A DNA stretch of 64,000 bases from Crossaster papposus (Eukaryota; Echinodermata; Asteroidea; Velatida; Solasteridae): positions 1,798,001 to 1,862,000 of the forward strand of contig JBAIAA010000096.1 of assembly GCA_037893245.1 (NCBI GenBank), in the 5' to 3' direction. The position numbers and the translations under genes are program-made. Positions 1 through 64,000 of the stretch are shown piece after piece; the stretch's first letter is position 1; every line of letters begins with the position of its first letter. The notes beneath the pieces were generated by a model. That model saw only the letters and a program-made list of their open reading frames with translations, did no database searches and had not been told where the DNA came from.

Positions 1-780
1 AAAAGGAAGCGGGCGGTGACGCTAAACATGTTTTTTGCTATTTGGCATTTTGTTTTGTTTTTTTGTTTGTTTGAACTAGAGGCAAGTGCCAGGCTAGTCA
101 GAGTCAGGATTGTTTATTAGGAAAGTTGAAAGGAAAGTTGAAGTCACTTTTCCACTGTTTAGATATCTTATGTTTTCTATTAAAGTCATTGTTTAGAATT
201 TTGGACCCAGTTGGGGCCAGTAACAGGCCCTAGACCAGAATGTATTTATATATTTTATTTTTGTTATCATTTTTAAAGGAACGACTCCATCTTAAATTAG
301 ACTTGCCAAGTCCCGACTGGAGTCTTGGGATATCTTGATCCATGTTTTATTTTATTTTATATTTTGAAGATTTGTTTTTTTCATTTCTTATATTAGGACT
401 GTTAATAGGAAGCTTACGTATTTTTTGCTGATTGGGATTTTGTTGTTTTATTTTCCCTTTTGAAGTAACTTCAGAGGTTAAAATCATTTTTTTAATTTAA
501 TTTTGTTCTTGGTTTCGCTTTAGTTAAATGTATAATTAGCTGTAGAAGTTAATTGCTAGTGGTTTCTTGTACTTTTTGAAGAAGGATTTGTTGATTTGCT
601 TTGATCATAGCAAAACTAGATAATGCATTGGGTAGACAGAAACTTACTCTGTGGGAGCTTCAGTCATTGTTGGGGAGTTTGAATTGTATCTGTAAGGCCG
701 TTCGCCCAGGCCGCGCGTTTTGCGTCGTTTGTTTGACTTAACTAGTGGCGTTTAAAAACCACATCATCGTGTCCGTATTT
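1..780. other. AT-rich stretch, no gene seen
   Basis: T-rich sequence with many short homopolymer runs. I see no open frame of useful length, no splice-bounded exon and no clear repeat structure. It lies directly upstream of the DIRS-type fragment and may be part of that element or plain intergenic DNA; nothing in it decides. Confidence 0.5.
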
Positions 781-821
781 CACCGGGGGCACGAGCTGAC
801 ATGTTGGCCTAGAAGCAGTTT

Positions 822-1335
822 TTGACACATTTTAACGGTTCAGTCATATTCCCCGACCAAGTTTGGCACTCGAGCGATAATCTGCATTTGTACACGGACG
901 CTTCATCAGAGATAGGTTTTGGTGCATTCTTTGGTGGTAGTTGGACACACGGACGATGGCCCTTGTCAGTGCGTTCCATGAAGTTGTCCATTGCTTTACT
1001 CGAGCTTTTCCCCAGTGCACGTACTAGCGCTGCGTGTATGCGGACCGGCATTAAGGAATAAGCGGGTAGTATTCTGGTCTGATAACGCGGCAGTCGTGGC
1101 CATAATCAATCGTCAAACTTCCCGCTGTCCCAACATATTGAAATTGGTCCACATGCTTGTTGTGCGTTGTTTAGATTTAAATATTCATTTCAAAGCACGT
1201 CATGTTCCCGGCATTGATAACGGTATTGCCGATGCTCTTTCCCGCTTTCAGGTGACTAGGTTCCGGCAGCTAGCGCCCGGGGCATACCTCATTATTACCC
1301 CCTTGCCTGTCGACCTTTGGTGCGATTTCATATAG
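822..1335 (+). mobile_element. DIRS/Ngaro-type retroelement fossil, RNase H end
   Basis: Two pieces of plus-strand coding sequence show the RNase H start (LYTDASSEIGFGAFFG), the later SDNAAVVAIINRQ block, and the closing motif ADALSRFQVTRFRQLAPGA. That last motif is characteristic of tyrosine-recombinase retrotransposons (DIRS/Ngaro group) rather than Gypsy. I see neither a reverse transcriptase core upstream nor a recombinase downstream. It is a short, broken remnant with at least one break inside what remains. Family call is firm for a YR-type element; the subgroup is inferred. Confidence 0.8.
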
Positions 1336-2474
1336 AAATGCCGGTGTTTTTTTATTAGCAATTCTTCCCCCTACACCATACCCCCTTCTTGCCTACTTTG
1401 AATGAATATAGTTTGTACACTTCATTGGCCTTGCTAGTGCTTAGTAAATTGAAATATTTCATATATATATTATGTGCGCATACTATTTAGTTGTTTTTGT
1501 GTGTTTATCCTCCTTTCACGTGTCATGGTGCAACGGGCGTACAAGCCTTCAATGTGGATTGTGGGCGACGTTGTCGTCAATTTGACCTGCCGAATTGAAG
1601 TTATTGCAACGGATTGAGAAGCTCTGCACGCTTTAGCAAACGTCTGTTGGCTGCAACTTGGAGACACAGCCATCGAACCCAGACTATATAACAATTAATG
1701 TCGGTTTTCACGACCTGGGAGTTATTGCCGCAGACATACAGAACTGATTAATGCTATCAATCGCTATTCATAAATACCTGGGACAGTTTAGGCATTCCTA
1801 TTGGTCGAGAGCCCGTCACGTGGCCGGTAATAAACGGATGATAAAGACATGGCTGGAAGTGTTTAAGACCAGCTGGCAACAAAGGTGGCACATGACTGCA
1901 ATGACTGCAATGACAACGTGGCCGTCAATCTGACGCCATCGGCACAGGCCCTCTTTGCTAACTGCTCATTCACTGGCAACGTCGTCGTGAATATGGCCCT
2001 ACGAGCATCACCATCGTCAACTTAAAACACTGACACATGACACTTCGCAATAATTTGCCAATATTTATCGAGGATTTGGTCCAAAAATGAGTGTAATTTG
2101 CCAATCAGTCGTAAGTGTCTGTACGTCGCGCGTGTACATGTACGGTCACGCGATCGTACAATACCCGTCCCCAGGGCTTACTTTATTTCCAACCGTACCT
2201 CGTCTTCAATAGTAAGAGCGGGTAGTGTTGGGCGCGTACAGCTCAACACCCTAGGACGCGGTTGCCAATGGCAGTAATGGCCATTTAGTCTGGTTCATAG
2301 TAAATACGCTTTTTTGCATGTATTGTGTAGAGCAACAGAGGCGGAAACACGTCATTTGACAGTGGCCCGTTAACATGGATAGGGAAAAACACACAGAATG
2401 GCGAAACACCGAAATTTACTTGCGACAATTTTACGGGATTTTCGGGGCTTTTTTGGCTGAATTGTACAAAAAAG
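1336..2474. other. Intergenic, no gene seen
   Basis: Non-coding as far as I can read. Two segments, near 1560 and near 1975, share the phrase GACGTTGTCGTCAAT or a close variant (GGCAACGTCGTCGTGAAT), which suggests a decayed local repeat. No splice-bounded exon was found. Confidence 0.4.
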
Positions 2475-2668
2475 GTATTTATGAATGGGAATAAATGTGT
2501 GTTTTGTCGGTATTAATCATTATGTTTAAGGCCGCTTGGAGTCTATGTGCTATTAATTACCCTCGCCTTCGGCTCGGGTAATTATTAACACCCAGACTCC
2601 AAGCGGTCTTAAACAGAGTGATTAAAACCTCTCTAACACACATTTATTCTCTTATTAATAATTTGTAC
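2475..2668. repeat. Hairpin MITE-like inverted repeat
   Basis: Two arms of roughly 90 bases meet at a GC-rich centre (CTCGCCTTCGGCTCGGG). The best-preserved part is GTTTAAGGCCGCTTGGAGTC on the left against GACTCCAAGCGGTCTTAAAC on the right, and similarity continues outward through AATAAATGTGTGT. The shape fits a small fold-back element. No autonomous partner is visible. Confidence 0.75.
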
Positions 2669-2929
2669 TACTTCTCTCATGTCTTTATTATTTAACACAA
2701 ATTGGACCTATTTGAATGACCGTTTGGCGGAATTGCATTCGGAACGCCGTCATAGGCCCCAATAACTTAACTTTACACCAACGTAAGCCATGCCAAGTAT
2801 ACGAATTTTAAGTTCAAATGTATTGATAATGTTTGCGGCTTCATGTTTAACCTTAATTGTAATTTACGGCTATGTTAAGGCGGCTATGTTAACGGTACGT
2901 TTTTTAGTTTCGTGGATCGCAACTTATTG

Positions 2930-3260
2930 GGTTTCTCGTAAAATACGGAGACATGATAGTGATGGCACTATTATTGGGTTTTATGTTATTGTGGTAAATA
3001 ACGGATACATGATAGTGATACATTGTAATTTCACGGTCGGTACACTGGCACTATTATTGGGTTTTCGTAAAGTACGGAGACATGATAGTGTTGGCACTAT
3101 TATTGGGTTTTATGTTATTTTGATAAATAACTGGAACATGATAGTGATACATTGTAATTTCGCGATCGGTACATTGGCACTATTATTGGGTTTCACGTAA
3201 CACTTTATTAGTTCCCTAATCGCACCGATCAGAAGCAAACTTGTATACTATTGTAATATA
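2930..3260. repeat. Tandem repeat, 129-bp unit, dispersed family
   Basis: The phrase GCACTATTATTGGGTTT recurs near 2965, 3048, 3094 and 3177; positions 2965/3094 and 3048/3177 are 129 bases apart. Because 129 is a multiple of three, an open frame of 136 codons runs through 2790-3200; the protein merely repeats and I do not accept it as a gene. The same family lies in reverse orientation at 52200-52390 and 53460-53630. Confidence 0.8.
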
Positions 3261-4046
3261 CTATTGTGATATACTGTTGGTTAGAATTAATAATATGTTT
3301 TGAGAACAACCTGGCAATAAACTGCTCCGGCCTTACGATACAAAAAGAGAATAAACTCTTTAGTCCAATTCCTAAATATTTTGTCATGTGTTCTGTCACA
3401 TGGAGTAATGAACAAGTTCAAGGAAATCGCCAAAATAAGAGGATTTTAATGTCAAAATATGTTCCTTGAACTTCGCTTACTTTTTAGCCCAATAAGTTAT
3501 GAACACCTCGTTGTTTCGTTTGTTGTTTGCTGGTCTAAATATTACTATGTTAACATTGTTCGTATGATTTTCCATAAGGTTTTAATACGGTAACTGTGCC
3601 AGTAAGCAACTTGGTGAATTTAAAGCTCATCAATACTGAGGTTTGGCAAGACTACTTGGTGATATCTGGAGACAAGGTAAATGCGCGCAACTTAAGGGTA
3701 TAATTATTAGTCATTTCGATCGTTACTATGTTCTCATAATTATCCAGTCACTTGCTTAAAAAAATGTTATGGAAGTAAGGTAAGTAAAATCACAAAAATA
3801 AACTTTTCCAAAATTTAAAAAAATAAATAAAAAATATACCCAAACATGGGAACAAATATTTTACACGGTAGGTATTTAGGTTTTATGCAAAATAGGCATA
3901 TTATTTTTTAAACTCCGGAGGGCTCCCAGGCTAATATTAATTACTAGGCCCTAAGGGTTCTTCATGCCAGATATGGTGCTTTTATCCACCCGGTAACGGT
4001 AATTTTACTAAGCCACCTGACTATGAAAGGGATACTACTATCTTAC
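3261..4046. other. Probable intron or intergenic DNA below the 4.1-kb exon
   Basis: If the minus-strand exon ending at 4047 is real, this is the beginning of its first intron. I could not place a second exon. On the plus strand 3579-3676 is an open stretch ending at a GTAAAT donor-like site, but its acceptor is weak (see findings). Confidence 0.35.
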
Positions 4047-4179
4047 CAGTCACGGTACGTTCTGCTTCTTCCACCGCCATGGTGTCGGCTTCTCCTTGTT
4101 GAAGCACCGATGCGTCGTGTTCAGTCACCAGAAACCCCACCGTCAGTATGGCTAGAAGGCAGGCAGTAACAGGAGACAT
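4047..4179 (-). CDS. First coding exon of a secreted protein (signal peptide)
   Basis: On the minus strand an ATG at 4179 opens 44 codons plus one base, then meets a good splice donor (CTG|GTAAGATAG, donor at 4046-4042), leaving phase 1. The protein starts MSPVTACLLAILTVGFLVTE: a short polar start, a hydrophobic core of about 12 residues and a small-residue region fitting signal peptidase cleavage around residues 20-24. After that comes an acidic stretch (EEAE) with no cysteines, as in a propeptide. The later exons would lie at lower coordinates and I cannot identify them, so the mature product is unknown. A short secreted peptide or a membrane protein are both possible. The start is chosen because it is the first ATG directly ahead of the hydrophobic core. 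Confidence 0.6.
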
Positions 4180-5570
4180 GATGGTGGTAATTGGTAGAGG
4201 TGGACTAAAAAGTATTGGTTTATGCGATCAAACTCTCGTTTGATATCACGTCAATATTTGAGTCGGCTGTAACTTGTTCTGATCTCTGCCCGAAGTTAGC
4301 AATCGATATGCTAGTCTTCGAAGGTGGCTTGCATCACATGACCAAGTTATAAATATTAAGTACGGATAAGCCAGACCTTGACTCATTCGAGGGCAGCCAT
4401 TTTCTGCGATAGCACGAGGCTTGCGCGTGTCGAGCTCAGGTTGCACGCTAGCCACTCTGGGCTTCTTCGACTAATAGGGTCACCGAAATGATCAATATTC
4501 AAATTTAAAATAAATTGATTCTTTCCCTCGAGGTTAAGAAAATAAAATGGATTCTGAAAAAAAAGATCTGCGTAAATAGCATGGGCCAACAACAGCACTT
4601 TAAATACAGGCTACCATGACAAAACATTAAAATTGAAATTTATGTGGCTATATAGAAATAATTATAAAACATATGTTGTATTAATTAAAGACGTTTTAAT
4701 GCATTGTTATGTTTTTTGGCACCACTTCATAAAACTTGTATATACTTTATTCAATTTTTATGGCAATATTCCAAAATGGTAATGGTTATTCAAGGTATTC
4801 ATTAACCCTCCTTGGCAATCATTTGGGGTACAGTTTACTGTACTATACTCAATTTACATAGGCCAGGTTAGTAAGAGTACTATGTACTGCAGTTTACTCA
4901 AGTAGTATTTTGTAGTATTAGGTGACGTTAGGGTTAAAATAGAAATACAATGGTTTTTCATCATAAACACATTACCAAATTGCCGTGTTGTAATGCAATT
5001 TAATGCTCGCCTCTATGGTACTGATAACGACACAAACAAGTGTATACCTCTACAGGCGACCATTATTGCACTATAATTATTGCAAGATCAATGGTCGTCC
5101 CTAGAAGTACCAATTGCAACGCAAACATTGCATACCTTTACAGGAAACCATTATTGTAATAATGGTCGCCTATAGCGGTATATAATGTTTATCTAAGGGT
5201 TTAGATTTGATTTCTGTTCACAAAATTATATTTTTTCCACATTAAATAAAATCACATTAAATGTTATGTCCACAGTGTCCACAGTGTGTCAGGATAAAAC
5301 AATATTTCGTTCATGCTTTGTTATTAAAGAACTTACTTTTCGAATTTTGAAATTTCAGTATTTCTGTCATGCATATTAATATTTATTACTGAACAATTGT
5401 TGTTCAGGGACGCATAGGGCATTAGGGACGCATATCACCTGAGGTAAAGCCGAGGGTGCTGCGTCCCCGAGGGTGTACAAAACGTCATATCCCACATCAT
5501 AGCAGACAACAATTGTTTTGTTATACCTTTGTCTTTGGTTCACGGCTCAGTGAGCTCACACACAGCAGCC
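4180..5570. other. Intergenic with small inverted repeats
   Basis: No gene seen. 5040-5180 contains a loose inverted repeat (TGTATACCTCTACAGGCGACCATTATTG against CAATAATGGTCGCCTATAGCGGTATA in shorter matching blocks). 5390-5515 is bracketed by ACAATTGTTGTT and its near complement, with GGACGCA motifs between. These look like decayed MITEs. Confidence 0.4.
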
Positions 5571-6031
5571 GTGTGATTTGAAGCTCACACGCTGAGGCTA
5601 GCGTACATAATCTTGGTCCCGCACACTGCGCGAACCTGCAACAACTACAATAAATGTATATAGGCAGTTAATAAACAGCCTCCATTTTAAACGTGTAGCA
5701 CCCCTACCATTTGTTGCTTACACAATGCTTCTACCTAAATGGATGCATTAACTCACAAAGTCAGAGGGGGAGAATTATAGTCGGCTGTTAAATCCATTAG
5801 TCCCGAAGAGCTAATGAGGGAATTAGCTTTTAATGCTGTCATCCAGAGAAACCTGGGCCAAACGTTTTCTGGAAAAACAAAGTTGTACATCTCTGTCATT
5901 TGCCACCTGATAATCTTCTTGTGATTTCAAATTAAATATTCCGTTCACTAATTCTAGTGCCTCAACTGCCAGATATAGTTCTGACAACTATGGTGATATT
6001 GGTATACATGATTAAGTGTAATGTCAAACAG

Positions 6032-6125
6032 GAAGGCGAGTTAGCCTAATGGCCAAAAGTACCAAATTATAGTTCCTAGATCTCGGTTACAAGAACATGG
6101 GGTTCAAGATTGGTGTATTGTTTTA
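6032..6125 (+). repeat. tRNA-like (SINE head-like) segment
   Basis: The block has an A-box-like GTTAGCCTAATGGCC and a B-box-like GGGTTCAAGATTGG about 60 bases later. Its sister in copy 2 of the unit is at 10322-10412. It is too diverged to fold as a working tRNA; a decayed tRNA-derived SINE head is more likely. Low confidence. Confidence 0.35.
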
Positions 6126-6769
6126 ATAGAACTATTTTAGACTATACTTATTGACATGGTCAAAATTATTTACTTCTTGGAAAAATTAATTAGTATCCTG
6201 AAACAAACCTACATTACATACAATTGAACAAGAAGTTTTGCTTATGCTTAAGGAAAGAAACAACTGGAACTAAATACTTTGTAAATGAATATCATAATGG
6301 CAAAATGAATTAAAAGACGATACTGGGGATTCGAAAGTGTACCACACTGTGATTTGACATTATTCATTACAAAATATATACCACAAAGTTTACACAATTA
6401 ACGTCATCTACATTATATATGAATGTGAATGTCCGGAAAAAACACGGGAGAAGAGTGATTTAAAGTACAAAATGTCAAACTTCTGGATTGGAACTTAGGG
6501 GCAAGCAACAAGCAGCTACAAGACCCTAAAAATTGTGGCTAGGTTTTCTCCAATTTTACAAAATGTACAGTCGCACTCGAACTGAAACCACCTGGTTGGC
6601 TGTTGTGCATTCTACTTTAAGATAAGGGCAATACGTCAGCAAACTCAAGAAACAAATTCACACAGAAAGCAAATGATTCAATTAGATTTAAAATCAAACT
6701 TACAATTTGAATATTCATGAGAAGAAAGAAGAACAAATTTGATGAAGAGCAACTTTAAACATACGCTAT

Positions 6770-7681
6770 CTAATTCCACTTGAGTTTTTGAACAAGAGCT
6801 TGCCATGTGCTTTGCAGAACTTCCCTGTGCTCTTCCTGCATGAATGTCAGGAAAAGTGTACCGAACATCAACTGGAAAAGTGCCACAAACATTAACACCA
6901 TCCCACTAATTACGACTGATCTATAGTTAATTTGCCCCGTTGAAAAGATGGCAATATTGTTCACAACAACCAAGGGCAACCAGGTAATGGTGTATGACCC
7001 CAGGTAAACGATGTATTTGATGGTTTTGTTGGAGCCCTGTCCGGGAGGTCGGACTCGGTTTTCTCCAACACACGGCAGCATGTTGAGCTCGTTGCGTATT
7101 TTGCGTCGCTGTTCTCTGGCATTGCGCAACAAACCCAGCACAAACACATCAATAATCAGCAAACCCAGGACAATGATGACAGTGGTGTGTATGATGAAAA
7201 TGAGGACCTCGATATGGACTTCACTAGTAAGAATCAGGGCAGTAAAACATGAAGAAACAATGACGGACAATACCCAATAAGCACCTATCAGACAACCACA
7301 CGTCTTATTGGTCATGAAGCCCAGATATCTCAATGGATGGGCCACTTTGAAGTAGCGGTCACCGGCAACAACAGCAGAACTGGATCAAAACGAAACCAAA
7401 TCAAATATAAGAAGAGTAAGTAAAATGGGGCTCGACAAATTAGCAAAACCTGCGAGCAAAAAGAGGCTCATTGCAAATACGTTTAATGAGTTTTCAATTG
7501 CTACAGAGACAAAAAGATTGGCAAGTAAGTAATTTGACGCACTGTGCAGAGTTCTATTGAAAATAACTGACACATTGATATATAAATGGATCAACAGACT
7601 AATACAAACTATGGCTAGGAACAACAGACCTAAACAAATAGTACTAGATCTGTCAAGGAAATCAGTTCCATTAGTTTCCAT
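6770..7681 (-). pseudogene. Intronless class A GPCR, copy A, one in-frame stop
   Basis: A 303-codon frame runs from ATG at 7681 to the stop at 6770, interrupted once by TGA at codon 99, where sister copy B has TGG (Trp) near the top of TM3. Otherwise it is open from end to end. Seen features: an N-glycosylation site near the N terminus (METNGTD), hydrophobic segments for TM1 to TM7, a GDRYF motif at the end of TM3, basic loops 2 and 3 (NAREQRRKIRNE), and TM6 with SYTITWLP instead of the usual CWxP. TM7 lacks NPxxY. The C tail ends QALVQKLKWN. As a rhodopsin-family receptor it would sit in the plasma membrane and couple to G proteins; ligand unknown, possibly chemosensory as in lineage-expanded invertebrate receptors. 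With one lesion it could be a young pseudogene, a segregating null allele, or a sequencing error. Confidence 0.85.
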
Positions 7682-8207
7682 GGTTCCTTATTTCCTAACA
7701 GTTAGGGCCTAGTAGATTTTAATAAAATATAATAGCAATGTCATACAAACCTAAAACGTATCAAATGGCTTTGTGGCGGTGGAGTAATGCAATTATACAT
7801 CAAAAGACCGATTAAATCAAAAAGGAAAAAGAATTAACACAGTTAAGTAGGCAAACAATTTGTCCGTTTACGCGTTGATTTTCTACTAGACTCGGAAAAC
7901 CTTTCAGCATTGGGGTGTGGGGGGATTTTTAACAGATGATCGAGTCAGTCACTTTTCTTCACTATAAGGATCTTGTGGAGTTCTGCGTGGAGGATCTCTG
8001 TCGTAAAAAAAAACTGCTAAAAAACTGCCTGATATAATTATTCTGTTCGTATAGTTTTGTAAAGAACACATCTGCGAAGTCCTGCTGTTACCGCCAGAGA
8101 AGATACTGATACAGCAACAGAAGTTATGGTGGCCCAAATATTTCCTTGGTCTGAGTTTGTGGTCAAGCTTTCTTCATTCATCACAACCTCAGATTCATCA
8201 GTCCAAG

Positions 8208-9049
8208 TAGACTTGATCCAAGTCGGGATTCTGTGGTAACATTGCTCATGGTCATCCACACCGTGCGCCTCGCGTCACGTCCACGCTCATCAGTAGCGCG
8301 CCCTCATGCGCCGCCCATGCTTATGTGTGGTTCAGAAACCCCGACTTGACGAATCTGCCACACGTTTGTACACAACCTATGAGCTCATCTACCGAAAACG
8401 GTAGCGGCCAATCAAATTGCAGAATTGTATAAATTAGCATATATCTGTAATAATATGAACTTTGACCCAGTTGTGTGACGGACGTACGTGGACATTGTGA
8501 TGTACAATGTACACAATTATGTACATACACATGTACATACATACATTATCTGTGCATGTACAAACGGTTTATATAGTCTAGCTATCGTGTATATTTTCCG
8601 GCCGTTAAGTTTGCACTATACCGTACTCTAAATAAATAAACGAAGTATGGCCTATGGACGCAGCTATTGAATTTGAAAAAGGCATCTAGTGACAGTACTG
8701 CCTACCATTCCTCCATAGTCCGTTAGTGGTCTAGCTTGTCTGTACTCGTACTCCGATTGGCGGACTTATTTGGCATACATGGCGCATAACCATGTGATGC
8801 GTATGCAAATAATTTATGAATAACTACATATCACCGCGGGGGGTTTGATTGGCCGATCCGTCAAGTCGGATTTACTGCACTGATGACATGATGCGATGAC
8901 ATCACGTTGATGCCGATCGTGGAACGACAACCAGATGAGGGCGCCCTTTATCTAAGGCCAACAAAGCTTGCACATAATTATTCGGCCGGATTGACGAAAG
9001 CAAATTGGTAGTCTTAACTCCATGGTAAGTCCGACTTGGGTCAAGTCTA
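8208..9049. mobile_element. 842-bp DNA element with TIRs and 9-bp TSD
   Basis: The left end TAGACTTGATCCAAGTCGG is the complement of the right end CCGACTTGGGTCAAGTCTA, with one mismatch. Both sides are flanked by CAGTCCAAG (8199-8207 and 9050-9058). Copy 2 of the receptor unit has this site unoccupied (AAGTCCAAGTGGAGA near 12177), so the insertion came after the duplication. A second inverted pair (CCCGACTTGACGAATC / GATCCGTCAAGTCGG) lies inside. There is no transposase; it is a non-autonomous element. The 9-bp duplication fits Mutator-like or some fold-back families. Confidence 0.85.
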
Positions 9050-9100
9050 CAGTCCAAGTGAAGATTTGTTCGTCCTCCTCATCGTTCATATGTAAGCTCC

Positions 9101-9310
9101 TTAACCAGTTTGCGTGGGAAAACCTATACACATACATTTTTTTAGAAATTAAAACCAATGACGGACTACACGAGCAAGGTCTAAAATATCTACCAGCGCC
9201 CGGCTGGCAACGAGCTAGTCTGGAAATATCAAGGTTTTGCTACAAACAGATACCGGCCTAAACCCGTCTCGGATCGAGGTTCGTGAAAAACATTCCGATG
9301 TCTTGGCCTG
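9101..9310. repeat. TTAA-type MITE, diverged copy
   Basis: Starts TTAACCAGTTTGCG and contains the family's CCCGTCTCGGATCGAGGTTCGT block, as in the complete copy at 49363-49594. Its right end is lost. It is shared with the sister unit at 12220, so it predates the receptor duplication. Confidence 0.7.
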
Positions 9311-9419
9311 TGAATCACAGAGTAATATCTCGCAAGGGCCGTGAAGTACTGTGTAAACCTGTCAGGCAATATAGAGGTTCTGGGTGTGCTAACTTGTCTG
9401 CTTGTCCACATGACTGAGA

Positions 9420-9870
9420 ATCGCGAGAGTTCTACTGCAGTAGAAAGAAATTAAATTGCTAAATGGTAATGGTCAACATTCTAGCAGAAATACCTTCTGC
9501 ACAAAAGTCAACAGTAGACTTATTTTCCATCATAAACTGATTCCTCCGTTGACAGGATAGTTGATGTACATGATTGATCTCCTTATGACTAGAAGATGAT
9601 TGATGAAGTTTTTCTCACACTTTAGTGCATGAATCACTATAAATCGAAATGAAGTGTTCATCAGTGCTTTGACCACAACATTCAGTCAGGCACTCCGATC
9701 TTGCAAGCTCTGTAGTTATATTAGGCTGAGACGTCTCAACTTGAAAGTAGGAGGTTGTTGGTTCAAGTCAAACCTTAGCTATTTTCTCAAAAGCTGTCAC
9801 AGTGAAGTTTACAAAGATGGGGGAAATACTGGCAGCACAGATCAGAAAATATAGCTTCCTGCAACAGAAA
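9420..9870. repeat. Spacer between receptor units, repeated at 25.9-28.2 kb
   Basis: Holds GCACAAAAGTCAACAGTAGAC, TGACTAGAAGATGATTGATGAAG and CTTGAAAGTAGGAGGTTGTTGG. The same sequence recurs at 25860-26177 and continues after 28134. It is the unoccupied version of the site hit by the fold-back element at 26178-28133. No coding potential seen. Confidence 0.8.
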
Positions 9871-10809
9871 ACTGAGCTCTCTCGTACATAATCTTGGTCC
9901 CGCAAACTGCGCGAACCTGCAACAATTGCATTAAATGTAGGCAGTAATAATAAACAGCCTTCATTTTAAACTTGTAGCACCCCCACCATTTGTTGTTTAC
10001 ACAATGCTTCTATACCTAAATTGATGCATCAACTCACAAAGTCAGAGGGGGACAAATATATTAATCTGCTATCAAATCCGTCTGTATTAGTCCCGAAGAG
10101 CTAATGAGGGAATTAGCTTTTAATGCTGTCATCCGGAGAAACCTGGGCCAACAGTTTTCTGGAAAAACAAGGTTGTGCATCTTTGTCATTTGCCACCTGA
10201 TAATCTTCTTGTGATTTCAAATTAAATATTCCGTTCACTAATTCTTGTACCTCAACTGCCAGAGATAATTCTGACAACTATGGTGACAGTGGTATACAAG
10301 ATCAAGTGTAATGTCAAACAGGGAGGCGAGTTGGCTTAATGGCTTAAAGTACCAAATTATAGTTATTAGATCTTGGTTACAAGAACATGGGGTTCAGGTT
10401 TGGCGGATTGTCCAAATTAAATACGGGACAAGAGTGATTCCAAGTACAAAAAGTCAAACTTCTGAATTGGAACTTAGGGCTAGCAACAAGCAGCTACAAG
10501 ACCCTAAAAATGTGGCTAGGTTTTCCCCTTTTTCACAAAATGTACAGTCACACTCGAACTAAAACCACCTGGTTGGCTGTTGTGCATTCTACTTTAAGAT
10601 TTGGACAATACATGTATTAGCAAACCCAAAAAACATATCCACACAAAAAGCAAATGATCCAATTAGATTTAAAACAAAAATTACAATTTAAATATTCATG
10701 AGAAGAAAGAAGAACAAATTTGATGAAGAGCAACTTTACGAAGAGCAACATACGCTATCTGATTCCACTTGAGTTTCTGAACAAGAGCTTTCCATGTGCT
10801 TTGCAAAAC

Positions 10810-11667
10810 TTACCTGTGCTCTTCCTGCATGAATGTCAGGAAAAGTGTACCGAACATCAGCTGGAAAAGTGACACAAACATTAACACTATCAAACTAATT
10901 ATTGATCTATAGTTAATTTGCTCCGTTGAAAAGACAGCAATATTGAACACAATGACCATGAGCAACCAGGTAATGGTGTGAGACCCCAGGTAAACGATGC
11001 ATTTGATAGTTTTGTTGGAGCCCTGTCTGCAAGGTAGAACTCTGTTTTCTCTAACACGCGGCAGCATGTTGAGCTCGTTGCGTATTTTGCGTCGCTGTTC
11101 TCTGGCAATGCGCAACAAACCCAGCACAAACACATTAATAATCAGTAAACCCAGGACAATGATGATAGTCATGTATATGGTTAAAATGCCATAAGGAGAG
11201 CTTGGGGATTCGACTTCTCTAGTGAGCCATACAGCAGTAAAACATGAAGAAACAATGACGGACAATACCCAACAAGCACCTATGAGACAACCACACGTCT
11301 TATTGGTCATGAAGCCCAGATATCTCAATGGATGGGCCACTTTGAAGTAGCGGTCACCGGCAACAACAGCAGAACTGGACCAAAACGAAACCACATCAAA
11401 TATGACAAGAGTAAGTAAAATGGAGCTCGAAAAACCTCCGAGCAGAAAGCGGCCCACTACAAATACGTTGAATAAGTTTGTAATTGCAACAGAGACACAA
11501 AGATTGGCAAGTAAGTAATTTGACGCACTGTGCAGAGTTCTATTGAAAATAACTGACAAAACGATATAAAAATGGATCAACAGACTAATAACAATTATGG
11601 CTAGGAACAATGAACCTAAACAAATAGTACTAGATCTGTCAAGGAAATCAGTTCCATTAGTTTCCAT
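10810..11667 (-). CDS. Intronless class A GPCR, copy B
   Basis: 285 codons from ATG at 11667. The N terminus (METNGTDFLDRSSTICLGS) carries a glycosylation site; seven hydrophobic segments follow. TM3 ends GDRYFKV, which keeps the DRY switch. Loop 3 is basic (REQRRKIRNE) and TM6 reads SHTITWLLM without the usual proline. TM7 lacks NPxxY, so the receptor is a divergent rhodopsin-family member. The closest relative in view is copy A. Compared with A it stops 18 codons early: GAA in A is TAA here, in the context CACAG|GTAAGT, which is also a perfect splice donor. So either the C tail is truncated, or the gene has gained a 3' intron. Ligand unknown; a lineage-specific chemosensory role is inference. 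The start is shared with A and sits right before TM1. Confidence 0.85.
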   Translation of the reverse strand: METNGTDFLDRSSTICLGSLFLAIIVISLLIHFYIVLSVIFNRTLHSASNYLLANLCVSVAITNLFNVFVVGRFLLGGFSSSILLTLVIFDVVSFWSSSAVVAGDRYFKVAHPLRYLGFMTNKTCGCLIGACWVLSVIVSSCFTAVWLTREVESPSSPYGILTIYMTIIIVLGLLIINVFVLGLLRIAREQRRKIRNELNMLPRVRENRVLPCRQGSNKTIKCIVYLGSHTITWLLMVIVFNIAVFSTEQINYRSIISLIVLMFVSLFQLMFGTLFLTFMQEEHR

Positions 11668-12219
11668 GGTTCCTTATTTCTTAACAGTTAGTAGATTTTG
11701 AAAGAAATATATAGCAATATCATACAAACCTAAAACGTATCAAAAGGCTTTGTGGCAGTCGAGTAATGTAATTATACATTAGAAGATCAATTAAATCAAC
11801 CAGAACAAAAAGAATTAACACAGTTAAGTAGGCAAACAATTTGTCCGTTTAAGGGTTGATTTTCCACTATGAATAAAAAAACTTTCAGCATTTGGGGGGG
11901 GGGGGGGATTTTGAATAGATGATTGAGCCAGTCACTTTTCTTCACTATATAAGAATCTTGTGGAGTTCTGCGTGGAGGATTTCTGTCATTGTGAAAAACT
12001 GCTAAAAAACTGCCTGATATATTATGTTCGTATAGATTTGTGAAGAACACATCTGCGAAGTCCTGCTGTTACTGATACTGATACAGCCTAAAAAAACAGA
12101 AGTTATGGTGGCCTAAATGTCCTTGGTCCGAGTTTGTGGATCAAGCTTTCTTCATTCATCACAACCTCAAATTTAAGTCCAAGTGGAGATTTTCTCGTCC
12201 TCGTTCATATGCAGGCCCC

Positions 12220-12420
12220 TTAACCACTTTGCGTCGGTTGACGTGTATACACGTACATTTTTGTCGGAATTGCAAACAAATGACGGACAATACGAGCGAG
12301 CGAGCGAGGCTGGAAATATCAAGGTTGTGCTACCAACATATACCAGCCTGAACCCGTCTCGGATCGAGGTTCGTGAAAAACATTCCCATACCTTGGCCTG
12401 GTCAATGTAAAAATAATCCT
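12220..12420. repeat. TTAA-type MITE, diverged copy
   Basis: Sister of the copy at 9101. It starts TTAACCACTTTGCG, contains CCCGTCTCGGATCGAGG, and runs to TCAATGTAAAAATAATCC before the Gypsy LTR cuts it off. Confidence 0.65.
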
Positions 12421-12683
12421 ACTTTTATATCAAAACCTTACGTTAATGGCTCCAGTATTACCTATAACCACTAGCAGAGAAATCTTAATGCAATATTGGA
12501 TGGTGTATAGTTTATAAATAAATGATATTTCAATTAAAAAGCGAGCTCCAAAAGTTGACAACGTACCTGTGTGAGAATTCGGCAGTGTGGTGCCGGTCAA
12601 GGGTCACACAATGCACAGGTCATGTACAAAATGAGGGGGCGTGGCTTGTAACTAACACTGCGTACTTATACGCACACTCTACA
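12421..12683 (-). repeat. Gypsy-1 3' LTR
   Basis: 263 bases, matching 25626-25841 from ACTTTTATATC to CGCACACTCTACA apart from scattered differences and a block of about 50 bases present only here. On the minus strand it begins TGTAGAGTGTG. It ends ...ATATAAAAGT rather than the usual CA. Confidence 0.8.
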
Positions 12684-12700
12684 ACTCTTTTCCGCCTAGG
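12684..12700 (-). promoter_or_regulatory. Gypsy-1 polypurine tract
   Basis: Minus strand reads GGCGGAAAAGAGT directly before the LTR start TGTAGAG. This is the expected plus-strand primer position for an LTR element. Confidence 0.65.
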
Positions 12701-13138
12701 GAGGCATCGTCCTAGATGCCTAGTGGCAACTTTCTGGCAGGAATTGGCATGACATACTTTTAAAGAAAAAACATTAAGTTAAGGGCAAGATTAACACAAT
12801 GTCCAAATAGTTTTAACACTAAATAACACGAAACGACGTTAATAATTCTTTAAAGCCCCAGGAGCTTAACACTAAGTAACAGGGATCAACTTTAACAATT
12901 GTTCCAAGTGAAGAAGATATATTCTACAACATAAGTGTATCCAGGGGTTTGTTTCAAGTGGCACGAACTGGATAGCGAGAGCTGCTCGTATCGTGTGTCC
13001 TGGTACCAGCATCTAAAGGATTCAACCCACAAATAACATCTGCATCTGGCACCTCGTGGGTGGAACCAACATCTGGGTTGGCGCTGTCAATTAGCAACAA
13101 AGGGTTGTCGACTGGTTTGACACGGACCAGTGCAGTAG

Positions 13139-14385
13139 CATGGGCGGATCCCGGATTTTTTTAAAGGGGGGGTCCACCCAAGGTCTTAGGCAGGATTTAG
13201 TGAATTGGGTGTGTAAAAAAACAATGTGGGTGTGTAACAATTTGAGTACATGTAACTGGGAAGCATGTACGCGAAGCGCACATGACGAGCGCGTAGCGCG
13301 AAGTCCCTGCGGCCGGGGTTCAGGGCCCGCTTAAGGGCCCTGAAATTTTTTGGTTTATTAGGTGCTCTCTGGCGCAATCTGAGGCCAATTTCTACCTATT
13401 TTTTGTTAATGTTGTGGCAATATGAAGCCTGATTTTTATACCATTTTTTTTTTAAATCTAATATTTACCATTTTTAGCTGGAATGATAACTTGAAATAAA
13501 TTTTGACCAGAGGAGTATATTATGGATACCGGTATTGGAAGTTTGGATTTAAAAACAGCGCACAATGACTCACACTACGTGTAAAATGAGGTAATGGTTA
13601 ATTGGTCATAAACCTTAGGCATACTTAACATAGGCAGGATTTGGCTGGGAGCGACCGGCAGTGACTCCATTTAAAATAATAAACAAATTACAAGCCCTAA
13701 TAGTTATTAAGTAAGTTTAATTTAAAGTTGAATGTTAAAATAAAATGTTACAAGTTGTGTTTAATCTTTAAAAAACTACACGCCAAACGCCCGCTTGTGC
13801 TAGCGGGGTTTATTCCGACCGTCTCTACAAACGGTGGAAAAAGCGGCGTGTTTGTTCCAATTTAGTGTTTAGTAATTTACATAAATTTAGCTTAAATTTA
13901 GGTCACGTGACAAATATATAAACACTGTGGTTAGCGCCTATTGCACTCGTTCTGCTGGGGCTACTCAACCGCCACTTCAAACGGTGAAATTCCAGTGTTT
14001 TTATTGGCAAGTCTGCCAAGTAAATGGGCCCAGTGGTGAGCCAAGCATGGCATTTGGGGCAAGCCTGCCCCGTTCAAGCTTATGAAAGCGTTAAAAAAAT
14101 TAAAATATGTAATTGCCTGAAATGCAATAAGAAGGAATAAACAAACTAGCGGCTCGAAAAACTAAGCCAAAAAAGTCAAATCATAGTCTATATGGTTGTT
14201 ATTTTGTGTGTGTGGTTTGAGAATAATACACGTATGTATGTGTGTACATGTATGTACGTTGCTTGTTAGGTGAAATACATTTCTTTATTTTTTTCGTTTT
14301 TTTCGTTTTGTTTTGTTTTGTTCACTCAAGAAAAAAGGGGGGGTCCGGACCCCTTGGACCCCCCCCCCCCCTGTATCCGCCCATG
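13139..14385. mobile_element. 1.25-kb TIR DNA element inside Gypsy-1
   Basis: The left end CATGGGCGGATCCCGGA and the right end (complement CATGGGCGGATACAGGGGG) form terminal inverted repeats followed by G/C runs. AGTAG flanks both sides (13134-13138, 14386-14390). The Gypsy pol tail reads on to both sides of it. No transposase frame is visible, so it is non-autonomous. Superfamily not assigned; GGGCGGATCC-type ends are common in marine invertebrate genomes. Confidence 0.8.
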
Positions 14386-14832
14386 AGTAGGCATTGGATA
14401 CAGAACATGGCCAGTCGATCTATGCAGGGACTCTTCCCCTGATGGCGAGTCATCGTCGCTTCCACTTGTGGAAGGCTGATGTTCAGGACCCTCCAACATC
14501 TAAGGGCAATTTATTTATTTATTCCATTTCTTTACCCAGGGTGTGCCCAAACAGTTTAAAACTGGTTTTCATTGGGGCCCTGCATACATCATCAAATAAA
14601 ATAACAGTACATATTATAAATACAAGGATATTACAGGAATTCTAAACATTAATACTAATTCTGATTTACGAGATAGGCGAAAACCCGCCAAATAAAAAAA
14701 CCTTTTAGGTGAAAAATAAGAAGGGGAAATTCCTATCCGGCTCCACATTATAGTGGCAACCAAGTTCTAACTCCGTAGATCAGCGCAATTGGCATAATAT
14801 CTAACACTCAGATGGCATGTCGGAGCTCTGAT

Positions 14833-17565
14833 TTAAATATTTGTCATGTACAAAGGAGTCATTTTGTTGATACTTTTGAAGACAAGAATAGCCTTTTTTG
14901 ACTTGACTCTTTTTGAAAAAGGGGCCCAATTAAGACGAGCAAACATATCCTCTGAAGGGGTGAGGAAGGTACATTTAAGGATTATCCGCGCGGCTCTTTT
15001 GAGACATTTGTTTAACATATTATCGTGAGATATGTACCTTCCTCCCCACACAGTACAACAATACTCTAATGTTGGCATAACTAGACTTACAAATAGTGTG
15101 TGCAAGCTGTGCTGAGGAATACAATCACGGATTCTTCTTAGTATACCTAATTTAGACACCACATTTTTTCTTACGTATTCGACATGAGGGCCCCAACTTA
15201 ATGCTTCATCAATAATTACACCCAAACATTTATAAGACTTCACATTTTCAATACGACTACCAGCAATGCATACATTTAAATTAACATTATATATTTTCTG
15301 CCTAGTACCAATAAGCATGCATTTGGTTTTGGTGGCATTTAAAGCTAGCTTGTTTCTTCCGCACCAGTTGTGAAAACTAGTAAGAGCTGTATTTAAGCTA
15401 CTTTCTATTATATTAATGTTGGAGGAGCTACACGTTAATGTGGAGTCATCTGCATACATAAATAAGTTGCAGTTTGGGGCAATACAAAATGGAAGGTCAC
15501 TAGTATAAACAATGAATAAAAGTGGACCTAGTATCGACCCCTGTGGAACACCAGTGTTTACGGACAGGACCTTTGATATGGTGCCGCCAATATTCACAGA
15601 CTGACTACGTTCACTTAGGTACGACTTAAACCAATTTATTACAGAAGATGACATGTTCATCCTTTCTAGTTTCTTTAGTAAGATTTCATGATCAACACAA
15701 TCAAATGCTTTACTGAGGTCTATAAACACACTGCCTGTAACTTGTCCATTCTCCATGGCCGCAAAACACTTGTTTGTTAAGTCATGTAGGGTGCTTTCAG
15801 TTGAGTGCAGGGGTCTAAATCCCGACTGGCAACTAGGAATCAGATTGTTTTCATCAAGATATCTATATACCGATGAGTGCACCCATCTTTCTAAAATCTT
15901 AGAGATAATTGGCAGTATAGAAATTGGACGATAGTTACCTGTACTACATTTATCTCCTCCCTTGTGAATTGGTGTTACTAAAGCATGTTTCCAATCTTTA
16001 GGGTATCGCTCACATCTTATAGACAGGTTAACAATATGAGTTAAAGATTTAATGATATAAGGTGAAGCAATTTTAATCATTTTAACACTAATTTTATCCG
16101 GACCTGTTGCTTTCCCAACCGACATGGATGATATTTGCTTTCGAACAAACTCTTCTGTAATGTTAGGTACTACGCAATCTTCATCAACAGAATCAAATAT
16201 AGAGGCGTCAGTATTGTCATATATTTCAAGTTCACGCAAAGGGTAATTTCCAGCAGTACGCTTGCCGATTGTTGAAAAGTGTTCATTTAATGTATCAGCA
16301 ATGTCGGCGATATTGTCAATATTTTCCCCATTTGGGGAAGTAATCGAATTTGGTACAGTTTTTTGTTTCTTAGGGAGTACCTCCTTCAGAGTTTTCCACA
16401 GCATAGAAGAGTTGCTTTTATTTTCTTCTATGGCGGATGTGTAGTAATTACTCTTTTTACTGCGGATTTTATTAGTAACATTGTTCCGCAGGTTTTTGTA
16501 TGAATCCCAATGAATTTGTAAGCCTGTGTGCTTTGCAATTTTGTGTACACGATCGCGCTGCCGCATAAGTTTAAGAATTTCGCTATCGAGCCACGGTACT
16601 GAGGCACCCCGAATGCGTTTGGTTTTGACTGGCGCATGGAGGTTAATAATACTCATAAATATGGAGTACCATATAGACCATGCATTATCCACATCATAAC
16701 AACCAAAAACATCTTGCCATGGTGCATTACGGAGATCGTCCGTAAATGCATCACTGTCTATATTTTTTAGACATCGACAATTTATTGAACGACCTTTCAT
16801 TTTTGGTGTTTTCCAACTGTGTAGCCCATAAACAAGATAATGATCACTGATTAGGACTGGTAAAACACCACAGTCCTTTATGAGCTCTGGGTGGGAACTA
16901 AAAATGAGATCGATGGTAGTTTTAGTAGATTCAGTGACACGTGTTGGGTCATGTATGAGTTGCGCCATTTGGAACAAACTAAAGCAAGAAATAATTGGAT
17001 TTGATTGCATACTATCGTATTCCTCTGAAACATCACAATTAAAGGCCCCAGTTGTAATAATTTCTTTACATTCACACGAGGCCTTATTAAGGATATCACT
17101 CAGTTTTCCCATAAATTCGACAGAGCTTGAAGGAGGCCTATAAATAGAACTGATAAGCACAGGCTGTCTTTGTTTGCACTTAATTTCAACCCATATACAC
17201 TCGACATCATATATTTCGAGATCTTCACGACGAGAGAACATTAGGGTATCTCGAATGTAAATTGCAACACCGCCACCATGTCGGTTCCTGTCTTTTCTGA
17301 CAATAGAATAATTTGGTAGAGTTATTTCGTCATCAGAGATTGAGGCGTCGCAAAAAGTTTCGTTTAGACAGATGATGTCGAATGGATTTTTAGACATTAC
17401 AATCTTAAAATGGTCAAATTTGTTTATGAGGCTTCTTACATTAAGTTGGGCGAATGAGAAACCCTCGGAACTTTGATTGCAGATAATACCATCTGTTATG
17501 TCTATTTTAGAACCTTGCCTTGTGGGTTGAGCAGCTCCCTGACCATTTTCAGATGTTGGTTCCAC
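14833..17565 (-). CDS. LINE ORF2: APE endonuclease and reverse transcriptase
   Basis: 910 open codons. Residues about 35-270 are an AP-endonuclease-like domain: LNVRSL, LNETF, IYRPPSS, and the closing ISDHYLVYG. The usual GDFN block reads GAFNCD here, so a metal-binding or catalytic aspartate is replaced. Residues about 480-760 are the reverse transcriptase: DWKHALVTPIHKGGD, NYRPISILPIISKILE, SGFRPLHSTES, FIDLSKAFDCVDHE, GVPQGSILGPLLF, and the active site FMYADDSTL. The C-terminal region has the CR1/Jockey-like LEYCCTVWGG segment and stops after PLYMTNI; related proteins usually run further, so the tail is probably lost. It overlaps the end of ORF1 by 64 bases in another frame. It copies LINE RNA at a nicked target. 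The long frame implies a recent insertion, but GAFN argues this copy is not fully active. Confidence 0.9.
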   Translation of the reverse strand: MEPTSENGQGAAQPTRQGSKIDITDGIICNQSSEGFSFAQLNVRSLINKFDHFKIVMSKNPFDIICLNETFCDASISDDEITLPNYSIVRKDRNRHGGGVAIYIRDTLMFSRREDLEIYDVECIWVEIKCKQRQPVLISSIYRPPSSSVEFMGKLSDILNKASCECKEIITTGAFNCDVSEEYDSMQSNPIISCFSLFQMAQLIHDPTRVTESTKTTIDLIFSSHPELIKDCGVLPVLISDHYLVYGLHSWKTPKMKGRSINCRCLKNIDSDAFTDDLRNAPWQDVFGCYDVDNAWSIWYSIFMSIINLHAPVKTKRIRGASVPWLDSEILKLMRQRDRVHKIAKHTGLQIHWDSYKNLRNNVTNKIRSKKSNYYTSAIEENKSNSSMLWKTLKEVLPKKQKTVPNSITSPNGENIDNIADIADTLNEHFSTIGKRTAGNYPLRELEIYDNTDASIFDSVDEDCVVPNITEEFVRKQISSMSVGKATGPDKISVKMIKIASPYIIKSLTHIVNLSIRCERYPKDWKHALVTPIHKGGDKCSTGNYRPISILPIISKILERWVHSSVYRYLDENNLIPSCQSGFRPLHSTESTLHDLTNKCFAAMENGQVTGSVFIDLSKAFDCVDHEILLKKLERMNMSSSVINWFKSYLSERSQSVNIGGTISKVLSVNTGVPQGSILGPLLFIVYTSDLPFCIAPNCNLFMYADDSTLTCSSSNINIIESSLNTALTSFHNWCGRNKLALNATKTKCMLIGTRQKIYNVNLNVCIAGSRIENVKSYKCLGVIIDEALSWGPHVEYVRKNVVSKLGILRRIRDCIPQHSLHTLFVSLVMPTLEYCCTVWGGRYISHDNMLNKCLKRAARIILKCTFLTPSEDMFARLNWAPFSKRVKSKKAILVFKSINKMTPLYMTNI

Positions 17566-19389
17566 TCCTGGCCTCGATAATGTGTCGGGGGTGCTCTGGT
17601 CTGGGATACTGGCTGCCGTCGTTGATTGAGGTTGATTTGGTGCCGTTTCTGATGGGGATGCGGGTAATACTGGTTGGCCATTAGAAAACCCGTCGGAACA
17701 TCACGGGTCGCTGTAGTCCGCTTCGTCAGGACATCAGAGTACAAACTCTGACCGAAAGGGGTTTTCTGATGTGGAATGCGACTATCAAGGGGTTTTGGTG
17801 GTCCTTTGATGTGTTGGATAATGTTCGTGGCAAGTAGGCGCACTCCTGCTGAGTCGAGGTGCACACCGTCCGACACAAGGTGGTTTGAGTTTATGTTACC
17901 GTTGTCAATGAAGCCCCAGTTATTTCGCTTTGCTATGGACTTGAGCAGATTATTAGAATCATCTACTCTCTTGCACTGTGGCACCGTTTGGTTTTGACGG
18001 TGTATGATCGAAGATATTGTCACTGATCTTGGTTGTAGTGACTCGCCGAGGGAGGTGATTTGAGCGGCAATAGTCTCCGGGTTGTCGGATGTGTTGTTGG
18101 TCCCAACATGGAGAATTACCCGAGATACGTCGTGCTTGGTCGACAGCTGTATGGCGTGGGGAGCAAGATCTTGGATTTTTGCTCCACGCATGGTGTGGCA
18201 CATCACTTTCTTTTGCCTGCTCAATCTCCTGGGCTGAAGCCGTTTTATCATCGAGTCACCGATTAAAAGCACATCTGCACAGTGGTGTTCCGTTGGTGTG
18301 GATGCTGATTGTTTTACTTTAGGTGCCGGTTTGTCCTTTGCAGTGGTCAGCTTCTTGTGCTTTTTGTACCTTTTTCCGTCAAATTCTAAGGACATTTTAG
18401 TTTTTGAGGGATGGGGCAAATGGTTTGGGGTTGGGGAGGATCCCTGCTCCTCGGTGTCAGGCTGGCCGTTTAGCTGCAAGACTTCGAAGTACGTGTCGAT
18501 CACCAACTCGGCCTCGGTCCGGGAATCACCGGTGCTGGAGTCGGTGATGACGGGATCCTCTGTCGCCAATGCAGCGAAGCGGTTGCTTGTCGGTACCAGA
18601 ACCGCTGGGCCGACATCCAATGTACAGTGGCTCGCTGGACTGAGATCCGCTGTACGGTGGCTCGCTGGACTGGCTAGACTTGTGGGCGTCCATGGGTGGT
18701 TCCGGCTCAGAGCACTCGGCGGGCATTCTGAATCATCATGGGCTTCACGAGAAGAAGGACTCATCAGCATATCAATGGTAGAATGGAGAGCGTCACATTC
18801 CTTCTTCAGGTGGTCTATTGTTTCCCTTTTGGGAACAAGAAGATCGAGAAATCTGGCCAGATAGTGTTGCAAATTGGTCTGAAAATTTCTGATCAAGTAA
18901 TTTTATGTCATTTTGGACCTGTATGATGGCTTGATAAATGACCTGTGGGGTGGGTTCGGGGACTTGATCGGGGGTTGTGACACCTGTTAAGTCCCGATCT
19001 GTAGTATGCCTTGTTTGCTTGTAATTTATCTGACAAGCTGAACTAAGACAAGACATGGGAAAAGTGTTCCGATGACCAAAAATATACAGACATAGGTCCT
19101 TGATGTCATCGGATGCTGTTTGATTAGATCTACGGGATTTAAGTGAAAAAACGGTACTTAGCTTTTTTGACGAGTCGCCCGTTTCGTCGCCATCTTGGAC
19201 GTCTTCACGGTACTTCTCCATCGCAGCTTCAAAAATCACAATCCTCGCTTGTAACAATTCATCAATGGTAAAATCACTACTTAGCACTGACCGCAATGGC
19301 ATAGGCGGCGACACTTGGAATTTAGACACGATATCCTGTATCTTAGTGTCGAGTTTTGATAGAAAACTCGGAGAGCTGACACAACACAC
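17502..19389 (-). pseudogene. LINE ORF1: coiled-coil and SGNH esterase, split in two frames
   Basis: The C-terminal 464 codons (17502-18896) carry an SGNH/GDSL-type esterase with all four blocks: LLIGDSMIKRL (nucleophile Ser), MRGAKIQDL (Gly), HVGTNN (Asn) and DGVHLDSAG (Asp and His). Upstream of it are a coiled-coil stretch and a Ser/Pro-rich linker. The N-terminal part (about 18793-19389) is in another frame, and coiled-coil sequence runs across the 18793-18896 overlap, which suggests one frameshift there. No ATG begins the upstream frame at its first codon; the first good ATG gives MPLRSVLSSDF. ORF1 esterases are known in CR1-type LINEs, where they are thought to help membrane or RNA-particle interactions. 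The intact catalytic set suggests recent selection. Confidence 0.85.
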
Positions 19390-22300
19390 GTCTTGTCCGT
19401 TGGCTGCTTAAGGTCACTGCGATTAAGAACTTTCTCCTTGCCCAAGTGGTTCCTAACAACGTAGACTTGACCGTCGGGAAAAGGACGACAAACAACTAAG
19501 TAGGGATCCTTCTTTCAGTAGTCCTGAATCTTAGCACGTCCTTTATGACTCCGACAACGGACAAGGACATACTGTCCAACATCAAGGGGCCGCTCAAAAA
19601 CCTTGGCAGCTCTTATAGCCTTTCTTGCTTGGACATCTCCTTCGCCGTCTGCAATTGTGACTGGTGGCGACGCATGTGGTCTCCCATATCACCAGCTTGT
19701 AGGGATTTCCCGCCTACGTCGATACTCACTGGGAAGTGTCCATTTCCCCCAAACATTAGGAAAAATGGGTCCACTCCTGTTGTCGCATGTCTTGTGTTGT
19801 TATACGCATAGACCAGTGCTGGCAGATATTCAGGCCACCTTTTTTTCTTGTGTTCCGAGAGTGCAGCAAGCATGTTGTTCAAGGTCCGATTATACCTTTC
19901 GCATTGGCCATTACCAGCAGGGTAGTAAGGCGTAGTGTGACTCTGCTGTATTCCGTACATCTGGCACAGACAAGATACAACCTGGGACTCAAAGTTACGC
20001 CCACGGTCAGAATGTAGGCGGAGAGGGCATCCAAAAGAAAAGAACACGTTGGAGACCAAGGCCTTGGCAACTGTTAAAGCCTTCTGGTCCTTCGTGGGAA
20101 TTGCCCACACATACTTGGTAAAGATGTCCGTCACCACCAAGACGTTCTCATGGCCACTAGTTAAGGCTTCTAAGAGAGTGTAATCCATTGCCAAGACTTC
20201 CAGTGGGGCAGTTGCTGCCAATGTCCCAAATGGCGGCCGGGTCTGTCGAGTTGGAGCCTTGCTGACTGCGCAGCGTTTGCATATGGCACACCAGTCCTTG
20301 GCAGCCTTCTCCGTGTTGTGGCAGTGGAACCAATCCCAGAGGAGTTGGAAGGTTCGCTTTTGTCCAAAGTGCCCTGCTTCGTCATGGAACCTAACGAGAG
20401 TCTCCTCTTGGAGAGCATCAGGAAGCACAAGTTGGAACAAAACTTGGCGAGTAGCTAGAGAGACTTCTCTCCTTCGCAAAAGACCATCTTGCATAGATAA
20501 TCGCTTCCAGTCACGCATGAGAGCCAAAGCCTCCTTGGAAATGGTTGCTCGTTCACTATGTGTAGGTTGCACCCCTCTTGCGACGAAATGGATTACGCTC
20601 TTTAGCGTGGAGTCGTCCTGCTGAGACGCTGCTATCTGCTCTACCGGGCGGCCAGGAAGGCAAGAGATACCGCCTACCCGACAAGCTTCTATGTGGTCGC
20701 GGACCGAGACTGGGACAGCTGTCTGGGATGGGTGCCCATCTAGGGAAAAAGTAATTGCCGCACTTGATATGAGGGCGGTACAACCCAGGGGGTTTTCCGC
20801 CAGAGTACCTCACAACTTCCAAACTCAGCCCGTCTCGATAGAAAGTCAGCGACTTGATTGGCCTTCCCTGGTATGCACTCATCTGCAAGACCCATCTCAT
20901 CTCCGTGCAAGCCAAGTGAGCCTGATCAGTTACGATGGTAAACTGGTGCCCCAACAGGTAATCCTTAAATACTTCCGTTATAGCCCACTTAATAGCCATT
21001 TTGTTCTGCAGGTTTTAGGTATCTAGAAGCATAAGCAATCACTCGCTGCTTCCCCTCCCCATCCTCCTGAAACAGTACAGCACCCAAGCCGGTGCCGCTG
21101 GCGTCAGTCTCCAGGCGGAATGGCTTTGAGAAATCCGCAAAGCAGAGAACAGGAGCCTTGGTCAGACGACCAATGATGTACTTAAAGGCGGTTTGACCGG
21201 CCTCCCCAAGGTTATCTTCTCCTTCGGCGAACGGGGCTTCTTGGCCTTAGGGTCTGACTTAAGGTGGCAAAATAAGGGCCCTGCAATTGATGCATAGCCT
21301 TGAACAAAGCGCCGAAAGTAACCTGTAAAGCCTAGAAAGGCAAGCACTTCTCTTAACCGTTGAAGGTTCAGGCCACTGTTGAAGCACTCTGATCTTTTCT
21401 GGGTCTACAGCAACACCTTCACCCGACACGAGGTGCCCAAGGTAGCGAACTTCTGGTTGCAGTAGATGACACTTGGCCGGTTTTAATTTTAGCCCATGGT
21501 CAGAAAGCCTCGTGAATACCCTGTCTAAGTGCGCCATGTGGGAATCAAAGTCCGGCGAGTAGACAACACGTCATCAAGATATATCAGGACATTGTCATGG
21601 TTCTGGTCCCCGAGGTACCTCTGCATAAGCCGTTGGAATGTGGCCGGGGCATTAGTAAGACCGAACGGCATTCGCAGATACTCAAAGAGGCCAAACGGCA
21701 CCACAAAGGCCGTCTTTTCTACATCGCTCGAACCCATAATATCCACTTGTCAGGTCAAGCACTGTGAAGAATCTCGCCCCACCGAGTGCCTCAGTGACTC
21801 TTCAATTCTTGGGAGGGGGAACGAGTCACGGCGTGTGAGTTGGTTAAGCCGTCTATAATCGACACACAATCGGATGCCGCCATCTTTTTTCTGAACCACT
21901 ACAACCGGCGACGCCCAAAGACTTGTGCTTTCTCTGATGACATCTTTCTCCAACAAGTCTCTGATATGCTCTCGTACCAGCTGATATTGAGATGGAGGTA
22001 GTGGGCGATGCCTTTGGCGAACTGAGTGTACATCTCCGGTATCGACTGAATAAACAATTGTCTGTGTGTACCCCAGGTCTTCTTCATCTGTTGGGAATGC
22101 TTCCATGTGTTTTCGCAGAAGGGTTGATACCTTTGATTTTTGTTCAGCAGTAAGTTGGGATCTCACAGCTACGGGGACTGGCATCGAATCGGCGTGATCC
22201 ACACGGCAACCTTGCTCGACTTGACATAAACACCTGCTTCACCCTTTGACTTGCTGTTGTCGCAATTATCCAGTACTGATCCCAAGTGAAGGGTTCCTAG

Positions 22301-23919
22301 AACTGCAGACCCTGGCACAACAAGGTCCTCATTAGTCTCCTTATACAGCGTAGCATGGAATAGATAGACCCAGTTCTACCTTGACAAGACACGACGGAAC
22401 TGTTATTCCGGAGGGAGGGCCTCCATTCCGGGAAGGCTCCAGGACAGCCTCGTAAGTACTCTTTTCAGGGCAGATGCTCCCTGTGCCTTCGACAACAACT
22501 CCTTGCCGTGCAGATATGACCCCATGTTCCCCAAGGCATGCCCGTCCACGCTCCCATGGTTAGACTCGAACTTCATGGTCTTTTCTACAAACTGCAGCGC
22601 CTTCTGCCAAGTTACATCTTGACATGGCCAGGGAATCTTTGTCAGGCTGTGTCCACCGTTGATACTTACAAGCCGCTCCCAACACTGTTGCAGCACGTTC
22701 ATGCCAAATATGCCTGGCACACCTTTTTCTAATGTCAGATGTGATGTTTCCTCCCTCAGCACAAGCACTATGCGAGACGCAGCATTGTGCCCGAACACTT
22801 GTACGTCTGTCTCAAAATAACCAGCATAGGGGATGGTTGCCCCGTTGGCTGAAACAATGGAAAAAAGCTCAGGGATTGGTCTCAGCTGAAAACCCCTCGG
22901 ACTCAGGTGCATTCTGAAGTACTGTTCTCCAACCGAAGTGACCTGCGGGCCAGGATCAAGTAGGCACTTTACTACTACGTTCCTGGCACTACTTTTGCTG
23001 CTCGTCTGGATAGCTGCTTGGTAGGCCATTCCAGGTCCGGTTGCTTTGCTGCGTGCCAATTCCTGCCCTTCTCGTTTCAGGGCATACTCCCGCAGGTCTC
23101 GGAAAGAGATCACAGATCTTCGCTCGAACAAGTCTCTACAGATGTTCCGCAGGTAATTGTCGTCCAACCCCTCAATGAGCTGTTTAGCCAGAGCAGAGTT
23201 TGGAGAGGAGAAAAGCTCGACATCACGCCGAGTAAGCCTGAGGAAGCGCTTCTCCAACTCCATAGCAAAATCCCTGATGCCTTCACCTGGGTGTTGCTTC
23301 CTCTCCAAAAGAGCCGCTGTAATTCCCCAACCGCATGTTTTTCACCGTAAGACTCCTGTAGGAAAGCCAAGATCTCGGTGATACCCTCCTCTTTTTGGAG
23401 CAAGGCTTTTACTTCTGCTCGCGGTCCTTCACGGACATAATCCAGAAGGAAATGGCCCCTTTGGTCTTCAGAAATGGAATAGCGCTCAAATGCATTCTTT
23501 ATGCTGGTGAGGAAGTCTTGGATTTCGCCCGCCTTGCCGATCTGGTGACATCACAAGGGGTGCTTGGGGTCTGGAAAGAAGCTTCGTCAGTTGCTCCTGA
23601 AGACCTTGAATCGATGGACTCTCTGCAGTGTTTGCCATTGGCTCTGGTAGTAGCACTGTGTATACACGCACTCTCCATCCATCAGGTGGCGGCTTAATTA
23701 TGTCACCCTGGGCTGGAACAACTACTTTATCTTTCTCCTCGGTGTAAAGTAGGCCAGTAGCAGTAGGGTGTTGTGACCGCAAAACAGTAAGGTGCAACGG
23801 CCCTCCTGCCTCTTCCAATGAAAACCGCTGTACAGACTTGGCACCTTGAACTCTCACATAAGCCATAGCGAGGCCAAGTCACTTTTAAAACTAAATGAAA
23901 GGGAAGGGTGGCTAACAAG

Positions 23920-25612
23920 GTTCACCCAAACACCTTGACCTTATCAATGTAACAAAGAAGTTAACAATTCTCAACTTCTATTAGGATGCCACTTCAAATG
24001 CAACAATCCCAAACACTAAATTGGAAACCTATCTGAATCTTGAACGCTCTTACAATGATATGGTAAGTATGATACCTCGGTATAAAATCAAAAATGTCTA
24101 ATACACATCATTACAAGTGTGCATCCATTTTCAGTGTGTTACGCAGTGGCACTACTGCAAATATCAATCGACACACACAAATTCCACAGGATTGTACCTT
24201 TAAATTCGACTTGTGATTGACGCTATAACTACAATAAAGGCTCGCGAAAATTACCCAACCTCGGGCAGAGCTACATCAATATACAAATTAGAATCAACTC
24301 GATAATTAAAGAATGTGATGCGTAATCTAATACTGTGAATGAAATTACCAATCCATACAAATTATGTTACTTCCAAAGTATCAATTTAACCTCTGGCAAA
24401 GCACCACTTGGTAATTACTTTTCCAAACACAAGATCTGTAATTACATGCAAAACTGCGTACAACCGGTAGAATCAATAACTTTACCGCAAACAAACAAAA
24501 TCCCAGCACCAACACTCCAATTGGACAAAGAGAAATTCCCCAAAACACAACTTGGGTATAACTATGGGCAAATTACATGAAACAATTTATAAATCAACCT
24601 GCTATCAATTTGCTACAGCAAGTGAGAAATTTAAATGAGCAAAAGCAGAACAAAAGGACACCACTCCTCTTTATATAAGATACAATTCCACAAACACCTT
24701 TGATATTGCAGTACTCAGAAGTTGTTGCTTTTGAAAATAATAACTTAAACTGGGTGTATAATTTTTGCAACAATGTTTAAAACAATTTTGTTTTTTAATT
24801 TGCACAAAAATGGCTAAAACCGAAAATAATCACCGTCAGTTCAATTTCTGTGCCGCAGCTCTACTACGTTTCCAGCTCCCTCGGGGACAATTTGATTTCC
24901 GCGTCTGCTTCACACTCCACTATCCTGCCGACTACGCTTGTGAGAATCTCTCCGGACGGGGTGGAGTTGGAAGATGTTGCAGCAATAGTGTGGGTTGTAG
25001 GCTGTAGGCCTAGTAGTGGGCCGAGACCGACTGGTGAAGAGCTCTGGGTCTGGGTATAATGGTGCCTGGTCCATAGAACGGAGAGGGGGAGGGCAACACA
25101 GGCACGCCGGTCCTAGTGAACGGGAGACACTTTTACAATAGCTTACTTGCCTCGTCAGTTTAATCTTGCCAAACTGCCAGCCCAGCTGCCAATTCTCACT
25201 GTGTGAGAATTCGGCAGTGTGGCCAAATACAAAAGATACAAATTACAAACATGTCGATGTTTCAAAGATAAAATTACAATAAACAAATACATGTTGATCT
25301 ATTTCCCCAATGAAATAAACAATCTTTGCATGAAACAAGGATTCCCGGCTCAGGCAATGCTTAACATAGAGGAGCAGGCTCACATATACACATGCTGATC
25401 AGGCACATTCATACACACTATCAACCACTTTCATACACACCAGTCCTCAAATGATCAGGAAAAGCCATTATTTACTTGTATGATATTACATGTATTCCCT
25501 AAATGTACTTAACGTTGTACTTAACACAATAACCACGCTGTCATGTTGCACGTGTATGCATATACCACACGCACAATGTTCGCTAAAATCTCCACTAGAA
25601 GCTCACACTTTA
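23920..25612 (-). other. Gypsy-1 leader, no gene seen
   Basis: The 1.7 kb between the gag-like region and the primer-binding site has no useful frame. It contains a third copy of the LTR phrase TGTGAGAATTCGGCAGTGTGG at 25201, joined to an inverted half (GCCAATTCTCAC), and simple AT-rich sequence. A leader this long is unusual and may include another insertion. Confidence 0.45.
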
Positions 25613-25625
25613 GAGCCCCAAACCA
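25613..25625 (-). promoter_or_regulatory. Gypsy-1 tRNA primer-binding site
   Basis: Directly inside the 5' LTR, the minus strand reads TGGTTTGGGGCTC, the complement of a tRNA 3' end GAGCCCCAAACCA that closes with CCA. Position and TGG start are right for a primer-binding site. I do not assign the tRNA. Confidence 0.7.
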
Positions 25626-25841
25626 ACTTTTATATCTTATCAAAACTTTACGTTAATGGCTCCAGTATTATCTATAACCACTAGCGGACAAATCTTAATG
25701 CAATATTAAGTTGACAACGTACCTGTGTGAGAATTCGGCAGTGTGGTGCCGGTCAAGGGTCACACAAGGCACAGGTCATGTACAAAATGAGAGGGCGTGG
25801 CTTGTAACTAACACTGCGTACTCACCCACGCACACTCTACA
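25626..25841 (-). repeat. Gypsy-1 5' LTR
   Basis: Pairs with 12421-12683; differs by a few percent and lacks a block of about 50 bases. No matching short target duplication is evident at the outer edges. Confidence 0.8.
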
Positions 25842-28650
25842 GTAGCATGAACAGAGTAAAGTAAATCACAGTGAAATATCTCCCAAGGGCCACTATAAAG
25901 TAAACTAAATCGCTAAATAGAAATGGTCACCATTTTATCAGAAATACCTTGTGCACAAAAGTCAACAGTAGACATTTGTTTCCATCATAAACTGATGACT
26001 AGAAGATGATTGATGAAGTTGTTAACACACTTTAGTACACGAATCACAATAAATCGAAATAATCGAAATAATCGAAATCGAAGTGTTCATTGGTACTTTG
26101 ACCACAATATTCAGTCAGCCACTCTGATCCTTGCAAGCTCTGTAGTGCAGCTGAGACGTCTCAAATTGAAAGTAGGATAGTAGGAGACCAGCCTGTAGGT
26201 CCCGTGACCAATTTCTGGGAACAAAGGTTTGAGAGTGTTTTTGTGTTCCCTGATGAATACCGAACAATTTTGACTTTGGCTGCCCCCTTGAAAATGGCTG
26301 GCATTTCCGGGAGGGGTCAACAAAGGTCATACAGGGGTCAACATTCAAATATATTCCAATCGTGTCAATATGCATATCAAATTACTCGTCTAGTCATAAG
26401 GATTCCAAAAATGTATAGTTTGCTAGCCCTCCGACGACCTTAAATGAGGGCGCAGTGGTAAAAAACGTCGAAAGGTCAACGCACTTTTGACTGGTGGTCA
26501 AATTCTCCAACACAGTTAATATTATCCGATTCTAATGATTTTAGTGTATAATAATATGTTTACTGATATGGCAAATTCCAACTTTTGAAATTAAAAGTGG
26601 TTGCCATAACCTTGACATTTCAAAATGGCTGCTAAAAGGTTAGCATAAATTAGCCAAAAACAACAATTTTTTTTCCCAAACCCATGGATAAGAAATTATT
26701 AAATGTTTGTCACCGAAACGTCACGAACAATTGAAACACTCCATTTTTAAAACTTTTGAAAAAAATAGGAAAGAGAAACCGGTTTATGCAGGTATACTTT
26801 AAGGAATGATCAGTTTATTTTGTTGTGTTTGTTTGATCAATCCTAGAGTTAGCTACAGTGAATCAGAACTCATTCTATATGGGAAGGGGAGGGTATTTAT
26901 GGGCGTTGTCACAAGTCAGAACTATTTCTCATCGTTTTCGTTATTTTTTTGGAGATGCTGAAACAGTTCTCGGCTGCGTGAAGTATCATAGGATTTTATG
27001 TTTGTGGCTGGTCTGCCGAGATAAATCTGTATATTTATGATTTGCTGGTATGCCAGTAGTGTGGTTGCGTAACTATACTGCCCAGAGCGTCATTCTTAAT
27101 TTAAGTTTTTTTCTTAGTGATATACGTTTCTGCGAGATTGCAGTCAGTAGGAATGGGGGGGGGGGGGGGGTACGTGTACAAGTTTCAAGAGAACCTCTCC
27201 ATGTTTTTCTTTATTTTGTTTGTACGTTATCTAGTGGGTATGCCAAATAGTGGTTGTTTGACTGGCCTCTCCAGATGGTAATTCGTAACTCTTTCCCCCT
27301 CTTTTTTGTGTAAGACAGGCATGGGGGGGGGGGGGGGGGGGTCAGTTCTAGCCACATTATCTCTGCCAGACGACAGTCAGTGGTTGGAGTCTGTGGACGG
27401 GCAAATACATCAAACGTCTGAAGGCCAATTAGGTTAGACATTCCCTAAAAGTGGGAGTTTTAAACTCTGGTTTTGTCGACGCGATGGCTGGTTTGTGTAT
27501 TGCAACAGTGGTCCTTTGTTTTCAGTTCACTCGGTGATTTATTATTACCGATGAAAGAGTTGGATGATGAACAGTGCAACAAAGCAAGAAAATCATCATT
27601 GGACAATGTGTTTAGAAAGAACTGTGTTATTGTTGGCCAAGGATCCCGATTCAAATTTTTCTGTAGCCCTTTTGCCAGCCGTTTTGAATGTTCATAGTCA
27701 AGGTAAGCACTTTTACTTTTGAAAGTTGTATAGTTAAATTTGCCATGTCAGAAAACATATTATTAGGCACTAAAATCATTAGAATCGGACAATGTTAACC
27801 GTGTTGGTGAATTTGACCACCAGTCAAAAGTGCGTTGACCTTTCGACGTTTTTGACCACAGCGCCCTCATTTAAGGTCGGAGGTATAGCAAACTATACAT
27901 TTTTGAAATCCTCATGACTAGACGAGTAATTTGATATGCATATCGACATGATTGGAATATATTTGAATTTTGACCCCTGTATGACCTTTGTTGACCCCTC
28001 CCGGAAATGCCCAGCATTTTCAAGGGGGCAGCCCAAGTCAAAATTGTTCGGTATTCATCAGGGAACACAAAAACACTTTCAAACCTTTGTTCCCAGAATT
28101 TGGTCACGGGACCTACAGGCTGGTCTCCTACTAGGAGGTCCTTGTTTCAAGTCCGATCTGAGCCATTTTCTCACAAGCTGCCACGTTGTTTTTAGCAAAT
28201 TAAGTCGTAACAAAGTACTTAGAAGAGTAGATGAAATAAGAGCAAAATTCTGATTTTGCTGGCAGTCTACAGATCAAAAGCTCCCTCTGTAGCAGAAATA
28301 ATTATTTCTTTTCATACAAAATCTCAGTCCCACATGTTGCTCCATGTACCACTGCAGCATAAATTACCGCCCTTCATTTTGAATGTGTAAAACACAGCCA
28401 TTTGTTGCAAACACAGAGCTCACGATCCTACCTAAATTCATGCAGCAACTAGCTAGAACTGGATTGTCAAATCCATCTTCATTAGTCGAATCGAGACATT
28501 AACATGGCTAATAAGGGAACAAGCTTCATGCCCACGTCAGCAGCAATCAGGGGACATCGTTGCAATATATAAACACAGCCAGGATTCTCAATAATACAAC
28601 ATTTTGTCAGTATTTGGCATCTGATCGACACATTATAGTCTCTAATTACG
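25842..28650. repeat. GPCR-unit flank, third copy, without receptor
   Basis: 25860-26177 matches the spacer at 9307-9745. After the fold-back insertion the match continues at 28134-28620 with the receptor downstream flank (9750-10200 and 5590-5900). Similarity fades near 28650, before a receptor would be expected, and none is found. The third unit is therefore partial, or its receptor is deleted. Confidence 0.75.
26178..28133. mobile_element. 1.96-kb fold-back element, arms about 430 bp
   Basis: The arms are 26178-26612 and about 27700-28133. Both begin TAGTAGGAGACCAGCC when read inward, and share long blocks such as CAATTTTGACTTGGGCTGCCCCC and TGCGTTGACCTTTCGACG in opposite orientation. GGA flanks both sides; the unoccupied sister site at about 9743 reads GTAGGAGG with a single GGA, so the target duplication is 3 bases. 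The loop (26613-27700) has two long G runs and no recognisable transposase. Confidence 0.85.
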
Positions 28651-30367
28651 TTTTCTAATTACGTTACTAATTACGTTTTCCAAAACCGCAATAACCTGTT
28701 TATTGATTCTCTCTGATGCCTTAGTTGATGGAGATAATTTAGAAAACTTTATTTACTATGGAGGCAGTGATATACAAATAGTAATTTAAATGCAGGACGG
28801 TAAGTTACGAGTACTTATAAGTAACGTACGTGTGCAAATCCCCGTCATCTGATTGGGTGGTCATTGATTACGTGTTATTCAGTTATTCATCCAAACGAAC
28901 ACAGCACACATCTGCACAGCAAAAATAAAGGTTTCATTTCACGATAAATGAAAGTTCCATCGGGTCCCGTTTTCAGCAACTCTGATGAGGACTTATTTAT
29001 TAAATTCCCAGTGGTTAACTTGCCATCTAACTCTGAGCTAAATTGTCATGCACAGAAATGCATTTATCGTGCACTTACAGATAAATACATATTTTTTTTA
29101 CAATTCTATATTTCAAATTAGAATTAGAATTAGAATTATGAACTAATCCGCAATATTACTCTACATTCACGAAGACGCACCTTCAATGCCCAAAACATTA
29201 AGCCAGTTATTGTACAAAAACAACTGCAATATAATGAATTATCACTTTCTGCCTGCCATTTTTGAGTTTTGCCTCTACATTTTTTAGATTTAAGCAACTG
29301 TATTGCTTTCAAAAACCCAAACACCCCAACAAACAAACAAACGAACAAACAAATCAACTGATTATTCCTAAAGTTTGCCTGTGTAAACCGGTTTCTCCTT
29401 GTCATTTTCTTTCAAAAGTACTTCATCTTTAATTAATAAAACCTAATAGTATGACAGAAAAAAGTAAAACAAAACAGCGTTATCCACGTCCCTTAATTTA
29501 ATTTACATTCCCAGGTGACCCAGAATCGTTAACAAAATGTAAGCTGCATGTATGATTACACCCCTTCCCAATAAACACAGCAACCTAAACCACTGCTACC
29601 CTTTAAGCTTAAACGTTAATATTATTAATTTAACGTTTACTGCTACCATTTAAGCTTAAACGTTAATATTATTAATTTAACGTTTATATTATTGTCCATT
29701 AAGTTTCCACACAAACCTGACAACATTACTGTTGTGGTCTAGCTATTACGTCTCCATATAAACATAAACTAACACAGGGATGAGATTGTTAATTAGGAAC
29801 AAAGTCTGAAAAGTAATTAAAGGTTTGAAAAGTTAATACCTTTATTTACTAATAATGCCTTTCTACAGGATTCAAAATGTCTGAATTCAGATAAAAGTCT
29901 CGTTTAAACGTTTGCGATTTTGGGTAACTACCAATTCCAAACTACACATATTTCTATTCTATTTGTGTTTTCATGCTTTACTGACTGTGAAGTATCAACC
30001 TATAGGCCTACACCTGCTACCCGTTAGCTTCAATTCAATCTTCAGTCTCATTCTCAAAATCTGTTGTATACCATTGTTCTTTAGCTGTATGTAGTCATCT
30101 CTTGTTAACTGCGTGTTTCACATAAGACCTTAAAAAGCCATAATAAAAGTACCTCCGTACATCTGTAGTACATCTGTGAAGTTTCAGTTATAATGTCAGT
30201 TATAACGGTACCGGTACGTGTACATGTTAATGTGGTCAATAGGAAAAGTTAACATTAAGCCTGCCTGTTTCGAGAAATATAGATTTCGAGGGAACATTTT
30301 GTTCTATTTTGACAAAATTGGTGTCAAAATGAATGCAAGATACCAGCAAACCAGCAAACAAGCCAGG
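28651..30367. other. Intergenic, AT-rich
   Basis: No gene seen. 29597-29690 is a two-unit direct repeat of about 53 bases containing TTTAAGCTTAAACGTTAATATTATTAATTTAACGTTTA-type sequence in blocks. 28660-28690 repeats AATTACGTT three times. The rest has no structure I can name. Confidence 0.45.
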
Positions 30368-30725
30368 AAAAATGGGAATGATTCTAAACGTACATTGCGA
30401 CGGTATAGGCGAAACTGTATATAGAGGGGGTGACGGCCACGCCCCCCTTAAGTTTATTAGTCTGATCTAAAATGACTCTTATGAAATATTTTTATGATCG
30501 ACAGGTGCAAAGGCGTCAATACAAACCGGTTTTGTTTTCGTCTCTACAGTTGCGTTGCTACGGCATCAGCGAAAATGAAAAGGAGGGGGTGGTAGCAACA
30601 CCCACCCCCGCGCATTTTGCGCTGCTCTTAAGTTAATTAGTCCGATCTAAAATCGCTCTTAAGTTATATTTCCAATATCCACAAGTGCCAAGCTATCAAA
30701 TAAAACTGTTTCGTTCTCGTTCCCA
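30368..30725. repeat. Two-unit direct duplication, about 190 bp
   Basis: Both units carry CCCCCTTAAGTTNATTAGTC-like sequence, GATCTAAAATNGCTCTTA and a CGTCTC/CGTTCC end. A GC-rich hairpin (GGGGGTGGTAGCAACACCCACCCCC) lies at 30585-30609, inside the second unit. Confidence 0.6.
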
Positions 30726-31606
30726 AAATGTTGATTAAAATGGCCTCATTTGGCATGGCGCTAATTAGCCTTTGTCTGATCTTGGTGCAACTTAAGACCA
30801 CCCATTCAGTGATCAGGGTCGATGATACTATGATTTAGGACAATACAGGGATTTGTTCCCGAAATTATGATTAAACCCTATCCAGCTCTCAGTCTATAAG
30901 CCCTATTTCCCGAGACCAGTACGTACCTTGGACGACAGACAGTCCCAGCAGCAGCGACTACATTCAACATTCAGCATTTGTGCGGTGCATCAACGAACTC
31001 GCGATGCGGAGACAAATTATTGTTCCACACCATTTCGCCTTGCTAAATTACATATTGTAGAAAAATCCCAACGAAAATATGGCGAAAATATGGTACAAAA
31101 GTGGCGAATAGTTAAATTCGATCAACTAGATTTTAGACTATTTGGATAATTTGATGCCTTCTCAAGCTAGTTGGAGCCGGAATTCGTCATCTGCAATCGT
31201 CTGCAAGCTTCCATAGAACTGATGGTCCGGATGGTCGGAAAGACATAGTTGAACTCAGGTGAACTGTTAGTGTTTGTGACTTGTATGTTCCAGTTTGTGG
31301 ACAGTTTTTCATGCCAACAGTTACTTTTTATCCAGCAATTGATAGAATCCCTACTTTTTTGATGTTGCAAAAAAAATATTCCCTCAAAATTGAGGCTCGA
31401 ACCTACGTTTGTGGCATACACAAATAAATTCAGAGGCAAATGAAGCTCGGACCAACCCCTATTTTTCAATGTTGTTTTTTATGAAAAAGTGTGTCAGCAA
31501 CCCGGTTAGAACCACCCCACCCCTACCTGATATCGAATTTGTTTTTCTTCCGAAGACCCCTAGAGAAACCACAACATTCCGCACGCACAATGACCACCAC
31601 AAAGGA
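30726..31606. other. Intergenic, no gene seen
   Basis: A 73-codon open frame at 30928-31149 has no recognisable domain, no splice context and no repeat-free support. I see nothing else. Confidence 0.35.
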
Positions 31607-31800
31607 GGTGGGGAGGGGTGGGGAGGGGAGGGGAGGGGGGAGGGGAGGGGAGGGGAGGGGGGGGGGGGCTTCGTCTTATTTCTTGCTGGTTTCACACCCA
31701 CTGATCCTGGGTGTTTCCCCAGGATATTCTTCTGGTGTTTTCTTTGATCCCACCTCTAAAACTGTACTTTCTTCTCATTGTCTTCTCTCACCGCAAATTA
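31607..31800 (+). repeat. GGGGA simple repeat and SINE-B tail
   Basis: 31607-31668 is a purine run of GGGGA/GGGGT units. It is followed by a SINE body piece (TGTTTCCCCAGGATATTC, CACCTCTAAAACTGTAC, TGTCTTCTCTCACCG) that recurs at 35495-35570 and, reversed, at 48340-48450. Confidence 0.65.
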
Positions 31801-32770
31801 CTTTAAAATGACGGGAATTAAATGTGAAGTACAGAGACCGGGTTAAAAACAAGATAACTTACAGCAATAATACGTATGAACAAAAAGTGATTATAGCTGA
31901 TAATGGGCAACACGTGCTTTTTTAATAAGTTGGTTAGAATTTGGATACAACAGTTGTACCTGTTGATTCTACATCGAACAGAAGTCAAATAACGCGAATT
32001 TCTTAAGTTATTTTTCCTGTGGGAGCCAGTTTCGTAAACAGTTCTGCCGAAATTAGGGGTCAACTTATCGTCTTTAGAATGCTGGGGAAATGTTTATTTA
32101 ACGGTTGGTTATCTCATAGGGCCTATGAGTGATTCATACAAGGATCATGAGTAAGTATTATACAAAAAGCTCGTCTTTTGCAGTTCAACACTGACAACTC
32201 AGTTGTTCCTTAGTTCCAGAAAACCAAAAGGGGGAGGTGCTCATAACAGGTCTAATGTATTGGATAATACACAATTATTCTAAGGACAAAAACTGGTGTT
32301 ACAACTCTTCAGCTGTTTTATATACTACAGTCAGTTTTCGGTAAAAAAAAATGTAGTATATAAAATCAATTTGATTGCCACAAGCGCGATGTTCTCCTGA
32401 GAAATTGTTATGCAAGCACTCCAAATATTATTTTGATACCTCGTAATGATTTAAATAAACTATTTTATTCTACTGATTTGGGAGTTAATACTTTTGCGAG
32501 GGAATGAAATTATTACATATGCTTTACCTGCACCGAAAGGCGGACAACTCATGAATGCGCCTTAAAATACTGAACCCATCCCAGTTTGGACCACCCCATA
32601 TCTTTAGTTGGGGATGGCCAAGCTCTAGTTGGGGACATGGCCGTAACTGGGGCGTATTTTATATTGGTACTCGCACTGTGTGATGATCAAAGATCGTAGA
32701 GCGCCGGTGCTCTATATGTGGTCTTTAATTATGATCCCTGACATGTATACGTGCAATTGATGGCTAGCTT
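31801..32770. other. Intergenic, no gene seen
   Basis: AT-rich. A small hairpin near 32325-32365 (ATATACTACA / TGTAGTATAT) is the only structure I notice. Confidence 0.35.
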
Positions 32771-32940
32771 CGGCACCCGCATTATGTATTCGCCGCTGGT
32801 AAAATTAATATGGATCACCTAATGTATGCATCCTCGCATCACTTGTGAAGGCATGTGATGCATACATTAAACCTATGCATTAACTTCATAGTTTTACCAG
32901 CGTCGAATGCATGGAGTATAATTGCTGCGACGACTGGGCG
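32771..32940. repeat. Hairpin MITE-like repeat
   Basis: The left arm ATTCGCCGCTGGTAAAA pairs with the right arm TTTTACCAGCGTCGAAT, and inner blocks CTAATGTATGCATC / GATGCATACATTA pair as well. It lies about 370 bases upstream of the receptor gene's start codon and could overlap its promoter. Confidence 0.65.
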
Positions 32941-33306
32941 CTGTCCAGTCCGCGCATGCCATCACCACGATGTGCTGTTGAACCGTCTAGCTAGCTGTGC
33001 AGTGCGTAGTGCAACGTCAAGGAGATAGTTACACGTTAAAATAACGGGCTTACTAATTTCTACCCCAACAAATATTCGTTAACTCTTATCGTGGTCCCTG
33101 TTTACACCGGATAATTCTTTACAAATTCAACCTCCATGAATTAAAGCTGCCGTCCAAAAATTATACTTTGTCTTTTCTGCTTTGTCTTTTCTGCTTCGTG
33201 CAGTCTTCCCAGTCGCTTCTGTGATAACGTCGATGACTGTGTTCCTAGCCTCCACGGTTAATAAGGTTCGTCCCTCCATTCATTGCTCGTCTCAATTTTG
33301 CAACAT

Positions 33307-33397
33307 ATGGCTGTCAACTTGATTTGTGTGGAGCTCGTGGTAGCGCTACTGGGATTATGGGCTAGGATCTGCGGCTGTGTGCAGTTTGGTGACCAAG
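33307..33397 (+). CDS. Exon 1: signal peptide
   Basis: ATG at 33307 opens 30 codons plus one base and ends at CAAG|GTAGGT. It begins MAVNLICVELVVALLGLWA, a clear hydrophobic core, with likely cleavage near residues 22-25. Phase 1 matches the next exon, which continues D-W-T. The upstream 100 bases are pyrimidine-rich, as in a 5' leader. Confidence 0.7.
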
Positions 33398-36300
33398 GTA
33401 GGTTGAGAAATTGTGGCTCATTATACTTATAGACAATATTAAAGCACAATCGCGATGGGGGGGGGGGGGGGGGGGGGGGTAGGGTGTAACACGTGCGATG
33501 GTACACGCGAGGATTTGAATCTGGAACATTACATGGGGCTAATTGTCTTGGGAAAGACACTTTACTTTAAATGTAAATAATTGCCACACTCCACCCAGGA
33601 GTTAGTCCGAGTTACTGGACCCTAGTTATCGATTTGTTTACATTTGGACATGATCTGGCGATAGTCAGAGCCACTAATATGCAGTGTAATTATGTAATAC
33701 TTTTGTTTTCATTATATTGAAACGTTTACTGTAGTTTGACCTAGTTCTCTAGAAGAAAAAACGGTTGTTTACAACAGACACGATAGTCTGAGTTACTTGA
33801 CCCTAGTATTGATTTTTTTACATTAGGACATGATCTGAAGTTACTATACTACTAGTCCGAGCCAGGGTACTTGCGATAGAGTCCGAGCATAAGTCTAAAT
33901 ACATAAATCCGATGCATAAATACAAATGTCTTAAATGTAGTTTAAAACTGTCGCCACCACCACAAAATTACTTGACAAAATAACTCAAAATTGCCTAAAA
34001 TAGCCTTCCATATGTGTCTGAGATCCAGGGCTTAAAATTCTTGACCTGCAAATTCAAATTCGACCCCAGTATTCAAGAGAGTAAAGTGTGCTGTTTGCAA
34101 TGGTGAACTTATTTTTTTTTTAGACGGCCTGTGATGTCACAGGTCAAAGGGTATCGATCATGTCGTAAACAAACGTAAAAAATCCCACGGTCGGGTTGCA
34201 GGGCATACGGTAAGCATGTATGACTGTTTCATGGCATGATACACACTGTACTGTGGCTGCGTGCTGATGAGGAGTACCCCTGAATTAAGCCCCGGAAGTT
34301 GATCTTATTATGGAAGGCTATTTAGGCGATTTGTAGGTATTTTGTTAAGTAGGTGGTGGTGGGGATGATTTGGAACTGTATTTAAGACATTTAGACGTAT
34401 GCATCGGACTTAAATGTATTTGGACTTATGCTCGGACTCTATCGCAAGATCATGTACAAATGTTAAAAAAACGATAACTAGGGTCCAGTAAACTCGGACT
34501 ACCCAGGACTATAAATGAACAAATAGGTACCTGTAAAGGTAGAGACCAAATTGCGCTGATTTCTAGCTGTTGCAGAAATCACGGTCTCGTTTAAATGACA
34601 GGAATAATAATTGTAAGCAATTAATTCAATTGATCTCTGGGTGTGAACCATGGTCCGATATAGCAGAGAACGTATGTCATGAGAAAGATAATTTACTGTA
34701 AAGCCATATAGCAGTTTTATCTTTTGAAACAAAATATATTAGTGGAATAACTAGCAATGTCATCCATTTTGTAATTGTTAAACACTGCTTGTTTATAAAC
34801 CTTTATTTTTTTTAAAGACAAATCTGCAATGGCTGTATAGACAAATATCTTCTTTGTGACATACTATTATGATTGTGTGCCAAATTCCATGCTTGTATCA
34901 TTTGATTGAACAATGTTTACACCAATCTTCCCGACTATATAGAAATCAAATCTCAAACTAACCTTTTGTAGGCACTTTTGCAGTTGGATTATTATTGTTT
35001 CTGCACAGATTGGACACTTTCCCTGACAAGATCTCCAGTCTATGGGATCATCATGGAAGGCGGTAACATCACATTTACTTGCACCATTGACAGCGACAAC
35101 CCAAACTACTCTGTATGGATTACTTGGCAGCACAGTTTCCGTTCCAACGTCACCACCCTCACCGAGCCGACCTACGTGACAGGCAGCCACAACCTGACCC
35201 TGACTGGGCTGTCGGTGAACCAGGTTGGCTATTACCAATGTGCTGGCATATCCTGGTCACCAGCCTATTGGGATCCCACTACGTTTTCTGAGAGGAGATA
35301 TTTAGAGCTCTATTGTGAGTACAACATGGTACAACAACATGGTCTTGTTTTACTATTGGTGCCACGTACATGTACCCCCTAGCGGAAAGAAAATGTGGCT
35401 TGAGGGAGTCAATATCGACGCCATTTTACCCGACTTTGATTTGAGGAGGGTCATATACAATTTCGGTGGCTTCACGCACATTGTGCCTGGAGTTTTTCCA
35501 AGGATATTCTCCTGGGGTTTTCCTTGATCCCACCTCTAAAACTGTACCTGTTACTGAATCAGTAACTTCACCGGAAACCAATTGCAGTCAGGCAAGATGG
35601 CGTCGATATAGTGATTCCATTTCTTGCAGTCGAGGGGGTATATGCACAGAGCCCATATATATCCATGGCTGCGTTCCACTACGTGAATAATGCCAACGTT
35701 CTCTAGTTGGTGCACAATCCATGGAAACTTATTCGCCTGGTTGGCAAATCTTGGCAACGTTCATGTGAGTGGAACGGATTCCAGTTTTAACAGGATCTAG
35801 TGGTCTAAAACAAACTTGCATGCACCATTTGTTCATAAAACGTTGGCGCGTACTTGGGAACCAGGAATGATCTTTGATCATGATATCCACATTTCATTTC
35901 CTTCAAAGATCGCCCCCTTATCATCGACAAAGACCGGACGTGGATTGGTGCAAACGACAACTACACGGCGACCTTCAAATGCTACGCCCGATGTAATCCC
36001 AAGGCTACGGTCACTTGGTACGGTCCGACCGGTGCCAATATTACCGAAGACACAGACCCCGACCGTGTCTCACTGATAGAATTTCAGTATGTTGAGGAAA
36101 CTATCAGTCGGCTGACCATCAGTCCAGTGAATGCCAGCACCGATTATGGGATGTACAGATGTATAGCTGCCAACGGCATTGGTACATTTGACGAACGTGA
36201 AATGAAGTTGAAAGAAACAGGTAAATTGAGTGAAAATATGCACTTTGTTCGCATGTATTGTTGAGGTTTTGGAAGATGAATGATTTTAGATGGGGCAATC

Positions 36301-39300
36301 GAATGTGCACAATATACACATTAAAGCAAAGCGTCATTATCTTATTAACCCTGCGCTGCAGTAATAATTATACAAATATGACATTTAGTACGGTTATTAT
36401 CTGTATAATATGAGCGTATTATATGGTTAGGAAACTGGCTATAAAGTATAAACAAATTATAACAAGCTTGATCCCTCACTGCAACTGTTCCTGTATCTGC
36501 CCCTGGGTTAGTTTTTCTCTTAAATTAACCCTAACCCCCAAGGGGTATTCTGTGAGTTGCCTTCCACACGCATCAGATTGCATCATTGCATCATTAAAGA
36601 AGTATGACTTGATTTTGTTTTTTTAAGAACCTCCTGAAGCCCCCAAAAACCTCGGCATATCTAACAACTACGTGAAAGACGACCGATTTGGGTTCAAATG
36701 GTTGCCGGGCTACGACGGAGGCGAGAAATTGGAGTCCTATTACACGAACATTCGCAAGATTCCGGGAGAGTTCAATGCGTCAACGTGGATCCCACGTAAT
36801 GTAGATTGCTTCTATTGGTGTTCCTCTTCTTATAGTGACCTCCAGCCAGACACGTTCTACCAAATAGCAGTGTATGCGAGGAACAAACTCGGCTCAAGCC
36901 CGTACGCGACTGTGGACGTGCGTACTGCCCGTGAGTATCAATTGCACTGTTCACTTGAGCCTAACCGCCCATACTGGGCGCTGGGAAATGCTGATACAAT
37001 TTAAGCTCTAACACTAGGAAAGGGCATGATGAGAATTTGCATTCAAAGCGGTCACGATCCTTAGCAGGATGTTATTTCATCAAAAGATTTCTAAAATCAA
37101 CTCGAAATACTGCAAATTCACATCCTCGGTCCAAATTCACATTCTATATTAAGTCGTTAAAATGCAAATTCGTATCCAGTGGGTGTGATTTTGGACTGTA
37201 ACGACTTAATACCCAAGGATGCGAATTTGGAAAAGGATGTGAATTTGGAGCATTACAATATGTGATTATGGAATTTGTTTTGTTGAAATCACATCCTGCT
37301 GAGGACTGTGTCCGCTTTGAATGCAAAATCACAACATGCCCTTTCCTAGTGTAATTGAATAGATTTGTGTGAAGTGTAAACTGTAGGTCCCCAGTTCCGC
37401 GGCTCGTGACAAAGTGCTAAGAACAAAGTACTCGTATTCAAACTTGTACTCGTGGTGAATTTGGGGTACTTATATATGGTGTTCTATATAGGACACTTAT
37501 CTGTTATTGTCGTGCGTGTGAGTAGAGCGTCGTGCCTGTGGAGAGCTCCGTCGTACGTGTGAGCAAAACCGTCGTGTTTGTGAGTAGAGCGTCGTGCGTG
37601 TGGAGAGCTCCGTCGTACGTGTGAGCAAAACCGTCGTGTTTGTGAGTAGAGCGTCGTGCGTGTGGAGAGCTCCGTCGTACGTGTGAGCAAAACCGTCGTG
37701 TTTGTGAGTAGAGCGTCGTGCGTGTGGAGAGCTCCGTCGTACGTGTGAGAAAACCGTCGTGTTTGTGAGTAGAGCGTCGTGCGTGTGGAGAGCTCCGTCG
37801 TACGTGTGAGCAAAACTGTCGTGTTTGTGAGTGGAGCGTCGTGCGTGTGGAGAGCTCCGTCGTACGTGTGAGTAAAACCGTCGTGTTTGTGAGTAGAGCG
37901 TCGTGCCTGTGAAGAGCTCCGTCGTACGTGTGAGCAAAACCGTCGTGCCTGTGGAGAGCTCCGTCGTACGTGTGAGCAAAACCGTCGTGTTTGTGAGTAG
38001 AGCGTCGTGCCTGTGGAGAGCTCCGTCGTACGTGTGAGCAAAACCGTCGTGCCTGTGGAGAGCTCCGTCGTACGTGTGAGCAAAACCGTCGTGCCTGTGG
38101 AGAGCTCTGTCGTACGTGTGAGTAAAACCGTCGTATGGTGTACTATTAAGGTCACTAAAACGGCGCGGCGAGTGTTGTTTAGCAGAGTAATGATTGCTGT
38201 TTAGCGGCGCGTTGCTTAGCGGCGCGAGTGAATGATGGAGGGGAAACATTTCATATCGAGGGGCTTGCCCTTAAAATTGTGACGTCATGTCGACCTCCAG
38301 AATAAATATGTAGAGTTTTGGCCGTGGGAATATTCAAAGTGAAGGGGTTTGTCTTCAATTCAACTATACCCGTACCCTCCAAAAGCTGTTGTTTAATACA
38401 TTGCCCGTTTTATGTCTTCCCTCTTCTCTGCAGTGTTACCCAGTACCCCTCTGATCAAGTGGTAGGCTTAATGTTCGCGCTTTTGGGGAATGATCACAAG
38501 AGGTCGGTCTTCTTCTTCTTTTTTGTGGACGCGTACATTGCAGTAAACTTTGCATAAATCCATGGTGGAAGTGAACCAATAAAACATAAATTTATAATTT
38601 TCTTCCGAAATTTTCTTAAGAATGTACCTGCTCATCAAATCAGAGATAGATGCAAAGTATACCAGAAACATTTTAAATATAAAAGAAATATAAATAAAAT
38701 ATTAAAGAAATGTTAGACTTGATTAAGCCTGGTGAGGGCTTAAACATAATGAAGTTTTCAAGAACAACCAATAGAAGCATGAACAGCAATCCTGAAGTCG
38801 TCATTGAACTGGAAGGCATGATGTGTGGATTGTTTTCATTCATTCATTCTTTTATTTTACCACATTATCTCATGGAGAATAGGACATTAGAACATGCATT
38901 TACAATGTACATGCATGTTCTAATACTATTTACATGAGAAAATATGGTAACACCACAGAAAAAAAAATGTAATGTATACATGATATGTAATGTATTAAGA
39001 CAATAATGTGGTACGTCTTAATACATTACATTACATGTATTCTAGTTATAGGGCTAGGCCCTAGCCTAGACATTTATTCATTTTTTTCAGGGTTTATCTC
39101 TTTGTATAAACGATTGATTTATCAACAGCCGCACTAATTTGGACTACTCTTCCGTATTTTTATCACTAGTGTTTGCACTTACAGCTATACTTATCTAGTA
39201 GAAAAGTGGCAATTTGTCGGTAGGCAGGTTTAAAAGTTTACTGCAATGTACGCCCCCCAAAAAAAAAATTGAAAGAAGAAGATCATTCCCAAAAAGCGCG

Positions 39301-42300
39301 AACAATTTGGAGCCTACCACTTGAGGGGTACTGGGTAACACAGTATAGAGCAGAGGGAAGACATAAAAAGGGCAATGTATTAAACAACAGCTTATGGGGG
39401 TACGGGTATAGTTGAATTGAAGACAAATCCCTTCACTTTGAATATTCCCACGGCCAAAACTCTACATATTTATTATGGAGGTCGACATGACGTCACAATT
39501 TTAAGGGCAAGCCCCTCGATATGAAATGTTTCCCCTCCATCATTCACTCGCGCCGCTAAGCAACGCGCCGCTTAACAACAATCATTACGCTGCTAAACAA
39601 CACTCGCCGCGCCGTTTTAGTGACCTTAATAGTTCACCATACGACGGCTTTACTAACAGGCACGGCGGTTTTGCTCACACGTACGACGGAGCTCTCCACA
39701 CACACGACGCTCTACACACAAACACGACGGTTTTGCTCACACGTACGACGGAGCTCTCCACAGGCACGACGGTTTTGCTCACACGTACGACGGAGCTCTC
39801 CACAGGCACGACGGTTTTGCTCACACGTACGACGGAGCTCTCCACAGGCACGACGGTTTTGCTCACACGTACGACGGAGCTCTCCACAGGCACGACGGTT
39901 TTGCTCACACGTACGACGGAGCTCTCCACAGGCACGACGGTTTTGCTCACACGTACGACGGAGCTCTCCACAGGCACGACGGTTTTGCTCACACGTACGA
40001 CGGAGTTCTCCACAGACACGACGGTTTTGCTCACACGTACAACGGAGCTCTCCACAGGCACGACGCTCTACTCACAAACACGACAGTTTTGCTCACACGT
40101 ACGACGGAGCTCTCCACACGCACGACGCTCTACTCACAAACACGACGGTTTTGCTCACACGTACGATGGAGCTCTCCACACGCACGACGCTTTACTCACA
40201 AACACGACGGTTTTGCTCACACGTACGACGGAGCTCTCCACAGGCACGACGCTCTACTCACAAACACGACAGTTTTGCTCACACGTACGACGGAGCTCTC
40301 CACACGCACGACGCTCTACTCACAAACACGACGGTTTTGCTCACACGTACGACGGAGCTCTCCACACGCACGACGCTCTACTCACAAACACGACGGTTTT
40401 GCTCACACGTACGACGGAGCTCTCCACACGCACGACGCTCTACTCACACGCACGACGATAACAGATAAGTGTCCTATATAGAACACCATACTTATAAACA
40501 TGTACTCAACTACAACATTGGTCTTAACCTACCATATCAGTACTAAGATTCATTTCGATTTAACAGTTGTTCAGTTTAACAATGTCATATTTCTTTCTTT
40601 TTTTCCAGCGACTGACGCAGGTAAGTGTAATCAATGCATATTTTCAACCTGTTGTTTGTTTGTTTGTTTGTTTGTTGGAATGTTTGTTTGGTTTCAATTG
40701 GCAGGCCTATATAAAATATCTCGCGCTAAAACGACTGCTAAGAATTATTAGCCACTCTTCTGAGAAAATAATGTTGCGCAATAATATCAAACTGGTCGGA
40801 AACGACTCTTCCTGTATCACTCCAATCATCAATCTACCTTTTTTTTGTGAGCTGTCTTTTTGATTTAGCTCTTTATAAATGTTAGCCAAAAAAAAAGCAC
40901 AAGGGCACTCAAGGTGTCGAACATTGATTCCTTTAGAAAGCTTCATCTGTTCATATTATGAAAAGTCGGTGCTCACTTCGACCAGGACCCTCACAGCTAT
41001 TCTGTTTACACCTTAAGGGTAGAGAGAAGCAATTTTAGTTAAGTGTCTTGCCCAAGGGCACAGACGCGATGTTCCTTGGCGGGGTTCAAACCCACGCATG
41101 CACGCACATGAGTCGCACACCGCAACCGTACATTATAATGGAATATATTTGTATAAATTGGGTGCGACATTATTTGTGGGACAGTTTTTCCTGTCCTTGC
41201 TGTCGTTTTGTCTTTCAAGTGGAATCGAGAATTACTTCAAACAATATACCTTGTATGGGAGATGCATTTAGTTCGCAATTCATATTTACTTTTGATTCGG
41301 GGACCAAGTGCATTAATAATTAGTTATAATTAGTTAATAATGAGTTTATCATAATTTTAAAATCATAGGTTCAGATATATTTGCAGGAAAGCAGTGTCAC
41401 AAAAATGTCATCATCTGTCTTGGTCAGGTATAACAGTGTCGTACACCCAGTGGAATGGGAGACTTGTCATCAATGGCATACCGAGTGACGACGACAACTC
41501 GACCTACCTATTACTAAGGGCAGATGCTACCGGGATGCTTGACTTTGTAAGTCTGAGGCCAGACCTGGACTGCATTCAGCGCGATGGCAAGTTTGAATAC
41601 TTGGGTCCATATTCCAAGTTTATAGACTATTGCTACTGCCGGGACAGACGCTGCGGTTGGTGTTCTAACGTCAAATATAGTAAGTACACCTGCCACCGTC
41701 CAAATGTGCTTGGACGGTTTTAAAGTATGTTTCAAACTCATGGGCCTGGACGCGTTAATGCCCAACCTGAAGGCGAGGGCATTAACAATGTTCAGGACCA
41801 TGTGCCGGTTTTAAACATATTTATGTATTACCGATCAACCACCTTTGTATTCCCATTCATAAATATCTTTCAGTCCAAAAGTAAAAACAAGTAAACAAAA
41901 ATACAATTTACCAACGATTTTGTTAAGCAATTTTACCTCGTGTTTTGAGGTCCTAAAATCTCAGAAAAAAAGGCACGTTTTGGATTGTTTACTTATCTTA
42001 TTTTCAATATCTGGTTGAAAGGAAACCATCCTAACGTCTTACCGTTCCTGAGAAAAAACTAAAAACGATTGTTTACATTGGACACTGGGTGTGCGCATAC
42101 ACTTTTCCTGTCATTTTCATTCAATGTACGATACACGTTGTGTGTGTTCATAAATTACACACTAATGCACAAAATGTGGTTTCTTACACGTCCGCAAAAG
42201 GCGAACACTTTCCGGCTGGAATCATATGACTACACCCAAACAGCTTAAGTTTTGCGGGGTCGCTTTTGCGATCCTCCAAAACTTGTTTTACACAAGAATA

Positions 42301-45300
42301 ACACAAAAACGCCCGGTTTTAAAGAGATTGTTGCGTGGATGTTTATATTCTACTTTCAAATGCTCTTTCTGAATAACATCATTTCGTTCAAAACGATTTG
42401 AGTGATTCCAGGACATAGTACATGTTTGTGCTTCTCGTACGTAGAGACATGGAGATAGACGTGCGCGTGATAGACGCATTGGCAATAATAATATACGGAC
42501 TCATCAGTTGTATTGTGCAGGTTCATAAGAGTCAACATATAATGGAACACCGAACAGCTGGGCCCAATTTCCTGGCGCTGCTTAACAGTTAGCGGAAAAG
42601 TTGTGCTAACTTTAGCAGAAAAATGTGCTAACCTTAAGCGCTATGGAGATTCTACTGTTACGTCACTGATTTAAGAAAATTTTCCCGCTAGGTTAAGCGT
42701 GCCCTTTGCTGCGCTTACTGCTTACGGTCCCCATGAAATTAGCAGAAAATCGTGTGCTTAGCAGCACCGTGAAATTGGGCCCTGGGCCATGTTTGAACTT
42801 CAGGCTCTCGACCAATAGAAATGTTTAAATTGTTTCAGGTATTTACGAGTAAAGTTTTTACGATGAAGACAAAATGGCCTACTGCCTAAACTTTGGGGCA
42901 ACATCTTGCCCCCAAAATGGTAGATTTGTTACCCATCCTAACCCACAATGTGATAAATCCACCCCAATGTTGGCCAAATAACATTGCCAACAAAAACGGA
43001 CTACTTTTATAGTATACTGTAGCGGAACCGGCGTTGCCGGAAAACCTTAATGGTCTTATTCATCCCAGTACTCCAAACAACACCTATTATCCCACCAACA
43101 AATGTATCAGCCTTGCGCAAGAATGAGCTAGGGCCAGGGGCAGTTTGATTGGTGGAAATATACCACCGTTATGCTTGATGTATTTCTTGAATGTAATAGA
43201 GCGCTAATAAATTCTAATAAACCTCACAATGACAAGCGTTTGCAAGGACAGTTATGATTCTTTTTATTCTTTTCTGATCAATAAGTCAACGATAATCACC
43301 AATCAATTAGTTTAAACACAATAGTTTTCAGAAATATAATGGTCAACTGCACCACCTAGTAATCCTCAAGAGGCCCGGTAAACCTCACGTGGTCAACTGC
43401 ATCACCTTGATTATAATAAATTGTGGCTAATGATATAACAATACGAACTGGGCTTACACTATATGTAATCATATTACATATAGTGTAATCCTCACACATT
43501 GTAAACCTCATGCAGCTTATACAATTATAGAGCAGAGTTGAATAAACACTTAACAATTAGGTAATTAAATATGCACAGGGTAATCCTCAGAACGTACCTT
43601 GTACCCGACCAGGTTCAGCTCACTGGCTTAAAAGTTTCGCGTTTTGTACATGTAATATGGAAACAGTTTTCCCCCTAACCAGTTCGCGCCGGAGGACGTA
43701 TATACACGCAAAGTTTTCGCCAGATTTGAAACAGATGACGCATAAACACGTCACGAGCAAGGCCGAAAAAGTCTGTCAGCAGCGAGCAAGGCCAGAAATA
43801 CATGGGTGTGCTTCCCGGTACCATCGGCCTGAACCCGCCTCGGATCGAGTTTCGTTTAAAATAAAGGACTCGATATTCAATTTCGATCCTGTAAGTTATA
43901 CTAAATTCTCGTTTGGCATATGGATTGATCTTGGGCCCATATATCAAAGGTCAAGGTCATTATGGGTAAAACAATAGAAAAGGTTGGGGCACTGTCACAT
44001 GAAAAAGACTTGTCATATTTACTTCTTTGTACACGTGTTGATCTTGGGGTCCTCGCGAAACATATTGATTTTGGACCCTTGATATTTAAAGGCCCGTGCC
44101 ATACCAAGGGTATACATATGTTGGTGGGGAATTTGTATCAAGACATTATAGTCTTGTTCTGCTAGAATATATATATATATATATATATATATTTTTGTAA
44201 CTCGTGCAGTTTGGATTTCTGTGACCAAGACCCCATCGGGACCTGTTCTGGAGGGCGATGAAGTCACCCTCACCTGTATATTTAACAGGCACGAAACGGG
44301 GTGGATGGAGTGGCGGTACAGTCTCGATCGGGACAGCTCGACCGTACTCACTGCACCGGCGTTCACCGATGACAGCACCAACAACCTGACCCTCGAGGGG
44401 GTGTCCAGGAACCAGACTGGTTGGTACCGATGTGCGGGGACCGGGAGGTGGCCATCATCACAAAAGTGGAACCCGACTCAGTTGTCTGATTGGACTGCCG
44501 TTGCTGCCTATTGTGAGTAGAACACTACACCACTACACCACTAAACCCACACATAACGTATAACTAAGTTCCAAAGCTCAAGGATTTACGGTCGGTGGCT
44601 TGGTGTAGGGGTGGCTTGGTGTAGGGGTGGCTTGGTGTGGGGGTGGCGCGGTGTGGGGGTGGCGCAGTGTGCGCAGTGTGGGGGGGGGGGGGGGGGGGGT
44701 GGCGCGGTGGGGGGGGTGGGGGGGGTGGCTTAAATCCTTAAGCTTTGGAACTTAGTTATAAACATGTCTTGGCTATCTAATGTTAATAAAATTGAACAAA
44801 ATTGCACTACTTAAAAACTTAACTTGCAGCATTCGTTCGTCACCGTATGTTAATATTTCATGTCCCTATTTGTCAATGTTTGGTACAGGAGTTATAACAA
44901 TGAGTGCAACTAGACGCTTGAAATAGCTTGAATATATATTTACTCATAGAATTTTGTGTGTTGAAATTTAATTGTCAAGTTATATTATTTCATTACAATG
45001 ACTAAGAGACAAATATTTGTGTTGTCTGTTGCCTTATTATTTTGCAGCCAATAAGCCATTTGCGCGTGACCCCGAGTTAAATTTAAATAATATCGGGTAC
45101 ACTGACTTGTTCATGCAGCTTGGCACAGTTTAACTTTAAATTCTCCAGACCAAAGACACTGTTGCTAAATCACGTGATTCGGGGCAAGCTTTTGCATAGT
45201 TACGTAAGAGACGCTCAGCACCAATACATTGTTTACAATGGCAAAAAGACACCAGACCATTCCAAAGCTGGGGGTTGCTAGCGTATGACGCGTAAGGCTT

Positions 45301-48188
45301 GCCCCGAATCACGTGATATAGCAACAGCGTCTTTGGTCTGGAGAATTTAAAGTTAAACTGTGCCAAGCTGTGTGAGCAAGTCAGTGTACCGGATGTTATT
45401 CAAATTTAACTCGGGGTCACGCGCAAATGGCTTATTGTTTTCAGACGAACTTTATAGTTCTGCACAATTTCCGACTGAGGACTTTTACCTAATTGTGGAC
45501 CTCATTTTCTCCTATTTTATGTCTCATTTATGTCAAAGATGCGTCTGAAATCATTAATAAGAATACAACGTTGATTGGTAGCCGCGTCAACCATGCAGCG
45601 AGCTTAGAATGCATCGTCCGAGGTAATCCCACCCCAAACGTCACTTGGTACGGTCCAAAGGACACCATCGTTGATAACAACACAACACCAGGCCGAATCT
45701 CACTGGAAGATACCATATCCGGAGACGGGGTAATTGGATATCATGTCGTTAGTCGCATGGTCTTCGCTCCAGTGAACGTCACTGATTACGTGACGTACAG
45801 GTGTAGAGCTGACAACGGCATCGGTGCACACGACGACCATAACATAATTTTGAGAGAAACAGGTACACATTCAGTTCTGCTCATTACCGAATCGTATTCA
45901 GCAAGCCTTATGCTCGTTTCACATAATAATTTTGAGAGAAATATTTGAGCATCACAGGCTGATAAGATCCGAACTGGCCATTACACAGAGGAGCATGAGT
46001 TTGTTTGATGTGACAATTTCACATTTCAATTCGTAAAAATGAACCTCAAAGGTACAATCGACCTTAGACTTACGACCTGAACTCGAACTCTAGACCGACA
46101 TTCGTCTTTAACGAAAACAATAATGATTTCCAGACGATATATACAAACTAATGCACGTATGAATAAGAAAAGACTACCCTCGGTCCTAGGACGAGTCGCA
46201 AGTTAGAATGAGTTACTCTTCCCAAGACGCGTGAAATCGGCCCCTGAAATTATGCTCTTAGTTTGGATGACACTTTAAAATCCCGGCTAGTTTACTTTTT
46301 AACGATATTGCCATTGCCATTTTTCTACTGAATAACTCTTGTTACTCCGTTCTTGTTTTACTACTTGTTTAGACTTAAACTGTTCTCGACACGCCCTCAT
46401 AAGTTTTGTCCTCAAGTTTGTTGCCATCGCAAAAACCTCTTTATGGTCCCAAGTTCTCAGGTTGGTTTCCATTGCGACTGATTGGACGGGCACAAATGCA
46501 GGTGTAGTTTAATACATTTGGACCCCACATTATTTTATGAACTGGCCCTGTCATCAGTTTTTATGTAGTAACTGGTCATTTCCGTTTTGTTTACCAAACT
46601 GGTTTCGTGTAGATGACGTTAAACCGACTCCTCGCCCCACCAGTCCAACAGGGGTGATCGTGGCGGTGTGCGTGTCTGTTGGCATTGTTATCCTAATAGC
46701 GACCATTGCCATATGTTACTACTACAGGTGTTTCCCATGTGCTAAGACCGATTCTCATGGTAAGCGGAATGAAAAATGGAGTACCGTGGCCTTGCTGTCT
46801 GGAGCATTGAACTCATGGTCTGCAGGTACATGTAGTTCTGCAGATTGTGAGTTTGATCCCAGCCTTGGGCTGTGGTGTGTGTGCCCTTGGGCAAGGCACT
46901 TTGTCGCTCATTGCTTCTCCTCGCCCAGGAGTGAATGGGTACTGAGGGCAAAGATGATTATTGTTTTTGATTAGCTGCTAAATGGCCGCATCGAGATACT
47001 CCCAGCAGAGAGCTGAGATTGTATTGTATGTTTGAATGTTTCATGGCCCAATGATAAGGAGTAATAATAATGTTGGCAAACTCAATAAATTGGAAAAATC
47101 ACCAATTGAATTTTGGAACTTAAAAACCTAATTTATAATATTCTTTCTTCATTTGTTAAAGTGTCATTGTCTGGTCGATGTCTGGCGCAAGGAGTTTTAA
47201 TAACCAATGTGATTAATGTACAAAATACTAGTAGCTTGTTCGTTTATTTATAGTACACGTTTTTCTTCATGCATGGGCAGTTTAATTATCAAATACTATT
47301 GTTTTCATTAGATTGAAAAAGTTGCTGTCGCTGTCTTTGTCTTATTCTCTGGAAGAAAAAACCGGTTGTTTACATCGGACACGATAGTCCGAGTTATGGA
47401 CCCTATAGTTATCGCTTTTTTAACATTTGGACATGATCTGGCGATACTAAAGTCAATGTAATATGCATAATTTCAAATGTCTTAAGTTCAAAACCGTTCC
47501 CATCACCACAAAAATACTTAACAAAATACCTCAAAATTGCCTCAATAGCCTTCCATTATGTGTCCAAACTCAACTTCCGGGCTTCGGGGTACTCACGATC
47601 AATTCTTGACCTGCAAATCCAAGAAATTCGACCCTAGTATTTGAGCGAATACTGCACCCTTGCTGTTCGCATTAATGATGAGTTAAGGCTTTGTTACTAT
47701 AGATGGCCTGTGATGTCACAGGCCGAAGTGTATCAATCGTGTCGTAAACGTAAACAAGCGCGCGGCCGGGTTGCAGGGTTTCATGACATGGCACAAGCTA
47801 TGCTTGGAATGTCCTCGGAATTTCACGGGCCTTTTCAGCTTTACAAGACTGGGTTTTGAACAGATCGCGTGTACAATCGAATCGAGGGCGCCCTTAATAA
47901 GCCGGTTTTACGAGTATTGATCAATAAACTGCATAGACAGACGGTGCGCCCTGGGAGCAAATGAAAAACCTAGTCTTGGAGCAAGACTAAGTGTTGCGTG
48001 TGTTTTGGGGACATGAGGCTTAACACTTCATTTTTGGTTGAATCAACAATGTAAGAAAGCTAAAAAGGGAACCAATTTCCGACAGGCAGTAAAAGTAACC
48101 CCCTCCTAAACAAAATGTTTTCTAATCATTATTTTTTCTCTCGGTTTGTTTCAGGTGAGATTAAAATGACTGCACTAAAACAAGATCC
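33307..48188 (+). CDS. Ig/FN3 type I membrane receptor (gene span, 3' end open)
   Basis: Assembled by reading splice sites: exons 33307-33397, 35009-35314, 35909-36220, 36628-36930, 40609-40620, 41428-41679, 44210-44512, 45539-45862, 46613-46759, 48155-48188. All introns have GT-AG ends; every junction up to the transmembrane exon is phase 1 and every internal exon length there is a multiple of three. Order: signal peptide, Ig, Ig, FN3, 4-residue linker, cysteine-rich orphan segment, Ig, Ig, transmembrane helix, short tail, at least 694 codons. The last exon ends in phase 2, so more tail follows, not found. It would act at the cell surface in adhesion or recognition; ligand unknown. No kinase, phosphatase or ITIM is seen. 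The second Ig pair resembles the first, implying internal duplication. It could also be two adjacent genes, but the phases favour one. Confidence 0.7.
33457..33479 (+). repeat. Poly-G run (23 G) in intron 1
   Basis: Uninterrupted G tract about 60 bases after the exon 1 donor, directly ahead of a SINE. Length probably varies between alleles. Confidence 0.9.
33481..34590 (+). repeat. tRNA-derived SINE-A, split by a TIR element
   Basis: 33481-33602 has a B-box-like GAGGATTTGAATCTGG, then CTTGGGAAAGACACTTTACTT and CCACCCAGGAGT. The body resumes at 34502 with CCCAGGACTATAAATGAACAAATAGGTACCTG. Better copies lie at 46772-47030 (plus) and 40980-41110 (minus). The split is the element at 33603-34501. 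Confidence 0.65.
33603..34501. mobile_element. 899-bp TIR element, 8-9 bp TSD, hAT-like
   Basis: The ends TAGTCCGAGTTACTGGACCC and its complement GGGTCCAGTAAACTCGGACTA form TIRs, with ATGATCTGGCGATAG also mirrored inside. The flanks are CCCAGGAGT (33594-33602) and CCCAGGACT (34502-34510), a 9-base duplication with one mismatch, taken from the SINE target. A related internal copy is at 47310-47800. The duplication length fits hAT; superfamily is inference because there is no transposase. Confidence 0.75.
35009..35314 (+). CDS. Exon 2: Ig-like domain 1
   Basis: 102 codons between CTGCACAG and T|GTGAGT, phase 1 at both ends. Ig landmarks: ITFTCTID (first Cys), VWITWQHS (core Trp), LTLTGLSVNQVGYYQCAG (YxC, second Cys). 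Two possible N-glycosylation sites (GNITF, SNVTT). The loops are longer than in a compact I-set. Closest relative in view is exon 7. Confidence 0.85.
35404..35624. repeat. MITE with SINE-B piece inside
   Basis: GTCAATATCGACGCCATTTTACCCGACT at the left is mirrored, in blocks, by AGTCAGGCAAGATGGCGTCGATATAGTGATTCC at the right. Between them is the SINE-B phrase TTTTCCTTGATCCCACCTC. It lies in the intron between Ig exons 2 and 3. Confidence 0.6.
35671..35775. repeat. Short TIR element
   Basis: GCGTTCCACTACGTGAA at the left is mirrored by TTCATGTGAGTGGAACG at the right; about 105 bases. Non-autonomous, intronic. Confidence 0.6.
35909..36220 (+). CDS. Exon 3: Ig-like domain 2
   Basis: 104 codons between CTTCAAAG and ACAG|GTAAAT, phase 1 at both ends. 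Landmarks: ATFKCYARCNP, VTWYGPTG (Trp), RLTISPVNASTDYGMYRCIA (DxGxYxC), NGIGTFD. An I-set-type fold with glycosylation sites NYTA, NITE and NAST. Exon 8 has the same layout including the VTWYGP phrase. Confidence 0.9.
36628..36930 (+). CDS. Exon 4: fibronectin type III domain
   Basis: 101 codons between TTTTAAG and C|GTGAGT, phase 1. Landmarks: EPPEAPKNLGI (FN3 start), FGFKWLPGYDGG (core Trp), YSDLQPDTFYQIAVYARNKLG (LxPxTxYxxxVxAxNxxG), SPYATVDVRTA. Two extra cysteines (DCFYWC) lie in the middle loop. Only one FN3 domain is found, unlike many Ig/FN3 receptors. Confidence 0.9.
37012..37351. mobile_element. 340-bp MITE with TAA target duplication
   Basis: The ends CACTAGGAAAGGGCATG and CATGCCCTTTCCTAGTG are exact inverted repeats, and similarity runs about 70 bases inward. 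TAA flanks both sides (37009-37011, 37352-37354). A 3-base TWA duplication with TIRs is the hallmark of PIF/Harbinger elements. Intronic. Confidence 0.85.
37477..40488. mobile_element. 3.0-kb fold-back element with 21-bp tandem arrays (TU/FB-like)
   Basis: The outer ends TGGTGTTCTATATAGGACAC and GTGTCCTATATAGAACACCA are exact complements. TACTTATA flanks both sides (37467-37474, 40489-40496). Left arm 37477-38554, right arm 39232-40488, spacer 38555-39231. The outer part of each arm is a tandem array (about 37500-38145 and 39650-40460) of a basic 21-bp unit around ACGACGG, grouped into 42- and 62-bp higher-order units. The inner part of each arm is unique sequence. This matches Drosophila FB and sea urchin TU elements in design. 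Because 21 is a multiple of three, long open frames cross the arrays on both strands; they are not genes. Confidence 0.9.
40609..40620 (+). CDS. Exon 5: 12-nt microexon
   Basis: CGACTGACGCAG sits between a strong acceptor (TTTCTTTTTTTCCAG) and a perfect donor (GTAAGT). It keeps phase 1 and adds P-T-D-A between the FN3 domain and the next exon. Evidence is only splice signals and phase, but all three fit. Confidence 0.55.
40980..41110 (-). repeat. SINE-A copy, minus strand
   Basis: Minus strand reads GTGGGTTTGAACCCCGCC (B box), then GTGCCCTTGGGCAAGACACTTAACT and AGGTGTAAACAG. This is the same family as 46772-47030. Confidence 0.7.
41428..41679 (+). CDS. Exon 6: cysteine-rich orphan segment
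   Basis: 84 codons, acceptor CTTGGTCAG at 41427 and donor TATA|GTAAGT at 41680, phase 1 both ends. It begins ITVSYTQWNGRLVINGIP and ends in a cysteine cluster (DYCYCRDRRCGWCSN). I do not recognise it: it has no Ig or FN3 landmarks and is the only extracellular exon here without a sister. A second in-phase acceptor (ATAACAG, exon from 41437) would shorten it by three codons. Confidence 0.55.
42560..42782. repeat. MITE, GGGCCCAATTTC ends
   Basis: The left end GGGCCCAATTTCC and the right end GTGAAATTGGGCCC are inverted repeats; GCTGCTTAACAG / TTAGCAGCACC continue the pairing. CTG may be the target duplication (42557-42559 and 42782-42784 region, depending on the end chosen). Intronic. Confidence 0.75.
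43454..43488. repeat. Near-perfect 35-bp palindrome
   Basis: TTACACTATATGTAAT, one central base pair region, then ATTACATATAGTGTAA. Intronic and AT-rich; it could extrude a cruciform or be the remains of a tiny fold-back element. Confidence 0.85.
43676..43862. repeat. TTAA-type MITE, right end lost
   Basis: Begins TAACCAGTTCGCGCCGGAGG and matches the complete copy at 49363-49594 up to GGATCGAGTTTCGTT. After that it diverges. Confidence 0.8.
44165..44193. repeat. (AT)n microsatellite at an exon edge
   Basis: About 13 AT units ending 17 bases before the acceptor of exon 7, where the branch point and pyrimidine tract should be. Length changes could affect splicing. Confidence 0.85.
44210..44512 (+). 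CDS. Exon 7: Ig-like domain 3
   Basis: 101 codons between CTCGTGCAG and T|GTGAGT, phase 1. Landmarks: VTLTCIFNR, WMEWRYSLD (Trp), LTLEGVSRNQTGWYRCAG (WYxC). Same plan as exon 2 (long C-terminal loop with GRWPSS against ISWSPA), so the two are paralogous. Glycosylation sites NNLT and NQTG. Confidence 0.9.
44590..44735. repeat. G-rich minisatellite after exon 7
   Basis: Repeats of GGTGGCTTGGTGTAGG and GTGGCGCGGTGTGGGG, with a run of 20 G at 44680-44699. It is transcribed as intron and could form G-quadruplexes on the coding strand. Confidence 0.85.
45049..45437. mobile_element. 389-bp fold-back MITE, arms about 140 bp
   Basis: The left arm from CAATAAGCCATTTGCGCGTG and the right arm ending CACGCGCAAATGGCTTATTG match for about 140 bases with few differences, for example CCAGACCAAAGACACTG / GCGTCTTTGGTCTGG. 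Intronic, between Ig exons 7 and 8. Flanks are similar (TTTTGCAG, TTTTCAG), suggesting a target duplication with a one-base change. Confidence 0.85.
45539..45862 (+). CDS. Exon 8: Ig-like domain 4
   Basis: 108 codons between TGTCAAAG and ACAG|GTACAC, phase 1. Landmarks: ASLECIVRGNPTP, VTWYGPKD (Trp), MVFAPVNVTDYVTYRCRADNG (YxC), GIGAHD. Paralogue of exon 3. Glycosylation sites KNTT, NVTW, NVTD. Confidence 0.9.
46613..46759 (+). CDS. Exon 9: transmembrane segment
   Basis: 49 codons, acceptor CGTGTAG, donor CATG|GTAAGC, phase 1. A Pro/Thr stalk (KPTPRPTSPT) leads into a 22-residue hydrophobic helix (VIVAVCVSVGIVILIATIAI), then CYYYRCFPCAK, whose cysteines and lysine suit the cytoplasmic edge and possible palmitoylation. 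It makes the product type I. Confidence 0.85.
46772..47035 (+). repeat. SINE-A, best copy
   Basis: tRNA-related head (GTACCGTGGCCTTGCTGTCTGG, B box GTGAGTTTGATCCCAG), then GTGCCCTTGGGCAAGGCACTTTGTC and CGCCCAGGAGTGAATGGGTACTG. It starts about 12 bases after exon 9 ends. Similar bodies are common in marine invertebrate SINEs. Confidence 0.75.
47310..47805. repeat. Second copy of the 33.6-kb TIR element (internal part)
   Basis: Shares GAAAAAACNGGTTGTTTACA, GACACGATAGTCCGAGTT, GGACATGATCTGGCGATA and GGCCTGTGATGTCACAGG with 33720-34240, in the same order. Intronic. Confidence 0.75.
48155..48188 (+). CDS. Exon 10: start of cytoplasmic tail
   Basis: 34 bases between TTTGTTTCAG and CC|GTAAGT, encoding E-I-K-M-T-A-L-K-Q-D-P and ending in phase 2. 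Both splice sites are strong. The next exon is not identified; candidates at 48890, 49126 and 50364 all hit a stop within a few codons, so any could be a short last exon. Confidence 0.6.
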
Positions 48189-48339
48189 GTAAGTAACGAA
48201 AATCCATTAAGATTAAAAGATAAATAATTATTTTACCTAAAACTCAATACAGAATAATGTATGGTTTAACATATTTTTGCAATGTGACCAAAACGTAGTG
48301 TTCGAGCTAATTTGAAATGTATTATTCATTAGTGGAAAT

Positions 48340-48620
48340 CTCTCATAGGGATCAGTGAGAGAAAACAACGTGAAAAAAGTATAGTTTTAGAGTTGGGAGA
48401 GAAACCCTAGTAGAGCATTTTGAGAAAAACACACGGAGTCAAGCAGGGACAAAAAACCCAACCATTATTGGTCAAGGGGATTTGAACCAAAGTCACAGTA
48501 GTAGAAGGCGAGGAAAGTACCCCCTTGCAAACCTGACTCGCAGTCGCCACAATCTAGTTCCCATTGTGTTGAGCAGTACTGCAGTACGCTACCACCACTC
48601 TGCTCTATGCACACTACATG
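48340..48620 (-). repeat. SINE-B, minus strand
   Basis: Minus strand: GTGGTAGCGTACTGCAGTAC (A-box region), GGTTCAAATCCCC (B box), then the body phrases CTCTAAAACTATAC and GTTTTCTCTCACTGATCCC shared with 31700-31790 and 35495-35570. Confidence 0.7.
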
Positions 48621-48702
48621 CTATTGTTACCGATCCCCTTAGATAACCTAACATAATTCCCGAGATTCCAGGAACACAATGACCAACACAAAAGGAGGGG
48701 GT

Positions 48703-48721
48703 GGGGGGGGGGGGGGGGGGG
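48703..48721. repeat. Poly-G run (19 G)
   Basis: Uninterrupted G tract; one of at least seven runs of 14 or more in the window. Confidence 0.9.
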
Positions 48722-49362
48722 TGGTCCCCCTGTCTTATATATTGCTTCATGAGTCTGGTACCTTTCTGTACATCGCATCTTGCTTGTGTGAATCGCATCT
48801 TGGATGGAACCTGCTTTGTTTTGGAGCTATTTGGGTGTTAGGCTCTAGCTACTTGAGCATTTCGTTTTTGTTTCTCTTGCTGAATCACGACAGTTATTGA
48901 GATACAGTCCTTCGTACTGTGCGTTTCCAACCGATGTGCAAGCATTAGGTGAGAATGACCGGTTGGACACAATATGCAAGTCGTTCTGGCAAAATGAGAC
49001 GGAACTGGATACAGGGCATAGAGGAAAAAACTGCAAAAAAATGAATGAGTGATTTTTTTAATATATTTATTTTAGATTTATTGATATTTGTAATCTTTGG
49101 TATGCCTGTACTCACTATATTTGCAGAAATTGTATAGAAGTAGTGGAATAAAAGTGTTTTTAAGGAAAAACAATTGGCCTTTTTGTATATCACATGTACA
49201 AAACTCGAAACTTCAAAGCCCTTTTTCTCAATATTTTACGTTTGCGCCATGTTGATAAAATCGAAGTTTAAACAGCCATGAATTGTTAATGGAATGTCTG
49301 ATAAAACACACAGCGTTGTAAGGAGAATTTTATCCTCGTTTCTAATACCTCATAACCCTCAT

Positions 49363-49594
49363 TTAACCAGTTCGCGCCGGAGGACGTATATATACGCAAA
49401 GTTTTCCCCAGATTCAAAAGGGATGACGCATAAACACGTCACAAGCAAGGCCGGAAATGTCTTTCAGCAGCGAGCAAGGCTGGAAATGCTTTCCTATACC
49501 ATCGGCCTAAACCCGCCTCGGATCGAGTTTTGTTAAAAATAATCCCGCGCCTCGGCTCGGTGATGTTAAAACAATCTCGGCGCAAACTGGTTAA
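49363..49594. mobile_element. Complete TTAA-type MITE, 232 bp
   Basis: TTAACCAGTTCGCGCCGGAG at the left and CTCGGCGCAAACTGGTTAA at the right, with TTAA at both outer edges. TTAA targets are used by piggyBac and Kolobok transposons. This is the reference copy for the family (others at 9101, 12220, 43676). Confidence 0.85.
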
Positions 49595-50154
49595 ACCTCT
49601 ACCCAGTTCCGTCTCATTTTTCCAGAACCCCTCACATAATGTTGCACCCTTTCCTTAAAATATTAAGTAAATTATTCCAGTTTTAAAACAAATACGTGTA
49701 TTATATATCTGGTCTTGACAGATTTCCTGATTTTATTTTTAATATACGAATTTGACATTTGATTGATTTTAATTTAAATCAATCAAATATCACTTAAAAC
49801 AACAATCTTCATAGGCACCATGACACTGTTATTAGGGTTCAGATGGGTGCAGAAAATAAATGAAGAAAACAAAAACAATGGCAGATTTTGAGTCGGCATT
49901 ATTGACAAGAACACATAGGCTTACGTATAAGAGAACGTTGGCTAAATAATTATTTTTCGACTCCAAATTTTGATTCTGGGTCCCTCAGGTGTTCTTTTTA
50001 TTTTTCTACAGATAACCCTAACCCCATTTTTCATCTAAAATTTCTTTTTCATATAGAGGGTGGAAACTGACTGTGGACGTGTGCAAGTCCACAATTAGCA
50101 CCCTTTTATTCCTGTATCATGTGGACATCTTTTGTTCACAGGTCCACAAACGTG

Positions 50155-50310
50155 AAAATACGTGACTCTCGAGTCACGAGTCCTCGGGGGCAAGTCCGAG
50201 TCATTATAGTCGAGTCCGAGTCCTTTGCCGACGTGACTCGAGTCAAGCTCGGGTCACCGAAATTGTGACTCAAGACGGACTCGAGTCCGAGTCCTGGACT
50301 CGAGTCATAC
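50155..50310. repeat. GAGTCCGAGTC palindromic repeat cluster
   Basis: Many overlapping copies of ACTCGAGTC, GAGTCCGAGTC and GTGACTC in both orientations. It looks like a decayed hAT- or MITE-like tip sequence; no unit length is clear. Confidence 0.6.
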
Positions 50311-50504
50311 AACTCTGCATGAAACTAATCAATATCTTTCAAATATTTTGCTTTTTTATTCAGAAATGGATGTCAGCTACTGTAGTGCTGGCAAAAACCA
50401 TGAATGTGTCAGGCCAGCGCACATCGTGCATACGAGTCGCCGTCATGAAGCCCTGCACGCTGCAGATCGTGATTAGTTGCCCATTGGATCGTGCATGTGG
50501 CACG

Positions 50505-50600
50505 TGATGGAGGTACGTGATGACGTAATGACGTAATGCAGGCGTGGCTTCAAGTCGCCTATAAAACTGTACACTCTGACTGTTGTGGTTATACCTGAGA
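50505..50600 (+). promoter_or_regulatory. Promoter-like stretch: paired CRE sites and TATA
   Basis: GTGATGACGTAATGACGTAATG (two TGACGTAA elements, about 50517-50539) is followed by CCTATAAAACTG near 50560. No convincing exon follows, and the nearest frame (50265-50507) is not gene-like. It could drive an unseen transcript or be a transposon promoter. Confidence 0.35.
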
Positions 50601-51159
50601 TTTTACAATTGGTTTCCTCTCAAATTTTTTAACATTCTCAGTGATTTTCTAACGATTTCATCAATTCAACCAGTTGAATGAACAATTTTTACAAAAATGT
50701 TCTTCTTTTTTTCAAAATTTTTAAAACATCTCAGTTTTCGTTTGAAAACAAAAGTCAGATCCCGCAAGTAATCGTACCGTGCTCTAATGCCGTTTCTACT
50801 AATAGGATATAAAATTTAAAATTTAAAAAAGAGTTTTAATTCAATTGTTATATCAGAGTAGATGTAGAATTTGTGTAACTTAGAATTTATAAAAGAACAA
50901 ATAAAGGGTCTTGACTTTTTCTCGATTGCAATGGCAATTAATGTGTAAAGTAAACAAAGCCATTTTCCATTTTCCAGTTAAATCCAACTGGAAAATGAAT
51001 TTAATTATGTGCAACTTTGTGTGTATAATATATATGTTATTTATTATACTAGTAATCCCTTACTGAACAAAATGCTACCATCGTTGTAAACAGTATCGTA
51101 CATGCATATAGAAAAGCACGCGGATTTTAATGTTTATATGTTTATAATTGTGTATGTAA

Positions 51160-52065
51160 CATTAAAAATGGGAAGTGGTAAGCCTAGCATTTTTAATAAC
51201 AATTGCCAAAATATTTATTTTTTTTAATTTGGGGGGGGGGGGGGGTGCTAATGGTTACCCTTTCATTTGTATTAAAATTTGCCAAAACTTCACTATTTAG
51301 ACAAATTAAAATGGTAAGGCATTAGCCTTGCATTTTTACTTTTGTGTTAAGCTTTAAAAAATAGTAAGTCGTCAGCCTTGTATTTTAATTTTAAAAAGCC
51401 ACTGTGTGTTTGAAAGACAACAAAAAGATATGTGGTGTTTAAAAACCATTTGGGGCTACAGACTTATAACTCAACTCAATGAGCCCATTACCGACTCCCA
51501 TTAAGGACTCTTTCGGGTTCTAGGGTTTCACAGCCCACCACACCTTCCCTGTTCAGTCCATATACACCCGAGGACCAAACACCACAAAGAGAGGGAACAA
51601 AGTGGCACCCTAGGCCTTGCTGCCTAGCCAGCAACAAAATCCATTACCTACGCAAATGACAACCTGAACTTTGCTGACGATCCCAACTGAATGTAAACAT
51701 TCAAAATGGTAAGGCGTTAGATTTACCTTTAAAAAACAAAATGCCAAAATGTAACATTTCGGAAATATTTTTGAATAGGGTTAGCCTTGCAATTATAGTA
51801 AAATTGGTCAAAATTTGACTTCTTTGAAACATTAAAATGTGGAAGTGGTTAGCCTAGCATTTTTAATGGCAAAATTTAGACTTTTGGGGAAAATATGAAA
51901 TGGTAAGTGGTTAGCATTGCATTTTTAATAAAATTGGCACAAATGTGACTTCTTGGAAACAATAAAATGTGGAAGTGGTTAGCCTAGTTTTTTTTTGTTT
52001 TTTTTAAATAAAATTGGCAACAAATGTGACTTGTTGTTAACATTCAAAAATGGTAAGTCGTTATT
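51160..52065. repeat. Degenerate tandem repeat, unit about 65 bp
   Basis: The phrase GGAAGTGGTTAGCCTAGCATTTTTAATA (in variants) recurs at least eight times, alternating with AAATTGGCACAAATGTGACTTCTTGGAAAC. 51430-51700 is an unrelated insertion. A G run is at 51231-51245. Confidence 0.75.
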
Positions 52066-52199
52066 ACCCCATGCGACAGGACAAATAACAAAATATTCAG
52101 GCATTGGCCTTAAGAGTTTATTTTATTTTTGGATCGTAAAGCTGGAGCACTTTACTGCCAGGTTGACTTCAAAACATATTATTTCCAACCATCAGTATA

Positions 52200-52392
52200 T
52201 TACAATAGTATATTACAATAGTATATAAGTTTGCTTCCGATCGGTGCGATTCGGGAACTAATACAGTATCGCTATTATGTTCCCGTTTGTTACGCGAAAC
52301 CCAATAATAGTGCCAATGTACCGATCGCGAATGTAAAACGTATCACTATCATGTTTCAGTTATTTACCAAAATAACATAAAACCTAATAATA
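52200..52392. repeat. 129-bp family repeat, reverse orientation
   Basis: Complement of 3060-3260: CAATAGTATA, TTTGCTTCCGATCGGTGCGAT and CCCAATAATAGTGCCAATG all match in reverse. A further piece lies at 53460-53630. Confidence 0.8.
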
Positions 52393-52394
52393 GT

Positions 52395-52735
52395 GGGCTA
52401 AGTGGGCTGTTTATAAACCGGGTTTTGATAGGGCTGTGTGAAGTGGGCTTTGGGAGGGCTGGCCCAAGTGGGCCCTGGGTGGAATATAGGTGAGCCTGGT
52501 GGGCTGTATTGTAAGTGGGCTTTGGGAGGGCTGGCCCAAGTGGGTCCTGTGTGGCATATAAGTGGGCCCGGTGAGCTGTATTGTACATGGGCTTAGGAAG
52601 GGCTGTCCCAAGTGGGCCCTGGGTGGGATATAAGTTGGCCCGGTGGGCTGTATTTTAAATAGGTTTCAAGAGGGCTGGCTAACAAGTGGGCTATGTGTGG
52701 GATATAGGTGGGCGAGGTGGGCTGTACAACACTGT
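52395..52735. repeat. Minisatellite, about 75-80 bp unit, four copies
   Basis: Units of GTGGGCTGTATTGTAAGTGGGC, GGGAGGGCTGGCCCAAGTGGG and CCTGGGTGGNATATAGGTG. It interrupts the 129-bp family repeat. Proline-rich open frames on the minus strand are products of the repeat. Confidence 0.85.
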
Positions 52736-53459
52736 TATGGCCAATGGCGGTTTGCCTAAAGGTCACATGCTTGCCATTTGATTTGAACCTTCATAAAAGG
52801 GTACATGTACCAGTTTTGTGGCAGTGACCTCGCATACCACAGAAAAAAACGTTATTGCTGTGTGACTCGACTGTGAGCAACATTTGAATTTTGGAGACGG
52901 ATGGAGCAGGTACATCGCACATCGTTTTACATAAAAACAACTGGTTATTTATGGATATAAATGCAGTTTGCTTGTCAACATACAACTAACGTTTATTCCT
53001 TTAACGCAAGCCTTTGCTGAATGACTATAGCTTTCTTTGAAAGGAATTTTAACTTACGTACTGGTAAGTTTATTTTATTCAAATCTTATTCCTAATTTTC
53101 CACTTGTAAAGTTTTACGACATGATTTAGATTACTTCAAATGTTACACTGCTGTATGGCTTTTTGTGAGTGTTGATCTGTGAGTCAACCTATTCATTAAT
53201 TCTATTTCCATGCAACAAACGGCTGTATTTTGGCACCATTTGGTCAATTTCAAGTTCGCTCGGGCGTAAACAATAGTTGTAAATGGGAATAAGGAAGAGA
53301 CATCCATCTTTGTGGATTGCAACTCCGGTCAGCAAGTTTGAACTTAATCATGCTGCCTGTTTTTATTTTAAAGTTCTTGTTGGCCTACATTATTTTGGGA
53401 CACTCAATTCGTGGATGAAAAATTGAAAGCTAAAATGCTGAATGAGTCTTACAAAATTA
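52736..53459. other. No gene seen
   Basis: AT-rich; no splice-bounded exon or repeat identified. Confidence 0.4.
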
Positions 53460-53632
53460 AAACGTATCACATCATGTTTCACTTATTTACCAAAATAACA
53501 AAACCCAATAATAGGGCAAACGCTATCATGTCTTCGTACTTTACGAAAACACAAAAATAGTGCCAGTGTACCGATCACGAAATTAAAACGGATCACTATC
53601 ATGTTTCAGTTATTTACCACAATAACATTTAT
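53460..53632. repeat. 129-bp family repeat, second reversed piece
   Basis: Contains ATGTTTCACTTATTTACCAAAATAAC twice in variant form, CCCAATAATAG and ACCGATCACGAAATT, the complement of 2940-3180. Confidence 0.75.
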
Positions 53633-53732
53633 GGATTTACGAGTCTTTGAAATCAAACATTTCGTTTGAACGTTTTAGGGTTTGCGAGTTCACCTTCATT
53701 ATGGAATATTAAAATCCATTTAAGTTTGAATT

Positions 53733-53776
53733 CAGTTGGTCAGCCAGTATTTTATTACACTAGTGCTGACCAACTG
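53733..53776. repeat. Hairpin, CAGTTGGTCAGC arms
   Basis: CAGTTGGTCAGC at the left and GCTGACCAACTG at the right, 12-base exact arms around an AT-rich loop. Origin unknown. Confidence 0.75.
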
Positions 53777-54385
53777 ATTCAGTTACTTTTAGTGATAATG
53801 ATTAAATTGTAACTTTAAATTACATTACACATATTAATAAAACCAATAACTCAAATTGTCTAATAAAATTATCGAAGTAATTTATAACAAATTGTTCACA
53901 ACTTTTTAAAATGTTTTTTGCCACATATTTTGGGCATAAAATACAATAGGGTCAAATAAGATATAATGATAATGGTTTCTCACTCATTATTCGTGGGGCA
54001 AATCCGTCATCAGTCGACTAATGCAGCCGACTGCCGACTGCCATCTGGCACCCCACGGAAACAAGAAGAAACACTTGCAACATGCCTTACATTACAGCCT
54101 TTCTATTGTTTTACAAAAGTAACAGGCATATACACCATTTCTGACAATTAAAAAACAAAAGTACTGAATTATTGGAAAATTACCTTACTTGGCTGCAAGT
54201 GAATTACAGTCTCGAGCGTCCTGTAAAAACACGACGCCCGATACGATGTGATTTTCAAACTGTGCGATTTTGTATAAAATCTAAAATTTTCCAGCCGGCA
54301 ATTCCCTAACCTATCTATTTTCAAAAATTGCAGCCAAAGCAAAAGGTGCACATATACTACTATACCTTTATACTGGCCACTGGCT

Positions 54386-57300
54386 TTACAGCCTAATATA
54401 TGCTTTAAACGCGTCGGACCGCCATCTGCCCATTTCTCTAATTTGCGCATCAGAATAGCCCTGTGAGAGCGCATGACATGCCGCCCCAATCCGAAAACTA
54501 TGCCCAGTGTAAACTTTCTCGTCTAATCCAACAAATCTAATCGTCGATTGTAGCATTTTAGCAAACTGCTCTCTTTTAATAGGCTCATCACTTGACAAAC
54601 AGTACAAAAATGGCGATTCAAAAGGTTTTCTGTGGCTTTAACTGGACAGTAAGCGCCGTTTGTACTTGTTAATGGAAACCTGTCTACCTTTCGAGTGCTT
54701 AAAAAAGCGAAAATGTATCTTACAATTTAGGTCATCCAAACGAAATTTTACACAATCAAACACATTTTCTGCATTATTGTTAGAAACTGTAATTTGCCCC
54801 ACGCGTAGAAACGCTGCACACGCTATCAAAAACATGTTTTTTCACAGCGACCTTTGATAAACTGACTGTGAACAATGTTCTAGTGCATCTACTATCTTAT
54901 GCAGTATGTGCATAGTTATAGGTAGTCTAACATAGGATTTCGATTAGCCCGCTGTACCCCTTGAATAGCTTTTTGAACTATGAACGCTTGCCCTGGTTCT
55001 GCCATGTTATATAGTCTGTGAATGAAATTGACAGCCAACACAAACGTACAAATGATACTGTATGCATAGTTAGCGTTAAATAAGTGAGTGACAAAAAGAG
55101 CCATTACGATTGGTGGCAGTGGCAATGAAGCGCTAAACCCATATTGCTTGATAAATTTAATCAAAATGGTCTGTGCTCTTTGGTACGTTTTCCAAGTTGA
55201 AACTGCCATAGATTTCGAAAGTAAGCTTAAAAAACCTTGAACCAGCTATGAGGTTGTATTGGTACTGGTAGTGACAATAGTTGTTCTGTCATGTGTGAAG
55301 TAGCTTTTTTTGAACGCCTCGACCTGCAGATGAGAAAGTTTATCAGCTAGCGTGTTTTTGCATCCCGGGATATGTACAGCTTTAAATTGAATATTACACA
55401 GCATGCTTTTATCAAAGCTTATCAAAGCCATAACCTTCACTTCTTTAGATGTATTCAAGTTAATAACATTCACTAAAGCCTCATGTTCTGTGTGAAGGAG
55501 TATTATTTTATTAGACCAGTGATGTCCCCAGACAAACACCGCGGCTACGATAGGATAACACCTTTTTAGCGTTATATTTTTAGCGTTATTTCCCACAAAA
55601 CTATTGGGTACCGAAAACTGCACCGTATATCCTAAAGCACCTGATGCATCTGTGTATAAATGTAGGGTCTGGTCCGTTAGCCACTGATCTGACCAAAAAA
55701 ATGCTTTATCATTAAATTTACTTAAAAACAATAACCACGCTTGCAAATCTTGCCTCAGACGTTAACCTGATAAAATGCCTTGCGAACTTGATACCTATAG
55801 TTAAGTTTATTAATCTCCTTAAAAAGCTCGACCAGGAACTACCACTTTGCAGGTAAAATTAAGAAGGCCGATAATTGACTGCAGTTCCCGTAAAGTAACC
55901 TTGTTCTTGTATAATGCCCAACGGGTTAACTCAATGGCTTTCTTCAGTTTGTCTGCTGGCAACCGAGCAGTCATTGCAATTGTATCTAGCTCGATCCCCG
56001 CAAATGTAAGGCAGGATGTCGGGCCTTCGGTTTTCTCAAGTGTGGAATGCCCAATTTATTACATAATGTTTGAAATCCCGCTAAGTGTGTAATGCCATCT
56101 TGGTAATTTGTCGAAATAATTAAAAAATCGTCAAGAGTATAAACCAAGCCGGCGGGCTTTAATTCTTTCTGAGCTATCCATTGAATCGCTGTGCTAAATT
56201 CTTCGAATATAGCACAACTTGAGCGGCATCCCATTGGTAACGTTTTATCATAAACAATTGATTTTCCATCATAACCCAAGCAGGTTGTAATCACTGGGAT
56301 GAACTGGGATTGTTTTGAACGCAGACTTAATGTCAAGTTTAGATAGCACATTCCCTGTGCCCACATACTTTAAAATGTTAATTGCATCATCTGTTGATGC
56401 ATACTTGACCGAATACATAGTGTCACCCTCTATTTTAACTAATAGTATTTGGTGACCCCGGAATAGATCTCACACCGAAATAACAAAAACTTTGTACAAT
56501 TTATTTACAAACAATATTGATAATTTTAAATAAAGTCCACAGTACTTCTTCACATAATCGCTGGTTTCGACGATTCTTTAAATAGTATTCAATGGCTTTT
56601 GTACAATGATTTACTTTAATTTCTTGATAAACACAAGACCATTTTATCAGTTAAATTCACTGACCAATAGGTCTTCTTCCACTTCTTTTGGATTAGAATT
56701 ACAATTCTGTATATTAATTCCCCAAACAGTTCTTATTTACTCAGGTGTTCGTTGGAACTCCGTTTAGTCACTTAGCTCGCAGTTCAGCGAACCCGACGGT
56801 TGATCTGGTGCTCACTGCTAGGCTCAACGGTCCTCTGTCAGTGGAAATCCCTTAGATCGCAACACTTCAGGCAAAGCGGGTCAAGCAAAAGTCTGGTTGA
56901 AGGGGTCGGCCATGGTTATTGTTGATTGGATAAACTTGAGCGAGAGTCTGCAGCCTTAGGTTGAATGGTGCTACAGGTACACCGACAATTCGGACATGAC
57001 GACAGAATAGATGTTGGGTTTTGGCACTGCATATTGCCAAACTGGACGAAGGGCTCGATCCTTAACCGAATTGTTAAGAATCGGCCACAGGCCTGTCTCA
57101 CACCAGGCAATGCCCTTAGGTCGTATGCTGTCGAACGGTTCACTCTAGCACTGTCATGCTCACTATATCACGGCTCAAACAAAATTAACTGACCCTCCTT
57201 AACTCAATCCACAACGTACCATACAGAAAAGTACCAGTAACAAAGGATTTACGAACACGACAATAACCAGGGCCTGTTTCCTGTTTACGTAACATTACAT

Positions 57301-57760
57301 AACACGAACACTGACGTATCGTTACATAACACGAACACTGCGTTTCGCGAATGCAGGTCAACACCGTATAAATTACAGTATTTCACAACACCCTTTCGTG
57401 CGCGGGACTTTCGAGAGTGTTGATTTGCTACAAGTTACATTGTATATAAATATGTACATGCGCCTATGGGCGCGTAACAGGATTGATCGTGACACATAGC
57501 AATCTGGTATACCGTTATTAACTGAACCGTTTTCCGGATACGACAAATGGTGAATGATTCGAAATGCCCCTGGCTGTTTTTTAGGAACTAATCCAATTGG
57601 GCTGACACAACAATTATTTAGCGGCAAGTCTTGAAAGGGCCCTGCGAGTCTTCCTAGTTTAAGTTCAAGCGTTAGTTTTTCATAAACTACTTCTGGATTT
57701 CCAAGAGCAGATTTTAAATTCGTGGATGTACGATGTTATTGTATGTCTAGTTTGTAAAGT
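54386..57760 (-). mobile_element. DIRS-type tyrosine-recombinase retroelement fossil
   Basis: Minus-strand order: reverse transcriptase start (about 57.4-57.75 kb: SPIGLVPKKQPGAFRIIHHL), RT core (about 56.0-56.4 kb, active site TLDDFLII), RNase H (about 55.25-55.75 kb: LYTDASGALGY, HIPGCKNTLADKLSHLQ), tyrosine recombinase (about 54.4-55.2 kb, with GHSFRIGAACHA and GRWRSDAFKAYIR, which carry the family's H-x-x-R and late signature). The order RT-RH-YR is that of DIRS/Ngaro elements. It is broken at about five or more places and contains a younger insertion (56421-57494). No terminal repeats were identified. Confidence 0.85.
56421..57494. mobile_element. Probable solo LTR inside the DIRS-type element
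   Basis: 1074 bases with TGTCAC at one end and GTGACA at the other, flanked on both sides by CATAG (56416-56420 and 57495-57499). TG...CA ends plus a 5-base duplication are the signature of an LTR element, and no coding sequence is inside, so a solo LTR is the simplest reading. A TIR DNA element with short ends is the alternative. Orientation not determined. Confidence 0.65.
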
Positions 57761-57899
57761 GACACTGAGAAACGAGACACCGCGAGAGTGATGTACATTT
57801 TGTGTCGGTTCTTTACTATGGTGTCTGCAGTTTATTTCAGCAAAACCAAAATACAACAAAAACCCTGAAAAGATGCAAACAAGTAGAACAAATCCGTAT

Positions 57900-59180
57900 A
57901 AATACAATGCTTTGGAAAATACCAATTGAGCAAAGAAATTCATAATAGAAAAAAGAAGTAATCTACGAATAAAGGTAAGTCCAAACCTCAATTACACAAT
58001 TTACTTTAACTAGAAAGTTACGTCAAGTCCTATATATGAAAATACAAGGCATGTGTATGCAATTAACTCGCATCTAACAAATTAGGGAAAATAACTGCAA
58101 AGTGCAACGACCTTTATCACTAGACTTAAACTGTAATAAACTTCAATCAGGCCTTCCATCATTTATAACCTGAGGAATCATAAAGAAACTAACTTAGGAA
58201 TATGAAATACTAGTTTAGCAATGAAATGAATAATACAAATAATAATATAATGACACTTAATAAGAAATAAATCAACAAAGCATCGTGAGCTATAGAGAGA
58301 ACCTAAGGAGGACTAGAGCGCAAGTCTAATAAGGCAACTGCCAGCAATGCAGTCTTTAATAAACAATGCAATCCATGCCAGGGCAATACACATGTGGTCA
58401 ACTTCCTGACATACTGTACTAGGGTATAGGCCACTTCTAAGAAGCCATGTGCACCTCTTTAAATATGCAGCAACTTAGGGATTAAGGAGCTACACTGGGA
58501 CATGTACAATACACTATCTATGGGACTTTATACAGAACAAAGGAACTATGAATTTATAATCTAAAACTATGAATCTAAGAGTATAAATATAAAAGTTGTA
58601 AAATACTAGAAAAGGCATAAATACAGTAGAATTGGGAAAAACTACCATTCACCTATATTTAGGGATTAACTATAACTTGAACTAAAAGATAAAGTGAATA
58701 CATGTACTAGTAATATTATAAATCAAAGTAAAGCAAACTCAATTCTCCAAGTTTATGAAATGGGGAAATCTCTAATTCTAAACAAGAAAAGAAATGATCT
58801 GCATGGACACTTTCTATAACACAATCTTTAGAGACTTCAGACAAAACTAGTGTCATTACATTATACATATATACGGCCTCTACTCTCTACATCACTGTTG
58901 AATGGTCAACTTATATAAAATCAAAGTAACTTTCTTGACATAAAGAATCGGAGGAAAGTATAATAACTTATATTAAAATAATATAAAAATACACCAACTT
59001 GAAAGTAAACTCGTATCTAAACTTGTAAAAGTAGGAGATAACTATACATGATGTTGATCGTGCAAGTGTTGTGGTGGGAATGACTCACCTGCACTTTCAA
59101 GACAAAGCACAGTTGTGTGCTTGGCCTTAAGGGTCAAGCGAGGGCGATGTGCAAGGGATATATGTAAATGACCTGTCACA
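57900..59180 (-). repeat. Gypsy-2 3' LTR (left end approximate)
   Basis: On the minus strand the sequence TGTGACAGGTCATT begins right after a purine tract (AAGCAGGGGAGTA), the expected LTR start. The stretch is AT-rich and non-coding. The far end is not defined; the DIRS-type coding sequence is recognisable again by about 57750. Confidence 0.55.
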
Positions 59181-61985
59181 TACTCCCCTGCTTAAAGGTT
59201 GGTGTCCCGACAACCTTGATCATTAATAATAATTATACTAAATACAACTACATGGAATACAATAGTATATACAACAGATCATCTCGCCTGGACTCCTGCC
59301 AACATCTGTGCCAGCAGCAACTGGGTCCGGCTGATGTCTGCGAGTACTCGGGGGTCCACAGCTGGAGCTGGTAGTGCAGGCATCTCCGATTGAACGCTTG
59401 ACTTCGGCCAATGATAAGGATTGGAGTGTTGTCCCGCTCCAAGTCGTGAGGAGTGACGGACCACTGCCGGCTCGTTTCTGGTGTAGAATCTATAGGGGTG
59501 TGCTCTAGTATAGGGGTGTCGATAGGGATGTCGTCAGCTGTCAGCGTTTGAGGAGTGTCAACTGGATCAGCTATCTGCTCTGCGGGATGCGATGCTAGGT
59601 GATGTTGCTCCCCTGCTTTGTGTGAAGCAGGTCGTTCCTCCTCTGACTCTGTCCTCTTGACGGCTGGCAGTGCTGGGCCCTCCTCCTGATGATGCTCAAC
59701 GATGAAGAGAATATCGTCTTCCTCCTCCTCCCCACCAGTATGACCTGGTGAGACCGGTGCATCACCTGTTGGCGGTCGAAAATCTTCAACTGGCGCTACG
59801 TCTCTCACCAAGGCCCTTCCATCCAACAGGTCCCTCCTGTTGACGGTTTTCTCCTGCCCCTCTTCATCTCCGTCAAGTGGTGTCACAACGTAGACGTGCC
59901 CTGAAGGATTTGGTCTACCTATGACCTTGTGTGGCCTATCTGCCCAGACATCTTGAATTTTATTCCTCCCCTTAATTGAGCGATTGCGGAGGAAGACCCT
60001 GGCACCAATGGGTAGACCTTCGTCTTTGGCGGTCTTGTTGTGTCGGTCCTGCCTCCTGAGAGCTTCTTTCTCTGTGCTTCCCGATGCCATTTGGAAAGCA
60101 TGTTTCATGCGGACATGATAACCAGCTACCCACTCATCTACGCTATCCTTGCCCCCATTCTGGCTGGTTGTCTATTCCAAGCAGATGGCCAACTGGCAGC
60201 CTGGGCCCACGGCCGAAGAAGAGGTAGTAAGGTGAATAGCCCGTCGATGAGTGGGGAGTTGCATTGTATGCATACACTATCTCTGGTAGGTGCTTTGGTC
60301 AATGTCGCTTCTGGTCCGGGGAAGAGTGCGAAGTCGGTCATGCATGGTGCGGTTAAAACGTTCGCACTGTCCGTTTCCTTCTGGGTGGTATGGGGTAGTG
60401 CGGCTTTTAGTGACGCCATACATCTCACAGAGCTCCCTGATGACCTTGCCTTCAAAATTTCTGCCTTGGTCGCTGTGGAGTCGGCGGGGAACCCCGAAAC
60501 GGACAAACCAGTCCCTCACTAGACTTCGGGCAACAGTTCTTGCTTTCTGGTCCTTGCAGGGAATGGCCTGGGTAAACTCTGTGAAGACGTCAGTAAGAAC
60601 TAGAACATTCTCCACATTGTTCGTGCCAGGCTCGAGGACAGTGAAGTCATGGCAAGAACTTCAAGTGGTCTCTTGGCCGTGAGTGAACCCATGGTTGGAT
60701 GCAGCTTTTTCCCGGCTTTAGCCAATGCACACCTCTGGCAATTATTGCAGTACTCTTTGATGTCAGCTGTCATTCCTGGCCAAAAGCATCTGCTGCGGGT
60801 GAGTGCAAGGGTCCTTTCTACTCCCTGATGTCCTGCATGATCATGGACTGCAGCCAGTACTTGCCCACGTAAGACTATAGGAAGTAGAAGCTGTGTAGCT
60901 TCAGAGCTAGCCTCCTTCCTCTTTTTGTAGAGAACGTTATCTCTGGCCTCTAGCTGGTTCCAGAACTTAAGCAGCTTCCGAGTTGTTTTTTTCTCTCTCA
61001 GTGGGTGCCATCACATCATGTTTGACGCGGAGTTCATTCAGTCCGGCATCAACCAAGGTACCTCTGACTTTAGAGAGTACTGTCATGGGAATGGGGTGGA
61101 TAATTGGGACGGAGAAATGGTCTCTTCAGCCGACGTCTGTTCTAAGTATGCAGTTTCGCGTTCGTCGCTGTGGGTAGTCTTCCTGCTAAGGGCATCAGCG
61201 TTGCGATTACTCCTCCCTGATCTATACTTGATGGTAAACTGGAACTGTTCTAGTTCTCCGGCCCACCTGGTCTCTGTCGCTCCCAACTTAGTGTTCGTTT
61301 GGAAATAACTTAGAGGGTTGTTATCAGTGTAGACAACAAACTTCGTCCCTAGAAGAAGATCTCTGAACTCTCAGCTTCCCATCTCGTTTCCTAACAAGCA
61401 CTATTGGAGCAGCAAATGGGTTGGAGGATTCCCTGATCACGCCCCTGTCGAGAGATTTCTGCCGGTAGTCACGAACTTCAGCCCATTGGTGAGGTGGTAT
61501 ACGCCGGTGAGGGACACGAACTGGTACGTCATCAATAGTGTTGATAGTGTGCGATATTTTGTTGCAGATTCCGATGTCGTCTTTATCCATACTGAATATG
61601 CTGAAGTGGCTGGCCAATAACTGGCGGAGTTGACATTGCTGATCATCGCTGATCCCAGTACCAATCTTCATCCTTGACATCAGGAGCTGGACTTCTTCAT
61701 GACGGTGGGTTGATGCCGCTTCAGTGCTTGCCTGCATTTCCTGCATTTCCTGTCACGTTGCTTTGGCCGTTTCGCTGTTATACTCAGTGACAGCACTGTT
61801 CAGTGTCGCCAGTGGCGTCCTTGGGGAAGATAAAGGTCATTGTTGGTGAAATTAGCAACCTGTACTGGTACTCTACCGCTGGTATTGACGGAGACTGGGG
61901 TGGGAGCTACAGCTAAGCCATTTGGAAGGTGGGTTACTTCTGCATCAAGCTGAAGATACTTGACCCGATGACCCGGTGTTAATAG
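59181..61985 (-). mobile_element. Gypsy-type LTR retrotransposon fossil (Gypsy-2), partial
   Basis: Minus-strand parts: a region upstream of RT (about 61.8-61.95 kb), start of RT (about 61.35-61.75 kb: IRESSNPFAAPIVLVRKRDGKLR), RNase H end (about 61.05-61.3 kb: FTIKYRSGRSNRNADALSR), zinc-finger and integrase core (about 60.2-60.95 kb: [28 protein letters not shown]), C-terminal integrase tail with an acidic, Pro-rich region (59.25-60.1 kb), polypurine tract and 3' LTR. It is related to but clearly distinct from Gypsy-1. It is incomplete and broken, with at least six breaks. The 5' half lies beyond, or is replaced by, the Penelope-like element. Confidence 0.85.
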
Positions 61986-61989
61986 GAGA

Positions 61990-63912
61990 AATGTAGAGGG
62001 GGGGGGGATGGGACAATAAACAAGGGGAAACCAGAGGGGTGAGAACAAATAAGAACAAACTGCTGGCAAGGATTAAATCTTAAACAGATGACAAATGGGA
62101 GAAAACAATAGAAGTTAATCATTTCCTAGTTGGATGTTGAACCCATGTGGTTGAATAGTCCGAAGACGATTCATCCAAACTTTCTCCCGGCTGAGACGGA
62201 CTGAGTCTTTCCGATGGCCAAGTGATTCTATGCCCTGTAGAATCATATCAGAAATGCAATGGTCAGGCTGATTAAAGTGGTGCCCGACTGGGGTATCTAG
62301 TTTCTTGGTGTTGACAGTTGATCGATGACCGTAGAAACGCTTTGTAGGGCGTTTTTGGTCTCTCCGACATACTGAACTCCACAGAACCTGCAAGAGATGA
62401 GATATACGACATGTACTACAAGTGATGTTACCAATAATTGTATAGGTGGTACCAGAAGAGTGGCCAGAAAAGAAGTCAGACTCCTGGATGTCGATCTGGC
62501 AAACCACACATCTGGAACTGCACTTAAAAGTTCCGTTCTGGATGGGAGGAGATGTATCCAAGCTGGGAACTTCGGCTCCAACAATGAGGTCTCGTAGATT
62601 ACGAGGCCGTCTATAAGCCAATACAGGGCTGTCGGGGACGGCACGGACAAGGCGATCTGAAGTGTGGAGAATGTGATGGCTGTCGTTAGTGATTTTGCGA
62701 AGGGAAGGGAGACTCGGGTAAAAGGTAGTCACCAGGGGGATCATGGGTTTGGCATTAGCCTGGGGGGCCTTTACCTTTAGAGCCAAATTTCTGGGTACAG
62801 CTTTGGCTCTGGCAATGGCGCGTTGAACTTGGCGGGAGCTGTGACCCCTGGCAACCAAGTTATTCTTCAGTATCTGTGAATGGCGGGATAAATCATAGTC
62901 GTTAGAACAAATCCTTTTGAGTCTGAGGGCCTGACTAAAAGCTATACCAGTCTTACAATGCCTAGGGTGACAGCTGGAGGAGTGGAGATACTGGTGTGTG
63001 TCTGTCGGTTTAGAATACAGATCAGTGGTTATTAAGTTATCCTCCTTGCGGATGGTGACATCCAGGAAGTGGGCCTGATAATGTGAGTACTCTGATGTGA
63101 ACTTGATGGTCCTGTGAAAGGAATTCATGTGATTAGTGAAAGTTAGCAGACTGTCCTCATCACTGGTCAAGATAAAAAATACATCATCAATGTATCTCCA
63201 CCAAATCCAGGGACGGCACGGTGCTGAGGCAAGTATGCGTTCCTCGAGGTCACCCACGAAGAGGCATGCAAAGGAGGGTGCCATGCGAGTACCCATTGCA
63301 GTGCCATGTACCTGTAGATAGTGCTTGTCTAGGAAGGAAACATTATTCTTCGTTAGTACAAGTTTCATAAGCGCGAATGTCACTTATGGGAGGGGTCGTG
63401 TGTCCTGCCCTAGCTAGGGGTATGGAACAGGCACGAATACCTTCTTCGTGGGGTATGTTGGTGTACAAGGATGAGACGTCAAAAGTCCCAATGATGGCCG
63501 TTCTGGGAATCTGGTCCTTGATTCCTTCAAGCTTGCGCAGGAAGTCTGGGGTGTCATGGATGTATGATGGAATCCTAGGGACAAGGGGTTTAGGAAAACT
63601 GTCAATAAATAGGGAGATGTGTTCCGTGAGTGAGCCATTACCCGAGACGATGGGCCTACCAGGGTTACCAGTCTTGTGAATCTTCGGGAGAAGATAAAAT
63701 CTGGCAGTTCTACAGTCAGTTGGTGAAAGAAATTTGTGAGATTTTGTTGACAGTTGGTCACGTGATTGCATGTCATCAAGCAACTGCTATATCTCTCGAG
63801 AGAATGTACCTGTGGGATCAGAATCAAGGCAGATATAGTTAGTACGGTTGTCCAACTGGCGGTGGGCCTCGTCGATGTACTGCTGACGATCCATGATGAC
63901 CACGGCTGATAC
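61990..63912 (-). mobile_element. Penelope-like element (RT plus GIY-YIG)
   Basis: Minus strand. RT: ARFYLLPKIHKTGNPGRPIV, GTFDVSSLYTNIPHEEG, GTAMGTRMAPSFACLFVG, and the active site WWRYIDDVFFI, all typical of Penelope-like elements. It is followed by the linker (DLYSKPTDTHQYLH) and a GIY-YIG endonuclease region (VYLISCRFCGVQYVGET, FYGHRS), ending in the HFNQPDH and MNRLRTIQPHGFN blocks. It is broken at two or three places. Its 3' edge lies in Gypsy-2 sequence near 61985, so it probably inserted there. Confidence 0.9.
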
Positions 63913-64000
63913 AGCAGCGAGAGATACAGCATTTGCTTGATGACATGCAATCACGTGACCAACTGTCAAAAAAAGCTCACACATTTCTTTCACCAACTGA
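63905..64000 (+). mobile_element. Second Penelope-like copy, head-to-head, cut by the window edge
   Basis: From about 63913 the plus strand encodes LLDDMQSRDQLSKKAHTFLS, the same residues (with small differences) that the minus-strand element encodes at 63718-63800. So a second copy points away, to the right. Head-to-head arrangement is common in this class. Confidence 0.75.

Follow-up and report, generated by a model that had tools for sequence, protein, structure and literature searches.

Introduction

The sea urchin element TU is an echinoderm fold-back with 15-bp units and an 8-bp target site duplication (TSD). In Drosophila, the FB element has inverted tandem-repeat arrays around a middle region, with repeats of 27-31 bp in blocks of five and a TSD of 9 bp for the insertion described in PMC7642927. 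Galileo, which belongs to the P superfamily, has long internally repetitive terminal inverted repeats (TIRs), and the DNA-binding domain of its transposase is reported to bind sites within the TIR repeats (PMC3688188). For Tm1 of Meloidogyne (Mutator/Foldback), composite TIRs with variable-length arrays of 13-15 bp units, a TSD of 9 bp and forms with and without transposase are described in PMC3169594, and Tetris of D. virilis is presented in PMC4079207 as a fold-back whose array fed a satellite, with units of ~220 bp, TSDs of 8-10 bp and no autonomous copy found. Fold-backs are reported to be mostly assigned to Mutator, exceptions being cited (Marzo 2008 for Galileo; Badal 2013, PMC4079207).

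Families of IS3EU (IS3EU/GingerRoot) are described as having TA..TA termini and a TSD of usually 6 bp (PMC10045372), and for the TET-bearing IS3EU elements of rust fungi (Pucciniales) TAYGG..CCRTA ends and 6-bp TSDs are given in PMC12730594. In the open literature searched, IS3EU and foldback occurred together in a single paper, where they stand in separate places, a satellite table and a reference title, and IS3EU, HECT and transposon were not found together among the matches listed. Here, a fold-back element of Crossaster papposus is described whose termini point to IS3EU.

Results

The element is located at positions 37475-40490 of the window, i.e. the 64,000-bp stretch of C. papposus DNA that was analysed. 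In the mitochondrial genome, COX1 had a higher score under genetic code 9, in which AAA is Asn (507.8 bits), than under code 5 (482.9 bits), in agreement with an echinoderm, and the gene order is sea-star-like. It has a length of 3,016 bp (TATGGTG...CACCATA), TA..TA termini (TATGG..CCATA) and copies of the 6-bp TSD CTTATA at 37469-37474 and 40491-40496. From the outside to the inside it is composed of a tip of ~34 bp, an array of 20/21-bp units, a unique inner arm of ~360 bp and a middle of ~780 bp. The left tip (37475-37508), left array (37509-38134) and left unique inner arm (38137-38500) are on the forward strand, and beyond the middle (38501-39280) the right unique inner arm (39281-39639), right array (39640-40457) and right tip (40458-40490) follow on the reverse strand. 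The inverted outer arms (37475-37753 and 40212-40490) are 98% complementary and the inner arms (38066-38377 and 39398-39709) 91%, and the mutual identity of the unique inner arms is 93.4%.

Tandem arrays were reported by TRF at 37509-38134 and 39723-40457, with periods of 62, 42 or 21 bp. Their units are 20 and 21 bp long and have a GTCGT core. The left array (626 bp) contains 31 of these cores at spacings of 21 bp (21 times) and 20 bp (9 times), and the right array, counted from 39636, contains 37 at spacings of 21 bp (25 times), 20 bp (8 times) and 42 bp (3 times). According to TRF the right array measures 735 bp, or ~820 bp with the diverged inner units (~80 bp) included. The commonest units belong to few types, which form trimers of 62 bp close to the tip and dimers of 42 bp deeper inside, with irregular stretches, which gives the left array a partly regular 62-bp and 42-bp order. 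In the predicted fold (MFE -2289 kcal/mol), 1003 bases out of the first 1040 have their partner beyond base 1800.

The fold-back design (long inverted arms, outer tandem arrays and unique inner arms, here around a middle) and the unequal length of the two arrays had been recognized in the initial annotation and are both found in the window sequence, and the duplex of about 1 kb expected there between the arms agrees with the folding prediction. The arrays of 21 bp described in it are indeed tandem arrays, but of mixed 20-bp and 21-bp units, and its limits of 37477-40488 have to be moved outwards by two bases on each side. The 8-base flank duplication given with them, TACTTATA, is too long, as it takes in the terminal TA of the element itself on the right and, on the left, a TA that precedes the duplicated bases by chance; the real TSD is the 6-bp CTTATA.

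An intron was named as the location in the same annotation, and the element indeed likely sits within one, judging from splice signals and conserved flanks. The flanking exons on both sides encode Ig and FN3. Upstream, an FN3 exon with inferred limits (36627-36930, forward strand; Pfam fn3, 1.6e-06) ends at a GTGAGT donor (36931), and downstream a putative 12-nt exon, CGACTGACGCAG, at 40609-40620 of the same strand lies between AG and GTAAGT and is conserved in an empty copy of the site (C223) and in a tandem paralogue. When the two flanks are joined, their 264 bases match C223:1432495-1432759 along the full length with 96% identity and no element between them, and the target site in C223 is CTCATG. 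A piece 4.9 kb downstream of the element matches C223 at 99% in a collinear position, which indicates that C223 represents either the second haplotype or a duplicate of recent origin. No element is present in the tandem paralogue on C96 either, where the query matches at 77% along its whole length. An element retained for a host role, as an intronic RNA hairpin feeding editing or small RNAs, would fit the predicted pairing of the arms and the probable intron position; it is nevertheless a very improbable explanation, as both the collinear copy and the tandem paralogue do without the element.

The 20-base tip TGGTGTTCTATATAGGACAC has 70 exact occurrences in the 1.02-Gb genome (26 forward, 44 reverse), and its reversed reading, used as control, has none in the same genome. 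The window element was compared with 13 further short elements whose tips are paired (1.8-4.7 kb) and with five long ones (14.7, 15.2, 16.6, 16.6 and 17.0 kb), and TA..TA termini are present in all of them. An exact 6-bp TSD was found for 12 of the 14 short elements, window element included, and for all five long ones; none was seen for the short elements L014 and L021, and the short insertions are partly non-independent, with common flanks in L011 and L023, likewise in L015, L019 and L022, and on one side in L017, so that some short elements represent one insertion copied. The window element's 1.5-kb interior recurs in whole or in part, as does the middle in other short copies, at a minimum of 20 further loci with 80-96% identity, which is a lower bound with 40 of 220 candidates scored. 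An assembly artefact at the window locus is unlikely because a collinear copy of the locus without the element exists. Long inverted arrays are difficult to assemble, which could favour an inverted duplication of a satellite produced by the assembly, but the empty copy, the element copies with TSDs of their own and the recurrence of the interior, complete or partial, at a minimum of 20 other loci with an identity of at least 80% leave that explanation next to no probability.

In all five long copies the first 30 bases of the window element's tip recur identically at both ends and five unit types of the window element are present as exact copies. For the short elements' 1.5-kb interior, blastn gave no match in four long-copy pieces (from C123 and C153 only), and thus the short and long kinds are linked by tips and arrays only. 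On the same ground, an origin of the short elements by internal deletion from the long ones was rejected. Each of the five long copies carries pieces of a HECT C-terminal domain gene (E 1.6e-08), in opposite orientation to the transposase.

Matches to rva_4 (PF24764) are common in the genome (at least 150, with 150 of 434 candidates scored), and with the genome's rva_4 proteins several matching pieces were listed for each of the five long copies. The DDE motifs HVDQYDKL, QMDRGTEN and QRIERYW are readable in each of the five. Three of four exon pieces of one long copy matched Pfam rva_4 with E values of 0.0004, 0.011 and 0.011, all below the family cut-off and weak alone, and the fourth had no Pfam rva_4 match; the split transposase was assigned on the basis of tblastn matches with rva_4 proteins from the C. 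papposus genome itself. We take rva_4 to be the core of the IS3EU transposase, in line with the TA..TA ends and 6-bp TSD of the complete element L043 (3,011 bp, TACGAAAGCC tips, TSD CCTACG, rva_4 E 1.7e-24). The arrays of L043 comprise 18 units of 21 bp at one end and 22 inverted ones at the other, and their unit is unrelated to that of the window element.

The window ends TATGG..CCATA fit the TAYGG..CCRTA pattern. Because the long elements share its tips, units and 6-bp TSDs and have an rva_4-like transposase, the window element is best read as a non-autonomous IS3EU element, and in all likelihood it is a cut-and-paste transposon with fold-back ends that would be moved by the transposase of its 15-17 kb relatives. 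From the sequences compared, it can be regarded as established that the element inserted with duplication of 6 bp and that its ends also occur in transposase-bearing copies. Polinton/Maverick elements have a 6-bp TSD and a length of 15-20 kb. For the long copies this class was set aside on account of the TA..TA ends and the rva_4-like pieces. With IS3EU the window element shares the TA..TA ends, the TATGG tip, the 6-bp TSD and, in same-ended copies, an rva_4-type DDE transposase; it differs in that the ends are long inverted tandem arrays and the window copy is without transposase, and in that the long copies carry a HECT gene, in contrast to the TET/JBP and alpha-kinase genes described for TET-bearing fungal elements (PMC12730594).

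In the initial annotation the design was likened to that of FB and TU. Kinship with FB finds no support in the TSD, which is 6 bp long here, whereas PMC7642927 gives 9 bp for an FB insertion. A true TU or FB relative, mobilised by a Mutator-like transposase, would account for the similar architecture and would agree with the statement in PMC4079207 that most fold-backs seem to be Mutator. However, it would not be expected to have TA..TA ends, an rva_4-like transposase in same-ended long copies and TSDs of 6 bp, which are outside the 8-10 bp of Mutator/FB, and FB repeats of 27-31 bp (PMC7642927) also speak against it. Kinship of the window element with TU or FB is thus not supported, and mobilisation of this kind is very unlikely. 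The long internally repetitive TIRs of Galileo resemble the ends found here, but its transposase is of another superfamily; the likeness to Tm1 extends to array-bearing ends and to forms with and without transposase but not to unit and TSD length, and Tetris, the satellite of which may be compared with L026 here, differs in unit length, TSD and the autonomous copy.

The idea of a wider pattern originated from nine rva_4 loci, L037-L045. Arrays of 21 bp were found in L041, L042, L043 and, on one side, L037, which belongs to another group. L039 has a 31-bp array on one side and a 17-bp array on the other, L040 has a 20-bp array of 4.9 copies at ~1.5 kb from the transposase, and in L038, L044 and L045 no array of the 20/21-bp or 31-bp kind was found. 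Subsequently, the 800 bp upstream of 27 transposase matches, hand-picked for diversity (14 first, 13 chosen after seeing those), were analysed. Arrays of at least five copies were present in 15 of the 27 stretches (6/14 and 9/13), with periods of 21 bp in eight (L051, L052, L057, L066, L067, L068, L069 and L075), 31-32 bp in five (L050, L060, L061, L074 and L078) and 47 bp in two (L072 and L073), these cases being partly non-independent, with one unit each in L051/L052/L067/L068, L050/L078, L061/L074 and L072/L073 and related units in L069, L075, L041 and L042. The other 12 stretches of 800 bp had no array of five or more copies. L063 contains three copies of a 19-20 bp unit.

As control family piggyBac (PF13843) was used, PF01359 and its controls having given no match. 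An array of at least five copies, with a period of 15 bp, was found in one of 14 piggyBac upstream stretches (15/27 versus 1/14, Fisher p 0.003, with relatedness ignored and an array score cut-off of 80 for piggyBac versus 30 for IS3EU). In the window, 4 of 74 tiles of 800 bp have an array score of at least 80 with a period of 15-45, and the copy numbers of those listed first are 2.0-4.4. Arrays of at least five copies that are not next to IS3EU transposases had periods of 42 (L007), 14 (L016), 20 (L017), 22 (L028), 29 and 31 (L025, one array), 14 (L036) and 15 bp (L049), one of which (42) is a whole number of turns; units with GTCGT/ACGAC were dropped from this set, including the 29-bp flank array of L024, and it is too small to serve as a null.

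A scan of 33 loci for the tip pattern gave six matches, with near-identical tips in L041, L043, L050, L069 and L078 and a looser match in L057. The pattern had no match in the other 27 loci, many of which are short upstream stretches that perhaps do not reach the element end. Behind the tip, the array sequences of L041/L069, L043 and L050/L078 are different from one another, and the last pair also has a different period. For the 31-bp family (C982), the search for the second element end gave neither an array nor a tip within the next 4 kb. Palindromic units as a rule were rejected by a shuffle test: few shuffles reach the palindromicity of L057, L066, L060, L042 and L075, many reach that of three window units, L043, L050 and L061, and L041 and L051 are intermediate.

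Discussion

In the mechanism proposed, transposase from the 15-17 kb relatives in the same genome would act in trans, recognising the TATGG tip, cutting at the TA ends and inserting with a 6-bp stagger. By analogy with Galileo, the arrays most likely are extra internal transposase sites that would aid recognition and the pairing of both ends, and a period of about two turns would place these sites on one face of the DNA. Unequal exchange would lengthen and shorten the arrays, and for this reason the arms would differ.

Periods of 21 and 31-32 bp are close to two and three turns of DNA, and helically phased transposase sites are proposed, an idea that was formed after the periods had been seen. 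Tentatively, and with somewhat more doubt than confidence, we suggest that the IS3EU tip is kept while the array units are swapped for unrelated ones with a period near whole DNA turns (~21 or 31-32 bp). Arrays that are neutral products of slippage and unequal crossing-over, whose period is owed to chance and descent, come close to an even chance and are compatible with the IS3EU identity. Several of the 21-bp units look related, 12 of the 27 upstream stretches are without an array of five copies, and no second end of the 31-bp family was identified within 4 kb, all of which would fit neutral arrays. The periods of Tm1 (13-15 bp; PMC3169594) and FB (27-31 bp; PMC7642927), the 47-bp group (L072 and L073) and the 17-bp array on the other side of L039 favour them too and speak against phasing as a general rule. 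Less easily reconciled with neutrality are the like tips of L041, L043, L050, L069 and L078, behind which the units are wholly different among three groups and the periods are still 21 or 31. If phasing is true, recognition by the transposase would depend more on the helical spacing of the units than on their sequence, and fold-back arrays would be functional components of the transposon ends.

The present analysis, in which copies with a transposase were found, links fold-back ends to IS3EU, and this link suggests how the fold-back design is moved. Several families that differ naturally in array sequence and period coexist in one genome, which makes the purpose of the arrays directly testable.

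Other features of the window and of the assembly

Two similar receptor-like frames lie in the window, at 6770-7687 and 10810-11673 (minus strand); the second gave a 7tm_1 match. A small MITE-like inverted-repeat stretch, separate from the fold-back element and a short way to its left, was read by eye at 37005-37360. Elsewhere in the assembly, two places on the single 5.3-Mb contig C8 (L046, L048) match COX1 without in-frame stops; this contig is perhaps a bacterial chromosome within the assembly.

Genomic copies and derivatives of the element

In all five long elements (L009+L010, L024+L025, L031+L032, L033+L034 and L035+L036) a HECT-domain gene and an N-terminal companion frame run in the opposite direction to the transposase. 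Among the short elements, the flanks are about 99% identical between the insertions L015, L019 and L022, and likewise between L011 and L023, and both sets were therefore copied as parts of larger duplicated or allelic segments.

At a further locus (L026, C1151:25500-27700) the right tip of the fold-back element occurs eight times, always exact, at a spacing of 167 bp with one step doubled. This locus is a satellite-like array grown out of one element end. Two tips in tandem, 27 bp apart, were found in L027 (positions 554 and 581) and L028 (468 and 495), whose outer flanks differ from each other; the double tip perhaps represents a mobile subfamily.
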